Below are positions 1 to 41,184 of a DNA stretch of 41,184 bases, piece after piece. Under the pieces are notes generated by a model that did no database searches, was not told the DNA's origin, and saw only the letters and a list, made by a program, of their open reading frames with translations. Location: the NCBI GenBank assembly GCA_902778325.1, contig CACYWZ010000017.1:1-41184 (forward strand), given 5' to 3'. The stretch comes from an uncultured Spirochaetaceae bacterium. Its GTDB lineage: Bacteria > Spirochaetota > Spirochaetia > Treponematales > Treponemataceae. The stretch's first letter is position 1, and each line of letters begins with the position of its first letter. Made by a program: the position numbers and the translations under genes.

Positions 1-38
1 GCATCGATGTCGTCTGCAAATTTCGTCGTGGTTGTCAT
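1..38 (-). CDS. possible start of a gene running off the left edge
   Basis: Reading the minus strand, an ATG at 38 opens 12 codons (MTTTTKFADDID) before the window ends. A TATAAT sits six bases before the ATG and no Shine-Dalgarno sequence is visible, the same layout seen at lysK and the TetR gene here. There is no convincing -35 box. Too short to identify; it could be chance. Confidence 0.25.
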   Translation of the reverse strand, partial: MTTTTKFADDID

Positions 39-126
39 ACGGCGATTATACTGCATTTTCGACGGCTTTCTCCATAAAGCAGAGAAAAAAAGGTGAAAAG
101 ATAATACACTTGTTGCTCTGACTATT

Positions 127-198
127 ATGATTGCTGAATCAAAACCCGAAGAAAAAGAACTGATGATAAATCTTGTGATGAACTTTCTGCACAAATAG
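127..198 (+). other. 23-codon ORF in the left intergenic region
   Basis: An ATG at 127 opens 23 codons rich in Glu and Lys, ending in TAG. There is no good ribosome site. It may be the tail of a degraded gene or chance. Apart from this and the terminator at 243-281, nothing is recognised between 39 and 297. Confidence 0.15.
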
Positions 199-242
199 TC
201 CGTTTTGTACAAGCACAGCCTGCTTTTAAAGCAAAGATTGAT

Positions 243-281
243 AAAAAAAAGCGAGTTCCAAGAATACGGGACTCGCTTTTT
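243..281 (-). terminator. rho-independent terminator of the 298-5439 operon
   Basis: The inverted repeat GCGAGTTCC / GGGACTCGC (one mismatch) is flanked by A-runs on one side and T-runs on the other, so it can act in both directions. On the minus strand it follows the last stop of the operon (TAA at 298-300) and is followed by eight T residues. Confidence 0.8.
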
Positions 282-297
282 GTTCAGAATGACATAG

Positions 298-507
298 TTA
301 GAACTTCATATACGAAAAGCCTGCAAGGTCGTTCGTGAGTTCACGCTCGCTTCTTGAAAATTCTGCGATTTTGTCAGCAATCTCGGAATATTTGCCTTCG
401 CTGTCTTCCAGCGTGAGAATCTGATATTCGGCTTCACAAAGAGCCTTTATCTTTTCTCCCACAATGCCGTAAAAATCGAAGTCAGTTGGGAATAACTTCT
501 TGAACTC
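298..507 (-). other. 69-codon in-frame continuation after the TAG stop of the Cys-cluster gene
   Basis: After the TAG at 508-510 the same minus-strand frame stays open for 69 codons to a TAA at 298-300, just before the terminator. The translation begins EFKKLFPTDFDFYG and ends ELTNDLAGFSYMKF; its composition looks like a real soluble helical C-terminus. No ATG lies at its start. A TAGGAG that could act as a ribosome site overlaps the stop, and the only non-ATG start seen is a GTG at its 16th codon. It could be a nonsense-interrupted C-terminus, a readthrough product, or the tail of another gene fused by deletion. Confidence 0.5.
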
Positions 508-861
508 CTATATGGAAGTTTCCACATTTTGCTCGTCTTTAGTCTTAAAAATTACCTTGTCGTAAGAGTCCGCTTCGGAAATCTTTTTGACCTGCAATTC
601 TCTGCACACACGCTCGTTCAATGCATAGAACTCTGCGCGACTGAATTGTGAAGAAAAGTGTTTTTCATACATTACATCCACACGACAGATTTCTGGGCGT
701 GTTTTATATATATCGCACTTATTGCCACAGAGATGGACGCACACGCCGTCCCCTGTGTCGAATGCGGAAAGTTGAGGTACTTTGTCTATGTGACGGCAAC
801 ACTCACCGCATTGCGAGCAGTGGAATTGTAGAAGCGTTTTTTTCTGTGTCAAATGCGCCAC
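508..861 (-). CDS. YkgJ-type cysteine-cluster protein
   Basis: 117 residues. The N-terminus carries the Cys cluster of the YkgJ/UPF0153 (CxxCxxCC) family: C15-x2-C18-x2-C21-C22, then C41, C45, C49 and an R55-P-x2-C59 motif. The family is thought to bind zinc or an Fe-S cluster; its biochemical role is not established. The start is a GTG at 861, 13 bases inside the preceding gene, so translation is probably coupled. It is the last intact gene of the minus-strand operon. The second half has no recognised motif, and the frame continues after the TAG (see 298-507), so the protein may originally have been longer. Confidence 0.7.
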   Translation of the reverse strand: MAHLTQKKTLLQFHCSQCGECCRHIDKVPQLSAFDTGDGVCVHLCGNKCDIYKTRPEICRVDVMYEKHFSSQFSRAEFYALNERVCRELQVKKISEADSYDKVIFKTKDEQNVETSI

Positions 862-2147
862 CAGCGATTTCCGTCGTAATAGAATGAGCTTGTCATGTCT
901 GTATCAACCTGCGAGGTGTTGTTGATTATGAACGAGAACGGTTTCCCACGTGTGTAACAGCCTTCTGGGATAGTGAACGAAAACCACCCCTTCTTCTCCG
1001 AATTTCGTTGCATTGAGGGGCGATTATCCCAAGAGAACCCCATTTTCTCAGAGCATTTTTCTCCGTTCGGCTGCCACACCCACAGTTTCGGGGCAGAGTC
1101 CGCCTTCACATAGAGCGTCACACTTGAGTCTTTATCGGTTGAAACATTCTTTGTACCGACCTTGCTTCCTACGTCTTGTGCGACAAAAGCGGATTCATCC
1201 GTGAGCTTTCCATCCTCGGTCAGAAGCGGAGTGTCAAGCACTGCCTTGATTGCACCCGCTATCGACACAGCGGCGGCTACAGTGTGCTTTTCGTCGTCTG
1301 TAAATGAGCGGAAGTCCGTGCCGTGCGCAACAATCGCTTTTTCCATTCCAACAATAAGTGGCAGAAAAAGTGAATCAAGGCGGACGAACAGGCGGTAAAA
1401 CAAATATGCACGGCGGCGGATTGCGTTACAGGCGACACCCGCTGTTTCAAGTTCCTCTCGGATTTTTCGTGCGCGGGCAAGATTGGAATATGCCTCGTCA
1501 ACCTGCGCGCTTGCTTTTGCACCGATGACAAAGCCCATCACTGCAAGCGCGGGACCTGCCACCAAGCCGCCGAGCACCGCTGCGCCTCCCGCCATGCCAA
1601 GTCCTCCTGCTGCAAGCGAACCGCCGCCAAAGAATGCGAGCGTTGCGTTTGTTGCTGCTGCTCCGCTCAATGTGGCGATTGCCGTTCCTGTGGAAGCCGT
1701 GGCGAATGTCATTGCCGCACCATATGCGCCGAACGCCGTAAGTGCACCGCCCAACGCACCTGCCGCCGTTCCGCCGAGGATGGAAGCCGCGTAGCCTCCC
1801 ATTTCTTTAAGTTCTGTGAGCGACTGCTTGTCGATGCGGAACTTTGCAAGCTCGTCCAAGCCGACAGATTCAGTTAGCTCCACGTTCTTGAGCTGCTCGA
1901 ATGCGGAAACAAAGCGGTTCATGCTCTTGTCAAGGATGTACAACTTCTTTGAGCCGAGTGCTTCAAGGGATTTCCCGCTTGCCTTGCGTCGTTCCTCCAA
2001 CTCATCTTTTGCATCGTCCACAATGGTGTTTGCGCGTTCGTTTGTGTCCTTTGCGTCTTTCATATCTATTCCCGCCTTGATTCCTTTCCCGATTCCGAGC
2101 AAGCCCGTTCCAATAGCGATTCCGCCAAGAATAAATGGTATAGGCAT
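849..2147 (-). CDS. glycine-rich hydrophobic protein with C-terminal starch-binding-like domain
   Basis: 432 residues. The first 20 residues are hydrophobic and glycine-rich. Residues about 25-115 are charged and probably helical. Residues about 118-215 are a long Gly/Ala-rich stretch with GxxxG spacing typical of membrane-inserting glycine-zipper proteins. The last ~90 residues (from VTLYVKADSAPKLWVW) have Trp/Tyr-rich beta-strand character resembling CBM25/26 starch-binding modules, ending DGNRWWRI. Similar proteins without a known function have been mislabelled chemotaxis proteins. The ribosome site AGGAGG lies 8 bases before the ATG. It follows the TerB-like gene by 14 bases and overlaps the Cys-cluster gene. 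I infer a membrane-associated effector or sensor; the carbohydrate-binding reading is by pattern only. Confidence 0.6.
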   Translation of the reverse strand: MPIPFILGGIAIGTGLLGIGKGIKAGIDMKDAKDTNERANTIVDDAKDELEERRKASGKSLEALGSKKLYILDKSMNRFVSAFEQLKNVELTESVGLDELAKFRIDKQSLTELKEMGGYAASILGGTAAGALGGALTAFGAYGAAMTFATASTGTAIATLSGAAATNATLAFFGGGSLAAGGLGMAGGAAVLGGLVAGPALAVMGFVIGAKASAQVDEAYSNLARARKIREELETAGVACNAIRRRAYLFYRLFVRLDSLFLPLIVGMEKAIVAHGTDFRSFTDDEKHTVAAAVSIAGAIKAVLDTPLLTEDGKLTDESAFVAQDVGSKVGTKNVSTDKDSSVTLYVKADSAPKLWVWQPNGEKCSEKMGFSWDNRPSMQRNSEKKGWFSFTIPEGCYTRGKPFSFIINNTSQVDTDMTSSFYYDGNRWWRI

Positions 2148-2161
2148 AATTTATTCCTCCT

Positions 2162-2740
2162 TTAGCCCAAATAAACTAAATCATAAATACTGTCATTCAG
2201 AACATCTTTGTCTTCTTTGCATTGCCTGTTTATTTCCGCCATTTCGCTGTCAGAAAGATTTTCAGATTCAGCCCACTGAGGTTTCTTTTCGATGAGCAAA
2301 AAAGATTCCATCGTGTCTTTCATTTCCTGCACATAGCTTTCGTCAATTTTCATCTTAGAAGCAAACGACTGTATGAACGTATCGTCAAACTCAGAACGCT
2401 TTTCGGAAGTGTAACTGAGACGGATGAGCCACCACAGCACAGTAAGCCCGCGCTCTTCTCCTTCATCATTGCTTCCTATGCCGTATTCTTTCATAAGCGA
2501 TGAAAAAGAAGAAGATGATGATGCATATCTTTCTGCATACTCAGGCAGCACCTCTGAAATTTTTTTCTGAGCAACCTCTTTCTTTTTGAATTCTTTTTTG
2601 AACTCAGAAAGTTGGACACTTTCCCAATCTGGCAATTTTACAACCTTTTCTAGTTCGTTGAATTCCGCAGTTTTTTCTTTTTCATCCCCTCCGCCAGCCT
2701 GCATAAACAGATAACAGAGAGCCACATCGTCAAAATCCAT
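2162..2740 (-). CDS. TerB-like acidic helical protein
   Basis: 192 residues, acidic and all-helical by composition, with no signal peptide. The opening DDVALCYLFMQAGGGD resembles the first helix and acidic loop of TerB-like domains (a usual pattern is a small hydrophobic helix followed by ADG and acidic residues). TerB belongs to the tellurite/phage-type membrane stress systems and may bind metal. The usual ADG appears here as AGGG, so the metal site may be altered. A Ser run lies near residue 75 (ASSSSSFSS). The ribosome site GGAGG is well placed. It sits between the two glycine-rich proteins in the operon. The assignment is tentative. Confidence 0.45.
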   Translation of the reverse strand: MDFDDVALCYLFMQAGGGDEKEKTAEFNELEKVVKLPDWESVQLSEFKKEFKKKEVAQKKISEVLPEYAERYASSSSSFSSLMKEYGIGSNDEGEERGLTVLWWLIRLSYTSEKRSEFDDTFIQSFASKMKIDESYVQEMKDTMESFLLIEKKPQWAESENLSDSEMAEINRQCKEDKDVLNDSIYDLVYLG

Positions 2741-2757
2741 TTTGTTCCTCCTGTGGA

Positions 2758-4281
2758 CTATAATCTGAGCGTTCCGTTCATTTGCATGAATGAATCGAAC
2801 TCGCTGTAATTTGAAAACTTCACGGTGCCGCCAAACTTTGCGGTGATTGCGTTTGCCCCTGCCATAAAGCCATCGATATTGTTCAAGCCGATTGCGCGGT
2901 TCATCTGGCTGAATGCGTCAGTAAAGACAGCAATATGGTCTGACAAATATGTTGACACGGCTTTTTCCATTTCTGTGCGGTACTGCCGTATGAGTGTGAT
3001 TGCCTCCGCACATTCCCTTTCTACGCGGAGTCGTTCCTCATGCGCAAGTTTCGCCTGTTTGAGTGCACTCAAAAGCTCGCCGTAGCAGCTGGAGGCAAGC
3101 GCATAGCCGAGCATTGAGCCTATCATGCCTCCCACAACAGGAATGGGAATGAGCAACTGTCCCGCCGATGCGAACATCGCGGAACTCAAAAGCCCTGTGC
3201 CTTTTTCGCCTAGTTCTTCCAAACATTCCACACCGTCAATCTCTCCGCGGATATATTTTCCGAACGACTTTCCGCTTTCCATTGCGACTGTAACGACTGT
3301 AGCGGCAAGGTTAGTCCGTGCGAGCGTACGCATTGTTTCGTTCCCCGCGTTCTGCATTGCGCCTTTTATGGCGGAGCCTGTAAATGCCGTCGCGTAACTT
3401 GCCGCCGCCCCTGTCGCCGTGTCCTTGACCACGGAAAGCGCTGCTTCGTCCGCCGATTCCTCGCCTTTCACTACGGAAACGAGATTCCGCACGAGCGACA
3501 CGCCGCCGCCGATTGCCGCACCGTACTTCGCCTGCTCTATGCCCGCTCGATGAGCCACTTTTACAACATCTTTCGCAGTGGAAAGCACGGGGTGAAGCCG
3601 CGCCTCCATCGCTTCTGCATTGGAAACACCAGAATCCTTCAAACTCGCCTTTATTTTCTCGTATTTGGCGATTTTCTCCTCAAGTTGTTCCGCGAGCTCC
3701 GCATTGCCATCGGCGCGGGCGCGCTCAAGCTGCTTTTGGAAACCTGCAATGGACTTGTCTGCCTCCGCAAGAATGCCATCGTAGTAGTCGCTCGGAACGG
3801 TAATCGTCGCGTCCGCGTCAAAATACTTCTGGAATTTTTTGGAAGCGAGTTTGTTAAGAGCAGCTTTTGGGTCACTCCCAACGAACTTCATCTGCTCCTG
3901 AGCGATGACGTTGCCATTCTTGTCCGTGATGATATGATCAAAAAGTTCGTTGTAGCCACCACTTCCTTTTACGTCGGTATTGTGGACGCGCGATTTGTCT
4001 CCGTTGATTATCTTCTCTGCGTTCTGCCGCGCAGTATATTTGTTTTCCGCTGCGAATCCCGCTTGTTGCTTGAGGTTCTGCGCCTCATATTCTGGATTGA
4101 CATTACTTCCAGCAATGTCCTTGAGCCCCTTTTTTAGCTGTTCGCCCGTCTCGTTGTCCATGCCCGAATAGGCGACAAAATGCTCCTTAATCGCAGAGCC
4201 ATACCGCTGCACAACCTCCGCAGCCGCACCAGATTGCGCGACATTGGTAAGTGTACTGAGTTTTTCATCGTCTTTATTCAT
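2758..4281 (-). CDS. 507-aa protein: possible nuclease-like N-terminus plus glycine-rich membrane-type half
   Basis: Residues about 70-145 contain ARQNAEKIINGDKSR, then ELFDHIITD and AQEQMKFVG. The order D..(Q/E)xK recalls the PD-(D/E)XK fold or related toxin-type nucleases; this is pattern-based. A coiled-coil stretch (about 175-215) rich in Glu/Lys follows. From about residue 235 there are several Gly/Ala-rich segments (YGAAIGGGVSLV, TGAAASYATAF, PVVGGMIGSMLGYAL) able to insert in membranes, then a helical charged tail. I recall similar uncharacterised proteins in other bacteria but cannot name a family. The ribosome site GAGGT precedes the ATG. It lies 17 bases before the TerB-like gene, suggesting one functional unit. 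Confidence 0.55.
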   Translation of the reverse strand: MNKDDEKLSTLTNVAQSGAAAEVVQRYGSAIKEHFVAYSGMDNETGEQLKKGLKDIAGSNVNPEYEAQNLKQQAGFAAENKYTARQNAEKIINGDKSRVHNTDVKGSGGYNELFDHIITDKNGNVIAQEQMKFVGSDPKAALNKLASKKFQKYFDADATITVPSDYYDGILAEADKSIAGFQKQLERARADGNAELAEQLEEKIAKYEKIKASLKDSGVSNAEAMEARLHPVLSTAKDVVKVAHRAGIEQAKYGAAIGGGVSLVRNLVSVVKGEESADEAALSVVKDTATGAAASYATAFTGSAIKGAMQNAGNETMRTLARTNLAATVVTVAMESGKSFGKYIRGEIDGVECLEELGEKGTGLLSSAMFASAGQLLIPIPVVGGMIGSMLGYALASSCYGELLSALKQAKLAHEERLRVERECAEAITLIRQYRTEMEKAVSTYLSDHIAVFTDAFSQMNRAIGLNNIDGFMAGANAITAKFGGTVKFSNYSEFDSFMQMNGTLRL

Positions 4282-4337
4282 TATGACCTCGTTTACTAAT
4301 TGTGCGCCGAATATGTGTATTGCTACAAATCGCTAAG

Positions 4338-4406
4338 CTAGTCGAGAAGCCTGTCAAAAACAACCTTATTTTCCTCAATTCCGTCGCCAGAAAACTCAAT
4401 ACTCAT
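4338..4406 (-). CDS. 22-aa ORF with strong ribosome site
   Basis: The minus strand shows GGAGG eight bases before an ATG at 4406, opening 22 codons (MSIEFSGDGIEENK...) ending at TAG 4338-4340. It lies 16 bases after the zinc-ribbon stop and 56 bases before the 507-aa gene. The good ribosome site makes translation likely, but whether it is a small functional protein or the surviving start of a truncated gene cannot be told. Confidence 0.4.
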   Translation of the reverse strand: MSIEFSGDGIEENKVVFDRLLD

Positions 4407-4422
4407 ACGCTGTACCTCCGTA

Positions 4423-4608
4423 TCAATAAAGTATTCTCTTGTCTTTTTCAGTGTTACAGCTATTGCACTTTGGGCATTTTGCCTTAATCACTGAAGTTAA
4501 AAATCCCATATCCTGAGCATAAAAGCTATGTCCGCAGTCTTTGCAAACGAACATCACCTTATCGCCCATTTTTTGCGGAACAAAACCTCTCGATTTTGCC
4601 GTGAACAT
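4423..4608 (-). CDS. small zinc-ribbon protein
   Basis: 61 residues with two Cys pairs, C22-x2-C25 (VCKDCGH) and C45-x2-C48 (KCPKCNSC), the layout of a rubredoxin-like zinc ribbon. There is no other domain. It is likely a nucleic-acid- or protein-binding adaptor. A GGAGGAG ribosome site precedes the ATG. It sits in the accessory operon, 120 bases after the DUF4469 gene; the gap holds degenerate repeats. No specific family is recognised. Confidence 0.6.
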   Translation of the reverse strand: MFTAKSRGFVPQKMGDKVMFVCKDCGHSFYAQDMGFLTSVIKAKCPKCNSCNTEKDKRILY

Positions 4609-4633
4609 AAAACTCTCCTCCGTCTAAATCGCT

Positions 4634-4740
4634 GTTACTCCACGACGATTATCGTGGCACTCGCTCGACTCTCGTCGTGGAAGCCCTCGATACTCGTCGT
4701 GGCTCTTGCTCGATAGCCGTCGTGAACTTTACTCGACAAT
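4634..4740. repeat. degenerate 22-23 bp repeats with CTCGTCGTGG core
   Basis: CTCGA anchors recur at 4664, 4686, 4709 and 4732, each followed by a version of CTCGTCGTGG. A hairpin CCACGA/TCGTGG lies just before. The last copy runs into the 3' end of the DUF4469 gene. The core CTCGTCGTGG also appears in the separate array at 9425-9589. Confidence 0.6.
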
Positions 4741-5439
4741 CGTGATTTGACGCTCAAAAACTCCTGTCTTGAGGATTTTTGTCGACTGCGAATTAGAGCC
4801 GAGCTTCGTTCTCACTTCCACGCTGTACGCGCCTGCGCTAACGTCCGCACCAATCATCACTTTGATGATTGAGGCGGAGTTTTCCACAGCACGAGAAAGA
4901 CGCACCGTCTTTTCGCCCACGAGGAACACGCCCTGCTCCGCGTCTGACGGGTCAAACTTCAATCTTGCGCCCGAAATCATCATCACAGAGCCGACTTTAA
5001 CAGTATCAACCGCCGTATTCTCGTCTGCAAAGAAGTCGCGTACCGTTTCCAAGTTCGGAGAAGCTGGATTGACTTTGACTTTTGTGAGCTTGATTTTCTT
5101 TATGGCTTCTTTGATAAGAGAGCCTGCTGTCGCATTGACGCGGACGGTGTGGCGTTTTGGGTCGAAGCTGTCGGTTGCGTCGGTGAAAATGCCCTGAATG
5201 GAAAGCGATGTGCTGAAAAGCTCGGTTGAAACCGTGCCGCCTTCTTCGTGGATTTTGCGGATTTCGTCGCTGATAGCGTTCCACGAGGCTTCAAGGTCGA
5301 TTTTGCTTGTAACGTTGCCATGAGCGGCTGCTCGGTCGATAATCTCATCGCGAGTGTACGATTTTACGCCCACAAACTGAGCAACTTTGTCGTTTGGGTC
5401 TTCGGTAAATATGTTGTCTTTAAAAGCATAATTTGCCAT
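4729..5439 (-). CDS. HU/IHF-like DNA-binding protein with DUF4469 C-terminus
   Basis: 236 residues from the ATG at 5439, chosen because GGAGG lies 6 bases before it; a weaker upstream start would add four residues. Residues 1-120 match the Bvu_2165-type HU-like N-terminus (SYTRDEIIDRAA, then SFDPKRHTVRVNATAG near residue 110). Residues about 140-236 form the beta-rich DUF4469 domain, which resembles a carbohydrate-binding or Ig-like fold. HU-like domains bind DNA or have been turned to other scaffolding roles; this subfamily's role is unknown. It is the first gene of the accessory operon. Good family match, unknown function. Confidence 0.8.
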   Translation of the reverse strand: MANYAFKDNIFTEDPNDKVAQFVGVKSYTRDEIIDRAAAHGNVTSKIDLEASWNAISDEIRKIHEEGGTVSTELFSTSLSIQGIFTDATDSFDPKRHTVRVNATAGSLIKEAIKKIKLTKVKVNPASPNLETVRDFFADENTAVDTVKVGSVMMISGARLKFDPSDAEQGVFLVGEKTVRLSRAVENSASIIKVMIGADVSAGAYSVEVRTKLGSNSQSTKILKTGVFERQITIVE

Positions 5440-5465
5440 TTTTTCCTCCAAAAAGTGATATATAA

Positions 5466-5512
5466 ATAAAAAAAGCCCGTACTTGATATGCTAAAAGCGC
5501 ACCAATACAGGC
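5466..5512 (-). promoter_or_regulatory. terminator-like hairpin in the leader of the DUF4469 operon
   Basis: On the minus strand GCCTGTATTGGTGCGC pairs, with G-U pairs, with GCATATCAAGTACGGGC and is followed by seven T residues, 26 bases before the start codon's GGAGG region. It may terminate readthrough from upstream or act as an attenuator for the operon. Confidence 0.5.
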
Positions 5513-5584
5513 GATTATGTGAGAAGTAATGAGAAATAGTTGTATTGTGGATTGAAGTATCTTTTACAAAAGACGCTATGCGTC

Positions 5585-5679
5585 CAAGGCACAAGGCACA
5601 AGGCACAAGGCACAAGGCACAAGGCACAAGGCACAAGGCACAAGGCACAAGGCACAAGGCACAAGGCACAAGGCACAAG
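5585..5679. repeat. heptanucleotide tandem repeat (CAAGGCA), 13.6 copies
   Basis: The unit CAAGGCA is repeated without interruption for 95 bases. It lies about 150 bases upstream of the DUF4469 start. All three frames of the repeat are open, which creates a spurious CLVPCAL-repeat ORF on the minus strand. Perfect short repeats of this kind change copy number by slippage. The remaining stretch 5680-5795 shows only a TACTGT/ACAGTA inverted repeat at 5740-5772. Confidence 0.95.
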
Positions 5680-5795
5680 TAATTATGAAGGCTGAAAAGA
5701 GCGTGTCAATAGGTTTGGTAAAAAACTTAGGATTAAATTGTACTGTGCTGTACATACTAAATACTATACAGTAGTTTTATGCAACTTTCAATAAT

Positions 5796-6050
5796 TTATT
5801 TAGTGTTTATTTTCTCTGCAAGTTCTTTCACTTTATTTTCTGAGAGTTTTGAAGCGGTGGCTATCTCGGCGTATGTCATTTTTCCCATTTCTAGCAAGCT
5901 GATAGCAATTTCTTCGCGTTCTTCATTTCTTTCTTCTTCAGCGAAATCTTCCATAATTTTGCACATACGCTTGACTCCTTTCTCATTTCTCTTGAAATAT
6001 CTTGTCTTTTCGGCAAGAAGCCCTAACTTCATTTCATCGGGATTCTGGCA
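5796..6050 (-). pseudogene. C-terminal remnant of an Rpn-type (PD-(D/E)XK) recombination-promoting nuclease
   Basis: The frame reads CQNPDEMKLGLLAEKTRYFK, then KGVKRMCKIMEDFAEEE and a C-terminal TYAEIATASKLSENKVKELAEK. This is the typical tail of Rpn/YhgA-like nucleases annotated as putative transposases. Only about 84 residues remain; the catalytic N-terminal two thirds are absent. The homologous frame continues upstream of the only ATG (6032) and overlaps the end of the DUF4405 gene, so it is a fragment joined there, not a gene with its own start. Confidence 0.7.
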
Positions 6051-6367
6051 AAGCCCAAGCCGCTTTGGATATTCAGAAAAGTGAAAACGTGATTTGAAAG
6101 TATTATCCCGCTAATCATTAGGAAAATGACACAGACAAGAATAGAGCAGTTGATTACCGTCTGCATTACGCGGTAGGGATTGTATTTTCCCTTGAAGACT
6201 GCGCCGTACCATCTTCGGTTCAAGCCGATGTGGACTGCCCACAAAAGAAACAGCGCAAGCCCCAAGATTTCATGCACGTTGTCGGCCGGAAAAAGATAGT
6301 TTCCGCCCATGAGGATTACAGAAAGAACCGTCATTAAGATGTCTAAAGCCATTCGCTTTGATTTCAT
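6029..6367 (-). pseudogene. truncated DUF4405 membrane protein
   Basis: 112 residues with three hydrophobic segments (about 8-28, 35-50, 75-95) and the family motifs HEILGLALFLLWAVHIGLNRRW and GKYNPYRVMQT. DUF4405 proteins resemble cytochrome b561-type membrane subunits with helix-borne histidines. Normally the FLxIxxGxxFAR motif is followed by another His-containing helix; here the sequence stops matching right after GLGFAR and runs into the Rpn remnant. The ribosome site GAGGAG is intact. It is the last gene of the redox operon, 26 bases after the flavodoxin, and is probably non-functional. Confidence 0.65.
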
Positions 6368-6393
6368 AACAGCTCCTCAAAAAAGGCAATGCG

Positions 6394-6921
6394 TTATTTT
6401 AGCAATCCTTCAACGTACTTTTTTATGTCTGAAGCAGAGCCTCGTGTAAAGTCCCTGCCGCCCTTGAAGTCAACGCCTTTCGCGAATTTCGCAAGGTCAC
6501 TTCCGCTTCTGCCAAGTCCGCTGCCGCCACTTGTGCAAAGGGTGATGAGCTTTTTGCCGCTCCAGTTCTGGCTTTCTGCAAAGGTGTAGACGATTTTTGG
6601 CGCATAAGCCCACCATATTGGATAGCACAAAATCACAGTGTCGTAAGTAGAGATGTCGATTTTGTTTGCGATGGCAGGACGGCTTTTGGAATCATTACAT
6701 TCGATTGAGGATAGCGATTTTTTGTCGTTCCAATTCAAGTCTGCGCTCGTGTATTTGTGCACACTCTCAATTTCAATCACGTCTGCTCCAAGCACTTGGG
6801 CTGCGTTCTTTGCCATTCGCTCTGTTGTTCCTGTCGCACTGAAATAAACCACAGCTGTTTTTGCAAATGTTCCTGTCATAATAAATCCTCCTATCAAAAG
6901 TGCCAAAAATATCTTCTGCAT
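6394..6921 (-). CDS. flavodoxin, possibly with two translation starts
   Basis: 175 residues. The flavodoxin core starts at residue 20: AVVYFSATGTTERMAK is the FMN phosphate loop (TxTGTT type), followed by YDTVILCYPIWWAYAPK and TSGGSGLGRSG. It carries electrons between low-potential partners. The first 20 residues look like a signal peptide. The ATG at 6921 has AAGGAG in place, but an internal ATG at codon 15 (6879) has an even better AGGAGG eight bases before it. The longer form would be exported and the shorter cytoplasmic. It follows the CMD-cupin gene by 21 bases, in an operon divergent from the TetR gene. Confidence 0.88.
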   Translation of the reverse strand: MQKIFLALLIGGFIMTGTFAKTAVVYFSATGTTERMAKNAAQVLGADVIEIESVHKYTSADLNWNDKKSLSSIECNDSKSRPAIANKIDISTYDTVILCYPIWWAYAPKIVYTFAESQNWSGKKLITLCTSGGSGLGRSGSDLAKFAKGVDFKGGRDFTRGSASDIKKYVEGLLK

Positions 6922-6942
6922 AAGATTTCTCCTTGATGTTGT

Positions 6943-7776
6943 TTATGCCAATTTCAAATAATCTTCATCGCTGACTGCTTCACACCAAGTTGTTGAAGTG
7001 TCTTCGCCAGAGATTTCCAAAGCAAGATGGCTGAACCAAGAATCTTTTGCCGCGCCGTGCCAATGCTTTACGCCAGCTCCAATATTCACGAGTGAGCCAG
7101 CTCTTAGTTCAACGGCGGCTTTTCCCTCTTCCTGATACCAGCCACACCCGCCGATGCAGATGAGCATTTGCCCGCCACCAGACAGCGCTCGTGACGGGGC
7201 ACGAGCGAGACTCGCTGAAACTGCTGCGCCACTCGCAGTTTCCCGACTTACGTCGGCGCTCCCTACATTGTGAATGTGCCAATTGTTGCGGCAGCCTGGC
7301 TCAAAGGTAACGTTGTAAACAGGAACTTGCTCTTTTGAAACTTGGGCGAGATAACTTTGTCCCACAAAATACTTTCCGTAGGGATTGGGCTCTCCAATCG
7401 GAAAGAAAATTTCTTTTTGAAAGCGGTCTTTTTCGCTCAATGCTTCATCTTTGTCTGCCCAAACTTCTTTTGCCTGTCTAAACACCGCCCACCCCTTTGG
7501 CCAGCCCGTGTACATTGTCGCATGCGTGATTATTGCAGCGATTTCTTCTTTTGTAACGCCGTGCGCCTTTGCGTTTTGCAAATGATAAGTCAAAGATGAA
7601 TCTGTAATTCCGCTTGCCATAAGCGAAACAACGGTGATAATGCACTTTGTTTTCAAATCGATTGCGCTTTGGTTCCAGACTTCGCCAAAAAGAACATCGT
7701 CATTCAAATGTGCGAACATTGGAGCAAAATCCCCAAGTTGTTCACGTCCTGCTGTCTGTGTAATCTTTTCTGCCAT
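6943..7776 (-). CDS. carboxymuconolactone decarboxylase-like / cupin fusion with an in-frame insertion
   Basis: 277 residues. Residues about 20-110 are a CMD/AhpD-like all-helical domain (IDLKTKCIITVVSLMASG, then EIAAIITHATMYTGWPKGWAVF) but lack the CxxC of true AhpD. Residues about 150-270 are a cupin: NNWHIH, then GGGQMLICIGG, then GVKHWHG. Between the HIH and GGGQ motifs, which are normally almost adjacent, about 28 residues are inserted (GSADVSRETASGAAVSASLA...). At the DNA level the insert is a set of hairpins (7186-7256). The cupin may still fold if the insert loops out. It belongs to the redox operon. Confidence 0.85.
   Translation of the reverse strand: MAEKITQTAGREQLGDFAPMFAHLNDDVLFGEVWNQSAIDLKTKCIITVVSLMASGITDSSLTYHLQNAKAHGVTKEEIAAIITHATMYTGWPKGWAVFRQAKEVWADKDEALSEKDRFQKEIFFPIGEPNPYGKYFVGQSYLAQVSKEQVPVYNVTFEPGCRNNWHIHNVGSADVSRETASGAAVSASLARAPSRALSGGGQMLICIGGCGWYQEEGKAAVELRAGSLVNIGAGVKHWHGAAKDSWFSHLALEISGEDTSTTWCEAVSDEDYLKLA
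7186..7256. mobile_element. palindromic element inserted in frame in the cupin gene
   Basis: Consecutive inverted repeats: CGCTCGTG/CACGAGCG (7186-7207, loop 6), AGCGAG/CTCGCT (7204-7216), GAAACTGC/GCAGTTTC (7217-7242) and CCGAC/GTCGG (7243-7256, loop 4). All arms are perfect. The segment coincides with the extra residues in the cupin domain and keeps the frame open. No transposase or target duplication is seen; it resembles a REP- or RPE-type coding palindromic element. Confidence 0.65.
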
Positions 7777-7801
7777 AATTTGCTCCTATGAAAAATCTAC
7801 T

Positions 7802-8284
7802 TTATTGCTCCAAGATAGAAAACACTGCCGTTACGTCGCCTTTGCCCAAAATCTTTTTGAGTTCGGCTTTGTTGATAGCGGTGGTTGAGTCTGTCAAAAC
7901 CACTTTTCCAAGCCGAGTAAAGTTCCAGCTGTTTTTATCGTAGTAAATAGTAATCTGATTTCCCTGATACAAGATGATGTCGCCTGCGCTCGTTGTAATC
8001 TGCTTGTCGTTTCGCGGAAGAGTTTTGCCAAGCGAGCCGACTTTTTCAAAATTGCCATAATCGCTCATTGAAATCGTTACAGCTCCTTTTTTCAAAAGCT
8101 CATAGAACGCCACAGCCGAAGAATTGTTTTCAAGCGTTGCTGTGAGTGTGTGATTTCCGCTGTCGCTTTTGATTTGAATTGATATTTTCATAGTGAAAAT
8201 GCCTCCGTCATCTGTTGGGTCTTTTGCACAGACCGTTGAAGAGATAAGAAATATGCTTGCGATAAACAAAAAGATGTTTTTCAT
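7802..8284 (-). CDS. secreted cyclophilin-like domain protein
   Basis: 160 residues. A signal peptide (MKNIFLFIASIFLISSTVCA) is followed by a beta-rich domain (KISIQIKSDSGNHTLTATLENNS, GDIILYQGNQITIYYD, LGKVV). This matches the cyclophilin_like2 group often found beside flavodoxins and CMD-cupin proteins. Isomerase activity is not implied. It is the first gene of the minus-strand operon 8284-6029, 172 bases from the divergent TetR start. The ribosome site is weak (AGAG). Confidence 0.8.
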   Translation of the reverse strand: MKNIFLFIASIFLISSTVCAKDPTDDGGIFTMKISIQIKSDSGNHTLTATLENNSSAVAFYELLKKGAVTISMSDYGNFEKVGSLGKTLPRNDKQITTSAGDIILYQGNQITIYYDKNSWNFTRLGKVVLTDSTTAINKAELKKILGKGDVTAVFSILEQ

Positions 8285-8326
8285 TTTGCAACTCTAGTAA
8301 TGTCGTTCCGAACTTAATTCAGAACT

Positions 8327-8405
8327 ATTTTAGTAACGTTTCGTCACTTAATTAAAGTTTATGACATCGTTTTTGATTTGTCAACACTAAAATGCAGTTT
8401 TAGTG
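8327..8405. promoter_or_regulatory. divergent control region with candidate TetR operators
   Basis: A minus-strand promoter TTAATT-N17-TAAAAT (8327-8355) faces the cyclophilin-like gene; its spacer holds the imperfect palindrome GTGACGAAACGTTAC. A perfect palindrome CACTAAAA-TGCAG-TTTTAGTG lies at 8385-8405. The motif TTTTAGT(A/G)AC occurs in both places, suggesting two operators for the divergent regulator. Confidence 0.5.
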
Positions 8406-8420
8406 ACAAAAAGTTGCTTA

Positions 8421-8449
8421 TTGCAAAAGTATTAGAAATATGTTACTCT
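8421..8449 (+). promoter_or_regulatory. TetR gene promoter, leaderless layout
   Basis: TTGCAA, 17 bases, then TACTCT, then six bases (ATTTTT) to the ATG at 8456. A transcript starting 6-8 bases past the -10 box would begin at the ATG itself. Confidence 0.5.
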
Positions 8450-8455
8450 ATTTTT

Positions 8456-9094
8456 ATGGCAGACTATATCCGCGCAAGAAGCGACGAACACAAAGAAGAG
8501 CGACTTTCTCAAATAAAAGAAGCGACGGCAGAACTTTTTGACTCTTTCCCGTATTCCGAAATTACTCTCACAACAATTGCAGATAAACTTGGTTGGTCGC
8601 GCGCCAACCTTTATAAATACGTTACGACAAAAGAAGAAATCTTTTTGGAAATCGCCTCTAAAAAAATGTCTGCTTATTACGGCTCGCTGCTTTCGGCTTT
8701 TCCTGAGGGCAACAATTTTTCGAGCCAAGTTATCGCAGAAGTTTGGGCGGGAATCGTAAACGCAAATCAAGATTATATGCGATACGTTTCTTACTTGAAT
8801 CCCGTGATAGAAACGAATGTCACGGTGGAGCGTCTCGCCGTTTTCAAAAAGAAATATTATGACTTTGCATATTCTTTCTGTTCTCGTCTTTCAAATATGC
8901 TCTCTATCACTCAAGAAGAGGCTTATAAAATCCAACTTGACGTGCTTTTTTATGCTTCTTCAAATGCAGTGTGCTGCTACAAAAATCCGCTTGTGCAAGA
9001 AGCGCTGAAAAAAATCGACATCACTCCGCCTCCTATGGATTTCTACAAGGATATGAAGGACTTTCTCAAAATGCGGCTGGAATGGAAAGCGTAA
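8456..9094 (+). CDS. TetR/AcrR family transcriptional regulator
   Basis: 212 residues from ATG 8456; an earlier in-frame ATG (8378) is rejected because it overlaps the promoter and operator. The N-terminal helix-turn-helix is clear: IKEATAELFDSFPYSEIT, then IADKLGWSRANLYKYV and TKEEIF. The C-terminal helical domain is a ligand and dimer domain of unknown specificity. No Shine-Dalgarno sequence. It is divergent from the cyclophilin-like/CMD-cupin/flavodoxin operon and very likely represses it in response to an electrophile or quinone-like signal (inferred). Confidence 0.88.
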   Translation: MADYIRARSDEHKEERLSQIKEATAELFDSFPYSEITLTTIADKLGWSRANLYKYVTTKEEIFLEIASKKMSAYYGSLLSAFPEGNNFSSQVIAEVWAGIVNANQDYMRYVSYLNPVIETNVTVERLAVFKKKYYDFAYSFCSRLSNMLSITQEEAYKIQLDVLFYASSNAVCCYKNPLVQEALKKIDITPPPMDFYKDMKDFLKMRLEWKA

Positions 9095-9148
9095 GCTGAT
9101 ACGGCTCTCAAAAAACAAATCGCAAACTAAAAAAGGTGATGAGCGATT

Positions 9149-9349
9149 ATGAAAGTGCTTTTTATTATTTTATTCGCTGTTGTGGCAATCGACATTTTCC
9201 TTGTTAGAGCCTGTGTAGATGTTGATAAGTCGCTTGAAAATGAGTTTCTTGAAACGATTGAGAAAAAGAGAGGAGAACTTGTTGAGGACGAGGAGCTTAC
9301 AAAGCGCGGGCGCGAATTGGAAAAGCTCTTTATGGTTTTATATAGTTAA
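9149..9349 (+). CDS. small single-pass membrane protein
   Basis: 66 residues. Residues 2-20 are hydrophobic (VLFIILFAVVAIDIFLV) and form a membrane anchor or uncleaved signal. The rest is a charged helix (SLENEFLETIEKKRGELVED...) with heptad-like spacing. An AAGGTGATG ribosome site precedes the ATG. It follows the TetR gene by 54 bases. No family recognised. Confidence 0.6.
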   Translation: MKVLFIILFAVVAIDIFLVRACVDVDKSLENEFLETIEKKRGELVEDEELTKRGRELEKLFMVLYS

Positions 9350-9384
9350 TTACATAAAAAAATTGGGCTATGAGGTTTACTAAT

Positions 9385-9625
9385 CTCCCAAAGCCAAAAT
9401 TTTTGTTTTCTTGTTGATGTAGCGCTCCCATGGCTTCCCTAAGTCGTTTTCTCGTCGTGGGAGAGCTCCCAAGCGTTCCCTAACACGTTTTCTCGTCGTG
9501 GGAGCACTCCCAAAGCTTCCCTAACTCGTTTTCTCGTCGTGGGAGAGCTCCCAAGGCTTCCCTAACACGTTTTCTCGTCGTGGGAGAGCTCCCAAACCCA
9601 AAATATCGATTTTTGACTTTGGGAG
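9385..9625. repeat. 41-bp tandem array flanked by an inverted repeat
   Basis: The anchor CTCCCA recurs at 9425, 9466, 9507, 9548 and 9589, exactly 41 bases apart: four full units and one partial. Each unit holds TTCCCTAA and TTTTCTCGTCGTGGGAG; across unit boundaries TGGGAG/CTCCCA forms a hairpin. The block is bounded by CTCCCAAAGCCAAAA (9385-9399) and TTTTGACTTTGGGAG (9611-9625), inverted copies with one mismatch. It lies between the convergent genes 9149-9349 and 9639-11378. Confidence 0.95.
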
Positions 9626-9638
9626 CAAAGAATATTTT

Positions 9639-11378
9639 TCAAAAAGTGCTTAATTTCAAGCATTCCTTTATCCACGCAATCAAATTTTCCGTTGAAGTTC
9701 CGCTTCGTTCAGCTTCGGTGTGGTAAAGTCCCCAGACTTCGCTAAAATCAACGCTTTTGACTTCGCTTCCGTAGTTTTTGAGCGCAAGCGCATAGTCCAG
9801 CTCGGTGCTAATTGCTGTGTCGCCCTGAAAGATTCCTGCGTGAATGCGCCAGAACTTTGCGACTTTTGATGTTTTATAGCCCTCATATGCGCTACTAAGA
9901 TAATACATCGGATTATACATATTGCCTCTTTCTTCCATCGTTGAGCCAAGGCTGTCCGTTTTCTTAAGGTCTGCCTTGTAACTTTTTGAAAGTGAAGAGC
10001 CTTCTTCTTCCAAGACATTCGCCATGATTGAGTCAAAATGCAATCCTTTGCCGTCACCAAAGCCAAAAAGCACATTTTCGCCCTGACTTCTGTTCATATC
10101 GTCAAACGCGCCGACGTTTTTCTGAAGTTGCTTCACGTTTTTCATAAAGGCTTCAACGCTGGTGATTTTTGCGCTGTTCGTTTTCTCGTCATAGATAACC
10201 CATTCTTCGTTTTTGTTCAAAGCCGCAATATCTTCAGAAGCAGAATTGTATGTGCCGCCCAAATCAACATTCCCAAAAGCCGTTTTTTCTCTCTTGACTC
10301 CGTCAAGGTCTTCGGCTGCTGGAGGGTGGTTTTGTATTCCCTGAGGTCCGCGTGGCATCCAGCCTTCAGGAAGAATCATGTTCTGACCAAGAGCGGCTTT
10401 CTGCGCATTTGCGTTATAAGGCCAGCTTGTGTCCGAAAGGAAATTGTTGAGTGAAGTCTCAATCGTCGATTTCAAATAATCATAGTATGAGCCTGCATGA
10501 TAAAGACCATCGCCAGATTGTTCGAGCGTGAGAGCAGTGCCGTTCTCATCTTTTAAGCCGAGTGAATTGATGTAATGTGCGAATGCTTTTGAAAGCCCGT
10601 CAGAAATGGCTTTTGTCTCTTCATCAAGATTCTCTCTGGCACTTCCAAGCTCCCACTCATAAGCGGCATCTGCCACGTTCAAGTTTGTAATCGGACACCA
10701 GTCCATGCTTCCCATTACGGCGTCGCTTTCGCTCATCACCGCTCCAATAGCGCGCAAATATTTTTCGTATTCCACGGCATCGCCCGTCGCGCCCAAAATC
10801 GCACTTTGCGCGCCACCACCAGACATTCCGTAAGTGAAAAGTCGCTCTGTGTTTCCAGGGAGCAGATTTTTGTTGTATCTCACATAGCGGATTGCCGCCT
10901 TAAAGTCGGTAACGCCTGCAGGAAGTCCGTGTTCTCTTCCACGAGAGCCTGCATAGATAAAGATAAAGCCTGAGTCAGTGTAAGATTTCACATCATGGCA
11001 ATAAGCAGTCGGGGCTTCGAGTGCGGCATAGCCCGGAGTCTGAATCGGCATGACAAAAGGAGCGTCTTTTGCCGAAAAGCCGTCCACTGTGTTCTTTTTG
11101 TTCACGCTTACGGTGTAAGTGCCGTCTCCATTTGATTTTGCGTCAAAGTATGCACCAGGAACAAAGAGAGCGAGCGTCTCATACGCTGTGTCAACAGGAT
11201 TTGCAACATACTGAATGCCAATCTGATAATAAACATCATCTTCTTCGTTGTATTTCCAAGCACTCATATCAATTTTGGGCATGCTTTGTGTTTTTTGAGA
11301 AGAAGCACAGCCAGATAATGCGATTGCAAAGCCAAAAGCCAAAATAAAAGCACAGAGAGCTTTTGTAAACATACTCAT
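9639..11378 (-). CDS. tannase-like alpha/beta hydrolase lipoprotein
   Basis: 579 residues from ATG 11378, chosen for GGAGG seven bases before it. A signal peptide ends in the lipobox LSGC, so it is probably an outer-surface or periplasmic lipoprotein. The nucleophile motif GMSGGGAQSA (GxSxG type) lies near residue 193. The C-terminal FWRIHAGIFQGDTAIST and GLYHTEA resemble the segments carrying the acid and His in subtype B tannases and feruloyl-esterase relatives. This suggests hydrolysis of plant phenolic esters; the substrate is inferred. It is divergent from the LysR gene 126 bases away, a usual regulator-target pairing. Confidence 0.8.
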   Translation of the reverse strand: MSMFTKALCAFILAFGFAIALSGCASSQKTQSMPKIDMSAWKYNEEDDVYYQIGIQYVANPVDTAYETLALFVPGAYFDAKSNGDGTYTVSVNKKNTVDGFSAKDAPFVMPIQTPGYAALEAPTAYCHDVKSYTDSGFIFIYAGSRGREHGLPAGVTDFKAAIRYVRYNKNLLPGNTERLFTYGMSGGGAQSAILGATGDAVEYEKYLRAIGAVMSESDAVMGSMDWCPITNLNVADAAYEWELGSARENLDEETKAISDGLSKAFAHYINSLGLKDENGTALTLEQSGDGLYHAGSYYDYLKSTIETSLNNFLSDTSWPYNANAQKAALGQNMILPEGWMPRGPQGIQNHPPAAEDLDGVKREKTAFGNVDLGGTYNSASEDIAALNKNEEWVIYDEKTNSAKITSVEAFMKNVKQLQKNVGAFDDMNRSQGENVLFGFGDGKGLHFDSIMANVLEEEGSSLSKSYKADLKKTDSLGSTMEERGNMYNPMYYLSSAYEGYKTSKVAKFWRIHAGIFQGDTAISTELDYALALKNYGSEVKSVDFSEVWGLYHTEAERSGTSTENLIAWIKECLKLSTF

Positions 11379-11493
11379 AGGAAAACCTCCAAGAAAATCT
11401 ATTGCGCGCAAGACGGCTTTTAGTATATTGAGGCAGAAAAAGAATGTACAATGCTATTTTTTTACTACGCTATAACTTTTGAGCATACTGTTG

Positions 11494-11499
11494 TATAAT
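11494..11499 (+). promoter_or_regulatory. -10 box of the LysR gene
   Basis: TATAAT ends five bases before the ATG at 11505, with no Shine-Dalgarno sequence. No good -35 is seen (TATAAC at 17-base spacing), which would fit an activator-dependent or autoregulated promoter. Confidence 0.45.
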
Positions 11500-11504
11500 A
11501 AATT

Positions 11505-12353
11505 ATGTTTGAATTGCATCAGATTGAACAATTTTTGGCTGTTGTTGATTGCGGAACGGTATCGAAAGCTGCTGAAAAGATGAACATCACTCAGCCCGCT
11601 TTAAGCCGTTCTTTGCAAAATCTGGAGTATGAGTTAAGGACGCCTCTTTTTACCCGAACAAAAAACAAAGTTGCGCTTACAAAAACAGGCTCCTTCGCTA
11701 GCGAATACGCAAGAAAATTGCTTTCGCTTGCAAATGCAATGCAAAAAGAAGTGCAAGACTTTTACCGAACGCACACAAACATTATGATTGCTTCTTGTGC
11801 GCCTTGCGATTTGCTTTTCAAAATACGCGACATCGTAAAAGAATGCTTTAACGACATCAAATGCGAAACGGTTGTTGAAAACGAAGAAGAGATGAAGCAA
11901 AAACTTCTGGACGGCACTTATTCTTTTGCGATTTTTTCTCAAGCGCAGAGCAACAAAGCATTTGTGGATTTTCCGCTAAAAACAGAGCATCTTTTTGCGA
12001 TGATTCCAGAAACGCACGCACTCGCTTCAAAAAAAGGCATAACATTCAGCGAAATAAACGGAGAAGCCGTTATCCCCTTTCCGCTAAAAGGGCATTGGTC
12101 AACGCTTCTTGAACAAAAGCTCCCCGATTCGCAGTTTTTGTATCAGGCGAATATCGAAGCATTTGACAAAGTCATAAACTCATCAAATCTAATCAGTTTT
12201 GCATCAGATATGCTGCCTATTGGTATTCCGCATCACAAAAGCATTCCAATTTTGGACAGTGAGGCAACGATTACATATCACCTTGCAATCCTAAAGGCAA
12301 ATCAAGAGCAGTTTCAGGGCATCATACAGCGATTAAAAGTGTGTGATTTATGA
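11505..12353 (+). CDS. LysR family transcriptional regulator
   Basis: 282 residues. The N-terminal winged helix-turn-helix is typical: LHQIEQFLAVVDCGTVSKAAEKMNITQPALSR read in order, then LEYELRTPLFTRTKNKVALTKTG. Residues about 90-280 are a shortened type 2 periplasmic-binding effector domain (the family is usually near 300). Divergent from the tannase-like lipoprotein gene, which it probably controls together with itself. Confidence 0.9.
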   Translation: MFELHQIEQFLAVVDCGTVSKAAEKMNITQPALSRSLQNLEYELRTPLFTRTKNKVALTKTGSFASEYARKLLSLANAMQKEVQDFYRTHTNIMIASCAPCDLLFKIRDIVKECFNDIKCETVVENEEEMKQKLLDGTYSFAIFSQAQSNKAFVDFPLKTEHLFAMIPETHALASKKGITFSEINGEAVIPFPLKGHWSTLLEQKLPDSQFLYQANIEAFDKVINSSNLISFASDMLPIGIPHHKSIPILDSEATITYHLAILKANQEQFQGIIQRLKVCDL

Positions 12354-12403
12354 AAATCACTTCGTAAGCGTAAAAATAAGAGCAGCAATGAAAAAAATGC
12401 TTA

Positions 12404-12432
12404 TTGTATAAAAAGATATGATTTAGTATACT
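12404..12432 (+). promoter_or_regulatory. lysK: lysK promoter, leaderless layout
   Basis: TTGTAT, exactly 17 bases, TATACT, then six bases (TCCGCT) to the ATG at 12439. No Shine-Dalgarno sequence is present. This is the clearest example in the window of a promoter placed so that the mRNA would start at or next to the start codon. Confidence 0.65.
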
Positions 12433-12438
12433 TCCGCT

Positions 12439-14646
12439 ATGACTAGAGATACATCTGAACTTTGCCATTGGGCTGACCAAGTGGCTGCAAAAATCATAAA
12501 GGAAAAGGGTGATTTGCCGCTTTACACTTGCGCTTCTGGAATCACACCTTCAGGAACTGTTCACATCGGAAACTTCCGTGAAATCATTACAGTTGATTTA
12601 GTTGTCCGCGCTCTCCGCGACAGAGGCAAGAATGTGCGCTTCATATATTCTTGGGACGATTACGACGTGTTCCGAAAAGTTCCTGCGAATATGCCGCACC
12701 CAGAAATCCTCGAAAACTATTTGCGCTTCCCGATTACGATGGTGCCAGACACATTCAAGCGCGACGAAAACTATGCTCGCCATCACGAAAAAGACATCGA
12801 AAACGAGCTTCCTCGCGTTGGAATCCACCCTGAGTTCTTGTATCAGGCTTCTCGCTATCGCGCACACCGCTATGCAGAGGGCATGAAAATCGCAATGCAG
12901 AACCGCGACCTCATCAAAGCATGTCTTAACGAATACCGCGACGATGAGCACAAGATGAAAGACAGCGATGTTTACTATCCTGTCGCGGCTTTCTGCTCGA
13001 AATGCAACAAAGACACAACAGAAATCATCGATTACGATGGCGAATATGGAATCACATACCGCTGTACATCTTGCGGACACGAAGAAAAAGGCGACCTCCG
13101 CACAAGCTCCGAGTTCAAGCTCGGCTGGCGTGTTGACTGGCCAATGAGATGGAACGAAGAGAAAGTCGTGTTTGAGCCGGGCGGAAAAGACCACATCAGC
13201 CCAGGCGGAAGCTACGACACAGCAAAGCTCGTTTCAAAGAAGCTCTACGGCTGGGACGCGCCTGTTACAATGAAATACGACTTCGTAAAGCTCAAGGGCG
13301 TTCCTGGAAAGATGTCTTCTTCAAAGGGCAAAGTCATCTCACTCGTTGACGCACTCGAAGTTTATCAGGGCGAAGTCTTGCGCTACATCTTTGCTTCAAA
13401 CAAAGTTGACCACGAGTTCTCAATCTCATTTGACCTCGACGTTCTCACGCTCTACGAGGCTTATGACCGCACAGAACGCTTGGTTTGGGGAGTTGAAGAG
13501 CCAAAAGAAAAAGACCCTGCAAAGCGCGAACAGCTTTTGACTCGCGAGCGCAGACTTTATGAGCTTTCTCAGATTGATGGGCTTCCTAAGGTTATGCCTT
13601 ATCAAGTGCCGTTCCGCTTGCTCACAACGCTCTTGCAGACATACTCAGGCGATGTTGACGCTGTAATCAAATCTCTTGGCGATGTAAAGCCAGAGCAAGA
13701 AGAAACACTCCGCCGCCGCTGTGCTTGCGCTTGGTACTGGATTAAAGAAAGTGCTCCTGATTGCGCTCCTGATATGTGCTTCTCACTTCGCGCAGAGGGA
13801 ACAAAAGCCGAATTGACACAGGATTTGGCAGACGCTGTGAAGCTTGTTCTTGAAAACGTTGTGCCAAAGATGGACACATTCACAACCGACAAGGACTGTC
13901 AGCAGGCGATTTACGACATCGCAACTTCACAGGGCTTAGAGCCAAAAGCGCTCTTCCTTGCGCTCTACACGGTTCTCATCGGAAAAGAGCAAGGTCCACG
14001 CTTGGGCAGCTTTATGCGCATTATCGGAAAGGAAAAACTCGAAAAGATTTTGCCGAACGTCAAAGTCGTTACAGCCGAATATCTTGCGCAGAAAGCAGCA
14101 AACAAAAAGCTCACTCCTGCCGAAATCGACAAGTTGCCGCTTGCTGAGCGTTTTAGCCACCGCGTTATTCTCAAGGTGAGCCGCATCGAGAAAGTCGAAG
14201 TTCACCCGCAAGGCGAGTTCCTCTACATTCTCACGCTCAACACAGGCGACGACGAGCCACGTCAGATTGTCAGCTCAATCGTAAAGTTCTACAAACCAGA
14301 AGAACTTTTGGGAAAGAACATCGTTCTTGTTTACAACTTGAAGCCAGCGAACTTCCGCGGAGTGCGCTCAAACGGAATGCTTTTGGCTGCTTCTGACCCG
14401 ACGGTTACCGACAAAGAAACTTGCGAAGTGATTTTCGCCCCGCAGTTTGAAGTCGGCACAATCTTAGAGCCAGAGGGATTTGATGTTCCAAAAGACGTTG
14501 CAGAGATGTGCTTTGTGAAGGCTGACAAGTTTGCAGAGATGTCGCTTTCAACTGTAGACGGATTTGTCTGTGTTGACTCAAAGAAACTTTGCGCAAACGG
14601 CAAGTTCCTCACGACTGAAATCTACAAGAACGGCAAAGTAAAATAA
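12439..14646 (+). CDS. lysK: class I lysyl-tRNA synthetase with C-terminal tRNA-binding domain
   Basis: 735 residues; charges tRNA-Lys. The class I signatures are HIGN (residues 42-45, in ASGITPSGTVHIGN) and GKMSSSKGK near residue 290. A zinc knuckle is formed by CSKCNK and CTSCGH near residues 187-215. Class I LysRS is found in archaea, spirochaetes and alphaproteobacteria and is usually about 520-540 residues. The extra 190 residues (from about 560) form an OB-fold tRNA-binding domain like that of MetRS/EMAPII (VILKVSRIEKVEVHP, NLKPANFRGVRSNGMLLAAS). The gene stands alone between its own promoter and terminator. Confidence 0.95.
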   Translation: MTRDTSELCHWADQVAAKIIKEKGDLPLYTCASGITPSGTVHIGNFREIITVDLVVRALRDRGKNVRFIYSWDDYDVFRKVPANMPHPEILENYLRFPITMVPDTFKRDENYARHHEKDIENELPRVGIHPEFLYQASRYRAHRYAEGMKIAMQNRDLIKACLNEYRDDEHKMKDSDVYYPVAAFCSKCNKDTTEIIDYDGEYGITYRCTSCGHEEKGDLRTSSEFKLGWRVDWPMRWNEEKVVFEPGGKDHISPGGSYDTAKLVSKKLYGWDAPVTMKYDFVKLKGVPGKMSSSKGKVISLVDALEVYQGEVLRYIFASNKVDHEFSISFDLDVLTLYEAYDRTERLVWGVEEPKEKDPAKREQLLTRERRLYELSQIDGLPKVMPYQVPFRLLTTLLQTYSGDVDAVIKSLGDVKPEQEETLRRRCACAWYWIKESAPDCAPDMCFSLRAEGTKAELTQDLADAVKLVLENVVPKMDTFTTDKDCQQAIYDIATSQGLEPKALFLALYTVLIGKEQGPRLGSFMRIIGKEKLEKILPNVKVVTAEYLAQKAANKKLTPAEIDKLPLAERFSHRVILKVSRIEKVEVHPQGEFLYILTLNTGDDEPRQIVSSIVKFYKPEELLGKNIVLVYNLKPANFRGVRSNGMLLAASDPTVTDKETCEVIFAPQFEVGTILEPEGFDVPKDVAEMCFVKADKFAEMSLSTVDGFVCVDSKKLCANGKFLTTEIYKNGKVK

Positions 14647-14654
14647 CAGTCTGT

Positions 14655-14735
14655 GTCATGCTGAACTAGCTTTCAGCATCTACTTAAAAGAGTATTTTTC
14701 TAAAAAGCAGATTCCGAAACAAGTTCGACAATGAC
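14655..14735. repeat. composite inverted-repeat element, copy 1
   Basis: GTCATGCTGAACTAGCTTTC..AGCATCT at one end and, inverted, AGATTCCGAAACAAGTTC..AATGAC at the other. It matches in layout and sequence, in opposite orientation, the element at 17622-17681, but with a longer centre. Confidence 0.65.
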
Positions 14736-14752
14736 GCCATAAGCTTTTGACA

Positions 14753-14795
14753 AAAATCCCTCGATTGTACAAAAAACGCAATCGGGGGATTTTTT
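14753..14795 (+). terminator. lysK terminator
   Basis: CCCTCGATTG pairs with CAATCGGGGG, followed by ATTTTTT, 110 bases after the lysK stop. Confidence 0.85.
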
Positions 14796-14811
14796 GTGCG
14801 GGCAATATTTT

Positions 14812-15069
14812 TTTGAATAATACTTGCCGCAAGTTGTTTTGAACATTATTCGTTTGAATAATGCTTGCCGCAAAGTGTTTTGGGCATTCTTCGTTTAAAT
14901 AATGGCTCGCGCAAAGTGTTTTGACCATTATTCGTTTGAATAATGGCTCGCGCAAAGTGTTTTGACCATTATTCGTTTGAATAATGGCTCACGCAAAGTG
15001 TTTTGAGCATTATTCGTTTGAATAATGGCTCGCGCAAAGTGTTTTGAACATTATTCGTTTGAACAAGAA
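14812..15069. repeat. 41-bp tandem array with hairpin at each junction
   Basis: TTTGAATAAT anchors occur at 14812, 14853, 14894, 14935, 14976, 15017 and 15058: six full 41-base units. Each unit has AATAATGGCTCGCGCAAAGTG then TTTTGACCATTATTCG (read in order). Consecutive units form CCATTATTC-GTTT-GAATAATGG, a perfect 9-bp stem with a 4-base loop in the best copies. It lies between the lysK terminator and the SGNH esterase stop at 15070. Confidence 0.95.
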
Positions 15070-16209
15070 TCAAAACAAGATTTCGGGAACGCAATTCGCC
15101 ATTGCTTTGTACGCTTCTTCGCTTGGGTGAAGGTGGTCGCCTGAATCAAAGCCGTCTTTGAACTTTGTCTTGTCGTTTTCGTCCCTGACAGCCTTGTCAA
15201 AATCGATGCAACCGTCAAAAAGCGGAGAAGAGCGAAGCCACTCGTTGAAGCCCTCGCGCAGTTCTTCGCGGAAAGGCGCATAAGTTCGCCAGCCGTGAAT
15301 CGGCAAAAGTGTTCCGCTCCAGACCGAAAGCCCTCTTTCGCGGGCGGCTTTCAAATAAAGCGTCTTCACGCCATTGATTAGCTCGTCCACGCTCGGAAGG
15401 TCGCTCCAAGGGCGGAAGATGTTTGTTTCAACGCCGACGGGGTGAATGATGTCGTTGATGCCGTGCTGAATTATGACAGCGCTCGCGCCTGCGGCTCTGA
15501 TTTCACGCGAAAAACGCTTTTCGCCTTTGAGTCCGTAGGCGGCATAGGTCAAGCAATCGTATTCGCGCAAAATACGCGTTCCGCACACGGCACGTCGGAT
15601 TATCGAAACATCGCCAAAGCCGTTCTCTGCACATCGGAGCGCAAGATAATCAGGCCAGCTTTGCGCCGTAATCGAATCTCCGTAGCAAATCAGGGCGTGA
15701 TTTTTTTCTTCGGTGAGAATGTCGACGGTGTTCAAAAAATAAAACCATGATGTGTTTCGCTTTGACGCGGCAGGAATTGAAGCGGAAGGTGTTTCGGCAA
15801 AATCTCCGTAAGCATAGACGCCTTTTGAAAGAGGGCCTGAAAGCAAAGTTCCCGCGTTCATCTGCGTGCAAGATGAAAGATAAAGGCTCACTGTGATTTC
15901 TTCCCCCGCGCGCAAAAAAAGCGCCGTATCGTCGCTTTCGATTTCCGCTCCCGCTTGGATTTGCGCTTTTTCGCTTCCGCCGAAGCGCACGGGGACAGCT
16001 TCGCCGTCCTTTATGATTCGTGTTTTGGTGATTTCAACACTTTCTGTGCCTGTGAGGTTTGAAAGATGAAGGCGCAACGCAGAGCCTGAAAAGCAGATTC
16101 GCAGCGGATACTGCAATGTCAAGTTTTTGGCGTAAACTGCTTCTTTTCGCTCTGTTATGCTTGTTGCCGTTCCCCAACAAGCGACCCATTTTGTGTAATT
16201 CTCGCTCAT
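15070..16209 (-). CDS. SGNH/GDSL hydrolase
   Basis: 379 residues, no signal peptide. The N-terminal half (about 1-165) is beta-rich and resembles the jelly-roll found before SGNH domains in carbohydrate esterases. The SGNH blocks are CYGDSITAQS (Ser block), CGTRILREYD, IIQHGINDI (Asn block) and GDHLHPSEEAY (Asp-x2-His block), so the catalytic residues are all present. Likely an acyl or acetyl esterase acting on a carbohydrate or small ester. No Shine-Dalgarno sequence; TAAAAT lies seven bases before the ATG. Monocistronic. Confidence 0.85.
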   Translation of the reverse strand: MSENYTKWVACWGTATSITERKEAVYAKNLTLQYPLRICFSGSALRLHLSNLTGTESVEITKTRIIKDGEAVPVRFGGSEKAQIQAGAEIESDDTALFLRAGEEITVSLYLSSCTQMNAGTLLSGPLSKGVYAYGDFAETPSASIPAASKRNTSWFYFLNTVDILTEEKNHALICYGDSITAQSWPDYLALRCAENGFGDVSIIRRAVCGTRILREYDCLTYAAYGLKGEKRFSREIRAAGASAVIIQHGINDIIHPVGVETNIFRPWSDLPSVDELINGVKTLYLKAARERGLSVWSGTLLPIHGWRTYAPFREELREGFNEWLRSSPLFDGCIDFDKAVRDENDKTKFKDGFDSGDHLHPSEEAYKAMANCVPEILF

Positions 16210-16250
16210 AGAGGCGATTTTACAAGAATATCGCTTTTTGTGGTAGTGCC

Positions 16251-17351
16251 TCAGAACTCGTGAATCACACGAGCATGATTATCACTGTCATATTTCGAAG
16301 TTCCGCTAACTGAACCACCAGAAAAGTTACAATACTGAGCTGCCGTGGACGAGGTAAATTGAGATGATGACCAATAAGTATAATTTCCCAAAGAAACAAC
16401 ATCACTGCTTGTGCCAATCAAGCCAATAGCACTGTTTACCATACTTTTTGCGCTATAAAGCTTTTTCAGTTCGTTTATTGCAGGCAAATACCAGTCACTT
16501 TCAAAGCCATCGACAGAATATGTGTTTGCAAAATCAAATACAGGATAAGTTGAAGAGGCATTGTTTGCTCCATAAGAGTCTTCTGCTTGAATTACAGCCC
16601 AGTTTCCGCTTCCGTCAGAATCGCTAGTTTCTAAGTTTGTTGCTTCGCCTATTGAACCACTTTTAGCCCACATAACGCCACTTCTTTCTCTCAAACCGAC
16701 ACCGAGAGTCTTTCCTGAAGGAGAATCGCTAGCCAAACAGAAAATGACTGCGACGGCTGCGCCTTTTTGCACTTCGGTGAAAGTCAAATCATCGCTGTAA
16801 TTCTCAAAAGAGCCGTCAGAGAAAATGATTGAGCCAACAGATTTTGTCTCGGTAGGTGCTTTTGAGCCAATGTAGGTTGCAGAGGTAGGGTCGCTGTTAT
16901 CACCGCTAGTGTTGTCGCTTGGCTCATCGGCGACATAGGGCAACATCACAAGGCTTATGATGTTCTCACCTTCATTGATTATGACGCTTTCACTTTTTCC
17001 TGTGTACAAGATGTTTTTTTCATCGCCGACTTTTTCGTATGCGCTCGCTTCAGCGAAAACAGAAACGCCTTCGGGAATCTCCTCGAATGAAATCGATGTG
17101 CCATTATCAAGAAGTTGTGCTGTTTGTTGCGCCAAAAAGCCACCTTTCAGCGCGACGTCCAAAAACAATCCCCTCCCCACTTCGTCGTTTGAAACAGTCC
17201 TAGAAGAAGCATTTTTCATTTTTGAAGCAAGTTCTCCGCTGAAGAAAAAACTAATTTTTCCTGAGTTCTGCTCACAATCGCCAAGAAAAGAGCAACTGTA
17301 ACAAAACAAGGAGAAGGCAAAGATGACAAGGGCAAAGAACTTCTTTTTCAT
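16251..17351 (-). CDS. lipoprotein with DUF1566/Lcl-like C-terminal domain
   Basis: 366 residues. Signal peptide with lipobox CYSC near residue 20. Residues about 30-135 are a beta-rich domain found in spirochaete surface lipoproteins (SISFEEIPEGVSVFAEASAYE). A Ser/Asp/Asn linker follows (SDNTSGDNSDPTS). The C-terminal half has the DUF1566 motifs: GSIIFSDGSFENYSD, DWYLPAINELKKLY and YWSSSQF, ending near NHARVI. Such domains are linked to adhesion and C-type-lectin-like or FGE-like folds. Ribosome site GAGGAG. Monocistronic, preceded by its own promoter region. Confidence 0.75.
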   Translation of the reverse strand: MKKKFFALVIFAFSLFCYSCSFLGDCEQNSGKISFFFSGELASKMKNASSRTVSNDEVGRGLFLDVALKGGFLAQQTAQLLDNGTSISFEEIPEGVSVFAEASAYEKVGDEKNILYTGKSESVIINEGENIISLVMLPYVADEPSDNTSGDNSDPTSATYIGSKAPTETKSVGSIIFSDGSFENYSDDLTFTEVQKGAAVAVIFCLASDSPSGKTLGVGLRERSGVMWAKSGSIGEATNLETSDSDGSGNWAVIQAEDSYGANNASSTYPVFDFANTYSVDGFESDWYLPAINELKKLYSAKSMVNSAIGLIGTSSDVVSLGNYTYWSSSQFTSSTAAQYCNFSGGSVSGTSKYDSDNHARVIHEF

Positions 17352-17396
17352 AAAAAACTCCTCGGACTTTTACAAAATCTCTGGGCATCTTGAGCG

Positions 17397-17520
17397 TTTA
17401 CAAATTGTAAATCACATTCAAGATTTTTTTTCCTCCTGTTCTTAATCTTTTTTTGTGTAAGTGCGTTTGTTAATTGAATTATAAGGCACACTTTTAAATC
17501 ACGCACTACCCAAATGGGTA
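17397..17520 (-). promoter_or_regulatory. promoter and palindromes upstream of the DUF1566-like lipoprotein
   Basis: On the minus strand TATAAT lies at 17478-17483. Upstream, at 17507-17520, is TACCCA-AA-TGGGTA, a possible operator. In the leader, TTTACAA-A-TTGTAAA (17397-17411) is a perfect palindrome just before a short stop-containing frame. No good -35 is seen, so activation may be needed. Confidence 0.35.
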
Positions 17521-17572
17521 AACTTTTTTCACTTTTTAAAGAAAATTCACATTTTCTTGATTTTTTAGAGAT

Positions 17573-17617
17573 AAAAAAATCCCGATGTGCAAAAAACTTT
17601 ACTGTACATCGGGATTT
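17573..17617 (-). terminator. terminator of the chemoreceptor gene
   Basis: AAATCCCGATGT / ACATCGGGATTT forms a perfect 12-bp stem, followed on the minus strand by a T run. It lies 136 bases after the chemoreceptor stop. Confidence 0.88.
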
Positions 17618-17621
17618 GCCT

Positions 17622-17681
17622 GTCATTCCGAACTTGTCTCGGAATCTCTAACGCAGATGCTGAAAGCGAGTTCAGCATGAC
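17622..17681. repeat. composite inverted-repeat element, copy 2
   Basis: 60 bases: GTCATTCCGAACTTGTCTCG..AATCT faces AGATGCTGAAAGCGAGTTC..AGCATGAC. The two halves are diverged inverted copies of one another and match the halves of the element at 14655-14735. Downstream, 17685-17750, are three loose copies of GCTCTTACAAAA-like sequence. Confidence 0.7.
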
Positions 17682-17752
17682 GCAAGCTTTTACAAAAAAG
17701 GCTTTGGCTCTTACAAAACAGCCTGTGGCTCTTACAAAAAAGGCTGTGCCTG

Positions 17753-19843
17753 TTAGACGGTGAATCTGTCTATTTCACGACCGATTTCACCGATTGAGTC
17801 TGTAACCGTCGATGCAATGCCCTTCAAGGCTTCGCCTGTTTCGGTGATTTTGCGCGCGCCAAGACTCATTTCTTCCATGCTGCTCTGAATCATATCCGTT
17901 GCATTTTGCAAATTGCTGATTTCATTCAAAATGGCTTTGTTGCCGTCCATCATCTCTTTGCCTGCGCTGCGAACTTCAAGCACGCCGTCGTTCATCGTGT
18001 GCAAAACCGTGCTGATTTGCTTTGAGCCTTCGTTCTGCTCTTGCATTGCAGCCTTAATCTGTCGCACAATCTCGTCTGTTTCGCTGATTTTGTCAGAAAC
18101 ATTGTGGAAAGCCGCGCTAGACTGCTCGCTTGCTGTAACTACGCTTCCGATTGCGTTTCTGATGTTCTTGAGCTGCTCTCCGATTGTCTTTGTTTGAGCC
18201 GCAGAGGTTTCGGAAAGCTTTCGGATTTCGTCAGAAACCACCGCAAAGCCCGCTCCTGCCTCTCCCGCGTGCGCCGCTTCGATAGCCGCGTTCATAGCAA
18301 GAAGGTTTGTCTGAGAAGCGATAGAAGAAATCGCTTTGTTTGCTTCTTGCAAGGTTTCGCTCATCTCCTTAATTTCTTCGACACGAGCATTCACTCCCGC
18401 TTGAATCTGTGTTCCCTGTAGCGCACTTGTGGAAAGCGTTTCAAATGACTCGCTCATCTTTTCGACAGATGTATTTACGCTTCTGATGTTTCCAATCATC
18501 TCTTCAACAGCCGCACTCGCTTCGCTGACGCCGTTCGTCGTTCGCTCAATCATATTGTCGAGGCTTTCGATGTTAGAAGCGATTTGTGTAACCGCCGTCG
18601 AAGTCTGATGAACGCTCGCACTCTGGTGATTGACCTGTGAATGAACGCTTTCGATGTTTGCAAGGATTTGGGTAATAGCCGCGCCCGTGTCGATTGTGCT
18701 TGCTTCGAGGTCTGTTCCGACGAGGCTCAAGGAATCTTTAGAGCCTTTGACCTGCTTTATAATGCCGTGCAATTTTTCGAGGAATTTATTAAAGCCCGTG
18801 ATTACGTCCATGACTTCGCCGTCCGCCTTTTCGGTGATGCGTCTGGTCAAATCCGCTTCTCCTGAAGAAAGATGCATTGTTGCGCGAGCAAGCACTTTGA
18901 GCGGGGTAACCGTAACTTTTGCAGTGATATAGCTTGCAACGATAGAAAGCAAAATCACGATGATGAGCGTCAAAATAGTTGCAGAAGCCATACTCTCCTT
19001 TCCTTTGAAGAAAGTATCATATGGCGCACTGTAGAAAACAGACCAATCAGTGTTTTCAATAGGGCGGAATGCGCTTGTTTTCATAATCTTGTCGCGAGAG
19101 TCCATAAAAGCACCTCCGCCAATTTTTCCGTCCATAAGACCTGAGTCCAAAATCGCTTTCATCTCTTTTGGCATTTTGCCGTCGTTGACATTTGCGTCTG
19201 CTGAAACGCCGTCAACAGTGTTAGAAGCAACGATTGCACCTGTTTTGCGGTTGATGATGATAATGTCCGAATGGTCGGCTTTGGCTATCGTGGCTATTTT
19301 CTTTGAAAGCGTGTCGCCGTAGATGTTTGACGCAACAATGCCGATTATGCGCCCTGAATTGTCTTTTACAGGAACAGAAAAGGTTTGATAAAGCTCGCCT
19401 GTAACCGCGCTGACATAGGGGTCGGAGATGTAGCGTCTGCCGCTCATAGCGACATCGAAATACTCTCTGCCTTTTAGCTGAATGTGCTGACCTGAAGCGG
19501 TAACGGCTCGCCCTTCTTTGTCGTAAAAGCAGACGTTCTCGTATTCGCTAGAGATTGACGCGACAGTGCGAAGCATAGGTGCTTTTTCATCATAAGTTAT
19601 AGAGTCGTCTTTGATAAACTCAATAGAAGCAATTCCCTCAAAAAGCCTGAACTGCTTTTCAACTTCATCTTCAATAGCGTCTGAAACGTTGTTTGTAACG
19701 CTGTCTAAAAGAAGAGTTACAGTGTTTTGAACCGTGTCGCCTGCTATTTTTTGCGTTATAAAACCAAGAGAGCCATTTGAGATAATGGCAATCGCCACAA
19801 CTAAAGACAAAATCCTGAATTGTAATGATTTGAAAAATTTCAT
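17753..19843 (-). CDS. methyl-accepting chemotaxis protein
   Basis: 696 residues. TM1 at about 10-30, then a periplasmic dCache-type sensor (about 35-280; YENVCFYDKEGRAV, GREYFDVAMSGRRYISDPYVS, FSVPVKDNSGRIIGIVA). TM2 at about 285-307, HAMP to about 360, and a cytoplasmic coiled-coil signalling domain with the conserved tip NLLAMNAAIEAAHAGEAGAG and FAVVSDEIRKLSE. There is no CheR-docking pentapeptide at the C-terminus (ends EIDRFTV). It reports ligand binding to the CheA/CheW array that steers the flagella. The ligand is unknown; the sensor type often binds amino acids. A GGGGAAG ribosome site precedes the ATG. Monocistronic. Confidence 0.93.
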   Translation of the reverse strand: MKFFKSLQFRILSLVVAIAIISNGSLGFITQKIAGDTVQNTVTLLLDSVTNNVSDAIEDEVEKQFRLFEGIASIEFIKDDSITYDEKAPMLRTVASISSEYENVCFYDKEGRAVTASGQHIQLKGREYFDVAMSGRRYISDPYVSAVTGELYQTFSVPVKDNSGRIIGIVASNIYGDTLSKKIATIAKADHSDIIIINRKTGAIVASNTVDGVSADANVNDGKMPKEMKAILDSGLMDGKIGGGAFMDSRDKIMKTSAFRPIENTDWSVFYSAPYDTFFKGKESMASATILTLIIVILLSIVASYITAKVTVTPLKVLARATMHLSSGEADLTRRITEKADGEVMDVITGFNKFLEKLHGIIKQVKGSKDSLSLVGTDLEASTIDTGAAITQILANIESVHSQVNHQSASVHQTSTAVTQIASNIESLDNMIERTTNGVSEASAAVEEMIGNIRSVNTSVEKMSESFETLSTSALQGTQIQAGVNARVEEIKEMSETLQEANKAISSIASQTNLLAMNAAIEAAHAGEAGAGFAVVSDEIRKLSETSAAQTKTIGEQLKNIRNAIGSVVTASEQSSAAFHNVSDKISETDEIVRQIKAAMQEQNEGSKQISTVLHTMNDGVLEVRSAGKEMMDGNKAILNEISNLQNATDMIQSSMEEMSLGARKITETGEALKGIASTVTDSIGEIGREIDRFTV

Positions 19844-19974
19844 TTTTCTTCCCCAATACCCTATATTCTAACACCTTTTTCCCAATTAGTTCTAGTAAAA
19901 ACTTTATTTTTAGTTTCGGATTTTTTCGGCTCTCAAAGAATAACAACCTGTCAAAAAATTTTTTGAGAGGATTT

Positions 19975-20140
19975 TGAAAAAGGAAGCAATAAATTTGAAT
20001 TTTGTAACTACCAATAGAAAAAGAAGCCAATAAATTTGAATTTTTTATCTCCCCACAGAAAAAGGAAGCGATAAATTTAAATTTTTTTTCTATCCATAGA
20101 AAAAGGAGGCAATAAATTTAAATTTATTGCCTCCTTTTCA
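19975..20140. repeat. 41-bp tandem array ending in a perfect 32-base palindrome
   Basis: ATAAATTT recurs at 19989, 20030, 20071 and 20112, and AGAAAAA anchors at 20016, 20057 and 20098: exact 41-base steps, about four units. The last unit closes as AGGAGGCAATAAATTT followed by its complete reverse complement, a perfect palindrome flanked by A and T runs. That hairpin can terminate the PrsW-like gene (stop at 20168) on the minus strand. The array fills the gap to the chemoreceptor start. Confidence 0.9.
20103..20140 (-). terminator. terminator of the PrsW-like gene
   Basis: A perfect 16-bp inverted repeat flanked by A/T runs, 28 bases after the stop. It is also the last unit of the 41-bp array. 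Confidence 0.75.
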
Positions 20141-20167
20141 TCAGGGGAACAAAAAAACGTGGATTTT

Positions 20168-20827
20168 TTAATTTTCTTGCTCAATGTAGCGCTCTGGGTG
20201 TTCCAGCCGGCAAAGGCGCGCATACCAAGTGTGAACTTCGAGGGCTGAGAACAATATCGTGATTATGGCGAAATATTTGAACGGGAAGCCGAGGGAAGTG
20301 AAAAAGTCATAAAGTCCGTGCAACATTACGGCAAAGAACACGGCGGGGATTTTCGGCTGTCTGTGGCGGCAAAAGCGCACGAAAAGAGCGCCGAGTCCTG
20401 CGCAGAAGGTGTGAATCAGAACGGCGCTGAAAAGGCGGAGCGCCTGCCATTGCATTGAGCCGTCGTGTATCATGTAAATCACGGATTCGATTGAGCCTGC
20501 GGTAAATCCTGCGAGGATTGCACAGGCAAGGAATGCGCCGACGTCTTGTTTTTTGCTTGGGATTGCCGCCATGCAAAGCATTTTTGAGCCTTCTTCGATA
20601 ACGCCGTTTATGAACAGCGCGCTCAAAAGCATGCTCGACAAGTTATGAACTTCTATCGTTTTGGCAAATGCAAATTGAATTACAACGATTGGAATTAAAG
20701 CAGCGAGTCCTGTCAAAACACCAATCAAACCGTATCGTATATGAAAACCTGGTGTTGCGGACTTGAAAATCGGAAAAAGCAGAACAAGCGGCAAAAATAG
20801 ACAAATTATCGCTACATTTATATTCAT
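20168..20827 (-). CDS. PrsW family intramembrane metalloprotease
   Basis: 219 residues from ATG 20827. Longer upstream starts overlap the divergent aroK gene and are rejected. It has about seven hydrophobic segments. Catalytic-type motifs are NGVIEEGSKML (the EExxK glutamates, near residue 80), HTFCAGLGA and AVMLHGLYDF (His motif). PrsW-type proteases cleave membrane substrates such as anti-sigma factors; the target here is unknown. Promoter TTTACA-N17-TATTCT ends seven bases before the ATG, with no Shine-Dalgarno sequence. Confidence 0.85.
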   Translation of the reverse strand: MNINVAIICLFLPLVLLFPIFKSATPGFHIRYGLIGVLTGLAALIPIVVIQFAFAKTIEVHNLSSMLLSALFINGVIEEGSKMLCMAAIPSKKQDVGAFLACAILAGFTAGSIESVIYMIHDGSMQWQALRLFSAVLIHTFCAGLGALFVRFCRHRQPKIPAVFFAVMLHGLYDFFTSLGFPFKYFAIITILFSALEVHTWYARLCRLEHPERYIEQEN

Positions 20828-20834
20828 AGAATTA

Positions 20835-20863
20835 AGAATATAGCAAAAACACAGTGGTGTAAA
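20835..20863 (-). promoter_or_regulatory. promoter of the PrsW-like gene
   Basis: TTTACA, 17 bases, TATTCT on the minus strand, then seven bases to the ATG at 20827. It is back to back with the aroK promoter. Confidence 0.5.
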
Positions 20864-20910
20864 GCGCGGTTTTGTATCGCTTTTCCCTTTATTTTGCTCT
20901 TCGTTCGGTG

Positions 20911-20916
20911 TATACT
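20911..20916 (+). promoter_or_regulatory. -10 box of aroK
   Basis: TATACT lies eight bases before the ATG at 20925. No Shine-Dalgarno sequence and only a weak -35 (TTATTT). Confidence 0.45.
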
Positions 20917-20924
20917 CAAAAACT

Positions 20925-21524
20925 ATGAACGATAATTTGAAAATCATTGTACTAATGGGAATAAAGCATTGCGGAAAAACAACGCTTGGAAAAAGGCTTG
21001 CGTCATATTTTAACGGTTTGTTCTTCGACACCGACGACGTAATTTTTCAGCAAACAGGAAAGACTGCACGCGAAATCTACTCTGAAAGCGGCGCTAGTGC
21101 TTTTATGGAGGCGGAAAAAGTGGCTTGCGAGAGTGTCGTGAAGCAACTTTCATCGCTAAACGCAGAGGGAGGCGAGAGCAAATATGCAATCGTCTCGACT
21201 GGTGGCGGCTTTTGCAATAACGAGGGCGCAAAAGAGGTCTTGAAGGGAAAGAGCAAGTTTGTCTTTTTAAAGACTGACGAACTTGTCGCCGCTGACCGTA
21301 TCGCCAAAGAAATAACGGTTGCTACTGACGGCTCGCTTTCGGGTGTCCCTGCGTATATCGCAAAGGAAAAACCAAAATCAGTCGAAGAGGTTCGAACCAT
21401 TTTCCACGATTTTTATGAAAAAAGATGCGCCCTTTATTCAGCGATGGCGGATATCACAGTCTTGCTACCAAAGGCGTCAAAAGAAGAAAACACGCAACGC
21501 CTTATCGATGCAATTTCTGAATAA
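20925..21524 (+). CDS. aroK: shikimate kinase
   Basis: 199 residues; phosphorylates shikimate at O3 with ATP in the chorismate pathway. The P-loop reads MGIKHCGKTTLGKRLA. The shikimate-binding DTDD follows (FFDTDDVIFQQTGKTAREIY), then VSTGGGFCNN (GGG motif) and a lid region with Arg near residue 125. The C-terminal segment SVEEVRTIFHDFYEKRCALYS is the usual R-x3-Y adenine-site helix. It is slightly longer than the usual 170-180. Single gene, convergent with the ribosomal operon; they share the region of the 21533 hairpin. Confidence 0.9.
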   Translation: MNDNLKIIVLMGIKHCGKTTLGKRLASYFNGLFFDTDDVIFQQTGKTAREIYSESGASAFMEAEKVACESVVKQLSSLNAEGGESKYAIVSTGGGFCNNEGAKEVLKGKSKFVFLKTDELVAADRIAKEITVATDGSLSGVPAYIAKEKPKSVEEVRTIFHDFYEKRCALYSAMADITVLLPKASKEENTQRLIDAISE

Positions 21525-21527
21525 ATA

Positions 21528-21561
21528 AAATAAAGCCACCCCTGCAAACGAGGAGTGGCTT
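21528..21561 (-). terminator. terminator of the ribosomal protein operon
   Basis: AAGCCACCCCT / AGGAGTGGCTT (one mismatch) followed on the minus strand by TTTATTTTATTT. It may also stop aroK transcripts coming the other way. Confidence 0.75.
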
Positions 21562-21579
21562 GGAAAACACTAACTAAAA

Positions 21580-21798
21580 TTATGCGTTTTCAGCAGGGGC
21601 TGCAGCTTTTGCAGCACGTGCATTTTTGCGTGCAACATTTTTCAAAGCGGCATTGCAAAATTTACAAACTTTGCCTTTGTTTCCATCAAACTCGACTTCA
21701 TACAAAGTCTTGATGTTTTCTTTTCCGCAACGTGCGCACTTTCCACGACCGTGATTAGGCTCTGTGCGAACACCAGTTCCGCGATGTGATTTAGACAT
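21580..21798 (-). CDS. small zinc-ribbon protein at the end of the ribosomal operon
   Basis: 72 residues. A basic N-terminus (MSKSHRGTGVRTEPNHGRG) is followed by a zinc ribbon, C21-x2-C24 and C45-x2-C48, and an Ala/Lys-rich basic tail. The size, charge and place directly after rplQ (18 bases, good ribosome site) suggest a ribosome-associated protein. It is not one of the standard numbered ribosomal proteins that I can recognise. The function is inferred from context only. Confidence 0.65.
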   Translation of the reverse strand: MSKSHRGTGVRTEPNHGRGKCARCGKENIKTLYEVEFDGNKGKVCKFCNAALKNVARKNARAAKAAAPAENA

Positions 21799-21816
21799 AC
21801 ACTTTACTCCTTCGCT

Positions 21817-22245
21817 TTATTTCGCTTCTGCAGCGGCTTTCTTTGTTGATTTCTTCTCTGTAGCGTCGCCTTCAGAGGCAACTGGCAACTTGTAATCCAC
21901 CAACTCAAGGAGTACGACATCAGCAGCATCACCTGCACGGAAGCCAAGTTTCAAAACACGAGTATATCCACCTTTGCGCTCCTTCATGCGAGGACCAATC
22001 TCGGTAAACAACTTGTTCAAGATTTTCTTATCCTGAATGAACTTTGCAGCTTCACGGCGATTGTGAACACTGTCCACTTTTGCGCGTGTAATAAGTTTCT
22101 CTGCAGCCTTGCGCACTTCAAGAGCCTTAGACTTCGTTGTAGTGATGCGCTCATATCTGAACAGAGACGTCACCATATTGCGCGACATAGCACGACGATG
22201 TGCTGTCGTGCGTGAAAGAGGGTTAAAACCAAGCTTATGATTCAT
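21817..22245 (-). CDS. rplQ: 50S ribosomal protein L17
   Basis: 142 residues. The N-terminus [19 protein letters not shown] is diagnostic, followed by [20 protein letters not shown]17 binds domains of 23S rRNA near the exit tunnel. The C-terminal 25 residues ([19 protein letters not shown]) are a Lys/Ala/Glu tail beyond the usual core. The start lies 11 bases inside rpoA, as often seen for coupled rpoA-rplQ. Confidence 0.97.
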
Positions 22246-23290
22246 TTGCTTCTTCCTTTGGCTTTTTAAAACTGACAGAATTTTTCAGATGACTATAGTC
22301 TGTCATACCAAGGCTAAGATTCCATTCCTGGAGTTTCTCCTTAATCTCAGTAAGACTCTTCTTTCCGACATTGCGACTTTTAGCAATATCAGCTTCTGTC
22401 TTCTTTGTTAATTCGCCGATTGTGCGAATATTAGCATTTTTCAAACAATTAGACGACCTTACAGACAACTCAAGTTCTTCAACAGGAGTGTTTAACACCT
22501 GTCTAATTCTTTCATCACCTTCATCAAGGTCATCTCCACTGGAAATATCAGCATCGTTGAAGTTTATAAAGATTGTAAAATGGTCTTTTGCAATCTTTGC
22601 AGCTTCTGCCAATGCATCTTCAGGAGAAATTGTTCCATCAGTCCATACTTCCAGAATAAGTTTGTCGTAGTCGTTACGTTGCCCAATACGGCATGGCTCG
22701 ATTGAATACCGAACTTTCGGAACTGGTGTAAAAATACAGTCCATTGGAATAACTCCAACGTCCTCAACATATTTTGTGTTCACCTCGGCAGGAACGTATC
22801 CTCTTCCCAAGTCTACCTGAATTTCAAAATCTACATGACAACCTTCCATCATGGTCATCACTGTAAGATCTTTGGTCTTAACCTCAATTTCGCCTTCGCG
22901 GGCAAAATCCTGGCTCATTACCTTTCCAGGTCCCTTAAAAGTAAAAAGTACTGTTCCCTGTTCAACCTCGTTCGGCAGCTGCAAACGAATCTGTTTTAAA
23001 CTGTTCAAAACTTCCAGTGTATCTTCAGCTATTCCCTGAATAGGGTCAAATTCACTAGTAATAACATGAGGAACACCCTCTGCGTCATAAGACGTAATCC
23101 GCACAGAAGATACTGCATATCCCTGAATAGATGACAACAACACACGGCGAAGTGTATTTCCAACCGTAGTACCGAAGCCAGGCTCAAAAGGATATGCGGT
23201 AAACTTTCCGTAATCAGGATTCGTTTCAAGACGCTCAAATGTAATGCCTTTAGGTTTCTTAAAGCCTTTAAGCAGATTTTTGCGAGCCAT
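22235..23290 (-). CDS. rpoA: RNA polymerase alpha subunit
   Basis: 351 residues. The N-terminal assembly domain contains [20 protein letters not shown] (residues about 33-52) and GYAVSSVRI. The C-terminal DNA- and activator-binding domain spans about 260-325 ([19 protein letters not shown], then [19 protein letters not shown]). A charged insert [13 protein letters not shown] forms the interdomain linker. Lies nine bases after rpsD. Confidence 0.98.
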
Positions 23291-23299
23291 CTGAACTCC

Positions 23300-23926
23300 T
23301 TATTTCGAATAGAGCTCAACCACGAGCTGTTCTTTCACGTCGACCAAATCAGTAACTTCTTCACGACGCGGATACTGAACAAAAGTTCCCTTCACAGCAT
23401 CTGCATCGACTGTAACCCAAGGATAACTTGAAGCATTTTCAAGTCCCTGCTGAATCACAGCAAGCTTCTTGCTTTTTTCTTTTACTTCAACAACATCACC
23501 TGGCTTGACGTTATAGCTAGGAATATTGACAACTTTGCCATTCACAAGAATATGTGAATGAGAAACAATCTGACGAGCCTGATTGCGACAAGCTGCAAAA
23601 TGCATTCTGTACACAACATTATCAAGGCGGCTCTCAAGAAGCTGAATCAAGTTTTCACCAGTAACGCCTGGCATTGTCAAAGCACGTTCAAAAGTAAGAC
23701 GGAACTGCTTCTCAAGCATTCCATACATTCTCTTAATCTTCTGCTTCTCACGAAGCTGAAGACCGTACTCACTGCGCTTTCCAGTTCTAGCCTTTGGATC
23801 TTTTCCTGGAGCACCAAGCTTCTTGTTAATAGGGCATTTATCGCTATTGCAACGACTACCCTTCAAGAACAACTTCTTCTGCTCTGTTCTACACTGTCTG
23901 CAAACAGGACCTGTATATCTAGCCAT
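23300..23926 (-). CDS. rpsD: 30S ribosomal protein S4, zinc-containing form
   Basis: 208 residues. The N-terminus carries C9-x2-C12 and C26-x4-C31, the Cys set of the zinc-binding (C+) S4 paralogue. The S4 RNA-binding domain is LESRLDNVVYRMHFA, then QARQIVSHSHILVNGKVVN. A primary 16S rRNA binder that nucleates small-subunit assembly; in other bacteria it also represses the alpha operon. Gap of 14 bases to rpsK. Confidence 0.97.
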   Translation of the reverse strand: MARYTGPVCRQCRTEQKKLFLKGSRCNSDKCPINKKLGAPGKDPKARTGKRSEYGLQLREKQKIKRMYGMLEKQFRLTFERALTMPGVTGENLIQLLESRLDNVVYRMHFAACRNQARQIVSHSHILVNGKVVNIPSYNVKPGDVVEVKEKSKKLAVIQQGLENASSYPWVTVDADAVKGTFVQYPRREEVTDLVDVKEQLVVELYSK

Positions 23927-23940
23927 TGTGCTTTATCTCC

Positions 23941-24321
23941 TTACTGGCGACGAGTTTTGCGAGGACGACATCCGTTATGCGGAATCGGTGTAACATCAGA
24001 AATTGATTTCACCTGCAAACCCATAGCACCCAATGCACGAACTGCATTCTCACGACCAACACCCGGACCTTTTACAAAAACATGAACTTCGCGCAAGCCA
24101 TAGCTGACTGCACGCTGAACAGCAGTTTCTGCTACTGTCTGAGCAGCAAACGGAGTTGACTTCTTTGCACCGCGGAATCCAAGTCCACCAGATGATGCCC
24201 AAGAAAGAGCATTACCATTCAAATCCGTGATTGTAATAATTGTATTATTGAAGGTTGCCTGAATATAGACATTACCTTCATAAACGCTTTTCTTTTCCTT
24301 ACGTTTCTTCTGGACAGCCAT
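23941..24321 (-). CDS. rpsK: 30S ribosomal protein S11
   Basis: 126 residues. [39 protein letters not shown] and the C-terminal [17 protein letters not shown] are diagnostic. It sits on the 30S platform near the mRNA exit. The N-terminal basic stretch is typical. Spaced 14 bases from rpsM. Confidence 0.97.
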
Positions 24322-24335
24322 CCATCAACCTCCGA

Positions 24336-24704
24336 TTACGCCTTCTTCTTATTCGCAACGGTCTTCTTCTTACCTTTGCGAGTACGGGAATTCGTGCGAG
24401 TTCTCTGACCACGACACGGAAGTCCCTTACGATGTCGAAGTCCTCGATAGCATCCGATATCAATAAGGCGCTTAATATTAAGACCGATTTCCGATCTAAG
24501 ACGACCCTCAACTTTATACTCAGCCTCAATTGCATTACGAAGCTTTGTCAAATCATCCTGTGTGAGGTCATTCATCATTGCATTCGGATCAATTTTCGTA
24601 ACTTCACAAAGATGTGCAGCTGCCGAACGACCAATACCATAAATATAGGTCAATGCAATGTTCACATGCTTATTTGGGAGATCAACTCCTTCAATTCGAG
24701 CCAT
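24336..24704 (-). CDS. rpsM: 30S ribosomal protein S13
   Basis: 122 residues. [20 protein letters not shown] at the start and [20 protein letters not shown] near residue 85 are diagnostic, with a basic tail ending NKKKA. It forms bridges to the 50S subunit at the head and contacts P-site tRNA. Ten bases after rpmJ. Confidence 0.97.
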
Positions 24705-24714
24705 CTGTTACTCC

Positions 24715-24828
24715 TCAACCCTGTCTCTGTTTGTGTTTTGGATTAGAGCAAATGATACGGATAATTCCGTTGCGTTTGATAACCTTACACTTATCGCAAA
24801 TGGGCTTTACGCTAGTGCGTACTTTCAT
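24715..24828 (-). CDS. rpmJ: 50S ribosomal protein L36, zinc form
   Basis: 37 residues, starting [21 protein letters not shown]11, C14, C27 and H32 form the zinc site of the C+ paralogue. A GGGGG-rich ribosome site (AGGGGGAC) precedes the ATG at 24828. It lies 140 bases after secY, the longest gap within the cluster. Confidence 0.95.
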
Positions 24829-24846
24829 AAAAGTCCCCCTGGGAAA

Positions 24847-24913
24847 GTGATATTAAAACTCGAGTCATGGCAATTCGCTATGAATTACAACTCGAGTTTC
24901 GCTATCATATCAC
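24847..24913 (-). promoter_or_regulatory. long inverted repeat between secY and rpmJ
   Basis: Outer arms GTGATAT/ATATCAC enclose inner arms AAACTCGAGT/ACTCGAGTTT, all perfect, with a 23-base centre that contains another short repeat (AATTC..GAATT). No T run follows, so it does not look like a terminator. It may be an RNA stem for processing, attenuation or mRNA stability before the alpha-type segment. Confidence 0.6.
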
Positions 24914-24968
24914 AATGTCCCAAACAGTTCTAGTCTTATTTCTCAAAATTTGCAAATTTCACTAAAAT

Positions 24969-26300
24969 TTACAATTTGCGAGAACGGATTTTGCCCTTCT
25001 TAACTAATCCATCTTGATGATGCATCTTTAAGAGAGCCTCCACCTGACTCATTGTGTCCAAGTCAACACCAACCAAAATCAGTAACGAAGTTCCTCCCAT
25101 CAAAGTCGAAATAGACTGAGGGAATTTGAACCAAGTCTGAATGATTGTTGGTAACACTGCAATTACAGCAAGATACAAAGAACCAGGTAATACTAAACGA
25201 TTCAGCACTTTCTGCAAATATACTTCCGTTTTGTCTGTTCTGATTCCTGGAATAGAACCACCGTTTTCACGGATACTCTTTGCGATTTCAATGGGGTTCA
25301 GGGTTACCTGTGTGTAGAAGTATGCAAAGAATATAATCAGAAAAACTAAAATTACATTGTAACAAATACCAGTCGGCGTCAAAATATTTGACAAACGCAT
25401 AATCCAACGAGATGCATTACTACTTGACGCAAAACTAGAAGCAAGCTGCAATGGGAAAGTCAAAAAAGCAGAAGCAAAAATTACTGGTATAACGCCTGAA
25501 GGATTAATCTTCAATGGAATATATGTGTCGTTAACAGCATACATTCTTTTACCAACAACACGTTTTGCATAATGAACACGAATTTTTCTTTCACCAGATT
25601 GTTCGTAAACAACCAAAGCGACGATAAAAACGAACATAATAAGAGCAACAATGACGAAAACAAAATTTATGTCTCTTGTTTTTACTCTCGTTATAAGTTC
25701 TGCTATTGCATGAGGCATACGTGCCACGATACCCGCGAAAATCAGCATAGAAATGCCGTTTCCAATACCGTGAGCCGTTATTTGGTTTCCAAGCCAAACA
25801 GTCACCATCGAACCTGTAGTAACAGTGAGGATGGTTAAGAATTTAAACGCAACATCATCCATGACAATAGCGCCAGGAATACTGCTAGCGAAAACTGTAA
25901 CTGCCAATGACTGGAAAATACAAACAACGACTGTTCCAATGCGTGTCCACGATGCAACGCGGCGCTGACCACCATCTTCCTGCGCTGCACGTTTGAGCGG
26001 AGGAAAAATAATCAACGCAAGTTGCATTATAATCTGTGTTGAAATATATGGCATAACACCAAGCATAAACACAGAAAAATTAGAAAACGCACCACCAGCG
26101 AAAAAATCCATATAACTGGCAAACGCATTTTTATTCTGCGCTGCCAAATCTTCGAAGTATTTCAACAATACACTGGCATTTATACCAGGTATTGTCAAAA
26201 CACTTCCCAGGCGAAACACGGCAAGAATTACAAAAGTAAAAAGCAAACGATCACGAAGCTCTTTTACCTTAAGCATATTTACAACAGGATTAGTTGCCAT
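24969..26300 (-). CDS. secY: protein translocase subunit SecY
   Basis: 443 residues, ten membrane segments. The plug and lateral gate region has GINASVLLKYFED, and MLGVMPYISTQIIMQ; the cytoplasmic loops include RVASWTRIGTV, and GGSIPGIRTDKTEVYLQKVLNR. It is the channel of the Sec translocon with SecE and SecG. Follows rplO by 18 bases. No adk, map or infA gene follows, unlike Gram-positive clusters. Confidence 0.98.
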   Translation of the reverse strand: MATNPVVNMLKVKELRDRLLFTFVILAVFRLGSVLTIPGINASVLLKYFEDLAAQNKNAFASYMDFFAGGAFSNFSVFMLGVMPYISTQIIMQLALIIFPPLKRAAQEDGGQRRVASWTRIGTVVVCIFQSLAVTVFASSIPGAIVMDDVAFKFLTILTVTTGSMVTVWLGNQITAHGIGNGISMLIFAGIVARMPHAIAELITRVKTRDINFVFVIVALIMFVFIVALVVYEQSGERKIRVHYAKRVVGKRMYAVNDTYIPLKINPSGVIPVIFASAFLTFPLQLASSFASSSNASRWIMRLSNILTPTGICYNVILVFLIIFFAYFYTQVTLNPIEIAKSIRENGGSIPGIRTDKTEVYLQKVLNRLVLPGSLYLAVIAVLPTIIQTWFKFPQSISTLMGGTSLLILVGVDLDTMSQVEALLKMHHQDGLVKKGKIRSRKL

Positions 26301-26318
26301 GTTTACTACTCCAACGCC

Positions 26319-26780
26319 TTATTTTTCTTCTGAAACGTCAGCGACAACATTGCCGCCAGCTTTTTCAATCTTCTCTTTAGCAGATGCAGACAACTTATCA
26401 ACATTGACTGTCAACTTCTTTGAGAGGTCACCATTACCAAGGATTTTTACAATTGCACTAGCGTCTTTCAAAAGACCCTTAGCAACAAGAGTTTCCTTAT
26501 TAACAGTTTCACCATCAGAATATCTGCTATCAAGAACATCAACGTTCAAGCTGAAAACATTCTTCTTAAACTGGGCATTAGAGAAACCTTTTCGAGCAAT
26601 GCGACGATACAAAGGCATCTGACCGCCCTCAAAACCAACATAAGTCTTTCCACCAGAACGAGACTGCTGACCTTTATTGCCCTTTCCAGCTGTCGTACCA
26701 CGGCCTGAAGAGGAACCACGACCGACAATCCGCTTTTTCTTGTTTGCACCTTCTGGTGCTTGAAGAATAAAATCTGACAT
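26319..26780 (-). CDS. rplO: 50S ribosomal protein L15
   Basis: 153 residues. KKRIVGRGSSSGRGTTAGKG and GGQMPLYRRIARKGFSN are diagnostic Gly/Arg-rich rRNA-binding segments. The start overlaps the rpmD stop by one base, indicating coupling. The C-terminal domain ends GGNVVADVSEEK. Confidence 0.97.
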   Translation of the reverse strand: MSDFILQAPEGANKKKRIVGRGSSSGRGTTAGKGNKGQQSRSGGKTYVGFEGGQMPLYRRIARKGFSNAQFKKNVFSLNVDVLDSRYSDGETVNKETLVAKGLLKDASAIVKILGNGDLSKKLTVNVDKLSASAKEKIEKAGGNVVADVSEEK

Positions 26781-26965
26781 TAGTTAAGCTCCTCACACTT
26801 TACCAAGTGGCTTACACTTGCAACCATTCCAAGAACAGAAGGGTTTGCATCATGCTCGACAGAAGAATTAAGTTTCTTGAGTCCAAGAGAACGGACTGTT
26901 GCAACCTTATCCTTAGACTGACCAATAACACTTCGAACCAAAGTAACACGAATTCTAGATGCCAT
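26780..26965 (-). CDS. rpmD: 50S ribosomal protein L30
   Basis: 61 residues from ATG 26965 (ASRIRVTLVRSVIGQSKDK, then SLGLKKLNSSVEH). A further upstream start would run into rpsE and is rejected. L30 is absent from some bacterial groups but is kept here. Two bases after rpsE. Confidence 0.95.
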   Translation of the reverse strand: MASRIRVTLVRSVIGQSKDKVATVRSLGLKKLNSSVEHDANPSVLGMVASVSHLVKCEELN

Positions 26966-26967
26966 AA

Positions 26968-27471
26968 TTAACCCCACAAATCCTTAAGGGTCTTGCCTCT
27001 GTTCTGAGCAACACTTCTTGCATCCATCAACTTAGAAATAGCATCAAAAGTTGCACGGACAACATTTACAGAAGCATTAGAACCCAATGACTTTGAAACG
27101 ACATCCGTAATACCAGCAGCATCCATAACAGCGCGAACAGCACCACCTGCGATAACTCCAGTACCAGGACAAGCTGGACGGATAAGCACAGAAGAACTCT
27201 TAAATTTTCCAAGCATCTCGTGTGGCAAAGTACCATTCTTCATTGGAAGAACGACAAGATTGCGCTTTGCACGGTCGATACTCTTTCTGATTGCTTCTGA
27301 TACATCGTTAGCTTTTCCAAAACCATATCCAACACGGCCTTTCTGATCTCCAACAACGGTTAAAGCTGAAAAAGCCATTCTGCGACCACCTTTAACAGTC
27401 TTCGCAGTGCGGTTAAGTTTAACCAACTTTTCTACGAATTCCTTCGGCTGCTCTCTATCATCACTTCTCAT
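26968..27471 (-). CDS. rpsE: 30S ribosomal protein S5
   Basis: 167 residues. The double-stranded RNA-binding part KTVKGGRRMAFSALTVVGD and the GYGFGKANDVSEAIRKS and PACPGTGVIAGGAVRAV motifs are diagnostic. S5 acts in decoding fidelity and helicase function at the mRNA entry. Eight bases after rplR. Confidence 0.97.
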   Translation of the reverse strand: MRSDDREQPKEFVEKLVKLNRTAKTVKGGRRMAFSALTVVGDQKGRVGYGFGKANDVSEAIRKSIDRAKRNLVVLPMKNGTLPHEMLGKFKSSSVLIRPACPGTGVIAGGAVRAVMDAAGITDVVSKSLGSNASVNVVRATFDAISKLMDARSVAQNRGKTLKDLWG

Positions 27472-27479
27472 AGTAGCTC

Positions 27480-27842
27480 CTAGAATTTAATTCCTGTGCT
27501 ACGGGTAGCATCAGCAAGAGCCTTTACAACACCGTGGTACAGATAACCGTTGCGGTCAAACACTACTGTAGTAATGTTCTTCTCCGCAAGACGCTTTCCA
27601 AAAGCCTCTCCGAGCTTAGTAGCACCGTCGATATTCGCTTTAAGCGCCGCAAAATCTTTTTCAAGAGTAGAAATAGAAGCGAGAGTCTTACCCTCATCAT
27701 CATCAATAACCTGCACATACAGATTTGTATTGCTACGAGTAACTGTCATACGAGGACGTGCGGCAGTACCGTAAATCTGCTTGCGGATATGAATCTTTCT
27801 GTGCAGACGCTTTCTGTTTTTATCATTCAGTTTCTTGAACAT
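27480..27842 (-). CDS. rplR: 50S ribosomal protein L18
   Basis: 120 residues. [20 protein letters not shown] and [19 protein letters not shown], ending [20 protein letters not shown], match L18, which binds 5S rRNA with L5. The N-terminal basic arm is intact. Twelve bases after rplF. Confidence 0.97.
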
Positions 27843-27854
27843 ACTGCATTCACC

Positions 27855-28394
27855 TTATTTTACACCAGTCTTACCGACTTTACGTCTGATGACCTCAGTC
27901 TCGTAACGAATACCCTTTCCCTTATAAGGTTCAGGCTTGCGGAGTTTACGAATCTGAGCACAGAACTCGCCAACCAGTTGCTTGCTAATACCACTGACAG
28001 TAACTTTGCCCTGTGCATCAGTAGCAACAGTCAAGCCCTCTGGAATTGCCGCAATAAAATCTGTTGAATAGCCAAGATTCATAACGAGCAATTTACCCTG
28101 AACTTCAGCACGGAAACCAACGCCAGTGATAACCAAAGACTTTGAGTAGCCAGTCGTAACACCAACAACCATATTGTGAATAAGATTGCGGTAAAGACCG
28201 TGAGCAGCATTAGCTGCCTTGCTCTCGTTAGCTGGAGTAACAATGACTTCAGAGCCTTTGACTTCAACTTTCACGTTTTCATTGTAATCCTGCTTCAGCT
28301 CTCCCTTTGGACCTTTAACAGTAACCAAAGCTGGAGCAACTGTAACAGTAACACCTGCAGGAATAGCAACAGGAAGTTTTCCAATCTTAGACAT
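27855..28394 (-). CDS. rplF: 50S ribosomal protein L6
   Basis: 179 residues. [18 protein letters not shown] at the start and the C-terminal [20 protein letters not shown] are diagnostic, with two similar alpha/beta RNA-binding halves. It lies near the factor-binding site by L7/L12. Twelve bases after rpsH. Confidence 0.97.
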
Positions 28395-28406
28395 TCTTTC
28401 CTCCTA

Positions 28407-28808
28407 TTACCAAACGTTGCAGAGCAATTCGCCACCAATCATCTTCTCAGAAGCCTTCTTACCAGTTGTAACACCAGAAGAAGTTGAAACGATAATTGTA
28501 CCGTATCCATTATAGACACGTGGCATATCCTTGTAACCAGAGTAGACACGGCGTCCAGGTGTAGAGATTCTCTCCAATCCATGGATAACCGATTCGTTCT
28601 TCTCATCATACTTCAAAGAAATGCGGATGATGCTGTGACCGCCTTCGTCCTGCGCTTTCTTGAAATTCTTAATATAACCTTCTGTCTTCAGAATCTTCAC
28701 GATTTCCAGCTTAAGCTTGGATGTAGGAATATCTACACTCTCGTGGCGGGCTTGTGCCGCATTTCTGACTTTAGTAAGCATATCTGCTATAGGGTCTGAA
28801 GCTGCCAT
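28407..28808 (-). CDS. rpsH: 30S ribosomal protein S8
   Basis: 133 residues. [19 protein letters not shown] at the start and the C-terminal [17 protein letters not shown] are diagnostic of S8, a primary 16S rRNA binder and, in E. coli, translational repressor of the spc operon. Seventeen bases after rpsN. Confidence 0.97.
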
Positions 28809-28825
28809 TTTTATCTCCTACCACA

Positions 28826-29011
28826 CTACCAACTGGATTTTGTGACGCCTGGCAAAAGGCCTTCACTTGCTAACTTACGGAAACAGATACGGCAAATCTT
28901 GAATTTGCGCAAGTATCCATGCGGACGACCGCAAATATGACAACGATTGTACTGACGTGTCTTAAATTTCGGAGTGCGGTTCGCTTTATTAATCAATGAT
29001 TTCTTAGCCAT
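28826..29011 (-). CDS. rpsN: 30S ribosomal protein S14, type Z
   Basis: 61 residues, the short zinc form. It has CHICGRPHG and CRICFRKLA, giving C24-x2-C27 and C40-x2-C43, and ends LPGVTKSSW as typical for type Z. The long zinc-free form is about 100 residues and is not present here. Between rplE and rpsH. Confidence 0.97.
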
Positions 29012-29022
29012 GAACTTCCCTC

Positions 29023-29574
29023 TTACTTTCTAAACGGCATATTGAACTTGGCAAGCAACGCACGAGCCTCATTGTCTGTACGAGCTGTTGTTACAATAGA
29101 AATATTCATACCAGCAATTTTAGTGATTTTATCGAAATCAATTTCTGGAAAAATAATCTGCTCTGTAACACCAAGTGAGAAGTTACCGTGACCATCAAAG
29201 CCTGTTGCTTTAATTCCACGGAAATCCTTGACACGCGGCAAAGCAACATTGATGAGTCTATCCAAGAACTCATACATAATGTTACCACGCAATGTTACCA
29301 TCGCACCAACTTCATTACCCTCACGAAGTTTGAAGTTAGCAATACTCTTACGAGCTCTTGTCTTAACCGCTTTCTGACCTGTAATCGCTGTTAAATCAGC
29401 CACTGCAGCATCAAGAAGTTTCTTGTTGGTGAGAGCCTCTCCAACACCCATGCTAACTACAATCTTCTTAATTGCAGGAACCTGCATGGTAGATGTATAA
29501 CCAAGCTCCTTAAAAAGCTCAGAAGCATACTTTTCTTTGTAGACTTTCTTAAGCCGAGGTACGTAATTTTCCAT
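29023..29574 (-). CDS. rplE: 50S ribosomal protein L5
   Basis: 183 residues from ATG 29574, which overlaps the rplX stop (TAATG); an earlier start would add six residues inside rplX. The motifs are [28 protein letters not shown] and [21 protein letters not shown]5 binds 5S rRNA and contacts the P-site tRNA region. Confidence 0.96.
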
Positions 29575-29888
29575 TACAGCGCTTCTCCACACTTACGGCA
29601 GACACGAATCTTCTTGTCTCCGTCTATCTTGTAACCGATTCTAACAGGTCCACATTTTTTGCAGACGATAGCAACGTTAGAAATATCAAGCGGTGCCTCA
29701 ACTTCAGCAATACCGCCCTGATCCTGCTGACTGCGTCTCTTTATAGCCTTCTTAACAAGGTTAGCGCCTGAAACAATCACACGACCCTTTTCACGGTCAA
29801 TTTTAACAACTGTACCGCGCTTACCCTTGTCTTTTCCAGCAGTAATCTCTACTTGGTCGTCCCTGCGGATCTTGAATTTTGGTTCCAT
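29574..29888 (-). CDS. rplX: 50S ribosomal protein L24, with zinc-ribbon tail
   Basis: 104 residues from ATG 29888 with AGGAG eight bases upstream; a TTG two codons earlier is rejected. The KOW motif is [18 protein letters not shown]. The tail has CKKC (near 78) and CRKC (near 98), a probable zinc ribbon seen in L24 of some bacteria. L24 is an assembly initiator of the 50S subunit. Confidence 0.96.
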
Positions 29889-29900
29889 TCTCAAAACTCC

Positions 29901-30269
29901 TTACAGAACTTCCGGTGCAAGTGATACAATTTTCATGAAATCCATATCACGAAGCTCACGAGCTACTGGTCCAAAAATACGCTTTCCCTTTGGATTCTTA
30001 TTCTCATCAACAATAACACAAGCGTTATCATCAAAACGAATGTATGTTCCATCTGGGCGGCGATATTCTTTTGCCACACGCACGATTACAGCTTTTTCAA
30101 CTGCACCCTTCTTAATGGTAGAAGTTGGAATTGCATCCTTAACTGCTACCACAACAATGTCACCGATACCTGCATAGCGGCGATGTGAACCGCCAAGCAC
30201 CTTAATGCACTGAACGATTTTTGCACCGGAGTTATCAGCAACAGTCATAGTTGATTGCATCTGAAGCAT
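29901..30269 (-). CDS. rplN: 50S ribosomal protein L14
   Basis: 122 residues. [39 protein letters not shown] and the C-terminal [10 protein letters not shown] are diagnostic. L14 forms an intersubunit bridge. The exact length matches the family. Twenty bases after rpsQ. Confidence 0.97.
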
Positions 30270-30289
30270 AATATTTTTACTCCTGTGGC

Positions 30290-30565
30290 TTATTTAGCCC
30301 GCTCAATAATCTCAGACAAGCGCCAACACTTATCTTTGCTGATTGGTGCACACTCTACGATACGGACAGTATCACCAATGTGTGCATCATTCTTCTCGTC
30401 ATGTGCCTTATACTTCTTTGTCCAAGTGACATATTTTTTGTAAAGGCGATCCATCTTCTTTGTGTTAATCGCAACAACGATAGTCTTATCCATCTTATCG
30501 CTTGTTACTACACCAACAAAAGAACGCTTTGAACCCTTTTCAGTCTTAGCAACCTGATTTTCCAC
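30290..30565 (-). CDS. rpsQ: 30S ribosomal protein S17
   Basis: 91 residues. [40 protein letters not shown] and the C-terminal [13 protein letters not shown] are diagnostic of this OB-fold primary 16S rRNA binder. Ten bases after rpmC. Confidence 0.97.
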
Positions 30566-30575
30566 GGGTCAGCTC

Positions 30576-30788
30576 CTACTTATTTTCTCCGGCAATTTCT
30601 TTCTGCCGGATAAACGTATTCAAGCGTGCAATTTCGCGACGCATTGTACGTTTCTGGATTGGATTATCTACATGTCCAACGATTTTCTGAAAACGAAGGT
30701 CCATGTACTTCTTAGCAAGCTCATCCCGCTGTGCAACCAATTCGGAATAAGACAAATCTTTGAAATTCTTTTTCTTAGAATCAGCCAT
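30576..30788 (-). CDS. rpmC: 50S ribosomal protein L29
   Basis: 70 residues. Two helices with FKDLSYSELVAQRDELAKKY and MRREIARLNTFIRQKE, typical of L29 at the exit tunnel rim. Eleven bases after rplP. Confidence 0.95.
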   Translation of the reverse strand: MADSKKKNFKDLSYSELVAQRDELAKKYMDLRFQKIVGHVDNPIQKRTMRREIARLNTFIRQKEIAGENK

Positions 30789-30799
30789 CTTATTTCTCC

Positions 30800-31222
30800 T
30801 TAGTACTGGACAGGCTTGTAAGCAATCTTTGTCTTTACTGGCAACTTGCTGCTAGCCAATGTAAGAGCATGGTCAGCAGTAGCTTTGTCAACACCAGCAA
30901 CCTCAAACAAAATCATTCCCGGCTTGATAACAGCAGCCCAGAACTCTGGTGCGCCCTTTCCCTTACCCATACGAGTTTCAGCAGGTTTCTTTGAAATCGG
31001 CTTATCAGGGAATACGCGAATCCACATCTTACCTTTCTTTGGTGAAATGCAACGGTTGATAGCAATACGAGCAGCTTCGATAACGCGAGCGTTCAACCAA
31101 GTTGGCTCCATTGCAACAAGAGCTGTATCTCCAAAGTCGATGTTATTATCACGGGTAGCAAAGCCACGCTCTCTACCGCGCTGCACCTTTCGGTGTATTA
31201 CTCTTTTAGGACTCAGAGGCAT
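30800..31222 (-). CDS. rplP: 50S ribosomal protein L16
   Basis: 140 residues. [40 protein letters not shown] and [20 protein letters not shown] are diagnostic. L16 sits near the A-site tRNA. Three bases after rpsC. Confidence 0.97.
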
Positions 31223-31225
31223 TTA

Positions 31226-31960
31226 CTAACTCCTTGAAGCCTTTGCAGTACGATTTCCGGCTGCATCAGCACGATTCGGACGAGATTTACGAGCCAGTTC
31301 TCCAGCATCATCATTCATCTGATGACCATAATTCATACCGTTGTAAACCCAAACTTTGATTCCAATCAAACCATAGCTAGTATGAGCTTCGATGAAACCA
31401 TAGTCAATATCAGCGCGAAGAGTATGAAGAGGAACACGTCCTTCCTTATGTTCTTCTGTACGCTTCATTTCTGCACCGCCAAGACGACCAGAAAGACGAA
31501 TCTTAATACCCTGAGCTCCAGACTTCATTGCATTTGCAGAAGCCTGTTTCAAAGCCTTTCGATATGAACCACGACCAGAAAGCTGGCGAGCAATATTCTG
31601 CGCAATCAAAGACGCATTAATTTCAGCACGCTTAACTTCCTTAATCTTAATCTGAACTTTCTGGAGATTGAGTCGTTTAGTGATTTCAGCACTAATCTTT
31701 TCGATATTAGCACCCTTTACACCAATAATAACTCCTGGACGTGCTGTGTGAATTGTAATCGTAACACGCTGAGGATGACGAGTAATCTCAATCTCTGCAA
31801 TGTCGGCATTCTGGCACTCAGGAAGAGTGTTCACCAATTTTCGGATTTTAATATCCTCAAGGAACAAGTCTGCATAATCACGAGGACCTGCATACCAGCG
31901 AGACTGCCACGTTTTATTAATTCCGAGGCGAAGCCCAATCGGATTTACTTTCTGACCCAC
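31226..31960 (-). CDS. rpsC: 30S ribosomal protein S3, GTG start
   Basis: 244 residues from a GTG at 31960, one base after the rplV stop. The longer reading from 31987 adds nine residues inside rplV and does not match the family start ([17 protein letters not shown] follows the GTG directly). It has a KH domain ([20 protein letters not shown]) and the C-terminal GIKVWVYNG. The tail is basic. S3 guards mRNA entry. Confidence 0.95.
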
Positions 31961-31961
31961 C

Positions 31962-32318
31962 TTAGTTACCTGCCTTTTCGCCGACAATTACGGTAATATG
32001 ACACATGCGGCGCAAGAGCTGGTCAGCTCTACCGCGTGCGCGAAACCAAACTCTCTTAAGTCTCGGACCTTCATCAATACGAATTTCCTTAACATAGAGC
32101 ATATCTTCATCAAGTTTCTTGTTCTGATTAAGAGCATTACTCATAGCAGACTTAACTGTTCCACTAATAAGTTTAGCACCTTTCTGAGGCATATTAGCAA
32201 GAATTGCCATTGCCTCTGTACAAGACATTCTTGAAACAAGTCGCGCAACAGGGCGAACCTTTGTTGGCGATGCAATCAAGAATTTTGTTGTGGCTATATA
32301 GCCTTTATTTTCAGCCAT
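31962..32318 (-). CDS. rplV: 50S ribosomal protein L22
   Basis: 118 residues from ATG 32318, with AGGTGG upstream; a GTG three codons earlier is rejected. [17 protein letters not shown] and the C-terminal [20 protein letters not shown] include the beta-hairpin that lines the exit tunnel. Twelve bases after rpsS. Confidence 0.96.
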
Positions 32319-32330
32319 CGTATCCACCTA

Positions 32331-32609
32331 TTATTTCTTTGCGGTCTTATCGGAACCGCCATGTCCATGATATGTACGAGTTGGAGAAAATTCGCCAAGC
32401 TTGTGACCGACGAGGTTCTCTGTAACATATACAGGAATCCATGACTTACCATTGTATACAGAAATGGTATTTCCAACCATTTCAGGAATAATTGTTGAGC
32501 AGCGGGAATATGTCTTAATCATCTTCCTGTCTGACTCTTTATTCATCTCAATAACCTTTTTATAAAGGCTCTTCTCAACGAAAGGACCTTTTTTAACAGA
32601 TCTTGACAC
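32331..32609 (-). CDS. rpsS: 30S ribosomal protein S19
   Basis: 92 residues. [33 protein letters not shown] and [20 protein letters not shown] are diagnostic. S19 pairs with S13 in the 30S head. Seventeen bases after rplB. Confidence 0.97.
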
Positions 32610-32626
32610 GGTTATCTCCTATGCAA

Positions 32627-33451
32627 CTACTTCTTGCGACGTGAAACAATAAACTTGCTGGACGTCTTTCTCTTGTTGCGGGTCTTAAAGCCTTTACAAG
32701 GCTGTCCCCATGGAGTAACAGGATTACGTCCCTTACCAGCACCTTCACCACCACCAAGTGGATGGTCAACAGGGTTCATAGCCATACCGCGAACAGTTGG
32801 ACGAATACCCAACCATCTCTTGCGACCAGCTTTTCCAAGCGATGTATTCATACGCTCTTCATTACCGACCACACCAATTGTAGCATAGCACTTTGCATTT
32901 ACACGGCGCAATTCACTTGATGGAAGACGGATTGTAACATACTCACCTTCTTTAGCCGCTACCAATGCGCTAGCACCAGCAGAACGAACAAGCTGTCCAC
33001 CACGTCCGAGTGTCAACTCGATATTGTGAATTGTGAAACCAACAGGAATTGCAGAAAGTGGGAGAGCATTTCCAACAGTTGGAGTTGCATTCTCACCAGA
33101 CATAACTTTCTGTCCTACCATCAAACCTTTTGGTGCAATAATATAACGCTTGTCGCCATCTGCATAGAAAACCAAAGCAATATTAGCACTGCGGTTTGGG
33201 TCATATTCGATAGAACGTACAGTTCCAGGAATACCATGCTTATCACGCTTAAAATCAATAATGCGATACTTTCTTTTGTGACCGCCACCCTGATGACGTA
33301 CAGAAATACGTCCACCAGCGCCACGTCCACCATTAGACTTCATACCTGAAGTCAGACCTTTAAATGGTCTGTCAGTTGTCAAGTCTTCTCTCACCAAATC
33401 GATACGGGTACGAGTACCTGCTGAATATGGTTTAAAAACTTTAAGAGCCAT
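32627..33451 (-). CDS. rplB: 50S ribosomal protein L2
   Basis: 274 residues. [39 protein letters not shown], and [20 protein letters not shown] with the conserved His near the peptidyl-transferase centre are all present. Twenty-seven bases after rplW. Confidence 0.98.
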
Positions 33452-33478
33452 CTGGTTCTCCTCAACACGCTAGAAGGC

Positions 33479-33763
33479 TTACAGGCCTTCAAAAACCTTA
33501 ATTGTTTCACCAGGAGCGAGACTGATAACAGCCTTTTTCCAGCTGGCAGTTCTTCCAGGACGACCACGTACCCGTTTTTCCTTGCCACTTACATTCACAG
33601 TTGTACAATCAACGACTTTTACGTTAAAAAGATTGTGCACAGCTTCCTTAATCTGCGTTTTTGACGCATTTGGAGCGACCTTGAATGTATATTTTCCTGA
33701 TTCACGAAGAACAGTAGCTTTCTCCGACAAAATCGGCTCAATAAGAACATCTACGTAATTCAT
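33479..33763 (-). CDS. rplW: 50S ribosomal protein L23
   Basis: 94 residues. VLIEPILSEKATVLRESGKY, TFKVAPNASKTQIKEAVHNL and the loop GKEKRVRGRPGRTASWKKA are diagnostic. L23 is the docking site for trigger factor and SRP at the tunnel exit. It overlaps rplD by one base (TAATG). Confidence 0.97.
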   Translation of the reverse strand: MNYVDVLIEPILSEKATVLRESGKYTFKVAPNASKTQIKEAVHNLFNVKVVDCTTVNVSGKEKRVRGRPGRTASWKKAVISLAPGETIKVFEGL

Positions 33764-34401
33764 TATTCAGCCTCCGCTTCTGATTTATAAAAATCCGCAA
33801 GATTCTTTGCCGCACTCTCAAGAACAATAACCTTTCTTCCATAAAAGAGGTCATGAGCACGAAGACGATTATATGACAAGAAATAAACATTGTGAAGGTT
33901 TCTACCTGCCTGACGAAGTTTCTCATCATCATCTTTCAAAATAACAACAGTGCGAGTATCTTTAGCAAAGTTATCAAGAATTTTCTTCAAATCCTTTGTT
34001 TTTCCGCTTTCGACTGTAAAATCTTCTACAACTGTAAGAAGGTCAGTCTGTGCTTTAAGACTCAAAATACTCTTCATAGCCAAGCGCTTTACCTGCTTAG
34101 GCAATGAATAGCTGAAATCACGCGGTTTTGGACCAAATACAACACCACCACCAACAGTAATTGGAGACTTCTTGTCACCACGACGAGCATTTCCCGTTCC
34201 CTTCTGTTTGTATGGCTTATTGTTACTACCATGCACTTCAGCACGACCCTTTGTACAAGCCGTACCAGTACGCAAATTTGCTAATTCATTATTGATGGCA
34301 TAATAAATGACATCTTCATTTACCGGAAGACCGAACACGTTATCAGCAAGATTAACTGTCCTAAGCTCTTTGCCATCGACTGAATAGACTTTCTTTTCCA
34401 T
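33763..34401 (-). CDS. rplD: 50S ribosomal protein L4
   Basis: 212 residues from ATG 34401 (EKKVYSVDGKELRTVNLADN). The longer reading to 34452 enters rplC and is rejected. The tunnel-loop motif GSNNKPYKQKGTGNARRGDK is intact. In E. coli L4 represses its own S10 operon; whether it does so here is not visible. Fourteen bases after rplC. Confidence 0.96.
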   Translation of the reverse strand: MEKKVYSVDGKELRTVNLADNVFGLPVNEDVIYYAINNELANLRTGTACTKGRAEVHGSNNKPYKQKGTGNARRGDKKSPITVGGGVVFGPKPRDFSYSLPKQVKRLAMKSILSLKAQTDLLTVVEDFTVESGKTKDLKKILDNFAKDTRTVVILKDDDEKLRQAGRNLHNVYFLSYNRLRAHDLFYGRKVIVLESAAKNLADFYKSEAEAE

Positions 34402-34415
34402 CTTATTCCTCGTCG

Positions 34416-35036
34416 TTATTTCTTGACCGCAGTCTTGACAATCAGCGTGCAATCTTTATTTCCCGGTACTGAACCGCGAACCATGATAACTTTCAACTCA
34501 GGGTCAACTTTCACAACTTTCAAATTCTGAACAGTAACACGAGCAAATCCCATATGACCAGGGAGCTTCGTATTCTTAAAGCTGTGTCCAGGAGTTGTAC
34601 ACTCACCAGTTCCACCCGGCTCTCTATGAAATTTTGAACCGTGTGTTGCACGTCCACCATGGAAACCCCAGCGCTTCATAACGCCCTGAAAGCCCTTTCC
34701 CTTTGATGTAGCAGTAACATCAAGATAACGACTTGATTCAAAAAGCTCTACACCAAGCTGGTCGCCAACAGAAACTTCCACATCAAAATCGCGGAACTCT
34801 TTCAAATGACGCTTTGGCGTAATGTTCTCTGAAAACTGTCCAGCATATGGCTTAGACACTTTTCCAGCCTTCAAATCATCAACACCAAGCACAACTGCAT
34901 CATAACCGCAGTTCTCTTTGTTTTTTGTGGCAACAACTGTATTAGGTTCAACACTAATCACGGTTACTGGTGTCAGATTACCGTTTTCGTCAAAAACCTG
35001 TGTCATGCCAACTTTTTTTGCAATCAGACCTTTCAT
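34416..35036 (-). CDS. rplC: 50S ribosomal protein L3
   Basis: 206 residues. [38 protein letters not shown] and [20 protein letters not shown] cover the extension that reaches the peptidyl-transferase centre. Its C-terminal [18 protein letters not shown]-like ending is typical. A 79-base gap separates it from rpsJ, with nothing recognised in it. Confidence 0.97.
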
Positions 35037-35115
35037 CTGAATAACTCCTATAGGCCGCCATTCCCAAAAGCAAGGAACCGTACCATGGCAGTAATTTTGT
35101 CAAAAAGACAACAAC

Positions 35116-35424
35116 TTACTGCTTAATTTCAACATCAACACCTGCAGGAAGTTCAAGTTTCATCAAATGATCCATAACTTCTGAGGTTGGTTCAAGAATA
35201 TCAATAAGACGCTTATGAGTGCGCATCTCAAACTGCTCGCGTGACTTCTTATTTACGAATGGTGAACGCAAAACAGTAATTTTATTAATTCTTGTTGGAA
35301 GCGGGATAGGTCCGCTCACCTTCGCTCCAGCCTTACGCACTGTCTGTACGATAGCCTTTGCACTCTGATCGATAAGCTCAACGTCAAAAGCACGAAGCTT
35401 GACACGAATCTTCTCGTTGGCCAT
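35116..35424 (-). CDS. rpsJ: 30S ribosomal protein S10
   Basis: 102 residues. [38 protein letters not shown] and [20 protein letters not shown] are diagnostic. S10 also forms the NusB-S10 antitermination complex. The ribosome site GGAGG lies seven bases before the ATG, directly after a strong hairpin (35437-35463). Confidence 0.97.
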
Positions 35425-35436
35425 TATTCCTCCAAT

Positions 35437-35463
35437 GAACAGGGTTAAAAACCAACCCTGTTC
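35437..35463 (-). promoter_or_regulatory. perfect 10-bp hairpin just before the rpsJ ribosome site
   Basis: GAACAGGGTT and AACCCTGTTC flank a seven-base loop, ending four bases before GGAGG. No T run follows on the minus strand, so it is more likely an mRNA processing, stability or translational element between tuf and rpsJ than a terminator. Confidence 0.6.
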
Positions 35464-35472
35464 ACATCTTAA

Positions 35473-36660
35473 CTACTCAATAATCTTTGTAACCTGTCCG
35501 GAAGCGATTGTGCGTCCACCCTCACGGATAGCAAGCTTCAATCCCTCGTCCATAGCGATTGGGTGAATCAACTCACCGATAATCTTAACATTGTCGCCTG
35601 GCTTAACCATGTCTGTTCCAGCCTCGAGCTCAACAGTACCTGTGATATCTGTTGTGCGGAAGTAGAACTGTGGGCGATAACCTGTAAAGAATGGGCTGTG
35701 GCGTCCACCTTCTTCCTTTGAAAGAACATAGAGCTGAGCCTCGAACTTTGTGTGTGGGTGAATTGAACCAGGAGCTGCAAGAACCTGTCCACGAACAACG
35801 TCTTTCTTCTCAACACCACGAAGAAGAATACCAACGTTATCACCAGCCTGTCCCTGATCAAGAGTCTTCTGGAACATCTCGATACCAGTAACAGTAGAGT
35901 TCTGAGTTGGGCGAATACCAACGATTTCAACTGGGTCGTTCATGTTGATTACACCACGCTCAATACGTCCTGTAACAACAGTACCACGTCCAGAGATTGT
36001 GAAGATATCTTCAATTGGCATCAAGAATGGCTTCTGATCATCGCGAACTGGATCATCGAACCATGTATCCATTGCTGCAAGCAATTCCTCGATACACTTT
36101 GTATCCTCAGCAGAAGCACCGTCAGCCAAAGCCTTGAATGCAGAACCCTGAATGATTGGAGTATCTTCCTGGAAGCCGTACTCCTTAAGAACATCCTTAA
36201 CCTCTTCAACAACGAGCTCAACGAGGTCTGGATCATCAACAAGGTCAATCTTGTTCAAGAAGACGATAATCTTCGGTACACCAACCTGGCGTGCGAGCAA
36301 AAGATGCTCACGAGTCTGTGGCATAACTGAATCTGGAGCTGAAACAACGAGGATAGCACCATCCATCTGAGCAGCACCAGTAATCATGTTCTTAATGTAG
36401 TCAGCATGTCCTGGGCAGTCGATGTGTGCATAGTGACGCTTGTCAGACTGATACTCAAGGTGGCGAGTATTGATAGTAATACCACGAGCCTTTTCCTCTG
36501 GAGCGTTATCAATCTCATCATACTTAAGAACCTTATCACCGTACTTTTTTGCACAGTACCCAGTGATAGCTGCAGACAGAGTAGTCTTACCATGGTCAAC
36601 ATGTCCAATGGTTCCGACATTCATGTGTGGCTTAGTTCTAACGAACTTTTCCTTTGCCAT
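35473..36660 (-). CDS. tuf: elongation factor Tu
   Basis: 395 residues. G1 GHVDHGKTT (residues 19-27), the switch I region with [14 protein letters not shown]3 DCPGH, G4 NKIDLVDD (NKxD), G5 GSAFKAL (the usual SAL appears as SAF), then domain 2 ([17 protein letters not shown]) and domain 3. It delivers aminoacyl-tRNA to the ribosome. It is the first gene of the cluster, a spirochaete-like arrangement; fusA, rpsL and rpsG are not next to it here. Confidence 0.98.
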
Positions 36661-37154
36661 GTCTTTCTCCTTGCCTGTAGAAATATTGCTCTACGGCATG
36701 TAAAATTTATATATGTGTTGCACTTTAAGCCAGAACAAGACCTGCCTAAACTAAGACGACCTCGTTCGCAGACACACTATAATACAAAATTGTGGTTTAT
36801 ACGGATTTACGCTATACAATCAAAAAAAAGTACATATCTCAAGGAATCCATAATTTCGGATTACTTTGCTCCGTACCACCGAACATTACCAAAATGCAAT
36901 ATTGATAACTGGTTTGGCATCCAGGAACCATTTATCTACAGGCGCAGATAAATACAGGAACCTCTTGACTAACACATAAATCTCAAGCCAACGGCTTAAA
37001 ACTTCAGAAACAAGAGCTGCAATAACCTAAAGCACTTCAAAAGCGCTCCTTTACGGCATTGCCAAGCATCTTAAAAAAGATACTTGCCTGAAAACAAACT
37101 AATCAAAGAACTCTGTTCATTTGAACGCTGAAGTTTCATCTGAACCGTGATGTA
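36661..37154 (-). promoter_or_regulatory. long leader region of tuf and the ribosomal operon
   Basis: About 490 bases without a gene precede tuf. An 8-bp stem ATTTATCT/AGATAAAT lies at 36930-36953, flanked by two direct GGTTCC copies on the minus strand. Shorter repeats occur elsewhere. No tRNA is recognised. The tuf ribosome site is AAGGAG at about 36670. Confidence 0.4.
36796..36823 (-). promoter_or_regulatory. tuf promoter P2
   Basis: TTGATT, 16 bases, TATAAA on the minus strand, giving a leader of about 130 bases to the tuf start. A TATTAT lies about ten bases further down. Confidence 0.45.
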
Positions 37155-37183
37155 TTTATACAATATATACAAAATAAAATCAA
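37155..37183 (-). promoter_or_regulatory. tuf promoter P1
   Basis: TTGATT, exactly 17 bases, TATAAA on the minus strand, with an AT-rich spacer. It gives a leader of nearly 490 bases. The same two hexamers occur in P2. Confidence 0.5.
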
Positions 37184-37244
37184 GCGTTATAATAAAAAAA
37201 ATATATTTTCTTGCGCATAAATCAAAAACATAAGGAGATAAAAA

Positions 37245-37580
37245 ATGAACAATTTTGAATTGTTTTCGATGATGTTTTTTGAACTGGATTTTGTTTTTGA
37301 AAAGCAGACCGTCAAAGACGATTTTCTTGCGATGTACTTGAGCGAGATAAATCCTTTTTTGTGGACAGACTGCACTTCTTCCGACCCTGCACATTTTTCG
37401 CGCTTCGAGAATTTTATGGCAGGAAAGACCGTCGGCGAGGATTTTGGCTACTCTTTGATTGCAGAGTTTTTGAAATCCGAGGATTTCTATTCTTGTGCCC
37501 GTGATTATTTTCTTTCCATTTCAAAAGAAGATTTTGCCGAGCACGCAAAGAAATTTTTGTATTCCCCTCACAAGTGCTGA
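37245..37580 (+). CDS. hypothetical 111-aa protein
   Basis: Acidic and rich in Phe and Asp (FELFSMMFFELDFVFEKQ). No membrane segment or known motif. A strong ribosome site AAGGAG lies eight bases before the ATG, and a TATAAT at 37188-37193. The 3' end overlaps the GTG of the next ORF (GTGCTGA). Family not recognised. Confidence 0.55.
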   Translation: MNNFELFSMMFFELDFVFEKQTVKDDFLAMYLSEINPFLWTDCTSSDPAHFSRFENFMAGKTVGEDFGYSLIAEFLKSEDFYSCARDYFLSISKEDFAEHAKKFLYSPHKC

Positions 37581-37753
37581 CTACCCCAAAAGCCTCTTTC
37601 CCAAAACTGGAAAAGCCAGAAACAAATGTTTTTTCTCTTTCCCAAAGCAGAGGCAAATCCGCTGTATACAAAGTGTATTCAAAGTGTATAGGAGCAGACT
37701 TGGAGCAATTTGGCTTCAGCAAAACAGGAAAAGTGATTTTTAGTAATTTGTAA
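37574..37753 (+). CDS. 59-aa ORF overlapping the 3' end of the previous gene
   Basis: A GTG at 37574 overlaps the TGA stop of the 111-aa gene and opens 59 codons, including [35 protein letters not shown], ending at 37753 inside the convergent methylase end. It could be a coupled gene or the frameshifted C-terminus of the 111-aa protein. It contains three 11-bp near-repeats (TGTATACAAAG type, about 37673-37703). Confidence 0.4.
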
Positions 37754-38882
37754 TCAGCAAATGCTGAACATCTTTGTTGTTGCGGTTCATAAAACTCACA
37801 AGATATTTTTTATCAAAAGCACGGATTGAGAGATTTTTGTTTTCATAAAGCGAAAGAATAAAAGGCGTGCTTTTTATAATAAGCATAAACTTCGCTTTGC
37901 ACTCGTTCGTCAAATAATCAGCAAGGCGTTTTTGGTCTGCTTTGTCAAATGTGTTTTTGGCATAAGTGCTAAACTCGCTGTCATATGGAGGGTCAAGAAA
38001 GATAAAATCTTTTTCTGTTGGCTTTTTTGCTTTCAGGAACTCTGCAAAATCAAGATTGAAAATCTCAGTTTTAGAAAGTTTGTACTCTAAGTTTTGAGAG
38101 CGATAATATTCTAGTTTTTTGTCCAAAGTTTTTGCATTATAGCCAATTCCGCCATAAGGAACGTTAAACTCGCCTTTTTTGTTGTAGCGAAACATTCCAC
38201 TATAGCAATAATTTCGTATAAACAAAAACAGAGCAGTTGCAAGACTTTTGTTTTTTGCACAAAGTTTTTCGTTGTTGTACAAATAGCGAAAATACATATA
38301 CACACCGCTCAAAAAGCCTGTCTGAATGTTCAAAAACAAATCTTCATCACAAAGCAAATGCAGTTTCTTTTCCAGTCTGTTCATTCTTGAGATTTTGTCA
38401 AACAGATTTTTCTTTATTTCTGCAATAAACTTCTCTTGCTCTGGAAAATCATTTTTATGAACAGCGCAAAGGTCTTTTTCAGAACTTGCAAATGTCGTTT
38501 CAAAAATATTTGCGACAGTCTTTTTTGAAAAATCAGCATTGCGGTTTGCTTTGTAAAGAGATACAAAACTTTGATGAGAGTCTAAAAATTTTCCGATTTC
38601 TTTCCTTATTTTCATTATTTTTTCTGAATACAAAAAGAAATCTTTGTCTTTTGTTTTTATTGCATTGTACAAATCAATAAGTTCACAAGATTTATCGTTG
38701 ATAAAATACTTCTTTGCACTTATTGCAGAAAAAACTGCTCCGCCTCCAACAAAAGGCTCATAAAAGTTTTCAAACTTTGGTAAATTTTCAAGAATAATCG
38801 GCAGTTCTTTTTCTTTTCCACCAGCCCATTTTATAATTGGAGTTAATTTTTTATTGCACTCGTCAGATTCAAACAGATTCAT
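37740..38882 (-). CDS. D12-class (Dam-like) DNA adenine methyltransferase
   Basis: 380 residues. The AdoMet-binding motif is [14 protein letters not shown] (residues about 15-28), followed by [15 protein letters not shown]; the catalytic motif is [13 protein letters not shown] near residue 297. D12 enzymes put an N6-methyl on adenine. It is longer than Dam itself (about 280), with a ~90-residue helical insertion (target-recognition) after residue 75. It overlaps the preceding nuclease gene by four bases (ATGA), so it is the modification half of a type II system. The recognition sequence cannot be read from the protein. Confidence 0.88.
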
Positions 38883-39706
38883 TTTATTTTCCTGTTTGAA
38901 TCTGGCAAATATGCTTTTTTGATTTTGTTCAGCGCGGAAATAATCAGATTTGCGTTTTTCTTGTACTCGTCGATTACGATGTCATATCCGTTTGAGGCTT
39001 TGCAAATCATATTCCAAAAGTCAGAACTGATTAAAAGCTCTTCTTTTGAGAAAAATTGCAAAACTCTGCCCTGATTCCACTCATTTCCCTCGCCATAACG
39101 ATTATATGCAGTAGCAAAATAGATTTTTACCTTTTCTTCAGAACCAAGCGTGTTTGTGAGAATGCAATATTGTTCCAAAAGAGCTTCTTTTTCAGAACGA
39201 GCCTTTTTGTTGTCCAAATCTCCGCCAATTTTCAGCTCAATCAAATAGTGCATTCCATTTTCTGGGTCTTTCAAGCAATAATCGCTTTCGTGGCGTTTAG
39301 TGATTTTGTCGTTCTCGTTCGAATATTTTGCAATTCCCGTGTAATCACAAATTGCAGGAACACGAGCGTGGCGTTTGTATTCTTCAAGGATTTTTGCAAT
39401 ATAAGTCCTTTGTTCTCCGTACAAAACACCCTCAACATGTTGCGTAACGTCGTAATTTATGCCAGCAATGTTAATCGCCATAGTTTCAAGCATATTGCCC
39501 AAACTTGAATCAAGAGAACGCACAAGAGCCGAATAATACTGAATTTCTGGACCAAGCGCAGAAATAAAAATATTGTGGATTTTTGAGTTTATAACTCCGT
39601 TTTCGTTGTGAAGCTCGGAAATATGTTTATCACAAAATCCGCTTGCATATCCTTCAACCGCACTTTTTACTATCGCACGAATAGCTTTTTCTTTATCTAC
39701 CGTCAT
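38879..39706 (-). CDS. type II restriction endonuclease (TdeIII-like family likely)
   Basis: 275 residues. A PD-(D/E)XK core is visible: [20 protein letters not shown] gives the Asp, the ExK and a following GGDLDNKKA. The segments [20 protein letters not shown] and [20 protein letters not shown], and [14 protein letters not shown], fit a type II enzyme family I associate with TdeIII; I am not certain of the name. Located four bases before the methylase and divergent from an HTH controller, the usual layout of a self-regulated restriction-modification operon. Confidence 0.72.
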
Positions 39707-39757
39707 TGCTTATACCAAGAAAATAATGTTAAGCATCTAAAAATATAGGTGCATACA

Positions 39758-39791
39758 CAAGATTATTGTGTCAATATACATAATAATCTTG
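39758..39791. promoter_or_regulatory. inverted repeat in the restriction-modification control region
   Basis: CAAGATTATT (39758-39767) and AATAATCTTG (39782-39791) are perfect 10-base arms 14 bases apart. Related TACCAAG/CTTGGTA boxes occur at about 39713 and 39821, and CTTGG near 39852. Likely operators for the controller, placed between the divergent genes. Confidence 0.5.
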
Positions 39792-39868
39792 GTATTTGCA
39801 AGAGAAAATACAGTATATACTTGGTAAAGAGTGTCAATTTTTTGCTCAATCTTGGCAAAATCAATTTT

Positions 39869-40210
39869 ATGACAACGCAGCAGATTTTCATAAATAATCT
39901 AAAGGCATACAGAAAGCAAGCAGGCTATACACAAGCACAACTTGCAGTTTTGATAGACAAAAGTTTCAACTACATAAACGGTATTGAGTGCGGAGTGTCT
40001 TTTCCGCCGCCAGACGTGATAGACAAAATCGCGGAAACACTAAAGATAAAACCTATGCAACTTTTTAATGAAAATTGCTGTGTTCAAAACATTGCAGGAA
40101 CAGACAAAGATTTATTTATCGAAAATCTCTCACAAAAAATATTTGTAAAATTAGAGCCATCTATAAAAGCAGATATTGAATCAGGAATAAAAAGCGCTTT
40201 GAGTCTTTAA
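39869..40210 (+). CDS. XRE-family HTH regulator (restriction-modification controller)
   Basis: 113 residues from ATG 39869; a longer reading starts inside the operator and is rejected. The helix-turn-helix (about 8-65) reads NLKAYRKQAGYTQAQLAVLI, then NYINGIECGVSFPPPDVI and IAETLKIKPMQLF. The C-terminal part is a charged helix. It probably times expression of the divergent endonuclease-methylase pair, as C proteins do. No strong ribosome site. Confidence 0.8.
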   Translation: MTTQQIFINNLKAYRKQAGYTQAQLAVLIDKSFNYINGIECGVSFPPPDVIDKIAETLKIKPMQLFNENCCVQNIAGTDKDLFIENLSQKIFVKLEPSIKADIESGIKSALSL

Positions 40211-40369
40211 TGCTTTTTCCATAAAAGTTGGAGATACAGAAATTGAATCTTCCCCCAAAACGTGAAGAATCAGAAACATTCTCGCAATCACAAATTCTTT
40301 GTGGACTCCAGCACAAAATAAACGAACTTTTTGACAATCTTTCTTTGACAACTGTATAAAAATATGCAT
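40181..40369 (-). CDS. doubtful 62-aa ORF
   Basis: A minus-strand frame from ATG 40369 (MHIFIQLSKKDCQKVRLFC...) has protein-like composition and ends 30 bases inside the controller gene, tail to tail. There is no clear ribosome site. The 180 bases after the controller otherwise contain nothing recognised. Confidence 0.2.
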   Translation of the reverse strand: MHIFIQLSKKDCQKVRLFCAGVHKEFVIARMFLILHVLGEDSISVSPTFMEKALKTQSAFYS

Positions 40370-40390
40370 AATCGAAATATCATAAGAATT

Positions 40391-40569
40391 ATGGTACAAG
40401 CAAAAAAGTTTGAGAACACGTTTATCAATGAATATCTTGCCATTCAGCTCCATAAACACGATATTGAGCAGAGAGCAAAAGAAGAGGGAAGAATGGCGAT
40501 GTCGGTTGATTTAATAAAATCGGGATTGCTTTCGGTAAGATAAGCGAAAAGGAGCTAAGAGCCAAATTA
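40391..40569 (+). pseudogene. remnant resembling the tail of an Rpn-type nuclease, frameshifted
   Basis: An ATG at 40391 opens 50 codons (KKFENTFINEYLAIQLHKH, then RAKEEGRMAMSVDLIKSGLL) to TAA at 40541. In the next frame KISEKELRAKL follows and ends in a TAG at 40570. Together they read like the C-terminal coil of a degraded nuclease/transposase with one frameshift. The match is suggestive only. Confidence 0.35.
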
Positions 40570-40571
40570 TA

Positions 40572-41184
40572 GTGATTGAATATACAAAGATTCCAAACAT
40601 TTATCGGAGAGAGTCTTTTGGGAAAAACAAGCTAATTGAAGGCTCGTATAGCACACTGGAACTTGAGTATCTGAAGGACGATGATTGGGAATTTACATAC
40701 AAAGCCAACGGAACCAACATTAGGGTCTGCTGGGATGGATACCGTGTCAGTTTCATGGGTCGAACCGACAAAGCACAGATTCCGGCGCACTTGCTTGCCA
40801 GATTGGAAGAACTTTTCGGCGGCGAGTCCAAAGAAGAACTTTTCGAGCAGAATTTCGGAAACAAGGAAGTCATCCTCTTCGGAGAGGGAATCGGAGAAAA
40901 GATTCAGAAGGGCGGTGGACTTTACGGTCCTGCTGATTTTGTCTTGTTTGATGTCTACATCGGCGGTTACTGGCTCAATCGTGATGCAGTAGAACATTTC
41001 GCAGAGGTGTTTGGCATCAGATGCGTTCCAATCCTTTTGGTCGGTACTTTGAAAGAAGGAGTTGATTTTGTCAAGACTCATCCGATGTCACCGTTCAAAA
41101 ATGATGTTGCGGAAGGCATTGTGGGAAGACCGATGGTTCAGATGTTCAGCAGGACGGGAGAGCGCATCATGGTCAAAATCAAAT
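40572..41184 (+). CDS. RNA ligase family protein, partial (runs off the right edge)
   Basis: 204 codons to the window end from a GTG at 40572 that overlaps an upstream TAG (TAGTG). The nucleotidyltransferase motifs are K44-A-N-G47 in FTYKANGTNIRV (motif I, with the AMP-accepting Lys), LFGEGIGEKIQKGGGLYG (near 105), DFVLFDVYIGGYWL (motif IIIa), AEGIVGRPM (motif IV) and MVKIK (motif V). This fits Rnl2/DRB0094-like RNA ligases, which seal RNA nicks; motif I usually reads KxDG, so the Asn is a small deviation. No ATG lies near the start, and AGGAG is 17 bases upstream of the GTG, so an ATT at 40566 is also possible. Confidence 0.8.
   Translation, partial: MIEYTKIPNIYRRESFGKNKLIEGSYSTLELEYLKDDDWEFTYKANGTNIRVCWDGYRVSFMGRTDKAQIPAHLLARLEELFGGESKEELFEQNFGNKEVILFGEGIGEKIQKGGGLYGPADFVLFDVYIGGYWLNRDAVEHFAEVFGIRCVPILLVGTLKEGVDFVKTHPMSPFKNDVAEGIVGRPMVQMFSRTGERIMVKIK

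Follow-up and report, generated by a model that had tools for sequence, protein, structure and literature searches.

A recurrent four-gene module in a spirochaete genome resembles an extended form of the candidate defence system PDC-M09

The window, by which we mean the whole analysed stretch of 41,184 nucleotides from a Treponema-like bacterium, carries at positions 508-4281 a well-supported recurrent module of four genes in the order M09B, TerB-like, M09A and CxxCxxCC. Judged from the sequences, the module is an extended form of PDC-M09, an unverified candidate of the PADLOC catalogue, and as regards anti-phage activity it is likewise a candidate. A role of the four genes in anti-phage defence is probable, and the reading that we favour, with some reserve, is that 508-4281 is a defence-type operon in which a sensor works together with a nuclease and a protein active at membranes, the target perhaps being injected phage DNA. 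The region is organized as follows:

236-300, minus strand: terminator-type hairpin with a U-run (z -4.96 against shuffles)
298-462, minus strand: 54-aa ORF, no family in profile searches (best E 0.1)
508-861, minus strand: CxxCxxCC protein, 117 aa (PF03692, 24.4 bits)
849-2147, minus strand: M09A, 432 aa (match to PADLOC PDC-M09A)
2162-2740, minus strand: TerB-like protein, 192 aa, proposed sensor or adaptor (PF05099 via homologues)
2758-4281, minus strand: M09B, 507 aa (match to PADLOC PDC-M09B)
4282-4422, minus strand: gap before M09B, containing a 22-codon remnant
4423-4608, minus strand: zinc ribbon, 61 aa, doubtful member (families below cut-off)
4729-5439, minus strand: HU-type and DUF4469 protein, 236 aa from ATG or 240 aa from an upstream TTG (PF14848, PF14734)

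An earlier sequence-only reading had described seven minus-strand ORFs joined by short gaps or overlaps. A check of the ORF translations found all seven in the window, and the first five (298-4281) are indeed tightly arranged, with a 45-nt gap, a 13-nt overlap and gaps of 14 and 17 nt, but beyond M09B there are 141 nt to the zinc ribbon and a further 120 nt to the HU/DUF4469 gene, and these two ORFs are thus not tightly packed. The hairpin downstream of the ORFs was equalled in stability by none of 200 shuffles, and directly upstream of the HU gene there is a second, weaker hairpin with a U-run after it (5440-5520, z -2.78). A terminator scan gave 9 sites versus 7.7 in shuffles, which is roughly equal, and an Rfam search gave no match. 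The remnant in the gap before M09B is, from a reading of the two sequences, similar to the start of a 228-aa gene that precedes M09B in the related locus L082.

The shared strand, together with one hairpin upstream and one downstream, would fit a single seven-gene unit in which HU/DUF4469, the zinc ribbon and the 54-aa ORF are working parts. A zinc ribbon of weak similarity, located next to paired TerB-like and M09A genes in locus L066, points in the same direction. We nevertheless regard such a unit as very improbable, in view of the two wide gaps and of what is found for its additional members. The HU and DUF4469 domains are correctly named (PF14848, E 4e-24; PF14734, E 1.7e-14), but the protein belongs to a dispersed family with 16 HU-type matches in this genome, 13 of them over the Pfam cut-off, and an all-frame search of 55 other loci found nothing except one HU fragment of 27% identity (E 0.008). 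A role as DNA-binding component of the system is therefore rejected; the gene is a dispersed paralogue and probably a bystander, and the unit is corrected in the sense that the gene that headed the earlier finding is probably unrelated. The 54-aa ORF, without a match in the same search, is a doubtful member. In case of the zinc ribbon, family matches exist, but all are below cut-off. Weak relatives occur among the 55 loci in two distinct records. One is L066, where the relative is flanked by a WYL gene on one side and the paired TerB-like and M09A genes on the other; in the second, L058/L085, it lies some 4 kb away from the module. We therefore consider membership of the zinc ribbon doubtful but do not reject it.

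The four remaining genes do recur together, whereas the HU/DUF4469 gene and the 54-aa ORF do not and the zinc ribbon hardly does. Homologous loci number 25 and come from several phyla; in 22 of them M09A lies next to M09B, and the other three are located at or near contig ends. Sixteen of the 22 contain a TerB-like gene, four contain a JukA-family gene instead and two contain neither, and at E 0.001 the two types never occur together (PADLOC JukA matches on L090, L092 and L095). The Cys gene lies separately beside the module in 7 of the 25 loci and is fused to M09B in L104. Nine further regions were fetched from 12 hit genomes, leaving out G000 (the window), G015 (L064) and G347. Four of them, all from a second family of the phylum, show the order M09B-TerB-(177 aa)-M09A-Cys, in one case (L123) with M09B split into two ORFs, and the genes around the module are ordinary ones there, a setting that would suit a stable chromosomal trait and counts against the defence reading. 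Another four have an 815-844-aa ORF that matches M09B weakly and lacks companions, and one has no match.

In the window's own family, 17 of 19 other M09A loci have as neighbour M09B (6), an HNH-type protein (8), BnzB (2) or a weakly restriction-like protein (1); the remaining two are L052, which begins at a contig start, and L066, which has no known effector and contains WYL, zinc ribbon, TerB-like and short M09A genes. The Cys gene is present in all eight HNH-type loci. Since the partner of an M09A relative can be an HNH-type (PDC-M40B-like) protein or BnzB, the effector looks swappable. The component counts cover all frames of at least 30 aa in 56 sequences, and the two locus sets are not summed (L048/L086, L049/L088, L055/L083, L058/L085 and L063/L103 are apparently the same records); L095 and L096 are near-identical, and M09A is shortened in L093 and at a contig end in L099. 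Most loci are MAG contigs, and their organism labels may therefore be wrong.

M09B matches the PADLOC model PDC-M09B (PDLC04409, E 3.3e-12) and was found in this genome only in the window by a whole-genome search. Nucleases of the PD-(D/E)xK type are defined by the motif E..D..(D/E/Q)xK, and the corresponding residues E79, D115 and Q130-x-K132 are invariant in 20 of 20 aligned M09B sequences. The structural model (pLDDT 83.7) places them where expected within the predicted core, putatively of the alpha-beta-beta-beta-alpha-beta type, of a domain of about residues 60-165. This supports the nuclease-like N-terminus that had been suspected, here predicted to be of the PD-(D/E)xK type. Beyond this domain, M09B has a long helical part with a charge-free hydrophobic segment (361-401). 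Pfam searches with the 20 sequences at E 0.1 matched 33 families, and the 25 of these that were listed include none of nucleases. Foldseek returned no match at E 0.001 or better for the models of M09B and M09A, and Foldseek and VIA together gave no convincing fold for either, the absence of a family from the VIA lists carrying no information; a sequence search of solved structures gave as best matches weak and apparently unrelated ones. M09B is 82% identical to that of L082, at saturated synonymous sites, and for the M09A pair dN/dS is about 0.056 with synonymous sites near saturation.

M09A matches PDC-M09A (PDLC04407, E 4.8e-27), as do 17 of 19 aligned M09A sequences. Two long predicted helices flank a charge-free, Gly/Ala-rich stretch of 95 residues (116-210), an architecture that was compared with the long helices and hydrophobic head of ClyA-type alpha pore-forming proteins; the model is poor (pLDDT 58.4). 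The proposed label of a glycine zipper is a loose one for this stretch: small-x3-small spacing is not above that of shuffles (p 0.49), and a zipper signal beyond composition is rejected. Residues of about 336-430 form an extra CBM26/Ig-like domain (CBM26 E 0.0064, under the cut-off) that is missing from the closest relatives; M09A of L082 stops at residue 332. In two M09A relatives much of the charge-free core is missing. Large ORFs that match solely the C-terminal domain were not counted as M09A, and a whole-genome search located M09A only in the window and on one other contig, C68. Weak matches to the Gly/Ala-rich segment in ORFs of 605 and 654 aa (L029, L031) are not included in the counts. 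Translations of several relatives show zinc ribbons fused to M09A or M09B.

The two smaller proteins were assigned as the sequence-only reading had labelled them. The 192-aa protein has no direct match to PF05099, but three of four scanned homologues (L085, L094 and L103, not L097) exceed the cut-off and a profile of its own homologues matches at E 7e-30, and its TerB-like nature is in this way confirmed via homologues. It evolves fast, with a mean pairwise identity over 12 loci of 0.26 versus 0.55 and 0.52 for its neighbours and with a value below that of M09B in 63 of 66 pairs, and we propose it as sensor or adaptor. The 117-aa Cys-cluster protein is, just over the cut-off of 23 bits, of the CxxCxxCC, Zn/Fe-chelating type.

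How does the module relate to described systems? PDC-M09, for which the A and B models are the ones matched in our scans, is the closest: both large window proteins match, with one small gene between them. The window differs by the added TerB-like and CxxCxxCC genes and by the CBM26/Ig-like tail of M09A. The earlier statement that the combination could not be named therefore stands only in part, since PDC-M09 is a catalogued candidate that covers both large proteins; in searches of open-licence PMC papers, neither PDC-M09 by name nor the TerB/Cys companions, effector swapping or a JukA link were found. Bunzi (BnzA/BnzB) shares the TerB domain, which is listed for Shango and Bunzi (excerpt of PMC10952713), and M09A relatives stand beside BnzB in L054 and L065, but none of the seven window proteins matches BnzB (E up to 1), a search of the genome gave no BnzA, and membership is rejected. 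Locus L054 shows a weak BnzA match (2.9e-4). Juk resembles the module in its membrane-type effector logic, in which JukA recruits the pore-former JukB (excerpt of PMC13282480), and in the four of 25 related loci where a JukA-family gene follows M09A. The window differs in having a TerB-like protein in place of JukA, which none of its seven proteins matches, and an M09A without JukB match, so that it is not a Juk system. PDC-M40B is represented in the same genome by a second locus, L051, with a PDC-M40B-like HNH-type protein (E 2.5e-41), Cys and M09A; the nuclease type differs from M09B, and PDC-M40A was not found in this genome. The resemblance to Eleos (LeoA/LeoBC) consists of a weak LeoBC match of M09A (E 0.0013 for the window protein; E 0.001 or better in 7 of 19 M09A sequences, best 4.3e-07, with one match each to LeoB and LeoA), and as none of the window proteins matches LeoA, Eleos membership is rejected, too.

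Mechanistically, we infer an order of events that starts at the membrane. In our favoured defence-operon reading, the fast-changing TerB-like protein, or JukA instead in Bacteroidales, would sense or mark a structure of early infection at the membrane. By its long helices and its charge-free Gly/Ala segment, M09A would insert into this membrane or remodel it, and M09B, anchored by its own hydrophobic segment, would then cut the incoming DNA, while the CxxCxxCC protein may supply or guard a metal site. It would also be conceivable, albeit rather unlikely, that the same parts act abortively: M09A would permeabilize the host membrane and M09B cut host DNA, killing the cell before phage release, with the TerB-like protein or JukA as trigger or brake. 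An operon for Ter-like envelope or tellurite stress without any role against phages is a still weaker candidate: the TerB domain, the metal-binding type of the CxxCxxCC protein and the stable chromosomal setting in the second family would suit it, but the nuclease-type residues kept in all 20 M09B sequences, the swaps with HNH types, BnzB types and JukA, and the WYL genes near some loci argue against it.

The defence-operon reading may be extended, tentatively and as a possibility rather than an expectation, to PDC-M09, PDC-M40B-like and Bunzi-like loci as one modular immune family on a shared M09A, with exchanged effectors (PD-(D/E)xK, HNH, BnzB) and sensors (TerB-like or JukA) and CxxCxxCC as a recurrent extra. 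Such a complex would act at the site of phage entry, breach a protective membrane and cut the DNA with its own nuclease, whereas JukB presumably depends on nucleases of the host. Families that are separate in the defence catalogue would thereby be joined via a shared membrane component with swapped partners, the poorly understood TerB domain is suggested to occupy the same slot as the infection sensor JukA, and an early attack on injected DNA becomes a testable prediction for systems that are catalogued with mechanism unknown. Silencing of jukA renders a host susceptible (excerpt of PMC12571901). Against the defence reading, PADLOC candidates may be inactive, as PDC-M63AB and PDC-S04 gave no defence in one host (excerpt of PMC12409345).

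The gene neighbourhoods agree with the early guess of a Ter-linked phage-defence-type module, which gains support from the PADLOC matches, the WYL neighbours and the JukA/BnzB links. WYL genes occupy 9 of 81 slots within two genes of the module versus 4 of 170 slots farther away (p 0.006, with a profile built from three of the tested loci and with related loci that are not independent), and WYL/BrxR is the corresponding literature case (PMC9122601). This slot test used gene maps without overlapping ORFs and skipped L106, where a WYL gene adjoins M09B; counting against the defence reading, no WYL match was obtained in the initial 15 kb of the window. Phage carriage of the module is rejected, as viral contigs and phage records contained no confirmed M09B relatives (0 of 89 pattern matches confirmed) and the other phage search gave none. 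Two weak M09A loci (L107 and L108) came from the phage-carriage search, and the plasmid records that were found are from Azospirillum and Ruminococcus albus only.

The module at 508-4281 on the minus strand is probably a defence system, with a mechanism that we infer, and its surprising part is modularity: sensor and effector appear to be exchangeable around one membrane protein. The sequence-only reading of 298..5439 had guessed the class well; it missed that the two large proteins of the combination that it could not name have a PADLOC candidate name, PDC-M09. All seven ORFs that it claimed were found in the window sequence, which is one entire contig of a 3.35-Mb assembly in 173 contigs; among named relatives, Treponema MAGs come closest, and one of them has an 82% identical M09B.

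298-462, minus strand, 54-aa ORF
508-861, minus strand, 117-aa protein, Pfam CxxCxxCC (Cys gene)
849-2147, minus strand, 432-aa membrane-type protein, PADLOC profile PDC-M09A, E 4.8e-27 (M09A)
2162-2740, minus strand, 192-aa TerB-like protein
2758-4281, minus strand, 507-aa predicted nuclease, PADLOC profile PDC-M09B, E 3.3e-12 (M09B)
4423-4608, minus strand, 61-aa zinc ribbon
4729-5439, minus strand, 236-aa protein, Pfam HU-DNA_bdg and DUF4469 (HU gene)

The five most downstream genes are closely packed (45-nt gap, 13-nt overlap, 14 nt, 17 nt), spacings of 141 and 120 nt separate the zinc-ribbon and HU genes from this group, and hairpins predicted by folding the sequence would be compatible with a single leader and a single terminator. 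The NCBIfam scan of the window proteins gave no match at the curated cut-off, and the 192-aa protein alone matched no relevant family in profile scans; three of its four scanned homologues exceeded the TerB cut-off, and a profile built from 11 homologues matches the window copy at 7e-30. At 4282-4422 lies a 22-codon remnant similar to the beginning of a 228-aa gene located before M09B in L082, a close relative of the module. Repeats of 23 bp lie within a strongly folding stretch between the HU and zinc-ribbon genes (4652-4736), and a perfect 7-bp array (CAAGGCA, 13.6 copies) lies upstream of the HU gene (5585-5679). Further tandem arrays at 9424-9595, 14812-15063 and 19976-20125 differ in their units and share a 41-bp period.

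Searching genome contigs with an M09B alignment yielded 25 loci, almost all from MAGs, labelled Treponema and other Spirochaetota, Bacteroidales, Lachnospiraceae, Ruminococcus and relatives, Fusobacteriaceae, one Deltaproteobacteria MAG and one Cyanobacteria MAG; as the Cyanobacteria-labelled locus is Treponema-like in sequence, such labels may be wrong. In a phylum-wide sample, the M09B model matched in 12 of 296 genomes. M09A adjoins M09B, directly or with one small gene between, in 22 of the 25 loci, which bears out the earlier claim of a real module, and the other three sit at or close to contig ends. The seven-gene border was nevertheless drawn too wide and takes in likely bystanders: a search of 55 other loci found no match to the 54-aa ORF, nothing beyond one 27% fragment (E 0.008) for HU, and for the zinc ribbon only weak relatives in L066 and L058/L085 (one record). 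The window's genome holds 16 HU-type matches, 13 above cut-off, versus one M09B and two M09A, so that most HU genes stand apart from any M09 gene.

A TerB-like gene is present in 16 of the 22 M09B-M09A loci, a DUF3944/JukA-type gene in four, and neither in two (L091, L104); the two types never occur together in these 22. PADLOC confirms JukA in L090, L092 and L095; the fourth such locus, L096, hardly differs from L095. In 7/25 loci the Cys gene stands on its own (after M09A in six, before M09B in L100), whereas L104 has it fused to M09B. Four of nine regions fetched from a second spirochaete family show the order M09B-TerB-(177 aa)-M09A-Cys. Another combination is seen on the Ruminococcus albus plasmid pRUMAL01 (L110), where M09B lies beside a HerA-type ATPase without an M09A match.

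The effector position appears to vary as well. Within the window's family, 19 other loci carry an M09A frame, and the neighbour is M09B in six, an HNH-type protein in eight, a BnzB protein in two (L054, L065) and, in L062, a protein of 258 aa whose restriction-type match is weak; L052 starts at the contig start, and L066 (G048:C26, 3878-6386) has only WYL, zinc-ribbon and TerB-like genes in a row with a short M09A, and no known effector. The Cys gene occurs in all eight HNH loci, a TerB-like gene in three of them. Residues D157-H158, N183, N187 and N196, which we take to be of HNH type, are kept in all eight proteins, and the one scanned matched PDC-M40B, a further PADLOC candidate. The window's own genome contains a second M09A locus (L051, contig C68) with a PDC-M40B-like HNH-type protein and a CxxCxxCC gene. 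In L021 (G018, contig C1), one 1988-aa ORF has three matches to a domain resembling the C-terminal domain of the window's M09A.

The TerB-like protein evolves fast. Between window and L082, identity is 82% for M09B, 80% for M09A, 52% for Cys and 33% for the TerB-like protein, and dN/dS is 0.056 for M09A versus 0.31 for the TerB-like gene, figures that are rough because synonymous sites are saturated or almost so. Pairwise comparison of 12 loci gives a mean identity of 0.55 for M09B, 0.52 for M09A and 0.26 for the TerB-like protein, and in 63 of 66 pairs the TerB-like value is lower than that of M09B. This pattern would fit a sensor engaged in conflict with phages, but it would fit relaxed constraint too.

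PDC-M09 is not named in the open-licence PMC literature searched, nor among the names in passages of a rumen defence survey (PMC13356809), and passages of PMC12409345 describe two further PADLOC candidates for which no activity was detected. According to passages of the respective papers, the pore-former JukB is recruited by JukA, a sensor of early infection proteins (PMC13282480), and a host with silenced jukA becomes susceptible (PMC12571901). Further passages state that Dionysus prevents vesicle formation (PMC13282480) and has a TerB homologue (PMC12926258), and that Shango and Bunzi contain TerB (PMC10952713), Bunzi also being listed in a table of PMC11206119. WYL genes, of which BrxR is treated in the abstract of PMC9122601, lie at most two genes from the module in 9/24 loci, and additionally in L106 by all-frame search. 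They occupy 9/81 near versus 4/170 farther slots (p 0.006), with a profile derived from three of the 24 tested loci and with related loci that are not independent. An Azospirillum plasmid carries WYL-M09B-M09A, then a hypothetical gene and an annotated PD-(D/E)XK gene (Pfam below cut-off), and a DrmC-like PLD-type protein is encoded nearby in L082. In the window itself, translations of 37740-39706 show apparent adenine methyltransferase and restriction-endonuclease-like ORFs by an HTH gene.
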